The position numbers were made by a program, and so were the translations under genes. 64,000 nucleotides of DNA from Elioraea sp. Yellowstone (GTDB taxonomy: Bacteria > Pseudomonadota > Alphaproteobacteria > Acetobacterales > Acetobacteraceae). This document shows, one piece after another, positions 1-64,000 of this stretch; positions within the stretch are counted from its first letter, which is position 1, and every line of letters starts with the position of its first letter. Location of the stretch: NCBI RefSeq assembly GCF_006704265.1, contig NZ_VIKA01000004.1, forward strand, positions 1 through 64,000. The letters are read 5' to 3'. A model generated the notes under the pieces. That model was not told the origin of the DNA. It ran no database searches and worked only from the letters and a program-made list of their open reading frames with translations.

Positions 1-2058
1 GCGCGCCCCCGGCCGGCGGCCCAGGCCGAGGCGCCGCCCGCGCAACCCGAGGCGGAGCGCTCGCTGCCGCTGGCCCCCGACAGTCTCGGCGCGCAGCTCC
101 TGGTCGCGCTGAGCGAGCGGCTGGTCGGCATCGGCGAGACCACCATCGCGGTGGTGCAGACGCTCGCGGACGCGCCGCAGGTCTGGACCTGGGTCAACCG
201 TGTGGCCGCCGACCCGGCCGCGCGCGCGGGCGTGCTCGACACGCTCTGGAAGATCGCGCTCGTGCTCGGCGCGGGCATCCTGGTCGAGCGGCTGCTGATC
301 CTGGCGCTGCGGCCGGTGCGCGCGCGCCTGCTCAGGCGCGAGCCGGCGAACTGGACCGCGCGCGGGCTCGCCGCCGGCGCCGATTTCGTGCTCGACGTGC
401 TCCCCATCGTCGCCTTCGCGATCGTCTCCTACAGCCTGATCACGGCGGTGGAGCGCTGGCCGTCGCGCCAGATCGTGCTGCTGGTGGCGAACAACGCCTA
501 TCTCGCCGCACGGCTCGCGCGCGCCCTCGGCCGGCTGGTCTTCTCGCCCGACGCGCCGTCGCTCCGGCTGATCCCGCGCATGTCCGACGAGACGGCCGCC
601 TATGCGCAGATCTGGCTGCAGCGCATCACCACGGTCGGCGTGATCGGCTATGCCGCGACCGAGGCCGCGCTGGTGTTCGGCCTCGACCGCGCGGCCCATT
701 CGGGCCTGCTCAAGCTGCTCGGCCTGATCATCACGGTGCTCCTGATCCTGATCGTGATGCAGAACCGCGAGGCGGTGGGCGACGCGATCCGCGCCGGACC
801 GGGGACCGGCGGCCCCTGGGCGGTGGTGCGCAACCGGCTCGCCGATGTCTGGCACATCCTGGCCGCGCTCTATCTGGCCGCCGCCTGGGTGGTGACCGCG
901 CTCGAGATCGAGGACGGCTACGGCCGCATCCTGCGCTTCACCGTCACGACGATCCTGGTGGTGGGGCTGGCCAAGCTCGCCGAGCTCGCGATGCGGCGCG
1001 CGCTCGAGCGCGGCTTCGCGGTCAAGCGTGCGACCGCCGAGCGCCATCCGGGGCTGGAATCCTGGGTCAACCGCTACGTGCCGGCGCTGAAGGGCGTGCT
1101 GGCGGGCGCGATCTGGGCCTTCGCGGCGGTGGTGATGCTGCAGCTCTGGGGCTTCGGTGCCTTCGACTGGTTCCGCCCGGGCCAGCTCGGCAGCCGCCTG
1201 CTCGGCGCGGTCGCCTCGATCGGCATCACCGTGCTGATCGCGCTCCTCGTCTGGGAGAGCGCGAACGCCGCGATCCAGCGCCATCTCGACCGGCTCTCGC
1301 GCGATGCGCAGGCTGCGCGCAGCGCGCGGGTGCGCACGCTCCTGCCGATGCTGCGCACCTTCCTGATGGTGGTGATCGTGGTCGTGGTGGCGCTGATCGC
1401 GCTCTCGGAGATCGGCGTGAACATCGCGCCGCTTCTGGCCGGCGCCGGCGTGATCGGGCTGGCGATCGGCTTCGGCTCGCAGCGCCTGGTGCAGGACCTG
1501 ATCACCGGCATCTTCCTGCTGATGGAGGACGCGATCGCGGTCGGCGACGTCGTCAACGTCGCCGGCCAGGGCGGTGTCGTCGAGGCGCTCTCGATCCGCT
1601 CGATCCGGCTGCGCTCGCTCGACGGCACGGTGCACATCATCCCGTTCAGCGCCGTGAACATGGTGTCCAACATGACCAAGGACTTCGCCTTCGCCGTGTT
1701 CGATGTCGGCGTGGCCTACCACGAGGACACCGACCGGGTGGTGGAGGTGCTGAAGGCCGCCGCCGAGGAGATGCGCGGCGAGGACCGCTGGGCGGCGGTG
1801 ATCCGCGAGCCGCTCGAGATCCTGGGCGTCGACCGCTTCGCCGACAGCGCGGTTGTGATCCGCGCGCGCTTCCGCACCAACCCGGGCAGCCAGTGGTCGG
1901 TCAGCCGCGAGTTCAACCGCCGCTACAAGAAGGCGTTCGATGCGGCCGGGATCGAGATCCCGTTCCCCTACCGCACGGTGGTGCTGAAGGGGGAGGGCGG
2001 GACCCCGGCGCTGACGGTGGACGAGAAGCGCGCCATCGCCGCCGCCGGCGCGGCCTGA
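1..2058 (+). CDS. MscS-family mechanosensitive ion channel (5' end outside window)
   Basis: The frame is open from base 1, so the true start lies upstream. About 685 residues are visible. A long N-terminal part carries several hydrophobic helices. It is followed by the conserved MscS core: a Gly/Ala-rich pore helix (AGAGVIGLAIGFGSQRLVQD, near nt 1440-1500), the beta domain (VGDVVNVAGQGGVVE, IPFSAV) and the alpha/beta C-terminal domain. Such channels open under membrane tension and release osmolytes in the inner membrane. The extra N-terminal helices make this one of the larger, multi-TM MscS relatives rather than a minimal 286-residue MscS. A GTG at 151 could start a shorter form, but uninterrupted coding upstream argues against it. 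The family call is secure; the gating role of this copy is inferred. Confidence 0.9.
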   Translation, partial: ARPRPAAQAEAPPAQPEAERSLPLAPDSLGAQLLVALSERLVGIGETTIAVVQTLADAPQVWTWVNRVAADPAARAGVLDTLWKIALVLGAGILVERLLILALRPVRARLLRREPANWTARGLAAGADFVLDVLPIVAFAIVSYSLITAVERWPSRQIVLLVANNAYLAARLARALGRLVFSPDAPSLRLIPRMSDETAAYAQIWLQRITTVGVIGYAATEAALVFGLDRAAHSGLLKLLGLIITVLLILIVMQNREAVGDAIRAGPGTGGPWAVVRNRLADVWHILAALYLAAAWVVTALEIEDGYGRILRFTVTTILVVGLAKLAELAMRRALERGFAVKRATAERHPGLESWVNRYVPALKGVLAGAIWAFAAVVMLQLWGFGAFDWFRPGQLGSRLLGAVASIGITVLIALLVWESANAAIQRHLDRLSRDAQAARSARVRTLLPMLRTFLMVVIVVVVALIALSEIGVNIAPLLAGAGVIGLAIGFGSQRLVQDLITGIFLLMEDAIAVGDVVNVAGQGGVVEALSIRSIRLRSLDGTVHIIPFSAVNMVSNMTKDFAFAVFDVGVAYHEDTDRVVEVLKAAAEEMRGEDRWAAVIREPLEILGVDRFADSAVVIRARFRTNPGSQWSVSREFNRRYKKAFDAAGIEIPFPYRTVVLKGEGGTPALTVDEKRAIAAAGAA

Positions 2059-2078
2059 TGCCCGGCGCGGGCGGGGCG

Positions 2079-2549
2079 CTACGTCTCGAGCCGGTAGCGG
2101 AAGTCGCAGTGGCTCGCCCCGCCCATGATCGTCTGCGTGCGGGTGAGCTTGAGGCGCGGGTCGTAGCCCTCGCAGAACGCGCCGTCGCGGTTGCAGGAGA
2201 GGATCGCGCCGAGATGGCCGATCCCCATGGCCCTGTAGGTCTCGGCATAGCGGCAGCGCGTGACGTTGAAGTGGAACTCCGTCTCGCTGCGCTTCAGCAC
2301 CTCGATCCGCAGCGCGTCGTCCCTGGTCCAGGCCGGCAGAGTCGCCTCGAAGGTGGCGAGGTCGGTCCTGCCCTCCGGCGCCTTGCGGGCCCATGCCGCC
2401 CCTGCCGCCCTGGCCATCCGGATCACCGCGCGGGCGAGGATCTCCCGCGCCCGCGCCTCGCCGAGCTCCGCCGCCATCTCGTCGTAGATCTCCTTCGCGA
2501 AGGCCGCCTCGATGGTGCGCTGGCGCAGGATGCCGATCTCGTCGCTCAT
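2079..2549 (-). CDS. L-2-amino-thiazoline-4-carboxylate hydrolase-like protein
   Basis: This encodes 156 residues and starts at the ATG complementary to 2547-2549. The C-terminal half has the conserved pattern of the ATC hydrolase family: CRYAETYRAMG, then LGAILSCNRDGAFCEGY, then LTRTQTIMGGASHCDFRY. Founding members open the thiazoline ring of ATC on the route to L-cysteine. Many genomic homologues have no tested substrate. The N-terminal half is helical and charged. There is no signal peptide, so it should be cytoplasmic. It lies on the opposite strand between the MscS gene and the Bug-led operon, with no obvious partner. A much longer minus-strand frame runs through the next genes but is an antisense artefact of high G+C. 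The family is likely; the reaction is not established. Confidence 0.8.
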   Translation of the reverse strand: MSDEIGILRQRTIEAAFAKEIYDEMAAELGEARAREILARAVIRMARAAGAAWARKAPEGRTDLATFEATLPAWTRDDALRIEVLKRSETEFHFNVTRCRYAETYRAMGIGHLGAILSCNRDGAFCEGYDPRLKLTRTQTIMGGASHCDFRYRLET

Positions 2550-2651
2550 GGCCCGTCCATTCCCTGGTCCGGCGCGGACAGTAGCGCCGGGGTTGCGGCG
2601 GGCGGAAGCCCGCGCAACGATGCGCGCCAGGACCGGGACGAGGAGGGAACG

Positions 2652-3623
2652 ATGATCCGCCGCCGCGCGCTGCTGGCTGCCCCGGCGCTGCTGATCCCGG
2701 CGCAGGCGAAGGCCCAGGACCCGTGGCCGTCGCGGCCGGTGCGCGTGATCGTTCCCTCCGCTCCCGGCGACGGTGGCGATTCGATCGCGCGGCTCTACGC
2801 CGCGAAGCTGCAGGAGGCCTTCGGCCAGCCCTTCCCGGTCGAGAACCGCACCGGCGCGGGCGGGCGGATCGGCACCGAGGCGGCCGCGCGCGCCGCCCCC
2901 GACGGCCACACGCTCATCATGGGCAATGCCGGCAGCCACGGTATCAACGGCGCGGTCTACCGCAACCTCCCCTACGACCTGGTGCGCGACTTCCAGCCCA
3001 TCAGCCTGCTGGTGGAGGCGCCCAACGTGCTGGTGGTGAACCGCAAAGTGCTGGATGTCGGCTCGGTCGCCGATCTGATCGCCCATGCGAGGGCGCGGCC
3101 GGGCCGGCTCGACTACGCCTCGGGCGGGGTCGGCACCTCGGCGCATCTCTCGATGGAGCTGTTCAAGTCGATGGCCGGGCTCGAGATGCAGCACGTGCCG
3201 TTCCGCGGTGCCGCGAACGGGCTGCAGGCGCTCGTCTCGGGCGCGCCGCCGGTGATGTTCGTCAACCTGCCGCCGGCGATGGCGATCATCCAGCGGGGCG
3301 AGCTGCATGCGCTGGCCGTGACGTCGATGCAGCGCACGCCGGATCTGCCCGACACGCCCACCGTGCACGAGAGCGGCCTGCCGGGCTTCGAGACCATCGC
3401 CTGGTTCGGGCTGCTGGCACCCGCGGGCACGCCGCGCCCCGTCGTCGACCGGCTGCATGCGGCCTGCGTGACGATCGCGTCCCTGCCCGAGACGGTCGCC
3501 GCCGTGCGGCGGATCGGCGGCTTCCCGCGCGCCACCACGCCGGAGGAGTTCCACGAACGCGTGCGCGACGATGTCGCGAAGTGGCGACGCCTGGTGGCCG
3601 AGAAGAACCTGGCGCTGGAGTAG
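2652..3623 (+). CDS. Bug-family (tripartite tricarboxylate transporter) substrate-binding protein
   Basis: This encodes 323 residues. An AGGAGGGA ribosome-binding site ends 3 bases before the ATG. The N-terminus MIRRRALLAAPALLIPAQAKA is a signal peptide with an arginine-rich n-region resembling a Tat signal. The mature part shows Bug/TctC hallmarks: WPSRPVRVIVPSAPGDGGD, VENRTGAGGRIGTEA, PDGHTLIMGN and VPFRGAANGLQALVSG. It should bind a small carboxylate in the periplasm. No TctA or TctB membrane genes lie anywhere in the window, so it is an orphan. The next gene begins 3 bp downstream, placing it first in a six-gene run. Its ligand might be the substrate of the dehydratase or amidohydrolase encoded behind it; that is inference. 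Confidence 0.9.
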   Translation: MIRRRALLAAPALLIPAQAKAQDPWPSRPVRVIVPSAPGDGGDSIARLYAAKLQEAFGQPFPVENRTGAGGRIGTEAAARAAPDGHTLIMGNAGSHGINGAVYRNLPYDLVRDFQPISLLVEAPNVLVVNRKVLDVGSVADLIAHARARPGRLDYASGGVGTSAHLSMELFKSMAGLEMQHVPFRGAANGLQALVSGAPPVMFVNLPPAMAIIQRGELHALAVTSMQRTPDLPDTPTVHESGLPGFETIAWFGLLAPAGTPRPVVDRLHAACVTIASLPETVAAVRRIGGFPRATTPEEFHERVRDDVAKWRRLVAEKNLALE

Positions 3624-3626
3624 CGG

Positions 3627-4778
3627 GTGCGCATCGCCGCCATCCGCTTCGCGGGCGTCAACGTCACGCCGAAGACCAACTGGTCGTTCGTACAGGTCGC
3701 GACCGAGGATCGGCGCACCGGCACGGGCGAGTGCACGCTGGCGAACCACGAGGCCGTGCTCGCGCTCGAGGTCGCGCGGCTGGATGCGGCGCTGCGCGGG
3801 GCAGACGCGCGCGACCGCAACGCCCTGGCGCGACTGCTGCCGCACGCGCCGGGCGGGCTGGTGCGCCATGCCGCGATCTCGGCCCTGGAGCAGGCGCTCT
3901 GGGATCTCGCCGGGCAGGAGGCCGGTGTGCCGATCTGGCGCCTGCTCGGGGGGCGGCTGCGCGACCGTGTCGCGCTCTACGCCAACATCAACCGCGGCGT
4001 GGCCGAGCGCGTGCCCGAGGGCTTCGCCGCCGCCGCCCGCCGCGCGGTCGCGGACGGGTTCGGGGCGGTGAAGCTCGCGCCGTTCGACCCGTTCGTCTGG
4101 GAGGATGCCGCCGCCCCGGACCAGCGCGCAGCCTATGCCCGGGGGATCGAACGCATCGCCGCCGTGCGCGAGGCGGTCGGTCCCGGAATCGACGTGATGG
4201 TCGACTGCCACTGGCGCTTCTCCGCCGGCGGCGCGGCCGCGCTGGTGCGCGACCTCGCGCGCTTCGACCTGTTCTGGCTCGAATGCCCCCTCGCCGAGGC
4301 GAACCTCGGCGAGCTCCGCCGCATCCGCGCAATGGCGAACGATCGCGGCATGCGGCTCGCCGGTGCGGAGACGCTCGCCGGGCTCGCGGGCTTCGCCCCC
4401 GTGATCGCCGCCGGCGCCTATGACGTGCTGATGCCCGACATCAAGTACTGCGGCGGGTACGAGGAGATGCGCCGGATCGCCGCGCTGGCCCAGGTGCACG
4501 GCATCGAGATCGCGCCGCACAACCCGACCGGCCCGATCTGCCACGCCCACACGGTGCATGCCTGCGCCACGATCCCGAATCTCGGCCGGCTCGAAGTGCA
4601 GTTCGGCGAGACGCCGCTGTTCTTCGGCATCGCCGCCGGCACCGTGCCGGCGATCTCGGGCGGGGCGGCGCCGGTGCCCGACCGGCCGGGCCTCGGCGCC
4701 GCGCTCGCCGAGGGCATCGCCGCCGAACGCCCCTGGATCCCGATCCCTTCCCCCTGGCTCGACCCGAGGCTCGGCTGA
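3627..4778 (+). CDS. Enolase-superfamily sugar-acid dehydratase/racemase (mandelate racemase/galactonate dehydratase type)
   Basis: This encodes 383 residues with a GTG start 3 bp after the preceding stop. An N-terminal capping domain is followed by a TIM barrel with the superfamily metal ligands: Asp in VDCHWRFS, Glu in LECPLAE and Glu in AGAETLAG. A general-base region contains VKLAPFDPF and a His in IAPHNPTGP. Such enzymes abstract the alpha proton of a carboxylate, most often dehydrating a hexonate to a 2-keto-3-deoxy acid. The substrate cannot be read from sequence. The stop overlaps the start of the next gene (TGATG), implying translational coupling. The superfamily is certain; dehydratase rather than racemase or cycloisomerase is inferred from the HNPTGP-type end. 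Confidence 0.85.
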   Translation: MRIAAIRFAGVNVTPKTNWSFVQVATEDRRTGTGECTLANHEAVLALEVARLDAALRGADARDRNALARLLPHAPGGLVRHAAISALEQALWDLAGQEAGVPIWRLLGGRLRDRVALYANINRGVAERVPEGFAAAARRAVADGFGAVKLAPFDPFVWEDAAAPDQRAAYARGIERIAAVREAVGPGIDVMVDCHWRFSAGGAAALVRDLARFDLFWLECPLAEANLGELRRIRAMANDRGMRLAGAETLAGLAGFAPVIAAGAYDVLMPDIKYCGGYEEMRRIAALAQVHGIEIAPHNPTGPICHAHTVHACATIPNLGRLEVQFGETPLFFGIAAGTVPAISGGAAPVPDRPGLGAALAEGIAAERPWIPIPSPWLDPRLG

Positions 4779-5653
4779 TGCATGCGCGCATTCGCGACAC
4801 CACGCTCTATTTCGACGTCGACGGCGCGGGCCTCGTCCCCGACGGGCCGCGCATGCGCGAACGCCCCGTCGCCTTCGCGATCCATGGCGGGCCCGGCTCG
4901 GACCATTCCGGCTTCAAGCCAGGCTACGCGCCGCTGACGCGCGCGATGCAGCTCGTCTATTTCGACCATCGCGGCCAGGGTCGGTCGGCGCGCGACGGCG
5001 ATCCCGCGCGCTGGACCCTCGACGAGAACGTCGAGGACATGGAGGCGCTCAGGCGGCATCTGGGGCTCGGCCCGATCGTGTCGATCGGCACGAGCTACGG
5101 CGGCATGGTCGCCATGGCGCATGCCGCGCGCCACCCGGACGCGGTCTCGCACCTGATCCTGGTCGCCACCGCCGCGCATGGCGGGTTCATCCACCGCGCG
5201 CGCGCGATCCTCGCCGAACGCGGCACGCCCGAACAGCAGGCGATCGCGGCGGCGCTCTGGGAGGGCGGGTTCCGCAGCGAGGAGGACGTGCGGCGCTTCC
5301 ACACCGTGATGGGCCCGCTCTACTCGCGCCGCTTCGACATCGGGAAGGCGGGGCCCGCGCTCGCGCGCCTGCCCTATGCGCCCGAGCCGCTGAACCGGGC
5401 CTTCGGGCCGGACGGCTTCCTGCGCCGCTTCGACCTCCGCCCCGAACTCGCCCGCATCACCGCGCCGACCCTGGTCATCGCCGGCCTGCACGACTGGATC
5501 TGCCCGCCCGAGTTCTCCGAGGAGATCCACCGCCTGATCCCGGGCTCGCGCTACGCGCTGTTCGAGAACAGCAGCCACTCGATCCGCGCCGACGAGCCGG
5601 AACGGCTGATGACGGCGATCCTCGACTTCGTCGGCGCCCCCGTCACGAATTGA
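4778..5653 (+). CDS. Alpha/beta hydrolase, proline-iminopeptidase-like
   Basis: This encodes 291 residues and starts on the A of the preceding gene's TGA. It has the HGGPG oxyanion motif typical of proline iminopeptidases (AIHGGPGSDHSG). The nucleophile elbow is GTSYGGM with a catalytic Ser. The Asp is in VIAGLHDWICP and the His in NSSHSIR. No signal peptide is present, so it is cytoplasmic. Members of this branch hydrolyse N-terminal prolyl peptides, amides or lactones. In a catabolic operon with a dehydratase and an amidohydrolase, amide or lactone opening is as plausible as peptidase activity. The triad is intact. The next gene starts 57 bp downstream behind its own ribosome-binding site. 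Confidence 0.85.
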   Translation: MHARIRDTTLYFDVDGAGLVPDGPRMRERPVAFAIHGGPGSDHSGFKPGYAPLTRAMQLVYFDHRGQGRSARDGDPARWTLDENVEDMEALRRHLGLGPIVSIGTSYGGMVAMAHAARHPDAVSHLILVATAAHGGFIHRARAILAERGTPEQQAIAAALWEGGFRSEEDVRRFHTVMGPLYSRRFDIGKAGPALARLPYAPEPLNRAFGPDGFLRRFDLRPELARITAPTLVIAGLHDWICPPEFSEEIHRLIPGSRYALFENSSHSIRADEPERLMTAILDFVGAPVTN

Positions 5654-5710
5654 CGCGCGGGCACGGCGGCCGCAGGCTCACCCTGACGCAACGGAGCAGG
5701 GAGACGGACG

Positions 5711-7279
5711 ATGCGCATCCTGGCGGCGGTGGCCCTGGCGGCCGCGATGGTATTCGGACCGGCCCAGGCCAGGACCTTCACCTGGTCCTTCACCTCCGAC
5801 GTGCTGACGCTCGATCCGCATGCCTCCAACAACACCTTCACCAACGCCTTCATCAACAACATCTACGAGGGGCTGACGCGGCACAACGCGAAGCTCGAGA
5901 TCGAGCCCGCGCTCGCCGAGCGCTGGGAGCTCGTCTCGCCGACCGTCTGGCGCTTCCACCTGCGCCGCAACGTCGTGTTCCACGACGGCTCGGCCTTCGA
6001 CGCCGACGACGTCGTGTTCACCTGGGCGCGGCTGAACACGCAAGGCGCGCTGGCGCGCCCGACCATTGGCCCGGTGAGGGAGGTGCGCAAGATCGATTCG
6101 CACACGGTCGAGTTCGAGACCACCCAGCCCTTCCCGGTGTTCCTCTCGGCGCTCACGCACTTCTTCGTCATGGACAAGGAATGGAGCGAGCGCGTCGGCG
6201 CGACCACCGCCTCGGACCTCTCCGCCCAGCGCGAGAGCCCGGCGGCACGGCAGGCGAACGGCACCGGCCCGTTCCGGCTGCGCGCGCGCGAGCCCGACAC
6301 GCGCACCGTGCTGGAGGCGAACCCGCGCTGGTGGGACAAGCCCGAGCACAACCTGACGGAGGTGGTGTTCCAGCCGATCCGCAGCGCCGCGACGCGGACC
6401 GCGGCGCTGCTCTCCGGCGCGCTCGATGCGACGGTGGAGATCCCGATCCAGGACATCCCGCGCATCGAGCAGAACCCCGCCCTCCAGGTCGTGCAGGGGC
6501 CGGAGCTGCGGACGATCTATTTCGGCTTCGACCACTTCCGCGACGAGCTGCTCTACAGCGACGTGAAGGGGAAGAACCCGTTCAAGGACCGGCGCGTGCG
6601 CCAGGCGATCTACCAGGCGATCGACGTCGAGGCGATCAGGCGCAGCGTGATGCGCGGCCAGTCCTGGCCTGCCGGGATGATGGCCTCGCCGTTCCTCAAC
6701 GGCGCGCCGCAGGACCTGAACACGCGGCCCTACCCGTACGATCCCGAGGCGGCGAAGAGGCTGCTCGCCGAGGCGGGATATCCGAGCGGGTTCTCGGTCG
6801 GGCTCTCCTGCCCGAACGACCGCTACGTCTATGACGAGCGCATCTGCCTCGCGGTGATCGGCATGCTCGGCCGCGTCGGCATCACCGTGCAGCCGCAGAT
6901 CGAGCCCCTGAACGTCTGGTCGCGCCGCGTGAACACGCACGACCTCTCGATGTTCATGCTCGGCCATGCCGGGCTGCCGCTGATCGACGCCTGGTACGTG
7001 CTGTCCGAGGTGATCCAGACCAAGGGCGAGCGCGTGGGCGGCCTGAACAGCGGGCGCTACTCCAACCCGAGGATCGACGCGCTCACCCAGGCGGCGAGCC
7101 GCGAGACCGACGAGACGAAGCGGCGGGTGCTGCTGCGCGAGGCCTTCGCCCTGGAGCGCGAGGACATCGCGCATGTGCCGCTGCACCAACAGCCGATCGT
7201 CTGGGCCTCGAGGAAGGGCATCGAGCTCGCCCAGGCGCCGGACAACCGGCTGCGCCTCTGGCTGGTGCGGATGCCCTGA
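5711..7279 (+). CDS. ABC transporter substrate-binding protein, family 5 (peptide/nickel type)
   Basis: This encodes 522 residues with a Sec signal peptide cleaved near AQA-RTF. The mature N-terminus, TLDPHASNN followed by INNIYEGLTRHNAKLEIEPALAERWE, and the internal FHDGSAFDADDVVFTW segment are classic SBP_bac_5 signatures. It should bind oligopeptides or other sizeable ligands in the periplasm. The usual two permeases and two ATPases are absent beside it and anywhere else in the window, so it is an orphan or uses a distant transporter. Its stop codon overlaps the start of the amidohydrolase gene, tying it to a degradative enzyme that may act on the imported compound. Confidence 0.9.
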   Translation: MRILAAVALAAAMVFGPAQARTFTWSFTSDVLTLDPHASNNTFTNAFINNIYEGLTRHNAKLEIEPALAERWELVSPTVWRFHLRRNVVFHDGSAFDADDVVFTWARLNTQGALARPTIGPVREVRKIDSHTVEFETTQPFPVFLSALTHFFVMDKEWSERVGATTASDLSAQRESPAARQANGTGPFRLRAREPDTRTVLEANPRWWDKPEHNLTEVVFQPIRSAATRTAALLSGALDATVEIPIQDIPRIEQNPALQVVQGPELRTIYFGFDHFRDELLYSDVKGKNPFKDRRVRQAIYQAIDVEAIRRSVMRGQSWPAGMMASPFLNGAPQDLNTRPYPYDPEAAKRLLAEAGYPSGFSVGLSCPNDRYVYDERICLAVIGMLGRVGITVQPQIEPLNVWSRRVNTHDLSMFMLGHAGLPLIDAWYVLSEVIQTKGERVGGLNSGRYSNPRIDALTQAASRETDETKRRVLLREAFALEREDIAHVPLHQQPIVWASRKGIELAQAPDNRLRLWLVRMP

Positions 7280-8712
7280 TGCGGGACGCGTCGCTCATCA
7301 TCCGGGGCGGGGTCGTCGTCACGATGGACCCCGCCCGGCGGGTGATCGAGGACGGCGCGGTCGCGCTCGCGGGCGACCGCATCGCCGCGGTCGGCCCGCG
7401 CGCCGAGGTCGAGGCCGCGTGGCGCGCGCGCGAGGCGATCGAGGCCAGGGGCCGCGCGATCCTGCCGGGCTTCATCGACGGCCACGCGCACGCGGGCCAC
7501 GGCCTGGTGAAGACGATGGGCGGCGGCGACTCCGAGGCCTGGTCCGAGGCGTGCCGGATCATCTACACCCTCGCCTCGCCGCCCTCGTTCTGGCGCGCGG
7601 AGGCCGAGCTCGCGGCGCTGGAACGTCTGCGCAACGGCGTCACCACCGGCGTGTCGCTGCTCGGCGGCGGCGATTCGATCATGCGCACCGACGATCCCGC
7701 GCATGGCGACGCCCATTGCGAGGGCGTGGCCGCGGTCGGCATCCGCGCGGTCGTCGCGGTCGGGCCGACGCGGCCGCCGCATCCGCGAGAGTACGCCGTC
7801 TGGGAGAACGGTACCGAACGCCGCCGCGCCGTCAGCTTCGAGCGCCAGGTGGAGACCTGCGCGGCGCTGATCGAGCGCTGGCACGGCGCGGCCGAGGGGC
7901 GGATCGCGATCGCGACCCTGATGCCCGTCTATCGCGAGGAGCGGCACGATCCCGCCAGGGTCGCCGAGATCGAGCGGCAGGGCCGGATCATCCGCGACCT
8001 CGGCAGGAAGCACGGCACGCTGTTCCACCAGGACGGCCACCGTGCCGGCTCGATCGCGATGGCCGACCGCATGTTCGGGCTCTGCGGTCCGGATGCGTTC
8101 TTCAGCCACTGCACCGATCTGACCGATGCCGACATCGAGACGCTGGTACGCACCGGCACCTCGGTCGTGCACAACAGCTCGGCGATCGCGCAGGTGCGCG
8201 GCCACTGCCCGGTGCCGCGGCTGATCGAGGCGGGGGTGACCGTGATGATCGGCTCGGACGGCACCGCACCCGATCGCGGCACTGACATGTTCCGCCACAT
8301 GGTGATGTGCGCGCGGGTGCACCAGCGCGCGGCGCGCGACGAGCGGCTGATGCCGCCCGGCAAGCTGCTCGAGATGATCACGATCGACGCCGCGCGGGGG
8401 ATCGGCCGCGCGGCCGATCTCGGCAGCCTGGAGGTCGGCAAGAAGGCGGACATCATCACGGTCGATCTCGCCACGCCGCACGCCTATCCGCCGAACATGC
8501 CGGTGCATCGCCTCGTGTGGTTCGCGCAAGGATCGGACGTGCGCGACGTGATCGTCGACGGGCGCGTGCTGATGCGCGACCGGACGGTGCCGCATCTCGA
8601 CGAGGCCGCGATCCTCGCCGCGGCCGCGCGCGAGACCGAGACGATGCTCGCACGCAGCGGTCTTGCCCATCTGACCCGCATGGATCCGGGCTGGGGCCGC
8701 ATCCGGCTCTGA
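7279..8712 (+). CDS. Amidohydrolase/deaminase-family metal enzyme
   Basis: This encodes 477 residues, starting at a TGATG overlap with the binding-protein gene. The metallo-dependent hydrolase fold is recognisable: a beta-sandwich N-terminus (IIRGGVVVTMDPARRVIEDG), the HxH motif in GFIDGHAHAGHG, later histidines in LFHQDGHRAG and FFSHCTDLTD, the barrel Asp in GSDGTAPDRG, and the closing GSLEVGKKADIITVDL strand. This is the subtype II architecture of cytosine/SAH/MTA deaminases and triazine hydrolases. The substrate is not deducible. Coupled translation with a peptide-type binding protein suggests an imported nitrogenous compound. It overlaps the EamA exporter start by one base. The family is certain. 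Confidence 0.88.
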   Translation: MRDASLIIRGGVVVTMDPARRVIEDGAVALAGDRIAAVGPRAEVEAAWRAREAIEARGRAILPGFIDGHAHAGHGLVKTMGGGDSEAWSEACRIIYTLASPPSFWRAEAELAALERLRNGVTTGVSLLGGGDSIMRTDDPAHGDAHCEGVAAVGIRAVVAVGPTRPPHPREYAVWENGTERRRAVSFERQVETCAALIERWHGAAEGRIAIATLMPVYREERHDPARVAEIERQGRIIRDLGRKHGTLFHQDGHRAGSIAMADRMFGLCGPDAFFSHCTDLTDADIETLVRTGTSVVHNSSAIAQVRGHCPVPRLIEAGVTVMIGSDGTAPDRGTDMFRHMVMCARVHQRAARDERLMPPGKLLEMITIDAARGIGRAADLGSLEVGKKADIITVDLATPHAYPPNMPVHRLVWFAQGSDVRDVIVDGRVLMRDRTVPHLDEAAILAAAARETETMLARSGLAHLTRMDPGWGRIRL

Positions 8713-9626
8713 TGGCGCCGGCCGATCTCTGGATCCCGATCACGGTCGGCGCCGCGCTGCTCCAGACCTGGCGCACCGCCCTGCAGCAGAAGCTGCGCGG
8801 CGCGCTGTCGGCCGACGGTGCGGCCTTCGTGCGCTTCCTCTACGGCGCGCCCTCGGCCGCGGTGCTGCTCGCGCTCTGGTGCGTCGCGACGTCGCGCCTG
8901 CCGCCCCCGCCGCACGCCTGGTTCCTCGCCCTCTGCGCCACCGGCGGCGTGTTCCAGATCCTCGGCACCTCGCTCCTGATCCGCGCCTTCGGCTACCGCA
9001 ACTTCGCCGTCGGCACCGCCTACTCCAAGACCGAGGCCGTGCAGGGCGCGGTCGCGGCCTGGATCATCCTGGGCGAGGCACTGACGCCGATCGCCTGGGT
9101 CGGGATCGCGGTCGGCGCGGGCGGTGTGCTGACACTGTCGCTGCCGAAGGGCGGCACCACGGTGGGGGCCTTCCTGCGCTCGTCGATCCAGCCGGCCGCG
9201 GCGTGCGGGCTCGGTGCGGGCGGCGCCTTCGCCCTCTCCGCGGTGCTGTTCAAGATGGCCAACTTCACGCTCGCCGGGCCGGACGCGATCCTGCGCGCGC
9301 TCGCCACCCTTCTCGCCACCAACATCCTCCAGACGCTGATCATGGCCGCGTGGCTCGCCCGCCGCGAGCCGGAGCAGCTCCGCCTCGCCGTCTCCACCTG
9401 GCGGGGTTCGGGGCTCGTCGGCGTGCTCTCGGCCTGCGGCTCGGCCTGCTGGTTCTCGGCCTTCGCGCTCGCCCCGGTCGCGCTCGTGCGCGCCCTCGGC
9501 CAGGTCGAGATGGTGTTCACCCTCGCCTTCAGCCGACTCTACCTGCGCGAGGTGGTCCGCCGCGAGGACGTGATCGGGCTCGCGCTGGTGGTGCTCGGCG
9601 TGGTGCTGATCCTGGTCGGGCGATGA
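8712..9626 (+). CDS. EamA/DMT-family permease
   Basis: This encodes 304 residues, beginning at a TGATG overlap with the amidohydrolase gene. About ten hydrophobic helices are visible as two repeats. The end of the first repeat shows the family pattern GTAYSKTEAVQGAVAAWIILGEALT, echoed in the second by LGQVEMVFTLAFSRLYLREVV. Such 10-TM proteins usually export metabolites or amino acids across the inner membrane. It is the last gene of the six-gene run from 2652. It faces the minus-strand CoA gene across a 61-bp gap with no clear terminator. The substrate is unknown. Export of an overflow or toxic by-product of the pathway is a reasonable guess only. Confidence 0.85.
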   Translation: MAPADLWIPITVGAALLQTWRTALQQKLRGALSADGAAFVRFLYGAPSAAVLLALWCVATSRLPPPPHAWFLALCATGGVFQILGTSLLIRAFGYRNFAVGTAYSKTEAVQGAVAAWIILGEALTPIAWVGIAVGAGGVLTLSLPKGGTTVGAFLRSSIQPAAACGLGAGGAFALSAVLFKMANFTLAGPDAILRALATLLATNILQTLIMAAWLARREPEQLRLAVSTWRGSGLVGVLSACGSACWFSAFALAPVALVRALGQVEMVFTLAFSRLYLREVVRREDVIGLALVVLGVVLILVGR

Positions 9627-9687
9627 GCGCGCGCGGGCGCTCCTGCACATGCCCGACGGGCCGCCTCGCTCCCCCCGAAGCCCGCCC

Positions 9688-10710
9688 CTAGGCCCCCTCG
9701 AACAGCGCCAGCACCGCCTCGCGCGAGACCTCCTCGACGCGCGCGGGCTGCCATCTCGGATCGCGCGTCTTGTCCACCACCTGCGCGCGCACGCCCTCGG
9801 CGAAATCCGGGTGGCGGATCACGCCGCGCGTCAGCCTGAGCTCCATCGCCAGGCATTCGGGCAGCGTCATGGTCGCGCCGCGCTTCAAGAGCTCCGCCGT
9901 CACGCAGAGGCTGGTCGGCGACATCCGCCTGAGCGTCTCGAGCGTGCGCCTGGACCACTCCGTTCCCTCGGCCTCGAGCGCGCGGAGGATCGCCATCACG
10001 TCGTCGGCGGCGAAGCAGCGGTCGATCGCGGCGCGGTCGCGCGCGAGCAGGCTCTCGGGCGGGGCGTGCGCATGCGCGGCGAGCGCGGCGACACCGTCGC
10101 GCGCGAGCGCCGCCTTCAGCGCCTCGAGCGACGCCCGCGGCACGTGGTGCGTTGCAAGCCCTGCATAGATGGCGTCGCCGGGCGATACCCGCGCGCCGGT
10201 GAGCGCGAGATAGAGCCCGAGCCTGCCCGGCAGGCGCGGCAGGAAATAGGACGCACCGATGTCCGGGAAGAGCGCGATCGCCGTCTCGGGCATCGCCATC
10301 ACCGCGTGTTCGGTGACCACGCGGTGACTGCCGTGGACCGAGAGCCCGAGACCGCCGCCCATCGACAGCCCGTCGATCAGCGCCACGTAGGGCTTGGGGT
10401 ATTCGGCGATCATGCGGTTGACGCGGTACTCGGCGGCGAAGAACGCCTCCGAGGCGGCGGCATCGCCGCGCAGCACGTTGTCGCGGATCAGCCGGACATT
10501 GCCGCCGGCGCAGAACGCGCGCCCGCCCGCGCCCTCGATCGTCACCAGCCGCACGGCCGGATCGTCGCGCCACGCGGTCAGCGCCGAAGCCAGCGCGGCG
10601 ATCATCTCCGGGTCGAGCACGTTGAGCACGCGCGGGCGGTTGAGCACGATCCGCCCCACGCCGTGCGCGACCTCGGTCAGCACGCTGGGCTCGGTGGCGG
10701 CGTCGGTCAT
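9688..10710 (-). CDS. Enoyl-CoA hydratase/isomerase family protein, 3-hydroxyisobutyryl-CoA hydrolase type
   Basis: This encodes 340 residues. The ATG complementary to 10708-10710 was chosen because AGGAG sits 6 bases before it; an upstream in-frame ATG at 10827 has no such site and only adds low-complexity residues. The crotonase fold is clear: GRAFCAGGNVRLI (oxyanion hole), then IDGLSMGGGLGLSVHGSHRVV, AMPETAIALFPDIGASYFL and the long C-terminal domain with DFAEGVRAQVVDK. The length and the MPE-x5-FPD pattern match 3-hydroxyisobutyryl-CoA hydrolase of valine breakdown better than short 260-residue hydratases. No other valine-pathway gene lies beside it. It is cytoplasmic and apparently monocistronic. 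Confidence 0.85.
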   Translation of the reverse strand: MTDAATEPSVLTEVAHGVGRIVLNRPRVLNVLDPEMIAALASALTAWRDDPAVRLVTIEGAGGRAFCAGGNVRLIRDNVLRGDAAASEAFFAAEYRVNRMIAEYPKPYVALIDGLSMGGGLGLSVHGSHRVVTEHAVMAMPETAIALFPDIGASYFLPRLPGRLGLYLALTGARVSPGDAIYAGLATHHVPRASLEALKAALARDGVAALAAHAHAPPESLLARDRAAIDRCFAADDVMAILRALEAEGTEWSRRTLETLRRMSPTSLCVTAELLKRGATMTLPECLAMELRLTRGVIRHPDFAEGVRAQVVDKTRDPRWQPARVEEVSREAVLALFEGA

Positions 10711-10891
10711 GGGCGGCTCCTGCGATCGATCGGCCGATCGCCTACCAGCCGCACCTGCGGCGGGCAACCGCGGCCCGGCGGCAGGCTGGTCCCCGGGCGT
10801 CGGTTGCGGGTCGGATCCGCCCCGCATCGGGGTTCCCTCCCCGGCTGGGCGATGCCCAGATCGGGCGCATGACGGCGCGGGCGGCTCGGCC

Positions 10892-10936
10892 CACTAGATG
10901 TGGTGTGCCGGCCACAGCGTTCCCCAATATGCAGAT
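10892..10936 (+). promoter_or_regulatory. Tandem NrdR-box-like pair upstream of the class II ribonucleotide reductase gene
   Basis: CACTAGATGTGGTG at 10892-10905 matches 11 of 14 positions of the core CACTATATATAGTG. A weaker CCCAATATGCAGAT sits at 10923-10936, exactly 31 bp further on, the three-helical-turn spacing typical of paired NrdR sites. The gene starts at 11011. The rest of 10711-11010, which separates it from the divergent CoA gene, shows no convincing coding frame. The second box is poor, so the pair rests partly on its spacing. Confidence 0.45.
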
Positions 10937-11010
10937 GATCCTATGGCACAGTCCCGTCTCCCCTTGGTAGCCTTCCGACTCCGCCTGTCCCTTCCCGAGA
11001 GATCCTGCCC

Positions 11011-13488
11011 ATGACCGTGATGCCGGTGCCGCCTGTCTCGTCGAGCCAGCCCCTGCTGCCCTGGGGCGAGACGCCGGCCCGCACCTACGCCCCGGGCATG
11101 GGCCAGGCGGTGGCCGACCGGACGATCAACCGGCGCATCGTCCGCCGCCTGCCGGCGCCCGAGCGCGTGCCCTTCGAGGTGCCGCGCGACGACTCCACCT
11201 CGCTCGAGAGCCAGCTCGCCGCCTGGGCGCGCCGCCAGGGCTGGGCCTATGAGGGGCGGTTCTTCGTCGAGCATGGCGACGACCGGCGCGTCTCCGGCTG
11301 GATCGAGGCGGTCGGGCGGATCGAGACCGAGTCCTGGGCCGACGTGGCGGAGCGGGTGGCGCTCGGCAACGCGCTGCTCGAGCCCCGCCCGGAGTGGCGC
11401 GAGGCGGAGCGGGCGACGCTGCGCCATCACCTGCGCCAGGCTTCGCTGCTGATGAGCGGGCGGCATCTGCAGCACGGCGACGCCTCGCAGCCGACCCGCA
11501 ACATGGAGGTCTTCACCAACTGCTCGACCGCGGCGACGAGCTTCCTCTGCTACCTGCTGCTGCTGAACGGCTCGGGCGTCGGCCGTGCCTACGACGACGC
11601 GATGATGGCGGTCGACTGGGCGAACGACATGCCGATCGTCGTCCCCGTGATCGACTGGAGCCATCCCGACGTGCAGGCCGGTCACATCACCGGGTTCCTG
11701 ACGCGCCGCGACGCCGAGCACCTCTACGCCTCGCACGGGCGGATCGTCGTGCACGAGGTCGCCGACAGCCGCGAGGGCTGGGCCAAGGCGGTGGAGGTGG
11801 TCGAGCGCCTCGCCTTCGAGCGCCGGCGCGACGACGTGGTGCTGCTCGACTTCACCGGGGTACGCCCGAAGGGCGCGCCGATCATGGGCATGCAGGGCCG
11901 CCCCGCCTCGGGACCCGGGCCGTTCATGCACGCCCTCTCCCGGGTGGCGATGGTGCGCGGGTCGGGCATGGAGCCCTGGCGCGCCGCGCTGTTCGTCGAC
12001 CACTACCTCGCCGAGTGCGTGCTGGTGGGGGGAGCCCGCCGGTCGGCCCGGATGAGCACGAAGACGTGGCGGGACCGCTCCGTGCTCGGCTTCATCTCGG
12101 TCAAGCGCGGCGGGTTCCTCTGGTCGTCGAACAACTCGATCACCGTCGATGCCGCGTTCTGGGCGCATGTGCACCGGGCCGAGCCCGACCCGGCCTGGGA
12201 CGCGGCGACGCGCGAGGAGTGGGCGCACGCCCATGCGGTGTTCGAGGCGGCGGTGAAGGCCGCCTACGACGACCAGACCGGCGAGCCGGGCTTCATCAAC
12301 CAGGACAAGCTGGTCGCCAACGACGAGGGGCTCGACGCCTACGAATCGGGCGCGCTGTTCGTGGGCAGCGACAAGTACCAGCCGGACGCCGAGACGCATC
12401 CGCTGCTGCGCGACCTCGTCCGGCGCGCGCGCGCCTCGCGCTACACCCAGATCACCAATCCCTGCGGCGAGATCAGCCTGTTCATGCTGGGCGGCTACTG
12501 CGTGATCGCCGATGTCGTGCCCTACCACGCCGCGGACGACGACGACGCCGAGGCCGCGTTCCGTGCCGCCGCGCGCGCGCTGATCCGCGTCAACCTGATG
12601 GACTGCCTCTACCGGCCGGAGACGCGGCGCACCAACCGCATCGGCGTCGGCATCACCGGGCTGCACGAATGGGCGCTGAAGCGCTTCGGCCTCGGCTTCC
12701 GCGACATGATCGACGAGCGGCGCGCGAGGCCGTTCTGGATGATGCTGTCGCGCTTCAAGCGCGCGGTGCGCGACGAGGCGGTGCGCTACTCGGCCGCGCT
12801 CGGGCTCACCGCGCCGCACACCGACACCACGATCAAGCCCGCCGGCACGACCAGCAAGCTGTTCGGCCTGACCGAGGGGGCGCACCTGCCCTCGATGCGC
12901 GAATACCTGCGCTGGGTGCAGTTCCGCAACGACGACCCGATGGTGCGCGAATACGCCGCCAAGGGCTATCCGGTGAGGAAGCTCACCACCTATCGCGGCA
13001 CCACCGTGGTCGGCTTCCCGACCAAGCCCGAGATCGTGCGGCTCGCCGACGAGCTCGGCCTCGCGGACGCGCTCGTCACCGCCGGCGAGGCGACGCCCGA
13101 GGAGCAGTACCGCTACCTCCAGCTCCTCGAGAAGTACTGGATCCGCGGCGTCGACGAGCAGGGCGAGCCGCTCGTCCCCGATACCGGCAACCAGGTCTCC
13201 TACACCCTCAAATACGACCCGAAGGTTGTGAGCTTCGAGGCGTTCCGCCGCGCCGTCCTCGACCTCCAGCCGACGGTGCGCGCCTGCGCGGTGATGCCGC
13301 AGGCCGACACCACCGCCTACGAGTACCAGCCCGAGGAGCCGGTGACGAAGGCGGAATACGAACTCATCGCCGCGGCGATCGCCGGCGCGCAGGCGAAGGA
13401 GGAGGTCGGGCGCGAGCACGTGGACTGCGCCGCGGGCGTCTGCCCGATCGATTTCGGCACCAACGAGGCGAGCCAGAAGGCGGCCTGA
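11011..13488 (+). CDS. nrdJ: Adenosylcobalamin-dependent (class II) ribonucleoside-triphosphate reductase
   Basis: This encodes 825 residues and makes deoxynucleotides using a B12-generated thiyl radical, needing neither oxygen nor a second subunit. All five expected cysteines are visible: C171 (TNCST), C485 in NPCGEIS (radical site), C497 (GGYCV), and a C-terminal redox pair C806/C811 spaced C-x4-C as in Lactobacillus RTPR. Other landmarks are DSREGWAKA, VRPKGAPIMG, MDCLYRPETRRTNRIGVGITG and IKPAGTTSKLFGLTEG. It is about 90 residues longer than the 739-residue Lactobacillus enzyme, mostly at the N-terminus. A second in-frame ATG at 11020 is also possible. It probably supplies dNTPs when oxygen is low, complementing the class I enzyme at 58193-60037. 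Confidence 0.92.
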   Translation: MTVMPVPPVSSSQPLLPWGETPARTYAPGMGQAVADRTINRRIVRRLPAPERVPFEVPRDDSTSLESQLAAWARRQGWAYEGRFFVEHGDDRRVSGWIEAVGRIETESWADVAERVALGNALLEPRPEWREAERATLRHHLRQASLLMSGRHLQHGDASQPTRNMEVFTNCSTAATSFLCYLLLLNGSGVGRAYDDAMMAVDWANDMPIVVPVIDWSHPDVQAGHITGFLTRRDAEHLYASHGRIVVHEVADSREGWAKAVEVVERLAFERRRDDVVLLDFTGVRPKGAPIMGMQGRPASGPGPFMHALSRVAMVRGSGMEPWRAALFVDHYLAECVLVGGARRSARMSTKTWRDRSVLGFISVKRGGFLWSSNNSITVDAAFWAHVHRAEPDPAWDAATREEWAHAHAVFEAAVKAAYDDQTGEPGFINQDKLVANDEGLDAYESGALFVGSDKYQPDAETHPLLRDLVRRARASRYTQITNPCGEISLFMLGGYCVIADVVPYHAADDDDAEAAFRAAARALIRVNLMDCLYRPETRRTNRIGVGITGLHEWALKRFGLGFRDMIDERRARPFWMMLSRFKRAVRDEAVRYSAALGLTAPHTDTTIKPAGTTSKLFGLTEGAHLPSMREYLRWVQFRNDDPMVREYAAKGYPVRKLTTYRGTTVVGFPTKPEIVRLADELGLADALVTAGEATPEEQYRYLQLLEKYWIRGVDEQGEPLVPDTGNQVSYTLKYDPKVVSFEAFRRAVLDLQPTVRACAVMPQADTTAYEYQPEEPVTKAEYELIAAAIAGAQAKEEVGREHVDCAAGVCPIDFGTNEASQKAA

Positions 13489-13534
13489 GGCCGCGCGGGA
13501 CTGGCAGCGCCGCCGCGCCCGGGACCAGGACCGT

Positions 13535-13566
13535 CATGCCGGCGAGCGGTGGGGCTCGCCAGCATG
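13535..13566. terminator. Hairpin between convergent genes (possible bidirectional terminator)
   Basis: CATGCCGGCGAGC at 13535-13547 can pair with GCTCGCCAGCATG at 13554-13566 around a 6-base loop, with a single C-A mismatch. It lies between the stop of the class II reductase gene and the stop of the minus-strand cyclic-di-GMP gene. There is no T-run on either side, so termination would be weak or Rho-assisted; the hairpin could also protect 3' ends. Confidence 0.5.
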
Positions 13567-13576
13567 CGTGCCTCCG

Positions 13577-16405
13577 CTACGCGGCAGCCGCGTTCGCCGG
13601 AATGCGCCGCTGCGCGAGCGTGCTCAGAAGCGCCGGCACGCGCTCGGCCGCGCAGGGCCGGCTGAACAGGTAGCCCTGCGCCTCGGTGCAGCCCTCCGTG
13701 CGCAGGATCTCGAGGACCGCCCCCGTCTCGACGCCCTCGGCCGTGGTGCGCATGCCGAGCGACCGCCCGAGCGCCGCGATCGCGCGCACGATCGCCCGGC
13801 TGTCCGGCTTGGAGTCGAGATCGCGGATGAAGGACTGGTCGATCTTGATCTTGTCGAAGGGGAAGCTGCGCAGGTAGCCGAGCGAGGAGTAGCCGGTGCC
13901 GAAATCGTCCATCGCGATGCGCACGCCGAGGCCGCGCAGCCGGTGCAGCAGCGCCCCGGTCGCAGCCTCGTCCTCGAGCAGCAGCGACTCGGTGATCTCG
14001 ATCTCCAGCCGGCTCGCCGGCAGGCCGGAATCGGCAAGCGCGGTCGCCACCGTCGCGACCAGATTCGGATCACGGAACTGGACCGCCGAGACGTTCACCG
14101 CCACGCGGATGCCGTCCGGCCAGGCGGCCGCATCCGCACAGGCGCGGCGCAGCATCCAGGCGCCGATCGGCACGATCAGGCCGAGCTCCTCCGCGACGGG
14201 GATGAACTCCACCGGCGAGACCATGCCGCGCGCGGGATGGCGCCAGCGCAGGAGCGCCTCGAAGCCGACCACGCGCCCGGAGGCGAGCTCGACGATCGGC
14301 TGATAGGCCGCCTGGAACTCCTCCCGCTCCAGCGCCTGCTTCAGGTCGGCCTCCAGCGCGCGGCGCCGCTGCGCGGCCGCATCCATCTCCGGCTCGAAGA
14401 AGCGGAACGCGCCGCGCCGCTCGCGCCGGCAGAGCTCGAGGGCGAGCTGCGCGTGGCTCAGGAGCGCATCGTGGGTCGCCCCGTCGCGGGGCGCCAGCGC
14501 GATGCCGACGGAGGCGCCGAGCTCGACCGTCTGCCCCTCCACCACGAACGGCTTCGCAAACGCGGCGATCACGCGGCGGGCCAGGGCGGCGGCATCCTCG
14601 CCCCGTTCCAGCCCGGTCTGCACCACCGCGAACTCGTCGCCGCCGAGGCGGGCGACGCTGTCGGTCTCGCGCACGCAGGCCCTCAGCCGCTCCGCCACCT
14701 GGCGCAGCACCTGGTCGCCGGCCGGATGGCCCAGCGACTCGTTGACGGCGCGGAACCCGTCGAGGTCGAGGGCGAGCAGCGCACAGTGCCCGCCGCGCGC
14801 GCACTGCGCCAGCGCGTGATCGACCCGTTCGCGCAGCAGCAGGCGGTTGGCCAGGCCGGTCAGCCCGTCATGGCGGGCGAGATAGGTGATCTGCGCCTCG
14901 GCGCGCCGCCGTTCCGTGATGTCCTCGTAGGTGACCACCCAGTGTCCGCCCGGGATCGGCTCGTGCGAGATCGCGATCACGCGCCCGTCGGCGAGGTCCT
15001 GGAAGCTGGTGCCCGGCTCGCCGCGGGCGACGAAGCCGAGCCGCTCGCGGACCAGCGTCTCGGTCACGGCGGGGCTGTGGTTGCCGGCGGCGATGCTCTG
15101 CATCAGGAGGTCGCGGAAGGTGATGCCCGGACGCACCACCTCGGGGTCGAGCCGGTAGATCTCGTAGAAGCGCCGGTTGGCGACCAGCAGCCGGTGCTCG
15201 GAGTCGTAGAGGCAGAGCCCCTGCGACATGTTGTTCAGCGCCGCGTCGAAGCGGAGATTGGCCTCCTCGAGCGCGGCCTGCTGACGCTTCAGGGCGGTGA
15301 TGTCGGAGAGCACGAGCACGAACCCGCCGTCGTGCACCGGGCTGCGCGCCACGCGCAGCCAGCGCCCGTCCGCGGTCCTGAGTTCCGCCTCCTCGGCGGC
15401 GAGGTCGAGCCCGGCGGCGCGCGCCAGCGCCTCGGCGGGCGTTCCCGGGGCGAGCAGCGCCGCCGCCGCGGGGAGGAACGCGGCGACCTGCCGGTTGGCG
15501 ATGACGATCCGTCCGTCGCCGTCGACCAGCATCACGCCCTCGCGCGACCCCTCGATCGCGTCCACCAGCCGCCCCTGTGCGGAACGCCGCGCCGCGACCT
15601 CGCGCTCCATCATCGCCCGGATGTTGTCGCGCATCGTCGCCATGGCCCGCAGCAGGGCGCCGAGCTCGTCGCCTCCGGCCGCGGGGATCGGCGTGTCCAG
15701 CCGCCCGGCGGCGATCCCGCGCGCGGCGGCCGAGGCGGCGGCGACCGGACCGAGGATCCGCCGCCCGAGGAGCCAGGCGACCAGCGCGCCCAGAATGAGG
15801 CCGATCGCGGTCGCCGCCGCTCCGGCCTCGCGGATGACGCCGACCTGGGCGCGTGCCGCGCGCTCGGCGCGGAACGCATCGCCGGCGATATGGTTCACGA
15901 CCACGTCCAGCGCCTCGCGCATCTCCGCCGAGAGCGCGGCGATGGGCGCGCCGTCATCCGCCTGTTCGGCCGCCCTGCGCCAGCGCGCGAACAGCGCGAG
16001 CGCCGCCTCGAGTGCGGCGCGCGTCTCCGCGGACTGGGCCCGCTCGCGCACGATCGCGAGGTCCCCCTCGACCTGCTCGGCGAGGGCGGCGAAGCGTCCC
16101 CCAGGCGCGGCGGAGGAGGCTCCCGGCGCGCGGCCGTCACGCGCCAGCATGGCTTCGAGGGCGACGAAGTCGGCCTGGGCCGCGCGCGCGTAGCTGGTGG
16201 CGATGACGGCGTTGTCATAGGCGCGCGCCGCGATGTCGTAGGTGAGCGAGACGTTGCGCACGCCCACATAGCCGATCGCGCCGGCAATCAGGCCGAGCGC
16301 CAGGAAGCCGACCAGGATCGGGGCGCGCAGCCCGACCGGCCTGCGCCCGGACCGGAGGCGCTGCCCCGGCCCCGACGGAGACGGCGAGGGGCTTCCGCGC
16401 GGCAT
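13577..16405 (-). CDS. Membrane-bound PAS-GGDEF-EAL cyclic-di-GMP signalling protein
   Basis: This encodes 942 residues. The order is: TM helix (about 27-49), periplasmic helical sensor, second TM (about 195-215), HAMP, two PAS domains (MLVDGDGRIVIANRQ; LCLYDSEHRLLVANRRF), GGDEF, EAL. The cyclase site is intact (LGGDEFAVV) and preceded by RETD five residues upstream, an inhibitory I-site. The phosphodiesterase site also looks intact: FEALLRW, VNVSAVQF, EIEITES, DDFGTGYSS, KIKID and AEGVE. So it may both make and break cyclic-di-GMP, with direction set by the sensor; this cannot be read from sequence. It lies alone on the minus strand. The 289 bp upstream of it, up to 16694, holds the divergent promoter region and no convincing gene. 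Confidence 0.92.
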   Translation of the reverse strand: MPRGSPSPSPSGPGQRLRSGRRPVGLRAPILVGFLALGLIAGAIGYVGVRNVSLTYDIAARAYDNAVIATSYARAAQADFVALEAMLARDGRAPGASSAAPGGRFAALAEQVEGDLAIVRERAQSAETRAALEAALALFARWRRAAEQADDGAPIAALSAEMREALDVVVNHIAGDAFRAERAARAQVGVIREAGAAATAIGLILGALVAWLLGRRILGPVAAASAAARGIAAGRLDTPIPAAGGDELGALLRAMATMRDNIRAMMEREVAARRSAQGRLVDAIEGSREGVMLVDGDGRIVIANRQVAAFLPAAAALLAPGTPAEALARAAGLDLAAEEAELRTADGRWLRVARSPVHDGGFVLVLSDITALKRQQAALEEANLRFDAALNNMSQGLCLYDSEHRLLVANRRFYEIYRLDPEVVRPGITFRDLLMQSIAAGNHSPAVTETLVRERLGFVARGEPGTSFQDLADGRVIAISHEPIPGGHWVVTYEDITERRRAEAQITYLARHDGLTGLANRLLLRERVDHALAQCARGGHCALLALDLDGFRAVNESLGHPAGDQVLRQVAERLRACVRETDSVARLGGDEFAVVQTGLERGEDAAALARRVIAAFAKPFVVEGQTVELGASVGIALAPRDGATHDALLSHAQLALELCRRERRGAFRFFEPEMDAAAQRRRALEADLKQALEREEFQAAYQPIVELASGRVVGFEALLRWRHPARGMVSPVEFIPVAEELGLIVPIGAWMLRRACADAAAWPDGIRVAVNVSAVQFRDPNLVATVATALADSGLPASRLEIEITESLLLEDEAATGALLHRLRGLGVRIAMDDFGTGYSSLGYLRSFPFDKIKIDQSFIRDLDSKPDSRAIVRAIAALGRSLGMRTTAEGVETGAVLEILRTEGCTEAQGYLFSRPCAAERVPALLSTLAQRRIPANAAAA

Positions 16406-16694
16406 GGGCCCGGATCATCGGCGCTGCGCCTTAACGTCGCCATAACGCTGCGCCGCGACGGAGCGATTACGCTTGTTTCATGCGTCTGCCGCAGGCTCGG
16501 CCGCGAGATCGGGTGGAGACATGCGCATGATCGACCCGCATCCGATTCGATGACGTGACAGCCGCCAGGCGAGGAGGACATTCCGCTCCGTTTACCGAAC
16601 AGACTGCCCGCCATCCTCGCGCGGATGCGGCTCGAGGTGACGGTGCGCTGACCGGCTTGCCCGCCGGCCGCGGCGCTGGCAGCGTGCCGCGCCG

Positions 16695-17810
<1,116 letters not shown>

Positions 17811-17873
17811 GCACGCCCGGTCTCCGCCGCTAGACTCGCCGGCCGGTTCCGATCGTCTGGGGAGAGAGCCACC

Positions 17874-18914
17874 ATGAAACCGCTGATCCTGGCCGCTGCC
17901 CTGGCCGCGGCCGCGCTCGCCGCGCCCGCGGCCGCAGCCCGCGACCTGACCGTCGTCTCCTGGGGCGGGGCGTACCAGGACGCCCAGCGCGCGGTCTATT
18001 TCCAGCCCTTCATGCAGGCCAGGGGCATCCGCCTGCTCGAGGAGACCTGGGACGGCGGGGTCGGCGTGCTGCGCGCCAAGATCCAGTCGGGCGCGAACAA
18101 CTGGGACGTCGTGCAGGTCGAGAGCGAGGAGCTGCTGGTCGGCTGCGAGGAGGGGCTGTTCGAGCGGATCGACTGGGCGCGGATCGGCGGGCGCGCCGCC
18201 TATCGCGAGGATGCGGCGCATGAGTGCGGCGTCGGCGCGATCTACTACTCCTTCATCCTCGCCTATGACCGCGCCCGCATCACCGGCGAGGGCCCGAGAT
18301 CCTGGGCCGATTTCTGGGACGTGCAGCGCTTTCCCGGCAAGCGGGGCCTGCGGCGCGGGCCGAAGACCAACCTCGAGATCGCGCTGATGGCCGACGGCGT
18401 GCCGGCCGCCCAGGTCTATCCGATGCTGCGCACCGAGGCGGGCGTGGAGCGTGCCTTCCGCAAGCTCGACGCGCTGCGTCCGCATCTCGTCTGGTGGACC
18501 GCCGGCTCGCAGCCGCCGCAGCTGCTCGCCTCCGGCGAGGTGGCGCTGACGAGCGCCTACAACGGCCGCATCTCGGCGGCGAACAGGAACGACGGGCGGA
18601 ACTTCGCGATCGTCTGGACCAACAACCTCTACACGATCGACTCCTGGGTGATCATGAAGGGCTCGCCCAACCTCGCCCAGGCCTACGCGTTCCTCGCCTT
18701 CGTCGGCCAGCCGCAGGCGCAGGCGCAGCTGCCCCCGCGCATCCCCTACGGCGTGCCCGCGATCGGCGCCGATGCGCTGATCCCGGCGGCCGTGAAGGCC
18801 GAACTGCCGACCACCGAGGCGAACATCGCGACCGCCCTGCACATCGACGATGCGTTCTGGCTCGAGAACATCGACCGGCTGACCCAGCGCTTCAACGCCT
18901 GGGCGGCGCGCTGA
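17874..18914 (+). CDS. Periplasmic polyamine-type ABC substrate-binding protein (PotD/PotF-like)
   Basis: This encodes 346 residues, with a GGGGAGAG ribosome-binding site before the ATG. An Ala-rich Sec signal peptide ends near AAA-RDLTV. The mature start (LTVVSWGGAYQDAQRAVYF) and the later YYSFILAYD, WADFWDVQRFPGKRGLRRG and VALTSAYNGRI segments are typical of SBP family 1 members annotated for spermidine/putrescine. It would deliver ligand to the two permeases encoded next. Polyamine-site acidic residues cannot be verified without a structure, and close relatives bind other cations or amino acids. It lies 19 bp before the first permease gene. Confidence 0.88.
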   Translation: MKPLILAAALAAAALAAPAAAARDLTVVSWGGAYQDAQRAVYFQPFMQARGIRLLEETWDGGVGVLRAKIQSGANNWDVVQVESEELLVGCEEGLFERIDWARIGGRAAYREDAAHECGVGAIYYSFILAYDRARITGEGPRSWADFWDVQRFPGKRGLRRGPKTNLEIALMADGVPAAQVYPMLRTEAGVERAFRKLDALRPHLVWWTAGSQPPQLLASGEVALTSAYNGRISAANRNDGRNFAIVWTNNLYTIDSWVIMKGSPNLAQAYAFLAFVGQPQAQAQLPPRIPYGVPAIGADALIPAAVKAELPTTEANIATALHIDDAFWLENIDRLTQRFNAWAAR

Positions 18915-18933
18915 GGGGCCGGCACGGCGGCTG

Positions 18934-20160
18934 ATGGCGGAAGGATCGGCCGCCGCGGGGCTCGCGCACCGGGTCCGTCGCACGGGGGGGCGGCGGCGTC
19001 TCGCCGCCGCCCTGCTGGTCATGCCGCTGTTCGTGTTCCTGCTGGTCGGCTTCGTCGGGCCGATCGCCGCGCTGCTGGCGCGCGGCGTGCAGGACACCGA
19101 GGTGCCGCGCGTCCTGCCGCGCGTGACCGCCGCGCTGGCCGAGTGGGACGGGCGCGGCCTGCCGGACGATGCCGCCTTTGCCGCGCTCGTCGAGGACCTG
19201 CGCGCGGCGCGCGCCGCCGGCACACTCGCCCAGGCGGCGACCCGGCTCAACTACGACATCAACGGCTTCCGCACCCTGATGTTCGCGACCGCCCGCCGGC
19301 TGCCCGTCCCGGGCGAGGATGCGCGCGCCGCGCTCATCGCCGCCGATCCGGCCTGGGGCGAGCGCGCGACCTGGGCGGCGATCCGGCGCGCCGCCGGGCC
19401 GGTCACCGACTTCTACCTGCTCGCCGCGCTCGACCTGAAGCGCGACACGGACGGCGCCATCGTCGCCGCGCCCGCGGAGCAGGCGATCTTCCTCGACGTG
19501 CTCGCGCGCACCTTCGGCATCAGCGCCCTGGTCACGCTGCTCTGCCTGGCGGCGGGGTATCCGGTGGCGGCGCTGCTCGCGAGCCTGGAGCCACGGCGCG
19601 CGGCGGTGCTGTTCGCCTTCGTGCTGCTGCCGTTCTGGACCTCGCTGCTCGTGCGCACGGCGGCCTGGGTCGTGCTGCTGCAGCGCGAGGGCGTGGTCAA
19701 CGCAGCCCTGCTCGGGCTCGGGCTCGTCGAGGCGCCGCTGCAGATGATCTTCACGCGCTTCGCCGTGGTGCTGGCGATGGCGCACATCCTGCTGCCCTTC
19801 ATGATCCTGCCGCTCTATGCGGTGATGCGCGCGATCCCGCCCGGGCTCGGCCGCGCCGCCGCCTCGCTCGGCGCGCCGCCCTGGCTCGCCTTCCTGCGCG
19901 TCACCTGGCCGCTCAGCCTGCCCGGCGTCGCGGCGGGGTCGCTGATGGTGTTCATCCAGGCGCTCGGCTACTACATCACCCCGGCCCTGCTCGGCGGCGC
20001 CTCCGACCAGATGATCTCCTGGTTCATCGCCTTCTACGCCTCGCGCACGGTGAACTGGGGCATGGCGGCGGCGCTCTCCGCCCTGCTGCTCGTCGCCACC
20101 GCCGCGCTCTATGCCGTCTATGCCCGGCTTGCCGGCGAAACCCAGGCGAGGATGGCATGA
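18934..20160 (+). CDS. ABC transporter permease (PotB/PotH type) with an unusually large periplasmic insert
   Basis: This encodes 408 residues against about 280-310 for usual PotB/PotH. After the first TM helix (about residues 23-48) there is a hydrophilic stretch to about residue 185, containing DTEVPRVLPRV and TRLNYDINGFRTL. The standard core then begins (FGISALVTLLCLAAGYP...). The EAA coupling loop is recognisable as AAASLGAPPWLAFLRVTWPLSLPG in the C-terminal half. The insert should lie on the periplasmic side next to the binding protein. It forms the translocation channel with the permease encoded next, whose ATGA start overlaps this stop. It is a clear permease; the insert's role is unknown. 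Confidence 0.88.
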   Translation: MAEGSAAAGLAHRVRRTGGRRRLAAALLVMPLFVFLLVGFVGPIAALLARGVQDTEVPRVLPRVTAALAEWDGRGLPDDAAFAALVEDLRAARAAGTLAQAATRLNYDINGFRTLMFATARRLPVPGEDARAALIAADPAWGERATWAAIRRAAGPVTDFYLLAALDLKRDTDGAIVAAPAEQAIFLDVLARTFGISALVTLLCLAAGYPVAALLASLEPRRAAVLFAFVLLPFWTSLLVRTAAWVVLLQREGVVNAALLGLGLVEAPLQMIFTRFAVVLAMAHILLPFMILPLYAVMRAIPPGLGRAAASLGAPPWLAFLRVTWPLSLPGVAAGSLMVFIQALGYYITPALLGGASDQMISWFIAFYASRTVNWGMAAALSALLLVATAALYAVYARLAGETQARMA

Positions 20161-20984
20161 GCGCGCCGCGCACGCCGCTCGGCCGGCTCGGCCGGGTCGT
20201 CCACTGGGCCTTCACGCTCGCCGTGCTCGCCTTCCTGGTGGCGCCGATCCTGGCGATCGTGCCGCTCTCGTTCTCCGCCGGCTCGTTCCTGCACTACCCG
20301 CTGCCCGGGCTGTCGCTGCAGTGGTACCGCGAGTTCTTCGGGAGCCCGTTCTGGATCGACTCCGTCGTCAACAGCCTGATCATCGGCGCCGGCGCGACCG
20401 CGCTCGCCACCACGCTCGGCACGCTCGCCGCCTTCGGGCTGTGGCTCGCCCGCCTGCCCGGACGCGGCGTCGTGGTCGCGGTGCTGATCGCGCCGATGGT
20501 GGTGCCCTCGGTCGTCGCCGCCGTCGGGCTGCTGTTCGCCTACGCCCCGGTCGGGCTGGCGAACAGCCATGCCGGCATGATCCTGGCCCACACCGCGCTC
20601 GCCGCGCCCTTCGTGGTGGTGACGGTCTCGGCCACACTCTCGGGCTTCGACCGGACGCTGCTGCGCGCGGCCGCCGCCTGCGGCGCCGGTCCGGCAACCG
20701 CGTTCCGGCGCGTCGTGCTGCCGCTGATCGCGCCGGGGGTGGCGGCGGGCGCCCTGTTCGCCTTCGCGATCTCGCTCGACGAGGTGGTGGTGGCGCTGTT
20801 CCTCGCCGGCCCCGGCCAGCGCACCCTGCCGCGGCAGATGTTCGCCGGCCTCAACGACAACCTGAGCCTCGCCATCGCCGCTGCGGCGACGATCCTGATC
20901 GCGCTCTCGATCCTGCTGATGGCGTCCGTCGGCTGGCTGCGCGGCCGCGCGGCGCGGCTCGCTGCGCGGACGGGCCAGCCCTAG
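20157..20984 (+). CDS. ABC transporter permease (PotC/PotI type)
   Basis: This encodes 275 residues; its ATGA start overlaps the previous stop by 4 bases. Six hydrophobic helices are visible. The family pattern FLVAPILAIVPLSFSAGSFLHYP is at the N-terminus, and the EAA-type loop AAAACGAGPATAFRRVVLPLIAPG is followed by FAFAISLDEVVVALFLAG, which is typical of PotC. It pairs with the larger permease just upstream. The next gene, an Mla-type permease of a different ABC family, begins only 7 bp downstream, so one transcript may carry both systems. The family call is secure; the ligand is inferred. Confidence 0.9.
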   Translation: MSAPRTPLGRLGRVVHWAFTLAVLAFLVAPILAIVPLSFSAGSFLHYPLPGLSLQWYREFFGSPFWIDSVVNSLIIGAGATALATTLGTLAAFGLWLARLPGRGVVVAVLIAPMVVPSVVAAVGLLFAYAPVGLANSHAGMILAHTALAAPFVVVTVSATLSGFDRTLLRAAAACGAGPATAFRRVVLPLIAPGVAAGALFAFAISLDEVVVALFLAGPGQRTLPRQMFAGLNDNLSLAIAAAATILIALSILLMASVGWLRGRAARLAARTGQP

Positions 20985-20991
20985 CCGGCGC

Positions 20992-22101
20992 ATGGCCGCC
21001 TCGCCCACCGCCGACGCCGCGCTGACCCGGCGCGACGGCGCGATCGTCCTCTCCGGGCGGCTCGATGCGCGTTCGCTGGCCACGCTCTGGGAGGAGGCGG
21101 TCGCCGCGGTGACGCCGGGCGCGACGCTGACGATCGATCTCTCCGGCTGCGGCTACTGCGATCTCTCCGGGACCGCGCTCCTGCTCGCCATGGAGGAGCG
21201 GGCGGGAACGCCGGCACGGCTGGTCGGCGCCGATCCGCGCACCGTCCGGCTGGTCGAGCGAGCGCGCGAGGCCGGCGCGGTGCGGCCCCCGCCGGCGCCA
21301 GGCCCCGCGCCGAGCCTGCCGGTCGCCCTCGGCGAGGCGGTGGTCCGGCGCCTGCGCGACCTCGGCATGCGCATCGCCTTCCTCGGCCAGACCGCCGCGG
21401 CGACGGCGCTGACCGCGATGCGTCCGCGCTCGCTCAGGCTCGCCGACACGCTGCACCAGGCCGAGGAGGTGGGCAGCCGCGCGCTGCCGCTCGTCTGCAT
21501 GATCGGCTTCCTGTTCGGGCTGATCCTCGCCTTCCAGTCCTCGATCCCCCTGCGCCAGTTCGGCGCCGACATCTTCGTCGCCAACCTCGTCGCGATCTCG
21601 GTCTTCCGCGAGCTCGGCCCGCTGCTCTCGGCGGTGATCCTGGCGGCGCGCTCCGGCAGCGCCTTCGCCGCCGAGATCGGCACCATGAAGGTGAACGAGG
21701 AGATCGACGCGCTGACCACGATGGGGCTCGACCCGTTCCGCTTCCTCGTCCTGCCGCGGCTGCTCGCCGCGGTCGTCATGATGCCGGTGCTGATCGTCGC
21801 GATGAACCTCGCGGCGATCGCGGGCATGTCCTCGGTGATGCTCTCGCTCGGCTTCCCCTGGGCCGCGATCTCCTCGCAGGTGGTCACCTGGACGGGACCG
21901 TCGGACGTGTTCGGCGGCCTCGCCAAGGGGCTCGTGTTCGGCGCGGCGGTGGCCGGCATCGGCTGCGCGCGCGGGATGGCGACGGGAGTCGGGCCGCGCG
22001 CGGTCGGCGAGGCGGCCACCGCGGCGGTGGTCGGCGGCATCGTCGCGATCATCGTGCTCGACGGCATCTTCGCCGTCCTGTTCTATCTGATGGGATGGTG
22101 A
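20992..22101 (+). CDS. mlaE: MlaE-family lipid ABC permease with N-terminal STAS domain
   Basis: This encodes 369 residues. Residues about 15-100 form a STAS-like domain (IVLSGRLDARSLATLW, LTIDLSGCGYCDLSGTALLLAM). Residues about 115-369 are the MlaE permease, with EEVGSRALPLVCMIGFLFGLILAFQS, FRELGPLLSAVILAARSGSAFAAEIGTMKVNEEIDAL and GLVFGAAVAGIGCARG. In E. coli the STAS subunit MlaB is a separate protein; here it is fused. It forms the inner-membrane part of a phospholipid transporter with the ATPase and MCE protein encoded next. Its stop overlaps the MlaF start by 7 bases. No MlaA or MlaC gene is present nearby. Confidence 0.9.
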   Translation: MAASPTADAALTRRDGAIVLSGRLDARSLATLWEEAVAAVTPGATLTIDLSGCGYCDLSGTALLLAMEERAGTPARLVGADPRTVRLVERAREAGAVRPPPAPGPAPSLPVALGEAVVRRLRDLGMRIAFLGQTAAATALTAMRPRSLRLADTLHQAEEVGSRALPLVCMIGFLFGLILAFQSSIPLRQFGADIFVANLVAISVFRELGPLLSAVILAARSGSAFAAEIGTMKVNEEIDALTTMGLDPFRFLVLPRLLAAVVMMPVLIVAMNLAAIAGMSSVMLSLGFPWAAISSQVVTWTGPSDVFGGLAKGLVFGAAVAGIGCARGMATGVGPRAVGEAATAAVVGGIVAIIVLDGIFAVLFYLMGW

Positions 22102-22889
22102 GCGCATCCGCCTCGGCAGCGGTGTCCGACGGCGACGGGGTGGCGGCCTCGGTGCGCCGCGTCGCCATGCGCTTCGGCGCGACGACCGTGTTCGAGAACG
22201 TCACCTTCGACGTCCGGCGCGGCGAGGTGTTCGTCATCCTCGGCGGCTCCGGCTGCGGCAAGTCGACCCTGCTCAAGCTGATGATCGGGCTCCACGCGCC
22301 CGCCGAGGGGACGATCACGATCCTCGGCCAGGAGATCGGGGCGCTGCACGGCGAGGCGCGACGGCGACTGCAGCGGCGCTTCGGCGTGATGTTCCAGTCG
22401 GGCGCGCTGTTCGGCTCGATGAGCGTGCTCGAGAACGTCGCCCTGCCGCTGGCGAGCTTCACCGCCCTGCCGCCGGCGGCGATCGAACGGATCGCGCGCA
22501 TCAAGCTCGGACTGGTCGGCCTCGCCGACGCGGCGCACCGGATGCCGGCGCAGCTCTCCGGCGGCATGATCAAGCGCGCGGCGATCGCGCGCGCGATCGC
22601 GCTCGATCCGCCGCTCGTCTTCCTCGACGAGCCCTCGGCGGGGCTCGACCCGATCACCTCCGCCGGGCTCGATGCGCTGATCGTCTCGCTCGCGCGCGAC
22701 CTCGGCATCACCTTCGTCGTCGTCACCCACGAGCTCGCCAGCATCCTCGCGATCGCGGACCGCGTGATCATGCTGGACCGCGAGGCGCGCGGGGTGATCG
22801 CGGAGGGGGATCCGCGCCGGCTCAAGGCGGAGAGCACGCACCCGCTGGTGCACGCCTTCTTCAACCGCACCGAGCCCGGAGGCGCCTGA
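22095..22889 (+). CDS. mlaF: MlaF-type lipid transport ATPase
   Basis: This encodes 264 residues. The ATG at 22095 overlaps the permease stop; a GTG at 22098 gives a GTGA overlap and is an alternative start. Motifs are Walker A GGSGCGKST, Q-loop VMFQSGALFGSMSVLENVALPL, signature LSGGMIKRAAIARA (the SGGM form typical of the Mla/Mce ATPase family), Walker B LVFLDEPSAGLDP and switch His in VVTHELASI. It couples ATP hydrolysis to phospholipid movement through the STAS-MlaE permease and the MCE protein. The direction of transport is not set by sequence. Twelve bases separate it from the MCE gene. Confidence 0.9.
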   Translation: MVSASASAAVSDGDGVAASVRRVAMRFGATTVFENVTFDVRRGEVFVILGGSGCGKSTLLKLMIGLHAPAEGTITILGQEIGALHGEARRRLQRRFGVMFQSGALFGSMSVLENVALPLASFTALPPAAIERIARIKLGLVGLADAAHRMPAQLSGGMIKRAAIARAIALDPPLVFLDEPSAGLDPITSAGLDALIVSLARDLGITFVVVTHELASILAIADRVIMLDREARGVIAEGDPRRLKAESTHPLVHAFFNRTEPGGA

Positions 22890-22901
22890 GGAGCGGCAGC
22901 G

Positions 22902-23945
22902 ATGGACCAGAAGAGCCTCTACTTCCGCATCGGCAGCGCGATCCTGGGCGGGCTTGCGGGCCTGCTCGCGCTGCTCGTCTGGATCGGATCGGATACGTTC
23001 CGCCGCCGCGGGATCATGATGGAGACCTATTTCGGCGAGACCGTGCAGGGGCTCGAGGTCGGCGCGCAGGTGAAGTTCCGCGGCGTGACCATCGGCGCCG
23101 TGCGCCAGATCTCGGTGGCGGCGGCGGAGTATCCGCAGGCGGTCGGCGAGACCCTCGCGACCGACCCCTCGCTCCGCCTCGTCGTGGTGCGCTTCGAGCT
23201 GATCCGCGAGCGGGTCGCCGGTTCGGACGGGCGCGACTTCCGCGAGATGGTCGATGCCGGGCTCAGGATGCGCATGGCAAGCCAGGGCATCACCGGCATC
23301 GTCTATCTCGAGGCCGACTTCGTCGATCCGGCACGGTTCCAGGTCCTGCGCCCGCGCTGGGAGCCGGCCTATCCCTACATTCCCTCCGTGCCCTCGACGC
23401 TGACGCAGTTCCAGACCGCGGCCGAGCAGCTGATGGCCCGGCTGAACGACGTCGATGTCGGCGGGCTGGTGCAGCGGACGGACGCGCTGGTGACGGCGCT
23501 GACGGAGGCGGTGTCGAGCGGCGAAGGCTACCGCCTGCTCGTCGAGGCGGCCGATGCGGCGGCCGAGCTGCGCACGGCCGTGCACAGGATCGCCCCCGCG
23601 CTCGAGGCCACGGCCGCCGAGGCGGGCGCGGCGACGAAGGCGCTGCGCGAGATCATGGAGGGACGCGAGATGCGCGCGATCGTCACCAACACCGCCGCCG
23701 CGACGGCCGAGCTCCGCGCGGCGCTGGCGCGCCTGCCGGCGACGCTGGCGACGGCCGACCAGACGGTGCGGCGGATCGACGCCCTGGCGAGCGACGCCGA
23801 CCGGGATCTCGGCCCGATCCTGCGCGACCTGCGGGCGATGGCGGACAATCTGCGCGCACTGACCGAGCAGATGCGCCGCTACCCGAGCCAGGCGCTGTTC
23901 GGCCAGCCGCCGCCGGGGGGGCCGGCCGAGGAGCCGCGGCCATGA
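22902..23945 (+). CDS. mlaD: MlaD/MCE-domain protein with long helical C-terminus
   Basis: This encodes 347 residues, about twice E. coli MlaD. One N-terminal TM helix (about 10-30) is followed by a single MCE domain at about 40-125 (YFGETVQGLEVGAQVKFRGVTIG, LRMRMASQGITGIVYLEADFVDP). The rest, from about residue 165 to 325, is Ala/Leu/Arg-rich and predicted helical, ending in a Pro/Gly tail. MCE proteins form hexameric rings that conduct lipids between membranes. A long helical tail suggests a tube-like extension, as in Mce-type assemblies, but that is inference. The stop overlaps the lipoprotein start (ATGA), indicating a tightly coupled complex. Confidence 0.88.
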   Translation: MDQKSLYFRIGSAILGGLAGLLALLVWIGSDTFRRRGIMMETYFGETVQGLEVGAQVKFRGVTIGAVRQISVAAAEYPQAVGETLATDPSLRLVVVRFELIRERVAGSDGRDFREMVDAGLRMRMASQGITGIVYLEADFVDPARFQVLRPRWEPAYPYIPSVPSTLTQFQTAAEQLMARLNDVDVGGLVQRTDALVTALTEAVSSGEGYRLLVEAADAAAELRTAVHRIAPALEATAAEAGAATKALREIMEGREMRAIVTNTAAATAELRAALARLPATLATADQTVRRIDALASDADRDLGPILRDLRAMADNLRALTEQMRRYPSQALFGQPPPGGPAEEPRP

Positions 23946-24556
23946 GGCGGCGCGGCGTGCTGGCGGCGCCCGCCCTCCTCCTGCTCGAGGGCTGCGCGAA
24001 TCCGCTGTCGCGCCCCTATCCCGAGAAGCGGCTCTACGTGCTCGCGGCGCGGCGCGCGACGGCGCTTCCCGCCCCGCCGCAGGGGCGGGTGCTGGTGGTG
24101 CGCTCCGTCACGCCGGCGCCCGGCATGGAGGGACGCGGCCTGGTCACGCGCCGCCCGGGTCACGTGCAGGAGAGCGACTTCTGGAACGAGTTCTTCGCCC
24201 CGCCCGCCGCGATGGTGCAGGACGCGCTGCGGCAGTGGCTGTCGGATGCCGGGCTGCATGCCGCGGTCCTCGACCAGGGCAGCCGGGCGCGCGCCGATCT
24301 GGCGCTGGAGGCCGTGCTCGTGGCCGCGATCGGCGACGGCAGCGATCCGGCCGCGCCGGCCGCACGGCTGCACCTGCAGACGCTGCTGCTCGGCCTCGAC
24401 CGCACCCCGCCGCGCATCCTCGCACGCGGCGACTACGACCGGCGCGTGTCGGTGGCCGCGCTCGCGCCGGACGCCGTGGTGGAGGGGTTGTCGCGCGCGC
24501 TGGCCCTCGTGCTGGCCGATCTCGAGACCGATCTGCGCCGGGTGGCGGGCGCGTGA
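23942..24556 (+). CDS. ABC-type transport auxiliary lipoprotein (PqiC-like)
   Basis: This encodes 204 residues; its start overlaps the MlaD stop by 4 bases. The N-terminus MRRRGVLAAPALLLLEGCAN carries a lipobox (LEGC, Cys about 19), so the protein should be lipidated. The body fits the auxiliary-lipoprotein family: YVLAARR, VLVVRSVTPAPGMEGRGLVTRRPGHVQESDFWNEFFAPPAAMV, then a variable-strand C-terminus. Relatives (PqiC and similar) sit at the outer membrane and cap MCE tunnels. Here it probably replaces the MlaA/MlaC part of the E. coli system. It closes the run that began at 16695. Confidence 0.85.
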   Translation: MRRRGVLAAPALLLLEGCANPLSRPYPEKRLYVLAARRATALPAPPQGRVLVVRSVTPAPGMEGRGLVTRRPGHVQESDFWNEFFAPPAAMVQDALRQWLSDAGLHAAVLDQGSRARADLALEAVLVAAIGDGSDPAAPAARLHLQTLLLGLDRTPPRILARGDYDRRVSVAALAPDAVVEGLSRALALVLADLETDLRRVAGA

Positions 24557-24626
24557 CGGGGCCACGGCGCGACCGGCACCGAAGGGAACGCGGGCCTCGC
24601 GGCGAGGGATGGGCCGGCGCGTCGAC

Positions 24627-24648
24627 TTGACTGGTATGGTAGTATGGT
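24627..24648 (+). promoter_or_regulatory. Promoter/operator candidate at the GntR regulator start
   Basis: TTGACT (24627-24632) is a good -35 hexamer. Directly behind it lies a direct repeat GTATGGT-A-GTATGGT (24634-24648). No strong -10 is visible at 17 bp. The repeat overlaps the first possible ATG (24644), which suggests that either the regulator binds its own start region or the true start is the in-frame ATG at 24662, possibly on a leaderless message. Confidence 0.3.
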
Positions 24649-25381
24649 GCATCCTCTGGCCATGGGCGCGACACCCGGCACCCTCAACGCGCAGGACGCG
24701 ATCGCTCCGCAGGTCGTCCGCCTGCTCCGCGACGCCATCATCCGCGCCGAGCTCGCCCCTGGCAGCGCGATCTCCGAGGCGGACATCGCCCGCCGCTTCG
24801 GCGTCAGCCGCCAGCCCGTGCGCGAGGCCTTCATCAAGCTCCGCGAGATGGGCCTGCTCGAGATCCGTCCCCAGCGCGGCACGCTGATCCGCCGCATCTC
24901 GGCGCGCGACGTCATGAATGCGCGCTTCGTTCGCGAGGCGGTCGAGGTCGCGGTTGTCCGCGAGGCTGCGGCGGAGCGGCCGGCCGGCCTGATCGACGAC
25001 CTGCGCGGCCAGATCGTGGCGCAGAAGGCGCTGGCCGGCGCCGAGGACGGACCGGGATTCCTGCTCCTGGACGAGCGGTTCCATCGCACCCTCGCCGAAT
25101 CGATCGGCCGCGGCTTCGCCTGGACCGTGCTCGAGAGCATCAAGGCGCAGATGGACCGCGTGCGGTTCCTGAGCGTTGCCGGCGCGACCCCCCTGCGCGA
25201 GCTCGTACGCCAGCACGACGCGGTGGTGGACGGCATCGCCGCGGGCGATCCCGACCGCGCCGAGCGCGCCATGCGCACGCATCTGCGCGAGATCCTGTCC
25301 AGCCTGCCGCGCATCGCCGCCGCCCACCCCGACTACTTCGACGTCGAAGAACCGCAGCCGCCGCGATCGGCCGCGGCCTGA
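24644..25381 (+). CDS. GntR-family transcriptional regulator, FCD (FadR) subfamily
   Basis: This encodes 245 residues from ATG 24644, or 239 from ATG 24662; neither has a clear ribosome-binding site. The winged helix is at about residues 20-90 (IAPQVVRLLRDAIIRAELAPGS, ISEADIARRFGVSRQPVREAF, EIRPQRGTLIRRIS). The all-helical FCD ligand domain follows, with metal-type residues in LDERFHRTLAESIG and RQHDAVVDGIAAGD and the closing MRTHLREIL. Such regulators commonly repress sugar-acid catabolism and release DNA on binding the substrate or a pathway intermediate. It lies 56 bp upstream of a TRAP operon with UxuA/UxuB and is its obvious regulator. Confidence 0.88.
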   Translation: MVHPLAMGATPGTLNAQDAIAPQVVRLLRDAIIRAELAPGSAISEADIARRFGVSRQPVREAFIKLREMGLLEIRPQRGTLIRRISARDVMNARFVREAVEVAVVREAAAERPAGLIDDLRGQIVAQKALAGAEDGPGFLLLDERFHRTLAESIGRGFAWTVLESIKAQMDRVRFLSVAGATPLRELVRQHDAVVDGIAAGDPDRAERAMRTHLREILSSLPRIAAAHPDYFDVEEPQPPRSAAA

Positions 25382-25437
25382 CCGCCACCCCCTCGTCGCC
25401 GCATGGTGCGGGACGAGACGAACACGGGAGAGACGCC

Positions 25438-26430
25438 ATGAATCGCAGACTGTTCCTCGGGACCGGATCCGCCGGGCTTGCCCTGCTCGCCGCGCCCGGC
25501 CTGATCGGCCGCGCGCGCGCCCAGGCCCGCGTCACCCTCAAGCTCGGCCATCTCGCGAACGAGCAGAACGTCTGGCACAAGGCCGCGCTGCGCTTCGCCG
25601 AGGAGGCGGCCAAGCTCTCCGGCGGGCGGATCGAGGTGCAGGTCTTCCCGAACGACACGCTCGGCCGCGAGATGGACCTGATCAACGGCATGCAGCTCGG
25701 CACCGCCGACATGACGATCACCGGCGAATCGCTGCAGAACTGGGCGCCGCTCGCCTCGCTGCTCGCCGTGCCCTACGGCATGACCTCGCTCGCACAGCTC
25801 GACCGCGTCGCCGGCGGGCCGATCGGCCAGCAGATCGAGGCGGAGATCGTCAGCCGCGCGCGCATCCGCCCCCTCGCCTATTTCGCGCGCGGCCCGCGCA
25901 ACCTGACCTCCAACCGGCCGATCCGCACGCCCGACGAGCTGAACGGGCTCAGGCTGCGCGTGCCGAACGTGCCGCTGTTCGTCGCGGTCTGGAGCGCGCT
26001 CGGCGCCCGGCCCACGCCGATGGCGTTCGGCGAGGTGTTCACCTCCTTGCAGAACGGCACGATCGATGCGCAGGAGAACCCGCTCTCGCTGATCCGCAGC
26101 GCCAACTTCAACGAGGTCCAGAAGTTCGTGAACCGCACCGAGCATGTGCGGAGCTGGATCTATCTCGCGATCAGCGAGCGCCGATTCCAGTCGCTCTCCG
26201 CCGCCGACAGGGAGGCCGTGACCGAGGCCGCGAAGCGCGCCCAGGCCCATGAGCGGGCGCTGTTCCTGGAGGACGAGAAGAGCCTCGAGGACGATCTCAA
26301 GAAGCGCGGCATGACCTTCGTCGAGAGCGACCAGCAGGCCTTCGCGGCCAAGGCGCGGCCAGCCGCGATCAGCAGCATCCGGCCCGAGGCCAAGGCGCTG
26401 CTCGAGCAGATCCTCGCCCTCGGCGCCTGA
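25438..26430 (+). CDS. TRAP transporter substrate-binding protein (DctP type)
   Basis: This encodes 330 residues, with a GGGAGAGA ribosome-binding site. The signal region MNRRLFLGTGSAGLALL... has a twin-arginine-like n-region (RRLFLG) and ends near ARAQ-ARV. Mature motifs include LKLGHLANEQNVWHKAALRFAE, FPNDTLGREMDLINGMQLG and LRVPNVPLFVAVWSALGARPTPMAFGEVFTSLQNGTIDAQENP. The last holds the conserved Arg that binds the ligand carboxylate and the QENP signature. It should bind a sugar acid in the periplasm for the DctQ/DctM pair encoded next. The downstream enzymes suggest L-gulonate, mannonate or a hexuronate. Confidence 0.9.
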   Translation: MNRRLFLGTGSAGLALLAAPGLIGRARAQARVTLKLGHLANEQNVWHKAALRFAEEAAKLSGGRIEVQVFPNDTLGREMDLINGMQLGTADMTITGESLQNWAPLASLLAVPYGMTSLAQLDRVAGGPIGQQIEAEIVSRARIRPLAYFARGPRNLTSNRPIRTPDELNGLRLRVPNVPLFVAVWSALGARPTPMAFGEVFTSLQNGTIDAQENPLSLIRSANFNEVQKFVNRTEHVRSWIYLAISERRFQSLSAADREAVTEAAKRAQAHERALFLEDEKSLEDDLKKRGMTFVESDQQAFAAKARPAAISSIRPEAKALLEQILALGA

Positions 26431-26441
26431 GCGCGACGTGC

Positions 26442-26465
26442 CCCGGCGCGCTGCCGCGCGCCGGG
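26442..26465 (+). other. Intercistronic hairpin between TRAP dctP and dctQ
   Basis: CCCGGCGCGC (26442-26451) pairs perfectly with GCGCGCCGGG (26456-26465) around TGCC. It stands in the 53-bp gap after the binding-protein stop and has no T-run. A stable stem at this position would protect the upstream message from 3' exonucleases and raise binding protein over permease, as known for other transport operons. Confidence 0.6.
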
Positions 26466-26483
26466 ACCTGACGGAGGGTTGCC

Positions 26484-26960
26484 ATGCTCTCGCTGCTCGG
26501 GCGGTTCCACGCGGCGCTGCGCGCCGCCGTCGGCGCCTGTTTCACCGTGCTGCTGGCCGCGGTGCTGCTCCAGGTCGTCTCGCGCCTGGCCCTGCCGAAC
26601 CCGCCGGTCTGGACCGAGGAGCTGTCGCGGTTCTGCCTGATCTTCGCGGCCGCCCTCGGAGGCGGGCTCGCGCTGCGGTCGGGCGAGCTCGTCGGTGTCG
26701 ACGTGGTCACCGCCGCCCTGCCGCCGCCCCTGCGCCGCGCGGTCGACGCGATCGGCTGCCTGGCGATCATCGGCTTCTGCGCGCTCCTGCTCGCGCCGGC
26801 CTGGGAGTTCGTCGATATCGGCTCGCTCCAGTCCTCGCCCGCGCTCGGGTGGAACATGTTCTGGGTGCACATGGCGATGCTGATCGCGCCGGCCACGCTT
26901 GCGCTCGCCGCATTCGAGCGGCTGGTGGGCCTGTTCACGCCCCAGGCGCGGAGGGGGTGA
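26484..26960 (+). CDS. TRAP transporter small permease (DctQ type)
   Basis: This encodes 158 residues, with an ACGGAGGG ribosome-binding site. Four hydrophobic helices are visible. The family pattern is clear: VLLQVVSRLALPNPPVWTEELSRFCLIFAAALGGGLALRSGE, where the acidic TEEL follows the first helix. DctQ pairs with DctM in the inner membrane and is required for transport. Its TGA overlaps the ATG of dctM by one base. The sugar-acid substrate is inferred from the enzymes downstream. Confidence 0.88.
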   Translation: MLSLLGRFHAALRAAVGACFTVLLAAVLLQVVSRLALPNPPVWTEELSRFCLIFAAALGGGLALRSGELVGVDVVTAALPPPLRRAVDAIGCLAIIGFCALLLAPAWEFVDIGSLQSSPALGWNMFWVHMAMLIAPATLALAAFERLVGLFTPQARRG

Positions 26961-28237
26961 TGTCGCTCGCCCTGTTCGGCCTCAGCTTCGTGCTCGCCCT
27001 GCTCGCCGGGATGCCGGTGGCGATCGTGCTCGGCATCTCCTCGGCCGTGTACATCCTCGCCGCCGACCTGCCGCTCGCGGTGATCCCGCAGAAGATGTTC
27101 GCAGGCATGGACTCCTTCGTCCTGCTCTCGATCCCCGCCTTCGTGCTCGCCGGCAACATCATGAACGGCGGCGGCATCACCGACCGGATCATCCGCTTCT
27201 CCAACGCCATCGTCGGGCATCTGCGCGGCGGGCTCGCGCAGACCAACATCGTCGGCTCGATGATCTTCGCCGGCATCTCCGGAACGGCCGCGGCCGACGC
27301 GGCCTCGCAGGGCGCGGTGCTGATCCCCGGCATGGCGCGGGTCGGCTATCCGGTCCCCTACGCCGCGGCCGTGACGGCCGCCTCCGCCGTGGTCGGGCCG
27401 ATGATCCCGCCGAGCGTGCCGATGATCATCGTCGGCTCGCTCACCGGCATCTCGGTCGGCCAGATGTTCCTCGCCGGCGCCGTGCCCGGCGTGCTGCTCG
27501 GCCTCGGCATGATGGTGCCGGCCTACCTCCTGGCGGTGCGCGACAACCACCCGCGCGAGGCCTGGAAGGGCTGGTGCGAGGTCTGGCTCAGCTTCAGGGA
27601 CGCCGTCTGGGCGATGGCGATGATGGGGCTCGTGCTGTTCGGCATCGTCGGCGGGTTCTTCACGCCCACCGAGGCGGCGGTGATCGCCGTCATCTACGCG
27701 GCCGTGGTCGGGCTCTTCGTCTATCGCGAACTCTCCTGGCGCCACATCCCCAAGCTGATCGCCGACAGCGCGATCTCGGGTGCCGCGATCATGGTGCTGG
27801 TCGGCTTCGCCAACGTGTTCGGCTGGATCCTCGCCTCCGAGCGCGTGCCGCAGCTGCTCACCGACGGGATCATGGCGATCTCCAGCGAGCGCTGGGCGGT
27901 GCTGATCCTGATGAACCTGCTGCTGCTGGTGGTCGGCATGTTCATGGAGACGATCGCGGCGCTGATCATCCTGTTCCCGCCGCTCCTCGCGGTCGCGACC
28001 TCCGTGGGCATCGACCCCGTGCACTTCGCCACCTTCGGCGTGTTGAACCTGATGATCGGGCTCTCGACCCCGCCCGTGGGCGTCTGCCTGTTCATCTGCG
28101 CCAGCATCGCGCGCATCTCGATCGCCGAGATCACGCGCGCGGTCTGGCCGTTCCTGGCCTCAAACCTGGTCGTGCTCGCGCTGGTGACGGCGATCCCCGG
28201 CCTGTCGCTCTGGCTGCCCGGCCTGTTCTACCGATGA
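26960..28237 (+). CDS. TRAP transporter large permease (DctM type)
   Basis: This encodes 425 residues, the usual DctM length, starting at TGATG with dctQ. Hallmarks are AGMPVAIVLGISSAVYI, FVLLSIPAFVLAGNIMN, GGLAQTNIVGSMIFAGISGTAAADAASQGAVLIPGM, GPMIPPSVPMIIVGSLTGISVGQMFLAG, FFTPTEAAVIAVIYA and NLMIGLSTPPVGVCLF. This sodium-coupled membrane subunit carries out the uptake of substrate delivered by the DctP protein. Its stop overlaps an ATG at 28234, but the dehydrogenase more likely starts at 28246. Confidence 0.92.
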   Translation: MSLALFGLSFVLALLAGMPVAIVLGISSAVYILAADLPLAVIPQKMFAGMDSFVLLSIPAFVLAGNIMNGGGITDRIIRFSNAIVGHLRGGLAQTNIVGSMIFAGISGTAAADAASQGAVLIPGMARVGYPVPYAAAVTAASAVVGPMIPPSVPMIIVGSLTGISVGQMFLAGAVPGVLLGLGMMVPAYLLAVRDNHPREAWKGWCEVWLSFRDAVWAMAMMGLVLFGIVGGFFTPTEAAVIAVIYAAVVGLFVYRELSWRHIPKLIADSAISGAAIMVLVGFANVFGWILASERVPQLLTDGIMAISSERWAVLILMNLLLLVVGMFMETIAALIILFPPLLAVATSVGIDPVHFATFGVLNLMIGLSTPPVGVCLFICASIARISIAEITRAVWPFLASNLVVLALVTAIPGLSLWLPGLFYR

Positions 28238-28245
28238 GGACCGCG

Positions 28246-29289
28246 ATGACCACCACCGATGTCTGCGTGCTGCACGGCGCGCGCGACCTGCGCATCGAGA
28301 CGCGCGAGCTTTCCCCGCCCGGCCCCGGCGAGGTCGCGGTGCGCGTCGGTGCGGGCGGCATCTGCGGCTCGGACCTGCACTACTTCCTCGACGGCGGATT
28401 CGGCACGATCCGCGTGCGCGAGCCGATCATCCTGGGCCACGAGGTCGCCGGCACGGTCGAGGCGCTGGGGCCCGGCGTGCGGGGCCTCTCGGTTGGCGAT
28501 CGGGTGGCGCTGAACCCGAGCCACCCCTGCGGGAGCTGCGCGTACTGCCGGCGCGGCGAGCAGCAGCACTGCCTGGAGATGCGCTTCTGGGGCAGCGCGA
28601 TGCGCATGCCGCACGTGCAGGGCGGGTTCCGCCGGCGCATGGTGGTCGCGGCAACGCAATGCGTGACGGTCGGCGAGGCCGTGTCGATCGGCGAGGCGGC
28701 GATGAGCGAGCCGCTCGCGGTCGCGCTGCACGCGGTCGCCCAGGCGGGCAACGTCGCCGGCAGGCGCGTGCTGATCACCGGCTTCGGCCCGATCGGCGCC
28801 GTCGTGCTGCTCGCCCTGCGCCACGCCGGCGCGGCCGAGATCGCGGTCACCGACATCGTGCCCGAGCCACTCGCTCTCGCGCGCCGGCTCGGCGCCGCGG
28901 CGGCCTACGACGTCACCGCGGACCCGGATGCGCTCGGCCCCGAGCAGCGGGACAAGGGCCGGTTCGACCTCGCCTTCGAATGCTCGGGCAATCCGCGCGC
29001 GCTCGCCCAGGCGATCGCCTGCGTCCGCCCGCGCGGCACGATCGTCGAGGTCGGCGTCGGCGGCGCCTTCGACGTGCCGATGAACACCGTGGTGGCGAAG
29101 GAACTGCACCTGGTCGGCACGTTCCGCTTCCATGCCGAGTTCGCGGAGGCCGCGCGGCTGATCGCCAGCCGCGCGATCGATGTGCGCCCGCTGATCACCG
29201 CGACCCGCCCGCTGGACGACGCGGCGGCCGCCTTCGCGCTCGCCGCCGACCGCCGCCGGGCGATGAAGGTCCAGCTCGACTTCGCCTGA
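28246..29289 (+). CDS. Zinc-dependent medium-chain dehydrogenase (L-idonate/L-gulonate 5-dehydrogenase type)
   Basis: This encodes 347 residues. ATG 28246 was chosen because GAGGA lies 5 bases upstream; ATG 28234 overlaps the permease stop and lacks a site. Catalytic zinc motifs are ICGSDLHYF and GHEVAGTVEALG. The structural zinc loop has four Cys (CGSCAYCRRGEQQHC). The NAD-binding fold is GFGPIGAVVLLALRHAGA. Length and the SDLHYF motif resemble L-idonate 5-dehydrogenase. With UxuA and UxuB following, oxidation of L-gulonate at C5 to D-fructuronate would fit best. Exact substrate and cofactor are inferred. Confidence 0.85.
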   Translation: MTTTDVCVLHGARDLRIETRELSPPGPGEVAVRVGAGGICGSDLHYFLDGGFGTIRVREPIILGHEVAGTVEALGPGVRGLSVGDRVALNPSHPCGSCAYCRRGEQQHCLEMRFWGSAMRMPHVQGGFRRRMVVAATQCVTVGEAVSIGEAAMSEPLAVALHAVAQAGNVAGRRVLITGFGPIGAVVLLALRHAGAAEIAVTDIVPEPLALARRLGAAAAYDVTADPDALGPEQRDKGRFDLAFECSGNPRALAQAIACVRPRGTIVEVGVGGAFDVPMNTVVAKELHLVGTFRFHAEFAEAARLIASRAIDVRPLITATRPLDDAAAAFALAADRRRAMKVQLDFA

Positions 29290-29307
29290 CCCCCGGGAGA
29301 CCGAGAG

Positions 29308-30489
29308 ATGGAAGAGACCTGGCGCTGGTTCGGCCCCGCCGACGACATCAGTCTGGAGGAGATCCGCCAGACCGGGGCGACCGGGATCGTCACCGCCCTG
29401 CACGAGATCCCCTACGGCGAGGTCTGGCCCGAGGAGGCGATCCGCGAACGCCAGGCGACGATCGCGCGCGCGGGGCTGACCTGGAGCGTGGTCGAGAGCC
29501 TGCCGGTGCACGAGAACGTCAAGCGCGGCGCGGGCGACCTCGACCGGATCTTCGGCAACTACCGCACCTCGCTGCGCAACCTCGCGCGCTGCGGCATCCG
29601 CACGGTCTGCTACAACTTCATGCCGGTGCTGGACTGGACGCGCACGGCGCTCGCGCATCCGCTGCCGACCGGCGCGACCGCGCTGCGCTTCGACGCCGTT
29701 CTGCATGCCGCGTTCGACGTGCTGATGCTGGAGCGCCCCGGGGCGGAGGCCGAGCACGACCCGGGCGTGCTGGAGCGCGCGCGGCGCTGGTTCGCCAGGG
29801 CGACGCAGGCCGACAAGGACGCGCTGCTCGCCACCATCATGGCGGGCCTGCCCGGCGCCTATGACCGCTACGACATCCCCGGGCTGAAGGCCGTGCTCGC
29901 GAGCTATGCGGGGATCGACGCGGCGACGCTGAAGGCCCACCTCGCGCGCTTCCTGCGCGAGGTCGTGCCGGCCGCGGAGGAGGTGGGCGTGCGGCTCTGC
30001 ATCCACCCGGACGATCCGCCCCGCCCGCTGCTCGGCCTGCCGCGCATCGTCTCCACCCATGCCGACCTCGCCGACATCGTCGGCGCGGTGCCCTCGCGCG
30101 CGAACGGCATCACGTTCTGCACCGGCTCGCTCGGCGCCGGCGCCGCCAACGATGTGCCCGCCATGGCGCGCGCGCTGGCGCCGCATGTCGCCTTCGCGCA
30201 TCTGCGCAACGTGCGCAAGGAACCCGACGGCTCGTTCTACGAGGCCGATCACCTCGACGGCGATGTCGACATGCCGGCCGTGGTCGCCGCGCTGCTTGCC
30301 GAGGAGGCGCGGCGCAAGGCGGCCGGCGAGGCCGACTGGCGCATCCCGTTCCGCCCCGATCACGGCCACCAGATGCTGTCGGATTTCGGCCGCCGCACGC
30401 ATCCCGGCTACACGCTGATCGGGCGGCTGCGCGGGCTTGCGGAGCTGCGCGGCGTGGTCGCCGGGCTCTCCCATCGCCCGGCGCGATGA
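29308..30489 (+). CDS. uxuA: Mannonate dehydratase
   Basis: This encodes 393 residues, the normal UxuA length. It converts D-mannonate to 2-keto-3-deoxygluconate. Diagnostic segments are MEETWRWFGPADDISLEEIRQTGATGIVTALHEIPYGEVW, CYNFMPVLDWTRT, LCIHPDDPPRPLLGLPRIVST, FCTGSLGAGAAND, FAHLRNVRKE and FRPDHGHQML. The His, Asp and Cys residues of these motifs bind the metal in known UxuA structures. It is cytoplasmic. Its last codons overlap the start of the reductase gene (ATGATG). KDG kinase and KDPG aldolase, needed to finish the pathway, are not in the window. Confidence 0.95.
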   Translation: MEETWRWFGPADDISLEEIRQTGATGIVTALHEIPYGEVWPEEAIRERQATIARAGLTWSVVESLPVHENVKRGAGDLDRIFGNYRTSLRNLARCGIRTVCYNFMPVLDWTRTALAHPLPTGATALRFDAVLHAAFDVLMLERPGAEAEHDPGVLERARRWFARATQADKDALLATIMAGLPGAYDRYDIPGLKAVLASYAGIDAATLKAHLARFLREVVPAAEEVGVRLCIHPDDPPRPLLGLPRIVSTHADLADIVGAVPSRANGITFCTGSLGAGAANDVPAMARALAPHVAFAHLRNVRKEPDGSFYEADHLDGDVDMPAVVAALLAEEARRKAAGEADWRIPFRPDHGHQMLSDFGRRTHPGYTLIGRLRGLAELRGVVAGLSHRPAR

Positions 30490-31979
30490 TGCGCCTCTCC
30501 GCCGCCACGCTGCACCGCCTGCCGGCATCGGTCGCGCGCCCCGGCTACCCGCGCGAGGCGGTCACGCCGGGCATCGTCCATCTCGGCCTCGGCGCGTTCC
30601 ACCGCGCGCACCAGGCGGTGATGACCGAGGCGGTGCTCGCGGCCGGCGGGACGCGATGGGGGATCGTCGCGGCCAGCCTGCGCAGTCCCGCGACGCGCGA
30701 TGCCCTCGCCCCGCAGGATGCGCTCTACACCGTCGCCGTGCGCGAGGGCGACGACCAGCGCCTGCAGGTGATCGGCGCGATCCGGGCGCTCCACGTGGCC
30801 CCCGAGGACCCGGAGGCCCTGCTGCGCGCGATGTGCCACCCCGCGGTCCGCATCGTCACGCTGACCGTGACCGAGAAGGCGTACTGCCACGACCCGGCGA
30901 CCGGCGCGCTCGACGAGGCGCATCCGGAGATCCGCCACGACCTCGCCGAACCCGGCCGCCCGCGTACCGCGGCGGGCTTCCTGGTGGAGGCGCTGCGCCG
31001 CAGGCGGGCCGCCGGGATCGCCGCCTTCACGGTGCTCTGCTGCGACAACCTGCCGGCCAACGGCCATTTGCTCCGGCGGATCACCTCCCGCCTCGCCGCG
31101 CTCGGCGATCCCGGCCTCGGCGCGTGGATCGCCGACGAGGTCGCCTTCCCCTGCACCATGGTCGACCGGATCGTTCCAGCAACGACCGACGAGGACCGCC
31201 GCCGCATCGCCGCCGGGCTCGGCCTGCGGGACGCCTGGCCGGTCGTCTGCGAGCCCTACTCGCAATGGGTGATCGAGGATCGCTTCCCGGCCGGCCGGCC
31301 GGACTGGGAACGCGCCGGCGCCACCTTCACCGACGATGTCGCGCCGTTCGAGCTGATGAAGCTGCGCATGCTGAACGGGGCGCATTCCGCGCTGGCCTAT
31401 CTCGGGTATCTGGCGGGCCACGAGACCGTCGCGGAGGCGGCCTCCGATCCCGTGTTCTCCGCCTTCCTCGCGCGTCTCTGGCACGAGATCATGCCCACGG
31501 TGCCGGCCCCGCGCGGGGTGGATCTCGGCGACTACGCCGCGCGGCTGCTGGACCGGTTCCGCAACGCCGCGCTGCGCCACCGGACCGCGCAGATCGCGAT
31601 GGACGGGTCGCAGAAGCTGCCCCAGCGCCTCCTCGGCACGATCCGCGACGCACTCGCCGCCGGGCGGTCCTTCCCGTGCCTGGCACTCGGCGTCGCCGGC
31701 TGGATGCGCTACGTCGCCGGCGTGGACGAGCGCGGCCGGCCGATCGACGTGCGCGACCCGCTGCTGCCGGCCCTGCAGGCAGCCAGCGCGCCCGGCCTTC
31801 ACGATGCGCGTGCGTTCGCCTCCCGCCTGCTCGGCATCGAGGCCGTCTTCGGACGGGACCTGCCGCGCGACGGGCGCTTCCGGTCCGCGATCGAGCAGGC
31901 CCTGGCGCGCCTCGTCGGCGAGGGCGCCCGCGCGGCCGTCGCGGCCCTGGCCGGTACGGCCGCGGCAGGGCCGCGCTGA
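30486..31979 (+). CDS. uxuB: Mannitol-dehydrogenase-family oxidoreductase, fructuronate reductase (UxuB-like)
   Basis: This encodes 497 residues of the polyol-specific long-chain dehydrogenase family. The N-terminal Rossmann part begins VTPGIVHLGLGAFHRAHQAVM. The signature TLTVTEKAYCHD and the catalytic-domain segments CDNLPANGHLLRRI, AFPCTMVDRIVPATTDEDRRRI and MDGSQKLPQRLLGTIRDAL (with the active-site Lys) are present. It would interconvert D-fructuronate and D-mannonate with NADH. The overlap with uxuA supports this over mannitol dehydrogenase. It is the last gene of the GntR-TRAP operon. The following 222 bp (31980-32201) hold nothing recognisable. Confidence 0.88.
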   Translation: MMRLSAATLHRLPASVARPGYPREAVTPGIVHLGLGAFHRAHQAVMTEAVLAAGGTRWGIVAASLRSPATRDALAPQDALYTVAVREGDDQRLQVIGAIRALHVAPEDPEALLRAMCHPAVRIVTLTVTEKAYCHDPATGALDEAHPEIRHDLAEPGRPRTAAGFLVEALRRRRAAGIAAFTVLCCDNLPANGHLLRRITSRLAALGDPGLGAWIADEVAFPCTMVDRIVPATTDEDRRRIAAGLGLRDAWPVVCEPYSQWVIEDRFPAGRPDWERAGATFTDDVAPFELMKLRMLNGAHSALAYLGYLAGHETVAEAASDPVFSAFLARLWHEIMPTVPAPRGVDLGDYAARLLDRFRNAALRHRTAQIAMDGSQKLPQRLLGTIRDALAAGRSFPCLALGVAGWMRYVAGVDERGRPIDVRDPLLPALQAASAPGLHDARAFASRLLGIEAVFGRDLPRDGRFRSAIEQALARLVGEGARAAVAALAGTAAAGPR

Positions 31980-32201
31980 ACGCGGCCCGCCGCCGTTCCA
32001 GCTCCGGCCCCCGCACCCGGGACCGCGGCCCTCCTCCAGGTCTCCGGATGACCGTCCGGCCGCCATGGCCGGAGGACCGCGGCACGGCCCCGACCGGCGC
32101 CTTGCGCCCACCGCGTTCGCCCCGCAGTGTCCGCCACGCCCCGGGCCGGTCCCGGTCCGCGTCGGCGGCCGCGGCGCGGCCGCCGCAGAGAGGAGACCCG
32201 C

Positions 32202-32876
32202 ATGCGCCCCATCCTCGCCCTCGTCGTCCTGCTCGCGCTGGCTGCCCCTCTCCGCGCGCAGGAGACCCTGCTGCGCCTGGCCGAGTCCGCCGAGCGCACC
32301 GTACTCCCCGACGAGCTGCACGCCACGCTGCGCGCCACCGCCTCGGGCAACTCGGCCGCCGCCGTGCAGCAGGAGGTCAACCGCCGCATGGCTGCAGCCC
32401 TCGAGCGCGCCCGCGCCGTGCCCGGCGTGACGGCCGCCACCGGCGCCTACTGGTCCTGGCGCAGCGGCGAGCGCGGCCAGACCTGGAGCGCGACGCAGGA
32501 GCTGCGCCTCACCGCGACCGCGGCCGCGCCGACGCTGCTCGAACTCGTCGGCACGCTGCAGGGCCAGGGCATGACGATCGGCGAGCTCGGCTACCAGGTC
32601 TCGCGTCCGCTCGCGCGCGCGACCCGCGAGGCGGTGACCGAGGAGGCGCTCGCCGGGCTGCGCGCGCGTGCCGAGCGGCTCGCCGCCGCACTCGGCATGA
32701 GCTTCGCCGGGTTCCGCGAGGTGCGCGTCGATGCGCCGCACCGCGCCCCGCCGCCCATGCCGCGCGCGATGATGGCAAGCCGTGCCGAGGCCTCAGCGCC
32801 GCCGCCCTCTGCCGAGCCCACCGAAGTGCCGATCGGCGCCACGGTCGAGGGCGATGCCGTGCTCAAGCCGCGCTGA
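32202..32876 (+). CDS. SIMPL-domain (DUF541) periplasmic protein
   Basis: This encodes 224 residues, with AGAGAGGAGA before the ATG. A Sec signal peptide (MRPILALVVLLALAAPLRA) is cleaved near RAQ-ETL. The mature part matches SIMPL proteins: LRLAESAERTVLPDELHATLRATASGNSAAAVQQEVNRRM, WSATQELRLTATAAAP, GYQVSRPLARATREAVTEEALAGLRARAERLAAALGMSF. Members form periplasmic oligomers of poorly known function, some linked to oxidative stress. It appears monocistronic. No clear terminator precedes the small-RNA candidate that starts about 115 bp further on. Confidence 0.82.
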   Translation: MRPILALVVLLALAAPLRAQETLLRLAESAERTVLPDELHATLRATASGNSAAAVQQEVNRRMAAALERARAVPGVTAATGAYWSWRSGERGQTWSATQELRLTATAAAPTLLELVGTLQGQGMTIGELGYQVSRPLARATREAVTEEALAGLRARAERLAAALGMSFAGFREVRVDAPHRAPPPMPRAMMASRAEASAPPPSAEPTEVPIGATVEGDAVLKPR

Positions 32877-32955
32877 GCGGATCGCCAAACGTCAGCAAGC
32901 GGCGGGGAGTGCAACCTTCGCGCGTCACCTCTGCACCCCCGGGTGTGTTTTCCGT

Positions 32956-32983
32956 TTGCACGGCGACGGCGTTCCAGTATTCT
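32956..32983 (+). promoter_or_regulatory. Sigma-70-type promoter candidate for the small RNA
   Basis: TTGCAC (32956-32961) and TATTCT (32978-32983) are separated by 16 bp and lie 7 bp before the proposed RNA start. The surroundings are distinctly T-rich for this genome. The -35 box is only moderate (TTG conserved). Position between a finished gene and a terminator supports an independent transcript. Confidence 0.4.
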
Positions 32984-32989
32984 TGTTCT

Positions 32990-33105
32990 GTCGGCGGCGA
33001 TTTCACGCCGAGCATCCGCGAGGACGGTCTCCCCTGCCGAACCTCGCGGCTTTCCGTACGGAAAAGGCGGCGCCCGGTTACCCCCCTAACCGGGCGCTTT
33101 CTTTT
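32990..33105 (+). ncRNA. Structured small RNA candidate (about 115 nt), unidentified
   Basis: Four stem-loops follow one another with little spacing. TCGGCG/CGCCGA is at about 32991-33011. A perfect 8-bp CCGCGAGG/CCTCGCGG encloses a 3-bp CGG/CCG stem with a C-rich apical loop, at about 33018-33051. The palindrome TTTCCGTACGGAAA follows, and then an 11-bp terminator stem. A promoter-like sequence precedes it. The C-rich loop (TCTCCCC) could pair with purine-rich ribosome-binding sites, as in the C-rich-loop sRNAs of other alphaproteobacteria. It is not 4.5S RNA, tmRNA or RNase P as far as I can see. 6S RNA was considered, but its closing stem was not found. The family is unknown. Confidence 0.5.
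33070..33105 (+). terminator. Intrinsic terminator
   Basis: GCGCCCGGTTA (33070-33080) and TAACCGGGCGC (33087-33097) form a perfect 11-bp stem around CCCCCC, followed directly by TTTCTTTT (33098-33105). It is the strongest intrinsic terminator in the window and ends the + strand transcript proposed at 32990. No protein gene ends within 190 bp upstream of it. Confidence 0.88.
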
Positions 33106-33346
33106 GCGGCCGGTGCCGCGCGGGCAGCCCCGCCCCGCTACCGTCGGTTGCCGGCCCGCCGCGGCGCGACGCAGCGCCGATCCGTCGGGGCTCCGTCCTC
33201 GGCCGCCGCGGAGACGGTCGGGCGACCAGCGTGACCAGGCCGCGGCCAGCTTGCCCGTACGAGGCGACGTGCTTGCTCCGGGACCTTCGGCGGGACGGCA
33301 TCGGCGGGATTCCGTTCCGCACCGACCTCAGGCCTTGGCGCGGCCT

Positions 33347-33419
33347 CATACCCGGAGCACAAGGGTTTGACCTTTGTGCGGAGGGTATGGCGCGCGGGGC
33401 TCAAGGGGCGGCCGCGCGC
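33347..33419. repeat. Two adjacent large hairpins in the polA downstream region
   Basis: CATACCC (33347-33353) pairs with GGGTATG (33383-33389). Inside it, GCACAAGGG pairs with CCTTTGTGC (one G-T pair), separated from the outer stem by a symmetric gga/gga internal loop. Immediately after, GCGCGCGG (33390-33397) pairs with CCGCGCGC (33412-33419). Together with the sRNA candidate and the polA hairpin these account for most of the 597-bp gap 32877-33473; the stretch 33110-33340 shows nothing recognisable. Function is unknown. Confidence 0.5.
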
Positions 33420-33430
33420 AAAACCAAGGC

Positions 33431-33477
33431 CTGATGCCCGGCCGGCAAAGGTCGAACCGTTGTCGGCCGGGTATCAG
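33431..33477 (-). terminator. Hairpin across the polA stop codon, probable terminator
   Basis: CTGATGCCCGGCCG (33431-33444) can pair with CGGCCGGGTATCAG (33464-33477) over 14 bp with one G-T pair. On the minus strand it begins at the polA stop codon (33474-33476) and is followed after about 8 bases by TTTT. This fits a modest intrinsic terminator for polA. Confidence 0.55.
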
Positions 33478-36242
33478 TGCGCCTCGGCCCAGTTGCGCCC
33501 GGTCCCCGTCTCCACCACCAGCGGCACGCGGATCGCCGCGGCTCCCTCCATGGTGCGCTTCACGACCGCGGCGGTGGCGTCGCGTTCGGCCTCCGGCACC
33601 TCGAACAGCAGCTCGTCATGCACCTGCAGCAGCATCCGCGCCGAGAGCCCTGCTTCGGCAAGCGCCCGCGGCAGGCGTACCATCGCGCGCTTGATCACGT
33701 CCGCCGCCCCGCCCTGCAGCGGCGCGTTGATCGCCTGGCGCTCGGCGAAGCCGCGCCGCGCGGGGTTCTTCTCGCCGATCCCGGGGATCCAGATGCGCCG
33801 GCCGAAGGGGGTGGTGACGTAGCCCCTCATGCGCGCCTCCTCCTTCATCCGCTCCATGTAGTCGCGGATGCCGGGATAGCGCTGGAAATAGGCGTCGATA
33901 TAGGCCTTCGCCTCGCCCGGCGTGATGGCGAGCTGGTTCGCCAGCCCGAAGGCCGAGATGCCGTAGATAATGCCGAAATTGATCGCCTTGGCCTTGCGGC
34001 GGGTGACCGGATCCATGCCCTGCATCGGCACGCCGAACACCTCCGCTGCGGTGCGCGCGTGGATGTCCTCGCCCTTCGCGAAGGCCTCGCGCAGGGCGGG
34101 CACCTCGGCGACGTGCGCGAGCAGGCGGAGCTCGATCTGGCTGTAGTCGGCCGAGAGCAGCAGATGCCCCGTCTCGGCGACGAAGGCGCGGCGGATGCGC
34201 CGCCCCTCCTCGGTGCGCACGGGGATGTTCTGCAGGTTCGGATCGGTCGAGGCGAGCCTGCCGGTCGCCGCCCCCGTCATCATGAAGCTGGTGTGGATGC
34301 GGCCCGTCGCGGGGTCGATCTGATCCACCAGCGCATCGGCGTAGGTGGACTTCAGCTTGGCGAGCTGGCGCCACTCCAGCACCTTGCCCGGCAGCGGATG
34401 CTGCGTGGCGAGTTCCTCCAGAACGGCGGCGTCGGTGGCGTACTGGCCGGTCGCGGTCCTGGCGCGCCGCCCGCCCGGGGGCGTGAGCTTGAGCTCGTCG
34501 AACAGCACCCGCCCGAGCTGCTGCGGCGAGCCGACGGTGAAGGGCCGGCCGGCGAGATCGTGGATCTCCTGCTCCAGGAGCCTCAGCCGGTCGGCGAACT
34601 CGGCCGAGATCTGGCGCAGGTCGCGCGCATCCACCTTCACTCCGGCGCGCTCCATCGCCGCGATCACCGGGATGAGCCGCCGCTCCACATGCTCGTAGAG
34701 GGCGAGCACCTGCTCGGCGCGGAGCCGCGGCTTCAGGAGCCGCCACAGGCGCAGCGTGACGTCCGCGTCCTCGGCCGCGTAGGCGGTGGCGCGCTCGAGC
34801 GGCACCTCGGCGAAGCTCACGCGCGCCTTGCCGGTGCCGGTGACGGCATCGTAGCTGATCGGTTCGTGGCCGAGATGGCGCGCGGAGAGCTGGTCCATGC
34901 CGTGCTCCCACCGCCCGGCGTCGAGGCAGAAGCTCATCAGCATGGTGTCGTCGATCGGCCCGAGCGCGATCGCGCCGTTCTCGGCGCGCGCCAGCACGGC
35001 GAGGTCGTACTTGCCGTTCTGCATCACCTTCAGCACGGCCGGGTCTTCCAGCAGCGGGCGCAGGAGGTCTATTGCGATCTCGAACCGGATCTGCTGCGGC
35101 GCGGGATCGGACGCGAGATCCGCCCCGCGCCCGACATGACGCAGCGGCACGTAGCAGGCGCGCCCCGGCGCGGTGGCGAGGCTCACGCCGACCAGCCGCG
35201 CGCGCTGTGCATCCAGGCTGTCGGTCTCGGTGTCGAAGGCGAGGAAACCCTGCGCGGACGCCTCGGCGATCCAGGCGCGCAGCCGTTCCTCGCTCGTGAC
35301 CGTCTCGTAGGGGCCGAAGGGCGCCTCGGCGGACATCCCGCGCGGCGGCGCGGTCGCGGGCGCGGCTGCCGTCTCGCCCGCGCCGTCGAGGCCGAGCCGC
35401 TGCAGCGTCGAGCGGAAGTTCTGCGCCTTGAGCCAAGCGGCGAGCTTGGCCCGGTCGGGCGGCTTCAGGTCCAGCGCGGCGAGCGGCAGCGGCAGCGGCG
35501 CCGAAGGGTCGAGCGTGACGAGCCTCTTGCTGATGCGCGCGGCCTCGGCGTGCCCGATCAGCGCCTCGCGCCGCTTGGGCTGCCTGATCGTCTCGGCCTT
35601 GGCGAGCAGCGTCTCGAGGTCGCCGAACTCCTCGATCAGCGCGGCCGCGGTCTTCACGCCGATCCCGGGCACACCCGGCACGTTGTCGGTGGCATCGCCG
35701 GCGAGCGCCTGCACGTCGATCACCTTGTCGGGCCTGACGCCGAACTTCTCGACCACCTCGGCCTCGCCGATCGGCTTCTGCTTGATCGGATCGAGCAGGG
35801 TCACGCCGGGGCGGATGAGCTGCATGAGGTCCTTGTCGGAGGAGACGATGGTGACCGTGCCCCCCTCCTCGAGCTCGGCCTTCGCGTAGGCGGCGATCAG
35901 GTCGTCCGCCTCGAAGCCGTCGGCCTCGATCGCGGGCAGACCGAACGCGTCGACGGCCTCGCGGATCAGGCCGAACTGCGGCACCAGCTCCGCGGGCGGG
36001 TCGGGGCGGTGCGCCTTGTAGTCGGGATAGATGTCGTTGCGGAACGTCCGCCGTCCCTTGTCGAACACCACCGCGATGCGGTCGCCCGCGTGCTCGGCGA
36101 TGAACTTCGCCAGCATGTTGGTGAAGCCGAACACGGCGTTCACCGGCGTGCCGTCGGGCCGCGTCATCGGCGGCAGGGCGTGGAAGGCGCGGAAGATGTA
36201 CCCCGAGCCGTCGATCAGGATCAGGTGCGGGCGGGGGGACAT
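33474..36242 (-). CDS. polA: DNA polymerase I
   Basis: This encodes 922 residues, the usual full length. The N-terminal 5'-3' exonuclease (1 to about 290) has VVFDKGRRTFRNDIYPDYKAHR, GFEADDLIAAYAK and ALAGDATDNVPGVPGIGVKTA. The proofreading domain (about 310-505) keeps its acidic residues in AFDTETDSL, GKYDLAVL and AEDADVTLRLW, so 3'-5' exonuclease should be active. The polymerase domain has motif A (SADYSQIELR), motif B (RRKAKAINFGIIYGISAFG) and motif C (QVHDELLFEV). It fills gaps in repair and removes Okazaki primers. It follows a small zf-CHCC gene by 13 bp and is probably co-transcribed with it. No damage is visible. Confidence 0.97.
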   Translation of the reverse strand: MSPRPHLILIDGSGYIFRAFHALPPMTRPDGTPVNAVFGFTNMLAKFIAEHAGDRIAVVFDKGRRTFRNDIYPDYKAHRPDPPAELVPQFGLIREAVDAFGLPAIEADGFEADDLIAAYAKAELEEGGTVTIVSSDKDLMQLIRPGVTLLDPIKQKPIGEAEVVEKFGVRPDKVIDVQALAGDATDNVPGVPGIGVKTAAALIEEFGDLETLLAKAETIRQPKRREALIGHAEAARISKRLVTLDPSAPLPLPLAALDLKPPDRAKLAAWLKAQNFRSTLQRLGLDGAGETAAAPATAPPRGMSAEAPFGPYETVTSEERLRAWIAEASAQGFLAFDTETDSLDAQRARLVGVSLATAPGRACYVPLRHVGRGADLASDPAPQQIRFEIAIDLLRPLLEDPAVLKVMQNGKYDLAVLARAENGAIALGPIDDTMLMSFCLDAGRWEHGMDQLSARHLGHEPISYDAVTGTGKARVSFAEVPLERATAYAAEDADVTLRLWRLLKPRLRAEQVLALYEHVERRLIPVIAAMERAGVKVDARDLRQISAEFADRLRLLEQEIHDLAGRPFTVGSPQQLGRVLFDELKLTPPGGRRARTATGQYATDAAVLEELATQHPLPGKVLEWRQLAKLKSTYADALVDQIDPATGRIHTSFMMTGAATGRLASTDPNLQNIPVRTEEGRRIRRAFVAETGHLLLSADYSQIELRLLAHVAEVPALREAFAKGEDIHARTAAEVFGVPMQGMDPVTRRKAKAINFGIIYGISAFGLANQLAITPGEAKAYIDAYFQRYPGIRDYMERMKEEARMRGYVTTPFGRRIWIPGIGEKNPARRGFAERQAINAPLQGGAADVIKRAMVRLPRALAEAGLSARMLLQVHDELLFEVPEAERDATAAVVKRTMEGAAAIRVPLVVETGTGRNWAEAH

Positions 36243-36255
36243 GCGGGCGCGCGGC

Positions 36256-36444
36256 TCAGGCCGCCTTCGCGCCCTTGAGCACGAACAGCCGCGAGCAGTA
36301 CGGGCACATGACGCGGCCCTCCACGAGCGTCAGGAACACGCGCGGATGGCCGAGCGGGCCGTTGCCGTCGCAGGCGACGGTGGTCTCCTCGGTCTCGACG
36401 ATCTCGCTGGGCGCCGGCGCCCTGGGGGCGGATGGGGCGGTCAT
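36256..36444 (-). CDS. Small zf-CHCC zinc-finger protein (NDUFS6-like)
   Basis: This encodes 62 residues. The conserved core is ACDGNGPLGHPRVFLTLVEG followed by VMCPYCSRLFV: one Cys, one His and a final CPYC, the CHCC zinc pattern shared with the 13-kDa accessory subunit of mitochondrial complex I (NDUFS6). Alphaproteobacteria carry this gene away from the nuo operon, and it is thought to aid complex I assembly. The remaining N-terminus is a Pro/Ala linker. It stops 13 bp before the polA ATG. Its start is close to the divergent lipoprotein gene, so both promoters lie within about 30 bp or inside the coding ends. Confidence 0.85.
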   Translation of the reverse strand: MTAPSAPRAPAPSEIVETEETTVACDGNGPLGHPRVFLTLVEGRVMCPYCSRLFVLKGAKAA

Positions 36445-36473
36445 CGCACTTCCTGTCGGGGATCGGGGGGCGG

Positions 36474-37593
<1,120 letters not shown>

Positions 37594-37653
37594 GCCCGCA
37601 GCTCCGCCGCTCGCGCCGCCTCCACCCTCCCCGGGAACGGCGTTCCTCCCGGC

Positions 37654-37682
37654 TTGACGATGATTATTGATATCAATATATC
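37654..37682 (+). promoter_or_regulatory. marR promoter with palindromic operator in its spacer
   Basis: TTGACG (37654-37659), 17 bp and TATATC (37677-37682) form a promoter. Its spacer contains the 14-bp palindrome TATTGATATCAATA (37665-37678), which also touches the -10 box. The predicted start of transcription falls at or next to the A of the marR ATG (37690), so the message may be leaderless. Autorepression is the natural reading. Confidence 0.6.
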
Positions 37683-37689
37683 TCGGGCC

Positions 37690-38112
37690 ATGAACGAGTA
37701 CCGCGAGATCGGCAGCGTCTGCATCGCGCTCCATCTCCGCCGTGCCGCCCGGCACGTCGGACGGATCTACGACGAGGCGCTGCGGCCGGCCGGGATCAAC
37801 AACGGCCAGTTCTCGCTGATGGCGATGCTCGCGGCGAAGGACGACTGGACCATGCAGGAACTGGCCGATTCCCTCGGGCTCGACCAGAGCTCGCTGAGCG
37901 CGGCGGTCAAGCCGCTGATGCGGCGCGACCTGATCGTCCAGGAGGCCGGGACCGACGACGCGCGCGTGCGGAGGCTCCGCCTCACCCCGGCCGGCAGGCG
38001 CCTGCTCGACCGCGCGCGGCCGCTGTGGCGCACGGCGCAGCGCCGCGCGGAGGAGCTGCTGGAAGACCACCAACCGGATGCCGTGCGGTCCGCCTTGCGG
38101 GCCCTCGGCTGA
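37690..38112 (+). CDS. MarR-family transcriptional regulator
   Basis: This encodes 140 residues from the ATG at 37690; longer in-frame extensions run through the promoter into the tRNA and are rejected. The winged-helix core is typical: NNGQFSLMAMLAAKDDWTMQELADSLGLDQSSLSAAVKPLMRRDLIVQEAGTDDARVRRLRLTPAGRRLL. The DDAR-R pair sits in the wing. Flanking helices form the dimer interface. MarR proteins bind palindromes and release them on binding phenolics, drugs or oxidants. The same 12-bp palindrome occurs upstream (37666-37677) and just after the start of the following gene (38149-38160), so it probably controls itself and that membrane gene. Confidence 0.9.
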   Translation: MNEYREIGSVCIALHLRRAARHVGRIYDEALRPAGINNGQFSLMAMLAAKDDWTMQELADSLGLDQSSLSAAVKPLMRRDLIVQEAGTDDARVRRLRLTPAGRRLLDRARPLWRTAQRRAEELLEDHQPDAVRSALRALG

Positions 38113-38130
38113 ATGCGAGGCAGGCCCGCC

Positions 38131-38508
38131 ATGATCGCGGATAAAAACATTGATATCAATAATCCTCGCCTGCCGCTGGCCGCGCTGACGGCAGCGTCCT
38201 TCGCGCTCGGGACCGGGGCCTACGTCTTCGCCGGGCACCTGGAGGCGCTCGTGCGCGATCGCGATGCCGGCCGCCAGGCCGATGCCGCGGTCCTGCTGGC
38301 GCTCAACGGATCGACGGTCCTCGTCGGCCAGGGCCTCGGCGCGGCCCTGGGCGCTCTGACCACGGCGACCTTCGGCCTCGGCGCGCTGGGTTTCGCCGCT
38401 TCGGCGGTCGCCGCGGTCGGGCTCACGGCGTCCTTCGCGCTGTCTCCCCCGCGCGGCGCGGAGCTGCGGCCACGCGCCGCCCAACCGGCAAGGGACATGG
38501 CATCATGA
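38131..38508 (+). CDS. Internally deleted MFS transporter (mini-MFS remnant)
   Basis: This encodes 125 residues in place of the usual 390 or so. The N-terminus after IDINNPRLP (LAALTAASFALGTGAYVFAG) is what begins the first helix of an Ara-J/Bcr-type MFS exporter. Yet after about residue 50 the sequence reads LLALNGSTVLVGQGLGAALGALTTATFGLGAL followed by a last hydrophobic helix, which resembles helices 11-12 of the same family. The middle nine or so helices are missing without a frame break. It cannot form a standard 12-TM carrier. It may be a degenerating gene or a retained small membrane protein. It is followed by a 4-base overlap with the next gene. Confidence 0.6.
   Translation: MIADKNIDINNPRLPLAALTAASFALGTGAYVFAGHLEALVRDRDAGRQADAAVLLALNGSTVLVGQGLGAALGALTTATFGLGALGFAASAVAAVGLTASFALSPPRGAELRPRAAQPARDMAS
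38149..38160 (+). promoter_or_regulatory. Second MarR-type operator palindrome
   Basis: ATTGATATCAAT at 38149-38160 repeats exactly the core of the palindrome in the marR promoter. It lies within codons 7-10 of the mini-MFS gene if that gene starts at 38131. Such A+T-rich words are rare in this genome. The two copies are 483 bp apart, so looping or roadblock repression is conceivable. Confidence 0.6.
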
Positions 38509-39104
38509 ACGGCACCGCAGGACGTGCCCCCGCGATCGGTCTGACGGCCGCCGTCAGCGCCCTGACCGTCGCCATCTGGGCTGCCGGCGTCGTCGTCGCG
38601 GCGCACACCGGCGTGCTCGCCCGGGCGTGGCCGCCGTCGATCGCGGCGCTCGTCGCCGCCGGCATCGCGGTCCCCACGATCCTCCACCTCGCCCTCGCCC
38701 CCCTGCGGGCCCTCGCCCGGACGATCGGGCTCAGGGTGATCACGGCGTTCCACGTCTGGCGCATCCCGGCCGCGATGCTGTTCTTCTGGTACGGCCTCGA
38801 GGGCGCGCTTCCGCCCGCCTTCTGGCTCCTCGCCGGCATAGGCGACGCGATCGCGGGCGCGTGGGCGCTGAGGGTGGTGACGCGTCCCGATGCGCGGCTT
38901 GCCGACTATCGCGCCATGCACCGTTTCGGCCTCGCCGATTTCGCGGTGGCCGTCGGCACGGGACTGGCGTTCACGCTTCTCCTCGATCCGCGCATGGCGC
39001 CGATCGCGCACCTGCCGCTGGCGCTGATCCCCCTGTTCGGTGTCGGGCTGTCCGGCGCCACCCACATCGTCGCCTTCGATCTGATCCGCGAGGGGCGGCG
39101 CTGA
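38505..39104 (+). CDS. Integral membrane protein of unknown function
   Basis: This encodes 199 residues; the start overlaps the mini-MFS stop (ATGA). About six hydrophobic segments can be seen, for example VSALTVAIWAAGVVVAAHTG, SIAALVAAGIAVPTILHLAL, FWLLAGIGDAIAGAWALRV and FAVAVGTGLAFTLLL. The charged loops (RTIGLRVITAFHVWRIPAAM, RPDARLADYRAMHRFG) look like those of a conserved family, but I do not recognise it. It is probably part of the MarR-controlled unit. No catalytic motif or signal peptide is apparent. It ends 16 bp from the convergent hemW stop. Confidence 0.75.
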   Translation: MNGTAGRAPAIGLTAAVSALTVAIWAAGVVVAAHTGVLARAWPPSIAALVAAGIAVPTILHLALAPLRALARTIGLRVITAFHVWRIPAAMLFFWYGLEGALPPAFWLLAGIGDAIAGAWALRVVTRPDARLADYRAMHRFGLADFAVAVGTGLAFTLLLDPRMAPIAHLPLALIPLFGVGLSGATHIVAFDLIREGRR

Positions 39105-39120
39105 CGCGGCAGGGCGGGGC

Positions 39121-40275
39121 TCACCGCACGAGCCGCGGCAGCAGCGCGTCGAGCCGGAGCCGGCCCGCGCGCGTCGTCGCGATGCCGCCCGCGGTCGTGC
39201 GCGCGACCAGCCCCTCGGCTTCCGCCGCGGCGAGGGCCGCCGGGTCCAGCGCGTCGGCCAGCGCCACGCCGGTGCGCGCGAGGAAGCGCGCGGGGTCGAT
39301 GCCCTCGGCGAGGCGCAGCCCCATCAGCAGCGCCTCGCGCGCGCGCGCAGCCGCCGACAGTTCCTCCTCCTCGCGCACGCCGTGCCCCCGGCGCTCCACC
39401 GCCTCGGCCCAGGCCTCCGGCGCCCGCACGCGCGCCGTCGCGGTCAGGCGGCCGCCGACCATGATGCGGCCATGCGCGCCCGGCCCGATCCCGGCATAGT
39501 CCAGGTAGCGCCAGTAGGCGAGGTTGTGGCGGCTCTCCGCGCCGGGTGCCGCGTAGTTCGACACCTCGTAGGGCGCGAGCCCCGCGCGCGCGGCCTCCTC
39601 CTCGGTCGCCCGGTAGAGCGCGGCCTGGGCGTCCTCGCCCGGCAGGACGAGTTCGCCGCGGTCGTGCAGCCGGGCGAAGGGCGTGCCGGGCTCGATGGTG
39701 AGCTGGTAGAGCGAGAGGTGGTCGAGCCCGAAGGCGAGCGCCCGGCGCAGTTCGGCGCGCCAGGCGGCGCGGGTCTGGCCCGGGCGGGCATAGATCAGGT
39801 CGAAGGAGGCGCGCGGGAAGAGCGCACGCGCGGTCTCGAGCGCGGCGAGGGCCTGGGCGGCGGAGTGGCGGCGGCCGAGGAAGGCGAGGGCGCTGTCGTC
39901 GAGCGCCTGGATGCCGAGCGAGATGCGGTTCACGCCGGCCGCGCGGAAGCCGGCGAGCTTGGCCGCCTCGACGCTGGTCGGGTTGGCTTCGAGGGTGATC
40001 TCGGGTGGCGTGGCGGGCGGGAAGGCGCGGGTGGCGGCCTCGATCAGGGCGGCCACGGTCTCGGGCGACATCAGCGAGGGCGTGCCGCCGCCGAAGAAGA
40101 TCGAGGCGAGCGGGCGGGGTCCGAGGCGCCCGGCCTCCCAGGCGAGATCGGCGAGCAGGGCGGCGCGGAAGCGTCGTTCATCGATGCGCTCGCGCACGTG
40201 GCTGTTGAAGTCGCAGTAGGGGCAGCGGCTCAGGCAGAAGGGCCAGTGGACGTAGAGGGCGAGCGGCTCGGGCAT
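39121..40275 (-). CDS. hemW: Radical SAM heme chaperone HemW (oxygen-independent coproporphyrinogen oxidase-like)
   Basis: This encodes 384 residues. The radical-SAM cluster motif CLSRCPYC (CxxxCxxC) follows LYVHWPF. Then come FFGGGTPSLM (SAM binding), ANPTSVEAAKLAGFRAAGVNRISLGIQAL, LYQLTIEPGTPFAR, the HemN-type NLAYWRYLDYAGIGPGAHG and a C-terminal HemN domain. Lacking the extra Cys of true HemN, this group (about 380 residues) corresponds to HemW, which inserts heme into respiratory proteins, rather than to the coproporphyrinogen dehydrogenase. The gene lies 89 bp downstream of the GNAT gene on the same strand and may be the tail of the guaB block. Confidence 0.88.
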   Translation of the reverse strand: MPEPLALYVHWPFCLSRCPYCDFNSHVRERIDERRFRAALLADLAWEAGRLGPRPLASIFFGGGTPSLMSPETVAALIEAATRAFPPATPPEITLEANPTSVEAAKLAGFRAAGVNRISLGIQALDDSALAFLGRRHSAAQALAALETARALFPRASFDLIYARPGQTRAAWRAELRRALAFGLDHLSLYQLTIEPGTPFARLHDRGELVLPGEDAQAALYRATEEEAARAGLAPYEVSNYAAPGAESRHNLAYWRYLDYAGIGPGAHGRIMVGGRLTATARVRAPEAWAEAVERRGHGVREEEELSAAARAREALLMGLRLAEGIDPARFLARTGVALADALDPAALAAAEAEGLVARTTAGGIATTRAGRLRLDALLPRLVR

Positions 40276-40364
40276 GGTTCACGGGATAGGGGGTCCGGGG
40301 GCGAGGCCGCCGGCCCTTGCCCCCGGCTTCGCCTCTTCCTCTCGCGCGCGGCCCGGGCCGGGCC

Positions 40365-40934
40365 CTACTGGTTCGCGGTCGGAGCGGTGGCGGCGAGCAG
40401 CACGCCGATCGGCTCCCACAGCAGGCCGAGCTGCACGACCGGCTGGCCGGCGAAGCGCAGCGTCTGCTCGGCCACCGGCCGGCCGCCGAGGTGCTGGTAG
40501 AACCAGCGCGTGGGGTTGTCCTTCAGCACCCAGAGCGTGACGGACCGGCAGCCGATCGCATTCAGGTGCGCGGCGACGGCCCGCATCAGCCGCCGGCCGA
40601 CGCCGCGCTCGCGGAAATCCTCGAGCAGGTAGAGGGTCTCGATCTCGCCGGCCTCGCGCGCCCCGCTGCGCGCGCGCCCGCCCGAGGCGAAGCCGACCAC
40701 GGCGGGGGCGGCGCCGTCGGGCGAGTCCGGACCGGTGGCGACCGCGACGAAGGTGGCGTGGCCGGGCGGCGGGGCGGTGATCAGGCGCCGCCAGCCGGCC
40801 GCCTGGCGCCCGGGGGAGAGGCCGGCCAGGTAGCTGTCCGGCAGGATGCCGGCATAGGTGCTGCGCCAGGTCGCGACATGGATCGCGCCGATCGCCTCGG
40901 CGTCGGCGGCGCGGGCGCGGCGGATGGCGATCAC
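40365..40934 (-). CDS. GNAT-family N-acetyltransferase
   Basis: This encodes 189 residues; its start overlaps the stop of the rsmB-like gene by 4 bases (ATGA). GNAT landmarks: IRRARAADAEAIGAIHVATWRSTYAGIL at the N-terminus, VVGFASGGRARS, the acetyl-CoA loop IETLYLLEDFRERGVGRRLMRAVAAHLNAIGC (R-x-x-G-x-G/R) and TLWVLKDNPTRWFYQHLGGRPV. The acceptor substrate cannot be read from sequence. Coupling to an rRNA methyltransferase gene hints at, but does not prove, a ribosomal or tRNA-related substrate. Confidence 0.85.
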   Translation of the reverse strand: MIAIRRARAADAEAIGAIHVATWRSTYAGILPDSYLAGLSPGRQAAGWRRLITAPPPGHATFVAVATGPDSPDGAAPAVVGFASGGRARSGAREAGEIETLYLLEDFRERGVGRRLMRAVAAHLNAIGCRSVTLWVLKDNPTRWFYQHLGGRPVAEQTLRFAGQPVVQLGLLWEPIGVLLAATAPTANQ

Positions 40935-42234
40935 GCGACCGCCTCCCGCACCAGCGCGGCGGCGAAGAACCCGTCCGTGCCGTGGCGGGCGGGGGTGAGC
41001 GACAGATAGGGTCCCTCTCCCGGCAAGGCGAGGCGCGTGCGCGCACGCACCGCCTCGAGCGGCAGCACCGCGAAGCCCGCAACGCGGGAGAGGAACCCGT
41101 CCACCTGTGCCTCGTTCTCCTCGGCCAGCACCGAGCAGGTAGCGTAGACCAGAACCCCGCCGGGTTTCACCAGCCCTGCGGCGCGCTCCAGGATCACGGA
41201 CTGTTTCCGCACGAGGTCGTCAAGATCCGCCTCGGCGAGCCTGAGCCGCGCATCCGGGCGGCGGCGCCAGGTGCCGGTGCCGGTGCAGGGGGCGTCCACG
41301 AGCACGCGGTCGAAGCTGCCGGCGGCGCGCTTCAGCCATTTCGCGCCGGGCTCGATCAGCCGCCGCTCGACATTGGAGACGCCGGCGCGCCGGAGCCGCC
41401 TCGCCGCCGCGGCGAGCCGCGCGGCCGAGACGTCGGCGGCGACGATCTGGCCGCGATTCGCCATCGCCGCGGCGAGTGCCAGCGTCTTGCCGGCGGCCCC
41501 GGCGCAGAAGTCGCAGACGCGCATGCCGGGCCGCGCGTCCAGCATCGCCGCGACGAGCTGGCTGCCCTCGTCCTGGATCTCGACCAGCCCGGCGCGGAAG
41601 GCGGCGCCGGCGGTGACGGGCGGACGGCCCTCGGCGCGCAGCCCCCAGGGCGAGAACGGCGTCGGCACGGTCGCGATCCCCTCGGCGGCGAGGGCGGCGC
41701 GCGCCTCCTCGCGCGTCGCCTTGAGGAGGTTCGCGCGCAGGTCGGTCGGCGCGGGCCGATCGAGGGCCCCCATCTCGACGGCGAGATGATTGCCGAACCG
41801 CGCGGCAAGCCGCGGCAGCAGCCAGTCGGGCACGCCGAGCCGCACCGCCTCCGGCATCGCGGGATCCACGAGCCGGGCGCCGGCGAGGGCGGCGAGGGCA
41901 CGCCGTTCGGCCTCCGCGAGCGGGGCGGGGCCGTGGCGCGCGGCGTTGAACAGTCCAGCGACCGAGTCCGCCGCCATGCCCTCCGCGACCGCGAGTTGGA
42001 CCAGCATCAGCGTGCGCGGCGTGACCGGCGCGCGCGCCCGCTCGAGGTGCCAGGCGAGCCGCGGGGCCGCGCGCAGCATGGCCCAGAGCCGGTCGGAGAC
42101 GGCGCGCCGGTCGGCCGCGCCGATGAAGCGGCGCGCACGGAACCAGGCGTTCGCGACCGCGTCCGCCGGCGCCTCGGGTGCGGCGTCCACCGCCTGCCAG
42201 AGCGCGATGCCCGCCTGGACGCGGGCGGCCGGCG

Positions 42235-42238
<4 letters not shown>
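40931..42238 (-). CDS. RsmB-like 16S rRNA cytosine-C5 methyltransferase
   Basis: This encodes 435 residues with a GTG start in a GTGA overlap with the HAD gene. An N-terminal NusB-like helical region precedes the methyltransferase. Motifs include the SAM-binding VCDFCAGAAGKTLALAAAMAN, DVSAARLAAAARRLRRAG and VDAPCTGTGTWRRRPD (the PC-TGTG motif IV with catalytic Cys), then LVYATCSVLAEENEAQV (motif VI, second Cys). It would methylate a cytosine of 16S rRNA, by analogy m5C967. It is shorter in its N-terminal domain than some RsmB proteins, so the target site is an inference. Part of a chain of 4-base overlaps from guaB. Confidence 0.87.
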
Positions 42239-44510
<2,272 letters not shown>

Positions 44511-45572
44511 TCAATCCGCCGGCACCGTCCCCTCGGGCAGGCGCGCCGACCGGCGCAGCACCAGCCGGCAGGGGATGCGCCACTGCGGCGCGGCGCGGCG
44601 CGGCGACGCCGCCGGGTCTTCCAGCGCCGCCACCGCGGCCTGTGCGAGCGCGGCGACGTCCTGCGCCACCGTGGTGAGGCGATAGGCGGCCAGCCCCGCC
44701 GAGGGCGTGTCGTCGAAGCCGACCACCGAGAGATCGCGCGGGATGTCGAGCCCGAAGCGCGTGCGTGCCGCGTCGATCACGCCGAGCGCCATCTCGTCAT
44801 TGGCGCAGAACACGGCATCCGGCCGGTCCGCGCGCGCGAGCAGCCGCTGCGCCGCCTCCAGCCCGCCGGCGTAGGTGAAGCGGCCGACTTCGCGCGCGGC
44901 GAGCACGAGCCCTTGCGCCGCCAGCCCCTGCGTGAAGCCGCGCTCGCGCTCGTCGCTGGTCGAGGTCGCCTCGATCCCGGCGAGGAAGGCGGGCCGGCTG
45001 TGGCCGGCGGCGGCGAGCAGGTCGGCGACCAGCCGGCCGCCGCCGAGATTGTCGGCACCGACCAGCGCGGCCTGCGGCCCCTTCGCGTCGGCGCGGCGGT
45101 CCACCAGCACCACGGGCGTGCGGGCGGCGGCGCAGCGCGCCGCGATCCCCGAGGAGAGCATGGCCGAGGCGACCACCACGCCGTCCACCTGGTAGGAGAG
45201 CAGATGCGCGAGCAGGTCGTCGGTCGCCTGCGGGTCGGGCGCGACGGCGACCAGGGGCAAGAGCCCGCGCGCCTGCAGCGCGCCGCCCAGCGCCTCGAGC
45301 AGCCGCGCGTAGAACGGATTGGCGATCTCGGTGATCACCACCCCGACGATGCCGGAACGACGCGTGTTCAGGCTGCGCGCAAGCGCGTTCGGCCGGTAGC
45401 CCACCGCCTTCGCCGCGGCGAGGATGCGCCGGCGCGTCTCGGGCGCGACCGATGCGCCGGGGGTGAAGGCCCGGCTGACGGCCGCGCGCGAGACGCCGGC
45501 CGCGCGTGCGACATCGGCCGAGGTCACCCAGCGGCGCGCGCGGCGCGCCCTGTCCGCCTGATCCTGGTCCAA
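44511..45572 (-). CDS. LacI-family transcriptional regulator
   Basis: This encodes 353 residues from a TTG at 45572 preceded by GAGAGAGG; a GTG about 15 codons in (VTSADVARAAG) would also keep the whole DNA-binding domain. The helix-turn-helix is TSADVARAAGVSRAAVSRAF, followed by the hinge ILAAAKAVGYRPNALARSL. A periplasmic-binding-protein-like sensor domain follows (VGVVITEIANPFYARLLEAL, PDAVFCANDEMALGVIDAARTRFGLDIPRDLSVVGFDDTPSA). It probably binds the perfect palindrome at 45621-45640 and represses itself and the divergent TRAP operon until a sugar-like inducer appears. The end of the gene lies 102 bp before guaB. Confidence 0.9.
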   Translation of the reverse strand: MDQDQADRARRARRWVTSADVARAAGVSRAAVSRAFTPGASVAPETRRRILAAAKAVGYRPNALARSLNTRRSGIVGVVITEIANPFYARLLEALGGALQARGLLPLVAVAPDPQATDDLLAHLLSYQVDGVVVASAMLSSGIAARCAAARTPVVLVDRRADAKGPQAALVGADNLGGGRLVADLLAAAGHSRPAFLAGIEATSTSDERERGFTQGLAAQGLVLAAREVGRFTYAGGLEAAQRLLARADRPDAVFCANDEMALGVIDAARTRFGLDIPRDLSVVGFDDTPSAGLAAYRLTTVAQDVAALAQAAVAALEDPAASPRRAAPQWRIPCRLVLRRSARLPEGTVPAD

Positions 45573-45609
45573 TCGCCTCTCTCCGCGCCTGGCTTGACGG
45601 CGCGGGCCG

Positions 45610-45638
45610 ATCGTAAGAGGCTTTGCACACGTGTGCAA
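45610..45638 (-). promoter_or_regulatory. Promoter candidate for the lacI-type gene
   Basis: Minus-strand TTGCAC (45638-45633) lies inside the operator palindrome. Seventeen bases further is TACGAT (45615-45610). Transcription would start near 45603, giving a leader of about 30 bases. Binding of the regulator would cover the -35 box, implying autorepression. Confidence 0.4.
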
Positions 45639-45640
45639 AG
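45621..45640. promoter_or_regulatory. Perfect 20-bp LacI-type operator palindrome
   Basis: CTTTGCACACGTGTGCAAAG at 45621-45640 is a perfect inverted repeat with a central CG, the usual symmetry of LacI/GalR operators. It sits between the divergent regulator gene and the TRAP operon. Only this copy was noticed in the window. Confidence 0.8.
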
Positions 45641-45642
45641 AC

Positions 45643-45664
45643 GCCCGGCGCCGAGGCGCCGGGC
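45643..45664 (+). other. Leader hairpin downstream of the operator
   Basis: GCCCGGCGCC (45643-45652) and GGCGCCGGGC (45655-45664) form a 10-bp perfect inverted repeat with a 2-base centre, just 2 bp past the operator. It would sit near the 5' end of the TRAP transcript, immediately before an AGGGGGAGGAG ribosome-binding site. Confidence 0.5.
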
Positions 45665-45678
45665 AGGGGGAGGAGCGG

Positions 45679-45903
45679 ATGGGCGCCAGCCGCGGCCGGA
45701 TCGTCGGGATCGGCTTCCGCAGCCGCGCGGTTGCCGCCCGCAGCGTCGGGACAGCCGGCGCATCGCCCCGCGGCTTCGCCGTCCCCCTCGCCTGCGGGCG
45801 CCGCGTCGCGGCGCCGTCCCTGCCGGACCGCGCGACGCGCGCGGCCGGATCGGCCCGCCGGGACCGGGCCCGGACACGACCAGCAGAGGAAGCCAGACCA
45901 TGA
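45679..45903 (+). CDS. Possible small upstream frame coupled to the TRAP binding-protein gene
   Basis: This is a 74-codon frame beginning at ATG 45679 behind a strong GGGGGAGGAG site. It ends in an ATGA overlap with the dctP start at 45900. Third codon positions are almost all G or C through the first 57 or so codons, like real genes here. The product would be Arg/Ala-rich with no recognisable domain (it begins GASRGRIVGIGFRSR). It could be a real small protein, a leader that couples translation to dctP, or chance. The remainder of 45573-45899 is the operator and leader described separately. Confidence 0.3.
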   Translation: MGASRGRIVGIGFRSRAVAARSVGTAGASPRGFAVPLACGRRVAAPSLPDRATRAAGSARRDRARTRPAEEARP

Positions 45904-46907
45904 CCCCGACCCGTCGTACCGTGCTGGCCGCGGCCGGCGCCGCCGCCACGCTGCCCTGGCTGCCGCGCGCCGCGCGCGCGGCCACGCTGCGCTACGCCCA
46001 TGTCGGCGCGCCCGGCGACGTGCAGACGCGCTTCGCCGAGGAGTTCGCCGCCCTGGCGAGACAGAAGAGCGGCGGACGCACCGACATCCGGGTGTTCGGC
46101 AACAGCCAGCTCGGCGGCGTCTCCGAGATGGTTGACGGCGTGCAGACCGGCGCCATCCAGATGGCGCATCACGACTTCGCCTCGCTCACCAAGTACGTGC
46201 CCGAGCTCGGCGTGTTCAATGCGCCCTATGTCTATCGCGACGGCCGCCACGCGCTCGCCGCGACCGATCCCGAGCGCTCGCCGGTCGCGCGCGAGCTGAA
46301 CGAGAGGCTGGTCGCCGCCGCCGGCATCCGCATCGTCGGCCGGATCTATCGCGGCCCGCGCCACATCACCGCCAAGTTCGCGGTGCGCCGCCCCGAGGAT
46401 CTCAGCAACAAGCCGTTCCGCGCCGTGCCCGTGGATCTCTGGGTGTCGATGGTGCGCGGCTTCGGCGCCGTGCCGACCCCGGTCGAGGTCTCGGAACTGC
46501 CCACCGCGCTGATGACCGGGGTGGTGGTCGGGCAGGAGAACCCGCTCACCATGATCAACGCGAACAAGCTGTTCGAGGTGCAGTCGCACGTCTCGCTCAC
46601 CGGGCACATGCTCTCCGTCCTCGCCGTGTTCGCCAACGACCGCGCCTGGCAGCGCCTGCCGGCAGACGAGCGCCAGGCGATCTCGGCCGCGCTCGCCGAG
46701 AAGGCGACCGAGTCGCTCGCCTGGGCGGAGGCGGCGGATGCCGAGCTCGTGCAGGTCCTGAAGCAGCGCGGCATGACCGTGATCACCGAGGCGGACGGGC
46801 TGGACAACGCCGCGTTCCGGCGCGCGGTGCAGGCGCAGATCCGGCGCGACTATCCGGCCTGGACCTCGCTGATCGAGCGCATCGGCCAGGTGCAGGCCGG
46901 ATCGTAG
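45900..46907 (+). CDS. TRAP transporter substrate-binding protein (DctP type), LacI-linked locus
   Basis: This encodes 335 residues. The N-terminus MTPTRRTVLAAAGAAATLPW is a Tat-like signal, cleaved near ARA-ATL. Mature landmarks are LRYAHVGAPGDVQTRFAEEFAALARQKSGGRTDIRVFGNSQLGGVSEMVDGVQTGAIQM, FRAVPVDLWVSMVRGFGAVPTPVEVSELPTALMTGVVVGQENPLTMI and a helical C-terminus. The usual conserved Arg that pairs with a carboxylate (in LRV/VRV contexts of sugar-acid binders) is here within FRAVPVDLW, so the ligand may not be a simple acid. Eight bases separate it from dctQ. Function in uptake is secure; the ligand is unknown. Confidence 0.9.
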   Translation: MTPTRRTVLAAAGAAATLPWLPRAARAATLRYAHVGAPGDVQTRFAEEFAALARQKSGGRTDIRVFGNSQLGGVSEMVDGVQTGAIQMAHHDFASLTKYVPELGVFNAPYVYRDGRHALAATDPERSPVARELNERLVAAAGIRIVGRIYRGPRHITAKFAVRRPEDLSNKPFRAVPVDLWVSMVRGFGAVPTPVEVSELPTALMTGVVVGQENPLTMINANKLFEVQSHVSLTGHMLSVLAVFANDRAWQRLPADERQAISAALAEKATESLAWAEAADAELVQVLKQRGMTVITEADGLDNAAFRRAVQAQIRRDYPAWTSLIERIGQVQAGS

Positions 46908-46915
46908 CCGGCGCC

Positions 46916-47392
46916 GTGGCCGCGCTCGCCCGCCTCCTGGTCGCCGCAACCGGCGCCGTCGGGGTCGCGCTCCTGCTCGGCCTGGTGGCGATCCTGTCCG
47001 CGCAGATCGTGCTGCGCGACCTCTTCCTCGCGCCCATCGTCGGGCTCGAGGAGGTGACGCGGATGCTGATGATCCTGATGGTCTGGATCGCCTATCCGCT
47101 GGTGGTGCAGGCGGGCGAGAACATCGTCATGGCGGAGCTGAAGGCGGGCCTGCCCGCCCGGCTCCGCCGCGGCGCCGACCTCGCGATCGGGCTCGCCTGC
47201 GCCGCGGCGGCGCTGGTCATGGTCTGGGCGACCTGGCGGGCGCTCGCGGCCAATCCGCGCAACATGACGCCCACACTCGGCATCCCGTTCTGGATCTATC
47301 TCGCCTCCGCGGCCTTCGGCTTCGCCGGCGCGGCCCTCCTGCATCTGCGCCGGCTGCGCCAGGGCCAGGACGCCGGCAGCGTCGCGCTCTAG
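46916..47392 (+). CDS. TRAP transporter small permease (DctQ type)
   Basis: This encodes 158 residues from a GTG at 46916. Four hydrophobic helices are present, with the pattern ILSAQIVLRDLFLAPIVGLEEVTRMLMILMVWIAYPLVVQAGENI and ARLRRG... characteristic of DctQ. It partners the DctM protein encoded 12 bp downstream. No ribosome-binding site better than CGGCGCC is visible before the GTG, so translation may depend on coupling to dctP. Confidence 0.85.
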   Translation: MAALARLLVAATGAVGVALLLGLVAILSAQIVLRDLFLAPIVGLEEVTRMLMILMVWIAYPLVVQAGENIVMAELKAGLPARLRRGADLAIGLACAAAALVMVWATWRALAANPRNMTPTLGIPFWIYLASAAFGFAGAALLHLRRLRQGQDAGSVAL

Positions 47393-47404
47393 GGGCCGCG
47401 GCGC

Positions 47405-48679
47405 GTGGGCTACGCCGTCATCGCCGGCTTCGCCGCGCTGTTCGTCGCCGGCGTGCCGGTGGTCTATGCGGTGCTGATCCCGAGCATCGCCTATGTGCTG
47501 CTCGAGGGCCTGCCGCCGACGCTGCTCGCGAGCCGCGTCGTCTACGCGCTCGACAGCTTCCCGCTGGTCGCGGTGCCGGTGTTCATCTTCGTCGGCAACC
47601 TGATGAACCTCGCCGGCATCACCGACCGCATCTTCCGCTTCGCGAGCGTGCTCGCTGCGCGGCTGCATGGCGGGCTGGCGCAGGTGAACATCCTCGCCAG
47701 CCTGATCTTCTCGGGGATCTCGGGCGCCGCACTCGCCGATGTCGGCGGCCTCGGCCGGGTCGAGATCAAGGCGATGCGCGAGCGCGGCTTCGATGCGCCG
47801 TTCGCGGCCGCGGTCACCGCCTCCTCGGCGCTGATCGGGCCGATCTTCCCGCCCTCCATCCCGCTGATCGTCTACGGCTCGGTCACCTCGGTCTCGATCA
47901 TCCAGCTCCTGATGGCGGGCATCCTGCCAGCGCTCTTCTGCACGGCGGCACTGATGGCGACGGCGGCGATCGTCGCGCTGCGCGCCGGCTACCCGCGCGC
48001 GGAGCGCTGGCCGTCCGTCCGCGAGGTGCTGAAGGCGCTCGGGCCGGCGCTGCCCGCCCTGCTCGCGCCGCTGTTCCTGATCGCGGGGATGCTGACGGGC
48101 GTCTTCACCCCGACCGAGGCGGCCGCGGCGGCGGCGGTCTACGTGCTCGCGATCGGCTTCCTCCTCTACCGCGAGATGACGGTGGCGCACGTGCTGCACG
48201 CGGCGCTCATGACCGCGCGCAACACCTCGGCGATCCTGGTGATCGTCGCGGCCGCGGCGATGTTCGGCTGGATCCTCGCGATCGAGGAGATCCCGCAGGC
48301 CTTCGGCGCCGCGATCGCCGGGCTGTCCGGGAACCGGCTGGTTCTCCTTCTGCTCGTGAACCTGATCTTCTTCGTCGCCGGCATGTTCCTTGACAGCACC
48401 ACGGCGACGCTGCTGATCGTGCCGATCATCGCCCCGCCGGTGGTCGCCGCCGGCGTGGATCCCGTCCATCTCGGCCTGATCGTGGTGTTCAACCTGATGA
48501 TCGGGCTGCTGACGCCGCCGATGGGGCTGGCGCTGTTCCTGATCTGCGACATCGCGCAGATCACGATGCGGGCGCTCCTGCGCGCGCTCGTGCCGTTCTA
48601 CCTGCCGCTCGCGGCGACGCTCGCCGCCATCACGCTGTGGGAGGACATGGTGCTCGCCATCCCCCGCCTGATCCGCTGA
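47405..48679 (+). CDS. TRAP transporter large permease (DctM type)
   Basis: This encodes 424 residues from a GTG. Motifs include FVAGVPVVYAVLIPSIAYVL, FPLVAVPVFIFVGNLMNLAGITDRIFRFA, GGLAQVNILASLIFSGISGAALADVGGLGRVEIKAM, GPIFPPSIPLIVYGSVTSVSIIQLLMAGI, GVFTPTEAAAAAAVYVLAIGF and NLMIGLLTPPMGLALFLI. It carries out sodium-driven import with the preceding DctQ and DctP. Sequence around the same motifs differs clearly from the DctM at 26960-28237, so the two TRAP systems are not recent duplicates. Confidence 0.92.
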   Translation: MGYAVIAGFAALFVAGVPVVYAVLIPSIAYVLLEGLPPTLLASRVVYALDSFPLVAVPVFIFVGNLMNLAGITDRIFRFASVLAARLHGGLAQVNILASLIFSGISGAALADVGGLGRVEIKAMRERGFDAPFAAAVTASSALIGPIFPPSIPLIVYGSVTSVSIIQLLMAGILPALFCTAALMATAAIVALRAGYPRAERWPSVREVLKALGPALPALLAPLFLIAGMLTGVFTPTEAAAAAAVYVLAIGFLLYREMTVAHVLHAALMTARNTSAILVIVAAAAMFGWILAIEEIPQAFGAAIAGLSGNRLVLLLLVNLIFFVAGMFLDSTTATLLIVPIIAPPVVAAGVDPVHLGLIVVFNLMIGLLTPPMGLALFLICDIAQITMRALLRALVPFYLPLAATLAAITLWEDMVLAIPRLIR

Positions 48680-48695
48680 AGGAGGACACTCGGAG

Positions 48696-49142
48696 ATGCG
48701 CATCGCGCTCGGTTGCGACCACGCCGGATTCCCGATGAAGGCAGAGGTGCTGGAGGTGATCCGCGCGCTCGGCCACGAGGTGGAGGATCTCGGCACGCAC
48801 ACCCCCGATCCGGTCGATTTCCCCGACATCGCCCGCGCGGTGTGCGACCGCGTCGCCTCCGGCCGGGCCGATCGCGGCATGCTGGTCTGCGGCACTGGGG
48901 TCGGCGCCTCGATCGCGGCGAACAAGCGGCGCGGCATCCGCGCCGCGGTCTGCCACGACGTGCATTCGGCGCACCAGTCGGTGGAGCACGACGACGTCAA
49001 CGTGATGTGCATCGGCGCGCAGATCGTCGGGCCGTGGCTGGCGCGCGACCTGGTGCGCGCGTTCCTCGAGGCGCGTTTCGATGCGACCGAGGACCATCGC
49101 CGCCGGGTGGCGAAGCTGACGGCGTTCGAGCGCGAGGGGTAG
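48696..49142 (+). CDS. rpiB: RpiB/LacA/LacB-family sugar-phosphate isomerase
   Basis: This encodes 148 residues, with an AAGGAGGA site. The family signature is complete: MRIALGCDHAGFPMK, VEDLGTHTPDPVDFPDIARAV, GMLVCGTGVGASIAANKRRGIRAAVCHD and the His in VHSAHQSVEHDDVNVMCIGAQIVG. The Cys in VCGTGVG is the catalytic base of RpiB enzymes. It would interconvert ribose-5-P and ribulose-5-P, or act on a related aldose/ketose phosphate such as a tetrose, allose or xylulose derivative. Being the only enzyme in the LacI-TRAP operon suggests a pathway-specific isomerase rather than the housekeeping copy. A short inverted repeat (CTCCGCG/CGCGGAG) follows before the convergent MATE gene. Confidence 0.88.
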   Translation: MRIALGCDHAGFPMKAEVLEVIRALGHEVEDLGTHTPDPVDFPDIARAVCDRVASGRADRGMLVCGTGVGASIAANKRRGIRAAVCHDVHSAHQSVEHDDVNVMCIGAQIVGPWLARDLVRAFLEARFDATEDHRRRVAKLTAFEREG

Positions 49143-49269
49143 CGGGCCGCGGCGCGCCGCCCGTCGGTCTCGGCGGCGGGGCAAGGGCGTTCCGGCCCTC
49201 CGCGTCCGCTGTTGCGGCTCGCCGCGGAGGCGCTGCGGCGGGACGGGACGTCTCTGAGCCGCTCTGCGC

Positions 49270-50604
49270 CTATCGCGCGCCGCCGGACCAGATGCCGGGC
49301 CGCACCGACGACGCGACGACCAGCCCGTAGCCCGCGAGCGCGAGCGAGACGCAGGCGAACAGCCCGGCAAGCCCGAACCGTCCGCCCGCCAGCGCGCCGC
49401 CGCCCGCCGCGAGCGCGATCCGGAGCAGCGCGGCGAGGAAGGGGATGCGCATCCGCCCCGCCCCCTGGCTCGCGAAGTAGAGGGTCATGCCCAGGCCGAG
49501 CGCGGCGAAGGACGGCCCGACCAGCAGGAGGTAGAGGCGGATCGCCTCGCGCACCGCCGGTTCGGTCGCGAACAGGCCGGCGAAGCGTGAGGGGAAGAGG
49601 GCGACCGTCAGCCCGACCGCGCCCGAGATCGCCGCCGAGAGCAGGCCGCCGCGCCAGGCGGTGAGGCGCGCGCCGGGCCAGTCGCCGGCGCCGACGCGCA
49701 TGCCGACCAGCGCGGTCAGCGCCGCGCCGATGCCGTAGGCGAGCGGGATCATCAGGAACTCGAGGCGGACGCCGACGCCATAGGCGGCGATCGCCGCGGT
49801 GCCGTGCCGGCCCACCAGCGCGGTCACCAGCACCGTGGTCAGGTTGGCGATCGTCGCCATGGCGGAGGCGACCAGCCCGACCGAGAGGATCCGCCCGAAC
49901 AGCCTCGCATCGAGCCGCGCCCGCAGCGAGGGGCGGAAGCCCGCGCCGCCGCGCAGGATCGCCGCCCCCATCAGCGCAGTCGCGAGCGCGAAGGAGACGA
50001 CGTAGGCGACGCCGGCGCCGGCGATGCCGAGATCCGTGCCCAGCACCAGCGCGGCCGAAAGCGGCGCATCGACCGCCCAGACGCCGAGCATGATCCGTGC
50101 CGGCAGGCGCATGTTGCCCGCGCCGCGCAGCGCGGCGGCGAGGGTGTTGGCAAGCCACACCATCACCGAGCCCGCGAACAGCGTGCGCGCGTAGAGGGTC
50201 GCATGGGCGAGCGCCTCGCCCCGCCCGCCCATCAGCCGGAACAGCGCCGGCCCCCACAGCCCGATCAGCACCGTGAAGGCGAGGCCGAGCACGATGGCGA
50301 TGACCGCGGCGTGCAGCACCAGCGCCGAGGCCTCGTCGCGCCGCCCCGCGCCGAGCGCGCGCGCGATCGCCGAGGAGACGCCTCCGCCCATCGCCCCGGT
50401 GCTCATCATCTGCATCAGCAGGAGGAGCGGCAGCACGAGCGCGTAGCCCGCGAGCGACGCGGTACCGAGCCGGCCGATCACCCACACCTCGACGGTCTGG
50501 CAGGCGGCCTGGGCGAAGGCGACGCCGATGGTCGGCAGGGAGAGCCGCAGGATCGTGCCGAGCGATGCCGGCTGGGGGGCCGGCGAGCCGACGGGCGGAC
50601 GCAT
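49270..50604 (-). CDS. MATE-family multidrug/metabolite exporter
   Basis: This encodes 444 residues. The ATG complementary to 50602-50604 gives a normal MATE length; an extension upstream is Pro/Arg-rich and noncoding in character. Twelve hydrophobic helices are visible in two halves. Family features are RLSLPTIGVAFAQAACQTVEVWVIGRLGTASLAGYAL, STGAMGGGVSSAIARALGAGRRDEAS, NTLAAALRGAGNMRLPARIM and, in the second half, AIAAYGVGVRLEFLMIPLAYGIGAALTALVGMRVGAGDWPGA. It exchanges Na+ or H+ for an organic substrate in the inner membrane. The substrate is unknown and no regulator is adjacent. Confidence 0.88.
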   Translation of the reverse strand: MRPPVGSPAPQPASLGTILRLSLPTIGVAFAQAACQTVEVWVIGRLGTASLAGYALVLPLLLLMQMMSTGAMGGGVSSAIARALGAGRRDEASALVLHAAVIAIVLGLAFTVLIGLWGPALFRLMGGRGEALAHATLYARTLFAGSVMVWLANTLAAALRGAGNMRLPARIMLGVWAVDAPLSAALVLGTDLGIAGAGVAYVVSFALATALMGAAILRGGAGFRPSLRARLDARLFGRILSVGLVASAMATIANLTTVLVTALVGRHGTAAIAAYGVGVRLEFLMIPLAYGIGAALTALVGMRVGAGDWPGARLTAWRGGLLSAAISGAVGLTVALFPSRFAGLFATEPAVREAIRLYLLLVGPSFAALGLGMTLYFASQGAGRMRIPFLAALLRIALAAGGGALAGGRFGLAGLFACVSLALAGYGLVVASSVRPGIWSGGAR

Positions 50605-51102
50605 GCGGGGCGGAGAGTGGCGCGGCCGGCGGTGCGCGCCAAGGGCCGGTCTGGCGGGGGCGGTCCGTGGCGGCCGCGGCCGTGCCGGCTGCAACACGGT
50701 TGTGACCGGACGCACATCAATCGGTAACGATCCGGTGCGAGACTGGAGAGGTCGGCGTTCGTCCGGTCGGGCCGGCCGCCGACGCCCGGAGGTGACGGTC
50801 ATGTTCGCGCTGTTCGCAACGCTACCGCCGATGCCGAGCCCTCCCCGTGCGGGCCTGATCGCGCGCATCGCGCGACGCTTCCGCCGGCCGCGCTGAACCG
50901 GCCGCGCGACCCGGCCCCGACGGTGCGGCGGGACCGGCGCCAGCGCACGCGGCTTCCGCTCCAGGGGCGCGGGCGGCGGGGTGCCGGGCCTGCAGAACGG
51001 TCACGGTCCGGACCACGTTTCGCACAAGTTTAACGCCGCCGTCACGTGCGTGACGCGATCCCGTGCGATGCCATCCGCGGCATTCGATCGGGGGAGCTTC
51101 CG
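50605..51102. other. Intergenic region between the MATE gene and the next ABC operon
   Basis: About 500 bp separate two divergent units. It contains the small Shine-Dalgarno-led frame at 50801-50896 described separately. A possible but poorly spaced promoter precedes that frame (TTGTGA at 50700-50705, TAACGA at 50725-50730, 19 bp apart). The stretch 50897-51060 shows no gene. No palindrome stands out. Confidence 0.5.
50801..50896 (+). CDS. Candidate 31-residue basic small protein
   Basis: ATG 50801 follows a near-perfect GGAGGTGA (50788-50795) at 5 bases. The frame reads MFALFATLPPMPSPPRAGLI, then a strongly basic helical tail ARIARRFRRPR, and stops at 50896. Small proteins with a short hydrophobic start and an Arg-rich end are common but easily missed in alphaproteobacteria. 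No homologue is recognised, and G/C at third positions is a little lower than in the neighbouring genes. Treat it as a candidate resting mainly on the ribosome-binding site. Confidence 0.35.
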   Translation: MFALFATLPPMPSPPRAGLIARIARRFRRPR

Positions 51103-52125
51103 ATGCGCCGGCGTCACCTTCTGGCCGCGACCGCGGCCACCCTGCCCGCGGCTGCCCTGCCGCTGCCGCTTCGCGCCGAAGCGCGGGCGGTCTGCTACAA
51201 TTGCCCGCCAGAATGGGCCGACTGGGGTTCCGCGCTGCGGGCGATCCGCGACCGGCTCGGCATCGTCGTGCCGCACGACAACAAGAACTCCGGCCAGGCG
51301 CTCGCCGCCCTGATCGCCGAGAAGGCCCGGCCGGTCGCGGATGTCGTCTACATGGGAGGGAACTTCGGGCCGCGCGCGGTGGCGGCCGGCGTGCTTGCGC
51401 CCTATCGCCCGGCGCTGATCGCGGAGGTGCCCGAGGGGATGAAGGACCCGGCCGGGCACTGGTTCGCGATCCATTCCGGCACGCTCGGGCTGTTCGTGAA
51501 CACGGAGGCGCTCGGCCGCGGCGTTCCGGTGCCGGAGGGCTGGAACGACCTGCTCAAGCCCGTCTACCGCGGCAAGGTCGGATACCTGAACCCGGTCTCG
51601 GCCGCGGTCGGCCAGGTGGGCCTGTTCGCTGTCAACCTCGCCCTCGGCGGGTCGTACGAGGATTTCGGGCCGGGCGCACGGTTCTTCGCGGCGCTCAAGG
51701 CGAACGATCCGATCGTTCCGACCCAGACGGCCTATGCGCGTGTGGTGTCGGGCGAGATCCCGATCCTGTTCGACTACGACTTCAACGCCATGCGGGCGCA
51801 GTTCACGGATCGCGCACCGGTGCGCTTCGTCCTGCCGAAGGAAGGCACGATCAGCTTTCCCTACGTCATGGGCCTGGTCGCGAACGCGCCTCATCCCGAG
51901 AACGGCAAGAAGGTGCTCGACTTCACCCTCTCCGACGAGGGGCAGCGGATCTGGGCGAACGCGTATCTGCGCCCGGTGCGGCCGACGGTGGCGCTGCCCT
52001 CGGCGGTGGCCTCGCGTTTCCTGCCGGCGGGCGAGTATGCGCGGGCGCGGCCCGTCGACATCGAGCGGATGGTTGCGACCCAGGACGCGGCGGTGGCCCG
52101 CTATCGTGCCGAACTCGGCGTCTGA
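51103..52125 (+). CDS. ABC transporter substrate-binding protein, family 1 (iron/thiamine/phosphonate-type)
   Basis: This encodes 340 residues from ATG 51103 behind GGGGGAG; an upstream ATG at 51046 lacks a site. The signal peptide has an RRRHLLAA start (Tat-like) and ends near RAEA. The mature protein shows VYMGGNFGPRAVAAGVLAPYRP, HSGTLGLFVNTEAL, PEGWNDLLKPVYRGKVGYLNPVSAAVGQ and ILFDYDFNAMRAQF, typical of the clade that binds Fe3+, thiamine, polyamines or 2-aminoethylphosphonate. It retains two Cys near its mature N-terminus (VCYNCPPEW), which is unusual. The two permeases and the ATPase follow after a 201-bp gap that holds nothing recognisable. Confidence 0.85.
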   Translation: MRRRHLLAATAATLPAAALPLPLRAEARAVCYNCPPEWADWGSALRAIRDRLGIVVPHDNKNSGQALAALIAEKARPVADVVYMGGNFGPRAVAAGVLAPYRPALIAEVPEGMKDPAGHWFAIHSGTLGLFVNTEALGRGVPVPEGWNDLLKPVYRGKVGYLNPVSAAVGQVGLFAVNLALGGSYEDFGPGARFFAALKANDPIVPTQTAYARVVSGEIPILFDYDFNAMRAQFTDRAPVRFVLPKEGTISFPYVMGLVANAPHPENGKKVLDFTLSDEGQRIWANAYLRPVRPTVALPSAVASRFLPAGEYARARPVDIERMVATQDAAVARYRAELGV

Positions 52126-52326
52126 CGCGGATGGACGACCGCGTGCGGGGCGGAGGGCGGGCGGCGCACATCCGCGCCGCATCGGCGGATAGGTGGGCGT
52201 CGGCGCGGATCGCATCGTCGGCCCCGCGCCATGCCAACCGCCGCGGCGACCACAGCCGCCGTCGCGATTGCCTCGTCCGGGGCCCGCACCGCACGGCATG
52301 ACCGCGAAGTGCCGGAACGGCCGGTG

Positions 52327-53142
52327 ATGTCCGACCGTGTCGCGGTGGCGGCGCTCGTCTCGCCGGCCCTCGCCTTCCTGCTCGCCTTCTTCCTGCTGCC
52401 GCTCCTGCTCATGGCGCGCGCGGGGGCGGAGGGCCCGGAAGGGGTGGCGACCTATGTCGCGATCGCGACCGACACGCGCTATCTCGCAAGCCTCGCGCGG
52501 ACCGTGGGGCTGGCGGCAGCGACCACCGTGGCGACGCTGCTGATCTCGACGGTCGCGGGGGTCTTCCTCGCGCGCAACCGGTTCCCCGGCCGACGGCTGC
52601 TCACCGCGCTGCTCACCCTGCCGCTCGCCTTCCCCGGCGTCGTGGTCGGCTTCATGGTGATCCTGCTCGCGGGCCGGCAGGGCGTGATCGGCACGGCGAC
52701 GGCCGCGCTCTGGGGCGAGCGGATGGTCTTCGCCTACTCCTTCGCCGGGCTGTTCGTCGGCTATCTCTACTTCTCGATCCCGCGCACCGTGCTGACGGTC
52801 ATGGCGGCCGCCGAGAAGCTCGATCCGGCGCTGGAGGAGGCGGCCCGGTCCTGCGGTGCGGCACGCTGGCAGGTCGTGCGGGACGTGATCCTGCCGGGGC
52901 TCAAGGGCGCGCTGCTGGCCGCCGGCGCGATCTGCTTCGCCACCGCCATGGGAGCGTTCGGCACGGCCTTCACGCTGGCCACCGACATCGACGTGCTGCC
53001 CATGGTGATCTACGCGGAGTTCACCCTGGGCGCGAACATCGCGGCCGCCGCGGCGCTTTCCTTCCTGCTCGGCGCCATCACCTGGATCATCCTGGCGGTC
53101 GCCCGCACCGCCGCGGGCGCGACGGTCGCGGCGGCCGGATGA
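52327..53142 (+). CDS. ABC transporter permease
   Basis: This encodes 271 residues from ATG 52327. Six hydrophobic helices are visible, starting LVSPALAFLLAFFLLPLLLMARAG. The EAA loop appears as EEAARSCGAARWQVVRDVILPGLKG. The TM-rich C-terminus, FATAMGAFGTAFTLATDIDVLPMVIYAEF, is typical of PotB-like/iron-type permeases. Its stop overlaps the next permease start (ATGA). A longer upstream frame exists but is Ala/Arg-rich without a ribosome-binding site. It belongs to the importer fed by the binding protein at 51103. Confidence 0.87.
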   Translation: MSDRVAVAALVSPALAFLLAFFLLPLLLMARAGAEGPEGVATYVAIATDTRYLASLARTVGLAAATTVATLLISTVAGVFLARNRFPGRRLLTALLTLPLAFPGVVVGFMVILLAGRQGVIGTATAALWGERMVFAYSFAGLFVGYLYFSIPRTVLTVMAAAEKLDPALEEAARSCGAARWQVVRDVILPGLKGALLAAGAICFATAMGAFGTAFTLATDIDVLPMVIYAEFTLGANIAAAAALSFLLGAITWIILAVARTAAGATVAAAG

Positions 53143-53936
53143 GGCGCGGCGCCGGATTCTGGGCAGGGCTGGCGCTCGCCGTGCTGGTCGCCCTGTTCCT
53201 GATCGGACCGGTCGTGCTCTCGGTGCTCGCCGGGCTGACCCGGAACTACCAGCGCGGCATCCTCGAAAGCGGGGTGACGCTCGCCTGGATCGGGCGTGTC
53301 CTGGATCTCTACGCGCACACGATCTGGCTGTCGGTCGGGATCGCGCTCGCCACCCTGGCGGCGACGCTGATCCTCGGCGTGCCGGTGGCCTACGCGCTGG
53401 CGCGCCGGCCCGGCCGGGCCGCACGGCTGTTCGAGGAGATGCTCGTGATGCCGGTGGCGATCCCGGGGATCGCCACGGCGCTCGCGCTGATCCTGGCCTG
53501 GGGCGCGGTCGGCTCGTTCCGCAGCCACTGGAGCTTCATCCTGGCCGGCCATGTCCTGTTCACGCTGCCCTTCATGGTGCGCGCGACGCTCGCGGTGATG
53601 CTCGCCGTGGATCTTGCGACGCTGGAGGAGGGGGCGCGCTCGCTCGGCGCGGGGTTCCTGGTCCGCTTCCGCACCATCGTGCTGCCGAACGCCATGCCGG
53701 GCATCCTCGCCGGCGCGCTGATGGTGGTGACGCTCTCGCTCGGCGAGTTCAACATGACGCTGCTCCTGCACACGCCGTTCACGATGACGCTCCCGGTCGG
53801 GCTGGCGGACGCCTACGCGTCGATGCGGCTCGAGATCGGCTCGGCCTTCACGCTGGTCTTCCTGGTCCTGCTCGTGCCGCTGCTCGTCGCCCTGCAGTGG
53901 GCGGCCGACGCCGCCGCGGGGATGCGCCGGCGATGA
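53139..53936 (+). CDS. ABC transporter permease
   Basis: This encodes 265 residues with an ATGA overlap at both ends, so it is tightly coupled to the preceding permease and the following ATPase. TM helices include WAGLALAVLVALFLIGPVVLSVLAG, TIWLSVGIALATLAATLILGVPVAYALARRPG and GIPGIATALALILAWG-type stretches. The EAA loop is EEGARSLGAGFLVRFRTIVLPNAMPG. The ending ALMVVTLSLGEFNMTLLLHTPFTMTLPVGL resembles the PotC/phosphonate-type permeases. Substrate as for the operon. Confidence 0.87.
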   Translation: MRRGAGFWAGLALAVLVALFLIGPVVLSVLAGLTRNYQRGILESGVTLAWIGRVLDLYAHTIWLSVGIALATLAATLILGVPVAYALARRPGRAARLFEEMLVMPVAIPGIATALALILAWGAVGSFRSHWSFILAGHVLFTLPFMVRATLAVMLAVDLATLEEGARSLGAGFLVRFRTIVLPNAMPGILAGALMVVTLSLGEFNMTLLLHTPFTMTLPVGLADAYASMRLEIGSAFTLVFLVLLVPLLVALQWAADAAAGMRRR

Positions 53937-54961
53937 CCACGCCGGTCACGCTGGAGCGCGCCGGCTTCACCTACCCCGACGGCACCCGCGCCCTCGCGCC
54001 CACGGATCTCGCCATCCGGGCCGGGGAGACGCTGGCGCTGCTCGGACCGTCGGGCTGCGGCAAGACCACGGCGCTGCGCATCGTCGCGGGCCTCGCCGAG
54101 CCCGATCCCGGCGGGCGCGTGCGCTTCGGCGCCGAGGACGTGACGCGCATCCCGATCGAGCGGCGCAACGTCGGGATGGTGTTCCAGTCCTACGCCCTGT
54201 TCCCGAATCTCGATGTCGCCGGCAATGTCGGCTACGGCCTGCGCGTGCGCGGGGTGCCGAAGCCCGAGCGCGACCGCCGGGTCGCGCAGATGCTCGCGAT
54301 GATGCGGATCGAGGGCCTGGCCGACCGCCGCGTCGACCAGCTCTCCGGCGGGCAGCGGCAGCGGGTGGCGCTCGCGCGCGCGCTCGCCCCCGAGCCGCGC
54401 GTGCTGCTGCTCGACGAGCCGCTCGCGGCGCTCGATGCGAAGCTGCGCGAGACGCTGCGCACGGAACTCGCCGCGCTGCTGCGCGGGCTCGGCGTGACGG
54501 CCGTGTTCGTCACGCACGACCAGGCGGAGGCGATGGCGCTCGGCGACCGGGTGGCGGTGATGCGGGCGGGGCGGATCGAGCAGATCGACGTGCCGGAGGC
54601 GATCTACCACCGCCCGGCCAGCCGCTTCGTGGCGGAGTTCGTGGGCACGCTGAACGTGCTGGCGGGGCGCATCGAGGGCGGCATGCTGCGCCTGCCCGGC
54701 GGAACGCTCGCCGCGCCGGACCTGCCGGAGGGCGAGGCGCTGGTCGGCATCCGGCCGGAGCAGTTCGTGCTGGATCCGGAGGGCGGGCTCGCCGGCCGGG
54801 TCGCGAGCGCCTTCTTCCTCGGCGACCGGACAAGGCTCGTGGTCGAGGAGGCGGCAGAGGTGCCGCTGACGGTCGAGCTCGCCGGCGCCGGACCACGCGC
54901 GGGCGAGCGGATCCGACTGGCCGCAAGACCGGGCGCGCCTTGGCGTCTGCCCGCGGACTGA
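53933..54961 (+). CDS. ABC transporter ATP-binding protein
   Basis: This encodes 342 residues; the ATGA overlap fixes the start at 53933. Motifs are Walker A GPSGCGKTTA, Q-loop [22 protein letters not shown], signature LSGGQRQR, Walker B VLLLDEPLAALDA and switch His in FVTHDQAEAM. A C-terminal TOBE-like domain follows (FVGTLNVLAGRIEGG, GIRPEQFVL). It energises the 51103-53936 importer. Together with the 16695-20984 system, the window holds two complete polyamine-like ABC importers of different lineage. Confidence 0.9.
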   Translation: MTTPVTLERAGFTYPDGTRALAPTDLAIRAGETLALLGPSGCGKTTALRIVAGLAEPDPGGRVRFGAEDVTRIPIERRNVGMVFQSYALFPNLDVAGNVGYGLRVRGVPKPERDRRVAQMLAMMRIEGLADRRVDQLSGGQRQRVALARALAPEPRVLLLDEPLAALDAKLRETLRTELAALLRGLGVTAVFVTHDQAEAMALGDRVAVMRAGRIEQIDVPEAIYHRPASRFVAEFVGTLNVLAGRIEGGMLRLPGGTLAAPDLPEGEALVGIRPEQFVLDPEGGLAGRVASAFFLGDRTRLVVEEAAEVPLTVELAGAGPRAGERIRLAARPGAPWRLPAD

Positions 54962-55063
54962 GCGGCCTTGCCCCTTCCATCGTCCGGCACTTTCGCCCAT
55001 GTTGCGGCCATCCGCGCCGCCGTCCGGGAGGGATGGCGCGCCTCGAACCTGGGAGGACACGCG

Positions 55064-56056
55064 ATGATCCGCAGGCGTACCCTGCTCGTCTCCACCACGC
55101 TCGCCGGCACCGGGCTTGCCGCGCCGGCTCTCCGGGCGCAGCCGAAGAACGCATCCTGGCCGCGCACGCTCACCATGGGCACGGCGGCCCCCGGCGGCAC
55201 CTACGCGATCTACGGGCCTGCCTGGGGACAGCTCGCCGCCCAGGCCACCGGCGTGAACATCAGCTACCGCACCACCCAGGGTCCGAACCAGAACATCGTG
55301 CTGGTCGACCAGAAGCAGGTCGAGCTCGGCATGGTGACGATGGGGGTCGCGCTGCAGGCCTGGAACGGCACCGGCGAGTGGACGCGCGGCACCAGGTTCC
55401 GCAACATCCGCGCGCTCTTCCCGATGTACGACACCCCCTTCCACGCGGTGGCGCTGAAGCGTTCGGGCATCACCGACCATGCCCAGCTCAACGGCAAGAG
55501 CGTGGGCGTGGGCCCGCGCGGCGGCACGCCCGGCACCTACTATCCGCTGATGCTCAAGGCGATCGGCGTCACGCCGAGCCGGATCGGCTACGGCTCCGCC
55601 TCCGACCTGATCGGCCAGGTCTCGGACGGGCTGCTCGACTGCTTCGCCTTCGCCGCCGGCGCGCCGATCCCGGCCTTCAGCGAGATCGAGACCACCAACG
55701 AGGTGACGATCTTCGGCTTCACCGACGCGCAGATGGACGCGATCGTGAAGGAGCTGCCCGAACTCTCGAAGGGCGAACTGCCCGCCGGCACCTACCGGTC
55801 GCAGACCGCGCCGATCAAGATCCTCGGCGTCTACAACTTCGCGATCGGCCACAAGGACCTGCCGGAGGATCTCGTCTACGAGATCGTCAAGTCGGTGATG
55901 ACGCAGAACGCCGCCCTGGTGCAGGCGACCGCCGCGGCCAAGGAGACGGTGCCGCAGAACGTGACCAAGAACACCTTCCTGCCGTTCCATCCGGGCGCGG
56001 CGAAGTGGTTCCGCGAGAACGGGCACGCGATCCCCGACAACCTGATCATGGCGTGA
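55064..56056 (+). CDS. TAXI-family TRAP transporter substrate-binding protein
   Basis: This encodes 330 residues from ATG 55064 behind GGGAGGAC. The MIRRRTLLVSTTLAG start resembles a Tat signal and ends near RAQ-PKN. The TAXI signature is clear: LTMGTAAPGGTYAIYGPAWGQL, VNISYRTTQGPNQNIVLVDQKQVELGMVTMGVA, HAQLNGKSVGVGPRGGTPGTYYPLMLKAIGV and SDLIGQVSDGLLDCFAFAAGAP. TAXI proteins normally work with a fused DctQM permease, which is not in the window, so this is an orphan. Followed by an intrinsic terminator; it appears monocistronic. Confidence 0.9.
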   Translation: MIRRRTLLVSTTLAGTGLAAPALRAQPKNASWPRTLTMGTAAPGGTYAIYGPAWGQLAAQATGVNISYRTTQGPNQNIVLVDQKQVELGMVTMGVALQAWNGTGEWTRGTRFRNIRALFPMYDTPFHAVALKRSGITDHAQLNGKSVGVGPRGGTPGTYYPLMLKAIGVTPSRIGYGSASDLIGQVSDGLLDCFAFAAGAPIPAFSEIETTNEVTIFGFTDAQMDAIVKELPELSKGELPAGTYRSQTAPIKILGVYNFAIGHKDLPEDLVYEIVKSVMTQNAALVQATAAAKETVPQNVTKNTFLPFHPGAAKWFRENGHAIPDNLIMA

Positions 56057-56081
56057 CGCCGCCTCCGGCGCCGGGACGCCC

Positions 56082-56110
56082 GGCCCGGGCCCGCGCGGCC
56101 CGGGCCTTTT
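56082..56110 (+). terminator. Intrinsic terminator after the TAXI gene
   Basis: GGCCCGGGCC (56082-56091) and the same palindromic word at 56097-56106 form a 10-bp stem around CGCGC, followed by TTTT (56107-56110). It ends the TAXI transcript 25 bp after its stop and stands just before the GTG of the EamA gene. Confidence 0.8.
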
Positions 56111-56129
56111 GCTGTGCGGACCCGGCCCG

Positions 56130-57047
56130 GTGAGCCGCGAGGGCTGGGGCTGGCTTGCCGCCTTCTCGGCCGTCTCGATGTGGGCGGGCTGGGCGGTCGC
56201 CACCCGCTTCCTGCTCGCGGGCGCGACGATGGACCCGTTCGACATCGTCGCCGTCCGGTTCCTGACCGCCGGAGTGCTGATGCTGCCCCACGTGGCGCGG
56301 CACCGCATCCCGCTCGCGCGGCTCTCCGCCCCCGAACTCGCGGTGATCGTCGCCGGGTCGGGCGTCGCCTTCAGCCTCTGCAACACGAGCGGGCTGGTCT
56401 TCGCGCCGGCCGCGCATGGCGGCGCGATGACCAGCCCGCTCGGCGCCGTGTTCACCGGACTGCTCGCGCATCTGCTGATCGGCGAGCGGCTCGGCCGGAA
56501 GAGCGCGCTCGGGCTCGCGATGATCGGCGCCGGGACGGCGACGATCGTGCTCGCGAGCCTCGGCGGGGCCTGGGGCGAGCGGAGCTGGCTCGGCCATCTC
56601 CTGTTCGCCGCCACGGGCCTGCTGTGGGCGAGCTACAACGTCTCGGTGCGCGGGGCGCGGCTCGCCGCCCTCGATGCCGTGGCGATCAGCACGATCGGCT
56701 CGGCCCTCGTCTATCTCCCGCCCTACCTGCTGCTCCGCGGCCCGCGCTTCCTCGCCGCCCCGCCGGGGGAGCTCGCGGTGCAGGCGGCGCTGCATGGCGG
56801 CATCGGCGCGACGCTGTCGATCATCCTGTTCAATCTCGGGCTGGTGCGGCTCGGCGCGGCGCGCGCGGCCGCGGCCGGCGCGCTCACCCCCACGCTGACC
56901 GCCGCGATGGCGGCCGCGCTGCTGGGGGAGGTGCCGTCCGCGGCCGAGGCGGCCGGCATGGCGGTGCTGACCGCCGGGGTGTGGCTCGCGTCGGGCGCAC
57001 GGCTGTCATCCGCGGATCCGCTTGCGCCGTCCCCGCCCCGCCCGTAA
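56130..57047 (+). CDS. EamA/DMT-family permease
   Basis: This encodes 305 residues from GTG 56130; a frame opening at 56109 would overlap the terminator tail. Ten helices in two repeats are visible. The first repeat runs AAFSAVSMWAGWAVATRFLLAGATMDPFDIVAVRFLTAG to HGGAMTSPLGAVFTGLLAHLLIGERLG, and the second ends RAAAAGALTPTLTAAMAAALLGEVPSAAEAAGMAVLTAGVWLASG. It is a probable metabolite exporter of unknown substrate. It is distinct from the EamA protein at 8712-9626. The gene ends 37 bp before asd. Confidence 0.85.
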   Translation: MSREGWGWLAAFSAVSMWAGWAVATRFLLAGATMDPFDIVAVRFLTAGVLMLPHVARHRIPLARLSAPELAVIVAGSGVAFSLCNTSGLVFAPAAHGGAMTSPLGAVFTGLLAHLLIGERLGRKSALGLAMIGAGTATIVLASLGGAWGERSWLGHLLFAATGLLWASYNVSVRGARLAALDAVAISTIGSALVYLPPYLLLRGPRFLAAPPGELAVQAALHGGIGATLSIILFNLGLVRLGAARAAAAGALTPTLTAAMAAALLGEVPSAAEAAGMAVLTAGVWLASGARLSSADPLAPSPPRP

Positions 57048-57084
57048 CAGTCCCGCTCCGTTCAGGCCGCGAGGAGGATGTGCC

Positions 57085-58116
<1,032 letters not shown>

Positions 58117-58124
58117 CGAGGACG

Positions 58125-58154
58125 CGGGGGAAGGGCCGCGAGGCCCCTTCCCCG
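58125..58154. terminator. Hairpin between convergent asd and nrdA
   Basis: GGGGAAGGGCC (ending 58137) pairs with GGCCCCTTCCCC (58142-58153) around GCGA with one bulged C. No T-run follows in either direction, so it may be a bidirectional, Rho-assisted end or merely a 3' protecting stem. Confidence 0.5.
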
Positions 58155-58192
58155 CCCCCATATTCCCTATCCCGTGGCCGTGCCGCCGGCCG

Positions 58193-60037
58193 CTACTGGC
58201 AGGCGAGGCACTCCTCGTAGTTGCGCGTCTCTCGCGCGAGAGGCGCGGGCACCGCACCGCTCGCCGCCTCCACCCGCACCGCCTTCTCGCTCACCGTGTC
58301 GGCCCGCTGGATCGAGAGGGAGCGGCAGTAGTAGAGGCTCTTCATGCCCTTCTTCCAGGCCTGGAAGTGGAGCTGGTGCAGGTCCCGCTTGTGCACGTTC
58401 GCCGGCAGGAACAGGTTCACCGACTGGCTCTGGCAGACGAAGGGCGTGCGGTCGGCGGCGTGCTCGATCACCCAGCGCTGGTCGAGTTCGTAGGCGGTGC
58501 GGAACACCGCCTTCTCGTGCTCGGTGAGGAAGTCGAGATGCTGCACCGAGCCCTTGTTCACCGTGATCGAGGTCCAGGTGTCGTCGTCGTCGCGTCCCTT
58601 CTCGGCGAGCAGCGCCGCGAGCGCGCGGTTGCGCACCGTGAACGAGCCCGAGAGCGTCTTCTGCACGAACACGTTCGCCGCGATCGGCTCGATCCCGGGT
58701 GACGCGTTGCCGGCGATGATGCTGATCGAGGCGGTGGGCGCGATCGCGATCTTGTTCGAGAAGCGCTCCATGATGCCGTAGTCGGCGGCATCCGGGCAGG
58801 GGCCGCGCTCCTCCGCCAGCGCGCGCGAGGCCGCGTCGCACTGCGCCTTGATGTGGCGGAAGATGCGCATGTTCCACACCTTCGCGATCACGCTCTCGAA
58901 CGGCACCATCTTCTGTTGCAGGAACGAATGGAACCCCATCACGCCGAGCCCCACCGAGCGCTCGCGCATCGCCGAGTAGCGCGCGCGCTCCATCCCCTCG
59001 GGCGCGCGGTCGATGAAGTCCTGCAGCACGTTGTCGAGGAAGCGCATCACGTCCTCGATGAACACCGGGTCGTCCTGCCACTGGTCCCAGGTCTCGAGGT
59101 TGAGCGAGGAGAGGCAGCATACCGCCGTGCGCTGCCGGCCGTGGTGGTCCACCCCGGTCGGCAGGGTGATCTCGCTGCACAGGTTCGAGGTCTTCACCTC
59201 GAGCCCGGCGAGCTTCTGGTGCTCGGGCCGGGCATTGTTCACGTGGTCGGAGAAGATCAGGTAGGGCTCGCCGGTCTCGATCCGCGCGGTGAGGATGCGG
59301 ATCCAGAGGGCGCGCGCCGGGACGCGGCGGATCACCGTGCCGTCCTTCGGGCTCACCAGGGCCCAGTCGCCGTCGCTCTCCACCGCGCGCATGAAGGCGT
59401 CCGGGATCAGGACGCCGTGGTGCAGGTTGAGCGCCTTGCGGTTCGGGTCGCCCCCCGTGGGGCGGCGGATCTCGACGAACTCCTCGATCTCCGGGTGGTG
59501 CACCGGCAGATAGACCGCCGCCGAGCCGCGCCGGAGCGAGCCCTGGCTGATCGCCAGCGTCAGGCTGTCCATCACGCGGATGAACGGGATCACGCCCGAG
59601 GTCTTGCCGACCGCCCCCACCTTCTCGCCGATCGAGCGCAGATTGCCCCAGTAGCTGCCGATGCCCCCGCCCTTCGCGGCGAGCCAGACGTTCTCGTTCC
59701 ACAGCCCGACGATGCCCTCGAGGCTGTCGGACGCCTCGTTGAGGAAGCACGAGATCGGCAGGCCGCGCGTGGTGCCGCCGTTCGACAGCACCGGGGTCGC
59801 CGGCATGAACCAGAGCTTCGAGATGTAGTCGTAGAGCCGCTGCGCGTGCGCGGCGTCGTCGGCATAGGCGGAGGCCACGCGCGCGAACAGGTCCTGATAC
59901 GACTCGCCCGGCATCAGGTAGCGGTCGTCGAGCGTGGCCCGGCCGAAATCGGTCAGCAGCGAATCGCGCGACCGGTCCACCCGCACGGCATGGCGGCCCG
60001 GAAGCTGCACGGTATCGAGCTGGACGACGTCGAGCAC
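58193..60037 (-). CDS. nrdA: Class I ribonucleoside-diphosphate reductase, alpha subunit
   Basis: This encodes 614 residues. GTG 60037 was chosen because GGAGGGA lies 7 bases upstream; GTG 60052 would place that site inside the gene. Substrate-site cysteines appear in LPISCFLN, SNLCSEITLP (radical Cys) and TAVCCLSSLNLETW. KSLYYCRS holds the Tyr-Tyr pair of the radical path from the beta subunit. The C-terminus ends in a redox CLAC. The N-terminal ATP-cone is absent, so overall allosteric inhibition by dATP may be missing or located on the partner. No nrdB lies nearby. It makes dNDPs aerobically. Control by the LexA-type box upstream is likely. Confidence 0.93.
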   Translation of the reverse strand: MLDVVQLDTVQLPGRHAVRVDRSRDSLLTDFGRATLDDRYLMPGESYQDLFARVASAYADDAAHAQRLYDYISKLWFMPATPVLSNGGTTRGLPISCFLNEASDSLEGIVGLWNENVWLAAKGGGIGSYWGNLRSIGEKVGAVGKTSGVIPFIRVMDSLTLAISQGSLRRGSAAVYLPVHHPEIEEFVEIRRPTGGDPNRKALNLHHGVLIPDAFMRAVESDGDWALVSPKDGTVIRRVPARALWIRILTARIETGEPYLIFSDHVNNARPEHQKLAGLEVKTSNLCSEITLPTGVDHHGRQRTAVCCLSSLNLETWDQWQDDPVFIEDVMRFLDNVLQDFIDRAPEGMERARYSAMRERSVGLGVMGFHSFLQQKMVPFESVIAKVWNMRIFRHIKAQCDAASRALAEERGPCPDAADYGIMERFSNKIAIAPTASISIIAGNASPGIEPIAANVFVQKTLSGSFTVRNRALAALLAEKGRDDDDTWTSITVNKGSVQHLDFLTEHEKAVFRTAYELDQRWVIEHAADRTPFVCQSQSVNLFLPANVHKRDLHQLHFQAWKKGMKSLYYCRSLSIQRADTVSEKAVRVEAASGAVPAPLARETRNYEECLACQ

Positions 60038-60151
60038 GAGCGGTCCCTCCACGGCAAAGACGCGCCGGATTGACGCACAGCCTGCGGGCGAGGATCAAGA
60101 TGTTGGGGTCAGGACGCTGCTGACATACGACATGCAGCAGGGTTTCGTGAC

Positions 60152-60160
60152 TTGTCCACA
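60152..60160 (+). promoter_or_regulatory. DnaA-box-like sequence upstream of nrdA
   Basis: TTGTCCACA differs from the DnaA consensus TTATCCACA at one position. It lies 115 bp before the nrdA start and downstream of the predicted promoter. E. coli nrdAB is regulated by DnaA, so the site is plausible, but a single 9-mer is weak evidence. Confidence 0.35.
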
Positions 60161-60186
60161 ACACCGCCGGCACGCGCCGGTATTCT

Positions 60187-60201
60187 GTTCTTGCTATGTT
60201 C
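60187..60201. promoter_or_regulatory. LexA (SOS) box of alphaproteobacterial type
   Basis: GTTC-TTGCTAT-GTTC at 60187-60201 matches GTTC-N7-GTTC exactly, the direct-repeat operator of alphaproteobacterial LexA. It overlaps the predicted -10 of the minus-strand nrdA promoter, where repression would be most effective. The only gene it can serve nearby is nrdA. Confidence 0.7.
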
Positions 60202-60224
60202 CTGGCTGCGGCCGGTCCGGTCAA
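60196..60224 (-). promoter_or_regulatory. nrdA promoter candidate
   Basis: On the minus strand, TTGACC (60224-60219) and GAACAT (60201-60196) are 17 bp apart. The -35 box is strong and the -10 weak. The -10 is part of the LexA box. The leader to the GTG start would be about 150 bases and contains the DnaA-like word at 60152-60160. Confidence 0.4.
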
Positions 60225-60268
60225 GGCCATCCCGCAGCCGCCCCGGCATACTCCCCGGCTTCCCCGCG

Positions 60269-60292
60269 ATCCACAGGCCGGGGCCTGTGGAT
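60269..60292. promoter_or_regulatory. Perfect 24-bp palindrome containing two TCCACA words
   Basis: ATCCACAGGCC (60269-60279), GG, GGCCTGTGGAT (60282-60292) is a perfect inverted repeat. Each arm carries ATCCACA, the core of a DnaA box, in opposite orientation. It lies 44 bp after the Bug gene stop and upstream of the nrdA promoter. It may be an operator or a terminator stem without T-run. The rest of 60038-60335 shows no gene. Confidence 0.5.
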
Positions 60293-60335
60293 TGCCTGCA
60301 CAAGTCGGCGCGGCCGAGCCGATGCCGGCCGCGCC

Positions 60336-61310
60336 TCACCCGGAGAGGCCGAGCCTCCGCCCGAGCTCGCGGTAGAGCGCCACCTGCGCGCCGATGAACG
60401 CCTTCGCCGCCCCGCCGTCGCGGATCTGCGGCACCGAGCCCACGCGCCGCGTCGCCGTGATCCAGCCCTCGTCCTTGGCAAGCGCGGCGAGCACCGCCTC
60501 CCAGCGCCGCACCACCGGATCGGGCAGGCCCGGCGGGCCGGCGAGCGCGTTCCAGCCGACGATCGCCTCGAGCGCTGGGAAGCCCGCCTCGCGCGCGGTC
60601 GGCACGTCGGGGATCGCTGCGAAGCGCTCGGGCGTGGTGACCACGAGCGCGCGCGCCTGCCCGCCCTGGAGCGCGCCCGCGATCTCGCTCAGGTTCTGGC
60701 CGACGATCTGCACCTGCCCGCCGACCAGCGCGGTCGCCACCTCGCCGCCGCCGCGGAACGGGATCTCCACCGTCGCGTCCGGCGCCAGCCCCGCCTGCAG
60801 CAGCAGGTAGCGGATGCCGAGATTGAGGATCGTGCTCGGCCCGGAGGAGCCGTGGTTCAGCGCGCCGGGACGGCGGCGGATCTCCTCGATCAGCTCGCCG
60901 AGCGTGCGCCACGGCGCATCCGCGCGCACCACCACCACGTAGGGGTTGATGTCGACCAGGCCGAGGAAGGTGAACTCGTCCCAGGCATACGGCGCGGCAC
61001 GGTCGATCGCAGGCACGATCGCGGAGGAGGCGATGCGCGCCATCAGCAGCGTGTGGCCGTCGGGGGCGGCGCGGCGCACATGCAGCGTGCCGACCATGCC
61101 CGAGGCGCCGGTGCGGTTCTCGACCACGATCGGCTGGCCGAGATGCTTATCAGCGTGGCCGGCGAGCGTGCGCGCGGCGACGTCCGAGGCGCCGCCCGGC
61201 GCGAACGGGGCGACCAGTACCACCGGCCGGTCGGGATAGCGTGCCTGGGCGCGCGCGGCGAGGGGCATGGCGAGGCTGGCGCCCAGCAGGGCGCGGCGCG
61301 GCAGGCGCAT
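60336..61310 (-). CDS. Bug-family (tripartite tricarboxylate transporter) substrate-binding protein
   Basis: This encodes 324 residues. The signal MRLPRRALLGASLAMPLAARA has a Tat-like RRALLG. The mature protein shows YPDRPVVLVAPFAPGGASDVAARTLA, VENRTGASGMVGTLHVRRAAPDGHTLLM, LNHGSSGPSTILNLGIRYLL, IPFRGGGEVATALVGGQVQIVGQNLSEI and the late VPTAREAGFPALEAIVGWNALAGPPGLP. It binds a small organic acid in the periplasm, with no transporter partner in the window. It differs enough from the Bug protein at 2652 to be a separate lineage. Its 3' side is the nrdA control region. Confidence 0.9.
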   Translation of the reverse strand: MRLPRRALLGASLAMPLAARAQARYPDRPVVLVAPFAPGGASDVAARTLAGHADKHLGQPIVVENRTGASGMVGTLHVRRAAPDGHTLLMARIASSAIVPAIDRAAPYAWDEFTFLGLVDINPYVVVVRADAPWRTLGELIEEIRRRPGALNHGSSGPSTILNLGIRYLLLQAGLAPDATVEIPFRGGGEVATALVGGQVQIVGQNLSEIAGALQGGQARALVVTTPERFAAIPDVPTAREAGFPALEAIVGWNALAGPPGLPDPVVRRWEAVLAALAKDEGWITATRRVGSVPQIRDGGAAKAFIGAQVALYRELGRRLGLSG

Positions 61311-61368
61311 CGGACGTCTCCTCCCGGTTCTCGTGCCGGACCGATGTCCGCACGCCGCCCGGTGTGCG

Positions 61369-61824
61369 TCAACGCCCCGGCCGCGTCAGCGCCAGCCGCC
61401 GGGGGGCCTCGTCCGTCCGCGCCGCGGCGAAACGGGCGAGCACGTCCTCCGGCCAGGAGACGACGCGCCTCGTCGCCAGATCGACGCAGAGATAGAGCAC
61501 CTCGTTCTCGGCCGCGAGCCAGCCCTCCTCGGCATGGTGCAGGCGGTGGCGGATCAGCAGCCGCTTGGCATCGAAGGCGAGCACCGCGCTCGCGGCCGCG
61601 AGCGGCGCGTCGCGCACCACCTCGCGCAGATAGGCCTGCCAGGACTCGGCGGCGAAGGTGCCGAGGCCGCGCGCGCGGAACGGCGCACCGAGGTTCAGCG
61701 CCGGCCAGAGCCGGTCGGTCGCGAGGTCGAAGGCGACCAGGTAGTAGGCGAGGTTCATGTGGCCGTAGTGGTCCACCCACTCCGGGCGCACCCGGCAGAG
61801 CACCTCCGTCGTGCGCGTCGCCAT
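61369..61824 (-). CDS. Hotdog-fold acyl-CoA thioesterase (4HBT family)
   Basis: This encodes 151 residues. The N-terminal VRPEWVDHYGHMNLAYYLVAFDLATD has the active-site Asp and HxN-x-x-YY arrangement of 4-hydroxybenzoyl-CoA thioesterase-like proteins. RLLIRHRLHHAEEGWLAAENEVLYLCVD forms the long central strands. Relatives occur with carnitine or betaine metabolism genes, but none of those are here. It should hydrolyse a short acyl-CoA in the cytoplasm. It is divergent from the GNAT-HDAC gene, with 71 bp between them that must hold both promoters. Confidence 0.85.
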   Translation of the reverse strand: MATRTTEVLCRVRPEWVDHYGHMNLAYYLVAFDLATDRLWPALNLGAPFRARGLGTFAAESWQAYLREVVRDAPLAAASAVLAFDAKRLLIRHRLHHAEEGWLAAENEVLYLCVDLATRRVVSWPEDVLARFAAARTDEAPRRLALTRPGR

Positions 61825-61895
61825 CGCCCCTCGCTCCCTTCGCCTGCACGCCCCGATACTGGAGGCGTGCGGCGGCGCAGGCTACCACTGGCGGC

Positions 61896-63626
61896 ATGAT
61901 CCGCATCCGCCGCATCGCCGACGACGCCGCGCGCATCGACCGGGACGCGATCGAGGCGGCGGTGCGGCTCCTGCGCGCGGCCTTCCCCGCCGCGCGCGCG
62001 GGCGAGTTCGAGACCCTGCCCAGGCTGCTGCGCCGCGGCGGGCCCGACCGGGTGCGTCCCTTCCTGCTGGTGGCCGAGAACGGGTTCGGCCGCGTGCGCG
62101 GCGCGGCGATCCTCTGGCACATGCCGGATGTCGGCGTGCTCTGGCTCGACTACATCGCCGGGGCGGAGGGCGCGCGCGGCGGCGGCATCGGCGGCGCGCT
62201 CTACCAGCGCGCGCGCGAACTCGCCGTCGGGCTCGGCGCGCAGGTGCTGCTGTTCGAGTGCCTGCCCGACGATCCGGCGGTCGTGCCCGACCCGGCGCTG
62301 CGCGCGGCGAACGCCCGGCGGCTGCGCTTCTACGCCCGGTTCGGTGCGCGCCCGCTGGTCGGCACCGACTACGAACGGCCGATCCCGGGCGAGACCGGGC
62401 CGATGCCGCCGCTCCTCGTCGTCGACCTGCTCGACCGGCGCGAGGCCTGGCCGGCGGCGGAGGCGCGCGCCGCGATCCGCGCCGTGCTGACGCGCAAGTA
62501 CGGGCGGATGGTCTCGCCCGGCTATGTCGAGCGCGTGGTCGGCAGCGTGCGCGACGACCCGGTGCGGCTCCGTCCCGCGCCGCGCCCGGCGCGCGCCCTC
62601 CCTGCCCCGCGCCTCGCCGCTGGCCCGGCGATGACGCTGGTGGTGAACGACCTGCACGAGATCCACCACGTGCGCGAGCGCGGCTACGTCGAGGCGCCGG
62701 TGCGCGTGCGCGAGATCCTCGAACATCTGCCGCGCGCGGTGCCGCTGCGCAACCTGCCCGCCCGGCCCTTCCCCGACGGCGCGATCACCGCCGTGCACGA
62801 CCGCGGCCTTGTCGCCTATCTGCGCGCCGCCTGCGCCGAGGTGGGCGAGGGCCGCGCGGTCTATCCCTACGTGTTCCCGATCCGCAACGCGACGCGCCCG
62901 CCCAAGGATCTGGCTCTCCGCGCGGGGTATTTCTGCATCGATACCTTCACGCCGATCACCGGCAATGCCTGGAAGGCGGCGCGCCGCGCGGTCGACTGCG
63001 CGCTCACCGCCGCCGAGGCGGTGCTGGGCGGCGAGCGGCTCGCCTATGCGCTGGTGCGCCCGCCCGGGCATCATGCCGAACGGCGCGCCTTCGGCGGGTT
63101 CTGCTACTTCAACAACGCCGCGGTCGCGGCGGAACTGATGAGCCGGTTCGGGCGTTGCGTGGTGCTGGACATCGACTACCACCACGGCAACGGCACGCAG
63201 GACATCTTCTATGCGCGGGCGGATGTGCTGACGATCTCGATCCACGGCGATCCGGCGATCGCCTATCCCTACTTCTCCGGCTTCCGCGACGAGCGCGGCG
63301 AGGGGGCGGGGGCGGGCTTCAACCTGAACCTGCCGCTGCCCGAGGCGGCGAGCCCCGCGCAGTTCGCCGAGGCGCTCGAGACCGCCTGCCGGCGCATCGC
63401 GCGCCACGACCCGCGCTTCCTGGTGATCGCCGCCGGGTTCGACACCGCCGCCGGCGACCCGACCGGGTCGTGGCGCCACCGTCCGGACGATTTCCGCCGC
63501 ATCGGCGCGCGCCTCGCGGGGCTGAACCTGCCGACGCTGGTGGTGCAGGAGGGCGGCTACCGCACGCGCACGCTGGGCACGAACGCCGCCGCCTTCTTCG
63601 CCGGGCTCTGGACCGGGCGGGCATGA
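61896..63626 (+). CDS. Fusion of GNAT-like acetyltransferase and histone-deacetylase-family (acetylpolyamine amidohydrolase-like) domain
   Basis: This encodes 576 residues in one uninterrupted frame. Residues 1 to about 190 resemble a GNAT fold: IRRIADDAARIDRD, RPFLLVAENGFGRVRGAAILWHMPDVGVLWLDYIAG, the acetyl-CoA loop GARGGGIGGALYQRARELA and ANARRLRFYARFGARPL. A linker follows to about 245. Residues 246-576 are a complete class II-type HDAC domain: RPPGHHAE (H392, H393), DIDYHHGNGTQ (zinc ligands D427, H429), AAGFDTAAGDP (D516) and EGGYR (Y555). One half would add and the other remove an acetyl group, perhaps on polyamines or lysines. An internal ATG at 62631 lacks a ribosome-binding site. 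Its stop overlaps the transporter start. Confidence 0.88.
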   Translation: MIRIRRIADDAARIDRDAIEAAVRLLRAAFPAARAGEFETLPRLLRRGGPDRVRPFLLVAENGFGRVRGAAILWHMPDVGVLWLDYIAGAEGARGGGIGGALYQRARELAVGLGAQVLLFECLPDDPAVVPDPALRAANARRLRFYARFGARPLVGTDYERPIPGETGPMPPLLVVDLLDRREAWPAAEARAAIRAVLTRKYGRMVSPGYVERVVGSVRDDPVRLRPAPRPARALPAPRLAAGPAMTLVVNDLHEIHHVRERGYVEAPVRVREILEHLPRAVPLRNLPARPFPDGAITAVHDRGLVAYLRAACAEVGEGRAVYPYVFPIRNATRPPKDLALRAGYFCIDTFTPITGNAWKAARRAVDCALTAAEAVLGGERLAYALVRPPGHHAERRAFGGFCYFNNAAVAAELMSRFGRCVVLDIDYHHGNGTQDIFYARADVLTISIHGDPAIAYPYFSGFRDERGEGAGAGFNLNLPLPEAASPAQFAEALETACRRIARHDPRFLVIAAGFDTAAGDPTGSWRHRPDDFRRIGARLAGLNLPTLVVQEGGYRTRTLGTNAAAFFAGLWTGRA

Positions 63627-64000
63627 CCGCGCCGCAGGTCACGATCCTCGGCCTGCTCGCGGCCGTGATCGCGGCCATGGCCTCGGGCCGGGTGCGGCCC
63701 GACCTCGCCGCGCTCGCCGCGCTGCTCGCCGCGGTCGCGCTCGGCCTCGTGCCCGCCAGCGAGGCCTTCGCGGGCTTCGGCGCCCCGGCCGTGGTGACGG
63801 TGGCGGCGGCGCTCGTGCTCTCGCGCGGGGTGGAGGAGACCGGGCTCGTGCAGGCGCTCGCCGACCGGCTGCTGCCCTCCGGCGCCGGTCCGACGCGCGC
63901 GATCCTGGTGCTCGGCACGATCGGCGCCGCCACCTCGGCCTTCATCAACAACGTCGCCGCCCTCAGCCTGCTGATTCCGGCCGCGCTGCGGGTCTGCCGG
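63623..64000 (+). CDS. SLC13/ArsB-type anion transporter, N-terminal part (cut by window end)
   Basis: The ATGA overlap with the fusion gene fixes the start at 63623; 126 residues are visible. They contain three or four hydrophobic helices: VTILGLLAAVIAAMASGRVRPDLAALAALLAAVALGLVPASEAFAGFGAPAVVTVAAALVLSRGVEETGL and the family motif TSAFINNVAALSLLIPAALRV. The S-x-F-I-N-N-x-A pattern marks the sodium/anion symporter (SLC13) superfamily, here likely the group with internal TrkA-C domains. The rest lies outside, so substrate and length are unknown. Confidence 0.8.
   Translation, partial: MTAPQVTILGLLAAVIAAMASGRVRPDLAALAALLAAVALGLVPASEAFAGFGAPAVVTVAAALVLSRGVEETGLVQALADRLLPSGAGPTRAILVLGTIGAATSAFINNVAALSLLIPAALRVCR

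Follow-up and report, generated by a model that had tools for sequence, protein, structure and literature searches.

GNAT acetyltransferase and HDAC deacetylase domains are each already known kinds. The locus described here raises the question of why one polypeptide should carry both, a domain predicted to place an acetyl group on an amine being joined to one predicted to remove it. The gene lies near the end of the window, the stretch of 64,000 nucleotides from Elioraea sp. Yellowstone that was analysed.

Domain organisation and conservation of the fusion

One ORF at 61896–63626 on the forward strand encodes 576 residues with no internal stop. The domain order is GNAT (GNAT1), helical extension, variable linker and complete ApaH-type HDAC-superfamily domain, with the features located as follows.

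61896–63626 (+), GNAT-HDAC fusion gene, 576 residues plus stop; orthologues 89–91% identical in two other Elioraea genomes
61896–62429 (+), GNAT1 domain, residues 1–178; Pfam PF00583, AlphaFold pLDDT 93, GNAT folds in the PDB, dN/dS 0.12–0.15
62175–62195 (+), acetyl-CoA (motif A) loop RGGGIGG, residues 94–100; G97 and G99 invariant in 87 rows
62310–62333 (+), GNAT motif B, N139...R142-L-x-F-Y146, Tyr146 probably catalytic; R142 and Y146 in 87/87 rows, N139 in 86/87
62430–62573 (+), two-helix extension between the domains, residues 179–226; model helices 187–202 and 208–216; Y202, S217 and R226 invariant
62574–62630 (+), variable inter-domain linker, residues 227–245; pLDDT minimum at 238–241, alignment gaps
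62631–63623 (+), ApaH-type HDAC domain, residues 246–576; PF00850, TM 0.82 to 6phr, nested in the ApaH tree
63069–63074 (+), catalytic His392-His393; 87/87 rows
63174–63182 (+), zinc ligands Asp427 and His429 (DYH); 86/87 and 87/87 rows
63441–63443 (+), zinc ligand Asp516; 87/87 rows
63459–63467 (+), gatekeeper motif P522-T523-G524, replacing PIS/PEG; PTG in 87/87 rows
63558–63560 (+), catalytic Tyr555 (EGGY); 87/87 rows
63623–64000 (+), CitMHS/TrkA_C anion transporter with ATGA overlap, running beyond the window end; also adjoins the fusion in E. tepidiphila

Pfam places PF00583 (Acetyltransf_1) on residues 50–128 with 26.1 bits against a cut-off of 20.7, and PF00850 (Hist_deacetyl) on residues 265–570 with 244.2 bits (2.5e-72); homologues give the same domain pair. 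The preliminary description had proposed a GNAT-like domain with an acetyl-CoA loop joined to a complete HDAC domain, and had named a profile search of the N-terminal region as the test that could overturn it. That search returned the GNAT signal, AlphaFold predicts a GNAT fold, the loop was located at residues 94–100, and every HDAC catalytic residue named is present and conserved. The ATGA overlap with an anion transporter is likewise borne out by the CitMHS/TrkA_C match and by the coordinates, the fusion stop at 63624–63626 overlapping the transporter ATG at 63623–63625. This coupling was encountered in Elioraea alone, where it is shared.

Residue conservation was scored over 87 aligned rows, which represent 83 distinct sequences. 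The zinc ligands Asp/His/Asp, the His-His dyad and the catalytic Tyr of the HDAC superfamily are all present, with H392, H393, H429, D516 and Y555 found in every row and D427 in all except one. In the GNAT half, G97, G99, R142 and Y146 are invariant; the R/Q-x-x-G-x-G/A motif matches in this protein (R94, G97, G99), and family position 94 is Thr in 52 of the 87 rows. The HDAC half is the more conserved of the two. Between Elioraea orthologues, dN/dS is 0.12–0.15 for the GNAT domain and 0.08–0.13 for the HDAC domain, indicating purifying selection on both halves. Conservation together with these ratios rules out a chance ORF or a frame artefact. The ATG at 62631, a possible separate start that would have counted against the fusion, corresponds to Met in only 4 of 87 rows; an internal start is thus ruled out as a conserved feature.

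The full-length AlphaFold model, built from a 73-sequence alignment, has a mean pLDDT of 86.8 and comprises GNAT, helical-extension and HDAC folds, linker residues 238–241 being the sole stretch with pLDDT <50. Modelled alone, the GNAT half reaches a pLDDT of 93.1. In Foldseek searches, the whole model retrieves acetylpolyamine amidohydrolases (ApaHs; TM 0.82 for 6phr by target length), and the GNAT half retrieves GNATs, with GCN5, a clavulanic-acid tandem GNAT and streptothricin acetyltransferases at high ranks. From sequence and predicted structure, we consider the product very probably a genuine two-domain enzyme, with both activities assigned from its domains.

A GNAT1 module that serves binding or dimerisation without catalysis, leaving the HDAC domain as the only working half, is unlikely. 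The usual Thr at the R/Q position of motif A and the lower conservation of the GNAT half would be consistent with such a module, but the four invariant GNAT residues and the dN/dS of the domain argue against it. The use of GNAT for binding only, one of two interpretations offered in the preliminary description, becomes less likely because both halves carry enzyme-like residues under purifying selection.

Distribution and phylogeny

The same fusion was sought in related genomes and found: its nearest relatives are in Elioraea tepidiphila and an Elioraea MAG, and it is carried by 3 of 7 Elioraea genomes and 10 of 385 alphaproteobacterial genomes. In a phylum-wide sample of 398 genomes it occurs once, in the source genome itself. 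A relative is encoded by 485 stretches of the GTDB species collection, of which the best 80 were kept. Record titles among these best 80 of 485 include Alpha- and other Proteobacteria, Desulfo- lineages, Planctomycetota, Chloroflexi, Bacteroidota, Spirochaetes, Calditrichaceae, KSB1, Omnitrophota, Bacillota, Chitinispirillaceae and Myxococcales; single phylum labels need caution because many carriers are metagenome-assembled genomes. In total, 86 distinct fused genes from about a dozen phyla were examined, ruling out that the gene is unique to the source genome. The earlier statement that no studied fusion of this order was known holds to the extent that no bacterial GNAT-HDAC fusion is described in the literature searched, outside which most subscription journals lie; the architecture itself, however, is common across phyla and so not peculiar to this genome.

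Both halves are carried by every one of the 81 loci scored with the two seeds (the 80 retrieved and the window gene), so that the GNAT1 type was not found alone within the retrieved set. In a maximum-likelihood tree of HDAC domains, all 30 fusions form a single clade with support of 100/100, which nests within the ApaHs, together with three of PIS type (support 99/91). The fusion shares with ApaHs of known structure (6phr, 9gkz and 3q9b; cluster 4, bacterial classical deacylases) the HDAC fold, the catalytic residues and the RPPGHH and EGGY motifs. It differs from them in the fused GNAT, in PTG instead of PIS, in its distinct long-branch clade and in its gene context. Head-to-head dimerisation by way of loops L1 and L2 is a further ApaH trait; the model built here is of the monomer. 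A phage or defence protein was ruled out, there being no PHROGs or PADLOC match; the match of the single viral-contig relative and the coverage of plasmid homologues are confined to the HDAC half.

Gene neighbourhood and substrate clues

Neighbours were scored by seeded tblastn; clustering of longest ORFs was muddied by antisense ORFs in the GC-rich DNA. Four genes recur beside the fusion: KamA, a lysine-type 2,3-aminomutase; AGa and AGb, ATP-grasp ligases resembling D-Ala-D-Ala ligase; and GNAT2. A KamA or ATP-grasp gene lies in the retrieved flank at 55 of the best 80 of 485 loci (KamA at 43/80, AGa at 54/80 and AGb at 55/80, many contigs being short), and at least one of the neighbour set is found at 25 of the 36 loci with full flanks. 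Among 27 checked genomes without close linkage, 26 contain an AGa-like match (E<1e-100 in 19); three of the weaker matches are adjacent ligase pairs. At an orthologue threshold of E<1e-90, from which ordinary ligases are well apart at E>1e-32, AGa is present in 8 of the 10 alphaproteobacterial genomes with the fusion versus 27 of 385 overall (Fisher p about 8e-9, with phylogeny ignored). In the source genome, KamA, AGa and AGb-GNAT2 form an operon on a contig (C326) separate from that of the fusion. In E. tepidiphila, 3.7 kb with other genes separates the fusion from the KamA operon, which lies upstream. In the window, the gene at 58193–60052 (-), beside TctC and thioesterase genes, encodes a ribonucleotide reductase large subunit; the corresponding spot in E. 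tepidiphila is occupied by other genes and by the KamA operon, which marks a rearrangement between Elioraea species.

GNAT2 occurs free, fused to the ligase AGb (in Elioraea) or joined to the C-terminus of the HDAC domain, and these alternative fusions tie parts of the pathway together. GNAT-HDAC-GNAT proteins of at least 740 residues with a C-terminal GNAT2 are encoded at 12 of the 80 loci. Examples adjoining KamA, AGa and AGb lie at L055 5204–7474, L081 3746–6031 and L073 8001–10262, and the AGb-GNAT2 gene of source contig C326 (L126 2684–4258) adjoins KamA and AGa. A solved structure, 2r7h, deposited as a "putative D-alanine N-acetyltransferase", is a close relative of GNAT2 (E 2.6e-59), not of GNAT1, and its name is itself marked putative.

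The neighbour genes also exist without the fusion. AGa occurs without it in 19 alphaproteobacterial genomes, which indicates that the core pathway can dispense with the fusion, and the KamA-AGa-AGb-GNAT2 core in the absence of the fusion marks the latter as accessory. Alphaproteobacterial operons of this core (L149–L165), mostly in genomes lacking the fusion, represent an apparently uncharacterised pathway in itself. No operon of aminomutase, ATP-grasp and acetyltransferase genes is described in the literature searched, most subscription journals being outside it; a 2009 survey of amidoligase operons may have touched on gene neighbourhoods of this kind. The pathway link is not universal, since an AGa orthologue is absent from both genomes of a divergent GNAT-HDAC subfamily (L042 1501–3231 and L043 1501–3231; wider context in L167 and L168), where the fusion lies between carboxypeptidase-like and deaminase-like genes. 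Its place in these two is conserved, downstream of cytochrome-oxidase assembly-like and carboxypeptidase-like genes, as judged by eye from translations. Overall, the fusion probably belongs with the KamA/ATP-grasp pathway.

Three clues bear on the substrate. The first is KamA: the LAM positions Asp293, Asp330 and Lys337 (numbering of 2a5h) are kept in 63 of 63 aligned KamA rows, a set that contains LAM and one duplicate. All three LAM cluster cysteines are likewise kept, in 62 of 62 rows, one row being gapped. In LAM, Asp293 and Asp330 bind the side-chain amine of lysine, and Lys337 binds PLP, so that lysine is the likely KamA substrate. The second is the gatekeeper, PTG in every fusion row, with the PIS motif not encountered; PTG is absent from the 14 plain relatives whose motif was locatable by pattern. 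The third is GNAT1, whose weak best PDB profile matches include streptothricin acetyltransferases (7ypu, E 0.0079; 3pp9, E 0.017). Streptothricin acetyltransferases acetylate an amine of a beta-lysine moiety. GNAT1 shares with these enzymes (7ypu, 3pp9, 5c82) and other GNATs the fold and the acetyl-CoA loop; it differs in that the similarity covers the central region only, in being HDAC-fused in all retrieved cases and in its extra helical extension. An NCBIfam search of the fusion protein gave no match, the streptothricin acetyltransferase family included, and such enzymes are not among the 35 matches of the GNAT2 profile at E<=0.001. All three clues favour a small molecule of beta-lysine type, and none of them is proof.

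Other roles were weighed against these observations. Paired aminomutase and acetyltransferase are the known route to the osmolyte N-acetyl-beta-lysine (PMC9337991, PMC4685198), and with the lysine-type residues of KamA and an ApaH domain suited to an acetylated small amine, an osmolyte role would find a basis here. It is nevertheless improbable: two conserved ATP-grasp ligases and a second GNAT would be left unexplained, opposing activities on one chain would require separate regulation, and an Rfam search near the operons of eight loci returned no riboswitch or other relevant element. The AblA/AblB pathway to N-epsilon-acetyl-beta-lysine resembles the present set in pairing lysine 2,3-aminomutase with a GNAT, and differs in that two ATP-grasp ligases, a second GNAT and an HDAC domain are found here; the KamA of L110 scores 457.3 bits, below the NCBIfam AblA equivalog cut-off of 525.4.

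PIS is the gatekeeper of bacterial polyamine deacetylases, and PEG that of HDAC10 (PMC11532494). With PTG in place of either, the main substrate is probably something other than polyamines. ApaHs are the nearest solved structures, with about 39% identity across the structural alignment, as expected if the HDAC half were an ordinary acetylpolyamine amidohydrolase within a cycle of polyamine acetylation and deacetylation. We regard this as quite improbable given PTG in every homologue, the recurrent aminomutase and ligases, and a separate plain ApaH-like gene elsewhere in the source genome. A self-limiting switch of protein lysine acetylation, the other interpretation in the preliminary description, finds no support other than the domain pair; bacterial ApaHs are also able to deacetylate lysine peptides (PMC11532494), but the switch is highly improbable, as the recurrent neighbours are small-molecule enzymes with no conserved protein target among them.

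A proposed accessory role in beta-lysine metabolism

We propose, with roughly even confidence, that the fusion serves, as an accessory enzyme with two activities, a pathway to a small molecule derived from beta-lysine, and is not a protein-acetylation switch. In the pathway core, KamA would convert lysine to beta-lysine, AGa and AGb would form amide bonds to the beta-amino acid, and GNAT2 would take part. GNAT1 would acetylate an amine with acetyl-CoA as donor, and the zinc deacetylase of ApaH type at the C-terminus would take acetyl off an amine, both acting on a beta-lysine-derived small molecule in an accessory step. The two domains most likely serve different amines or steps and do not run a futile cycle, which would squander acetyl-CoA in the absence of regulation.

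Adding or removing an acetyl group around an ATP-dependent ligation has precedent elsewhere, for example in mycothiol synthesis, and such chemistry would explain both activities on one chain. For instance, an acetyl group might protect or neutralise an amine during ligation and be removed later, or an acetylated product might be recycled; the exact protection or relocation chemistry is put forward only tentatively. Similarly speculative is the possibility that KamA, two ligases and acetyl chemistry make up an undescribed pathway to a beta-lysine peptide or amide, in which GNAT-HDAC(-GNAT) proteins acetylate one amine and deacetylate another.

The fusion would place opposing acetyl chemistry in one polypeptide, kept in about a dozen phyla and sometimes extended to GNAT-HDAC-GNAT. 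Its phylogeny and gatekeeper suggest that an ApaH-type deacetylase was recruited away from polyamines. Its partner genes suggest that a beta-lysine metabolite, apparently uncharacterised, is widespread, which would make the fusion family a direct handle on the pathway behind it.
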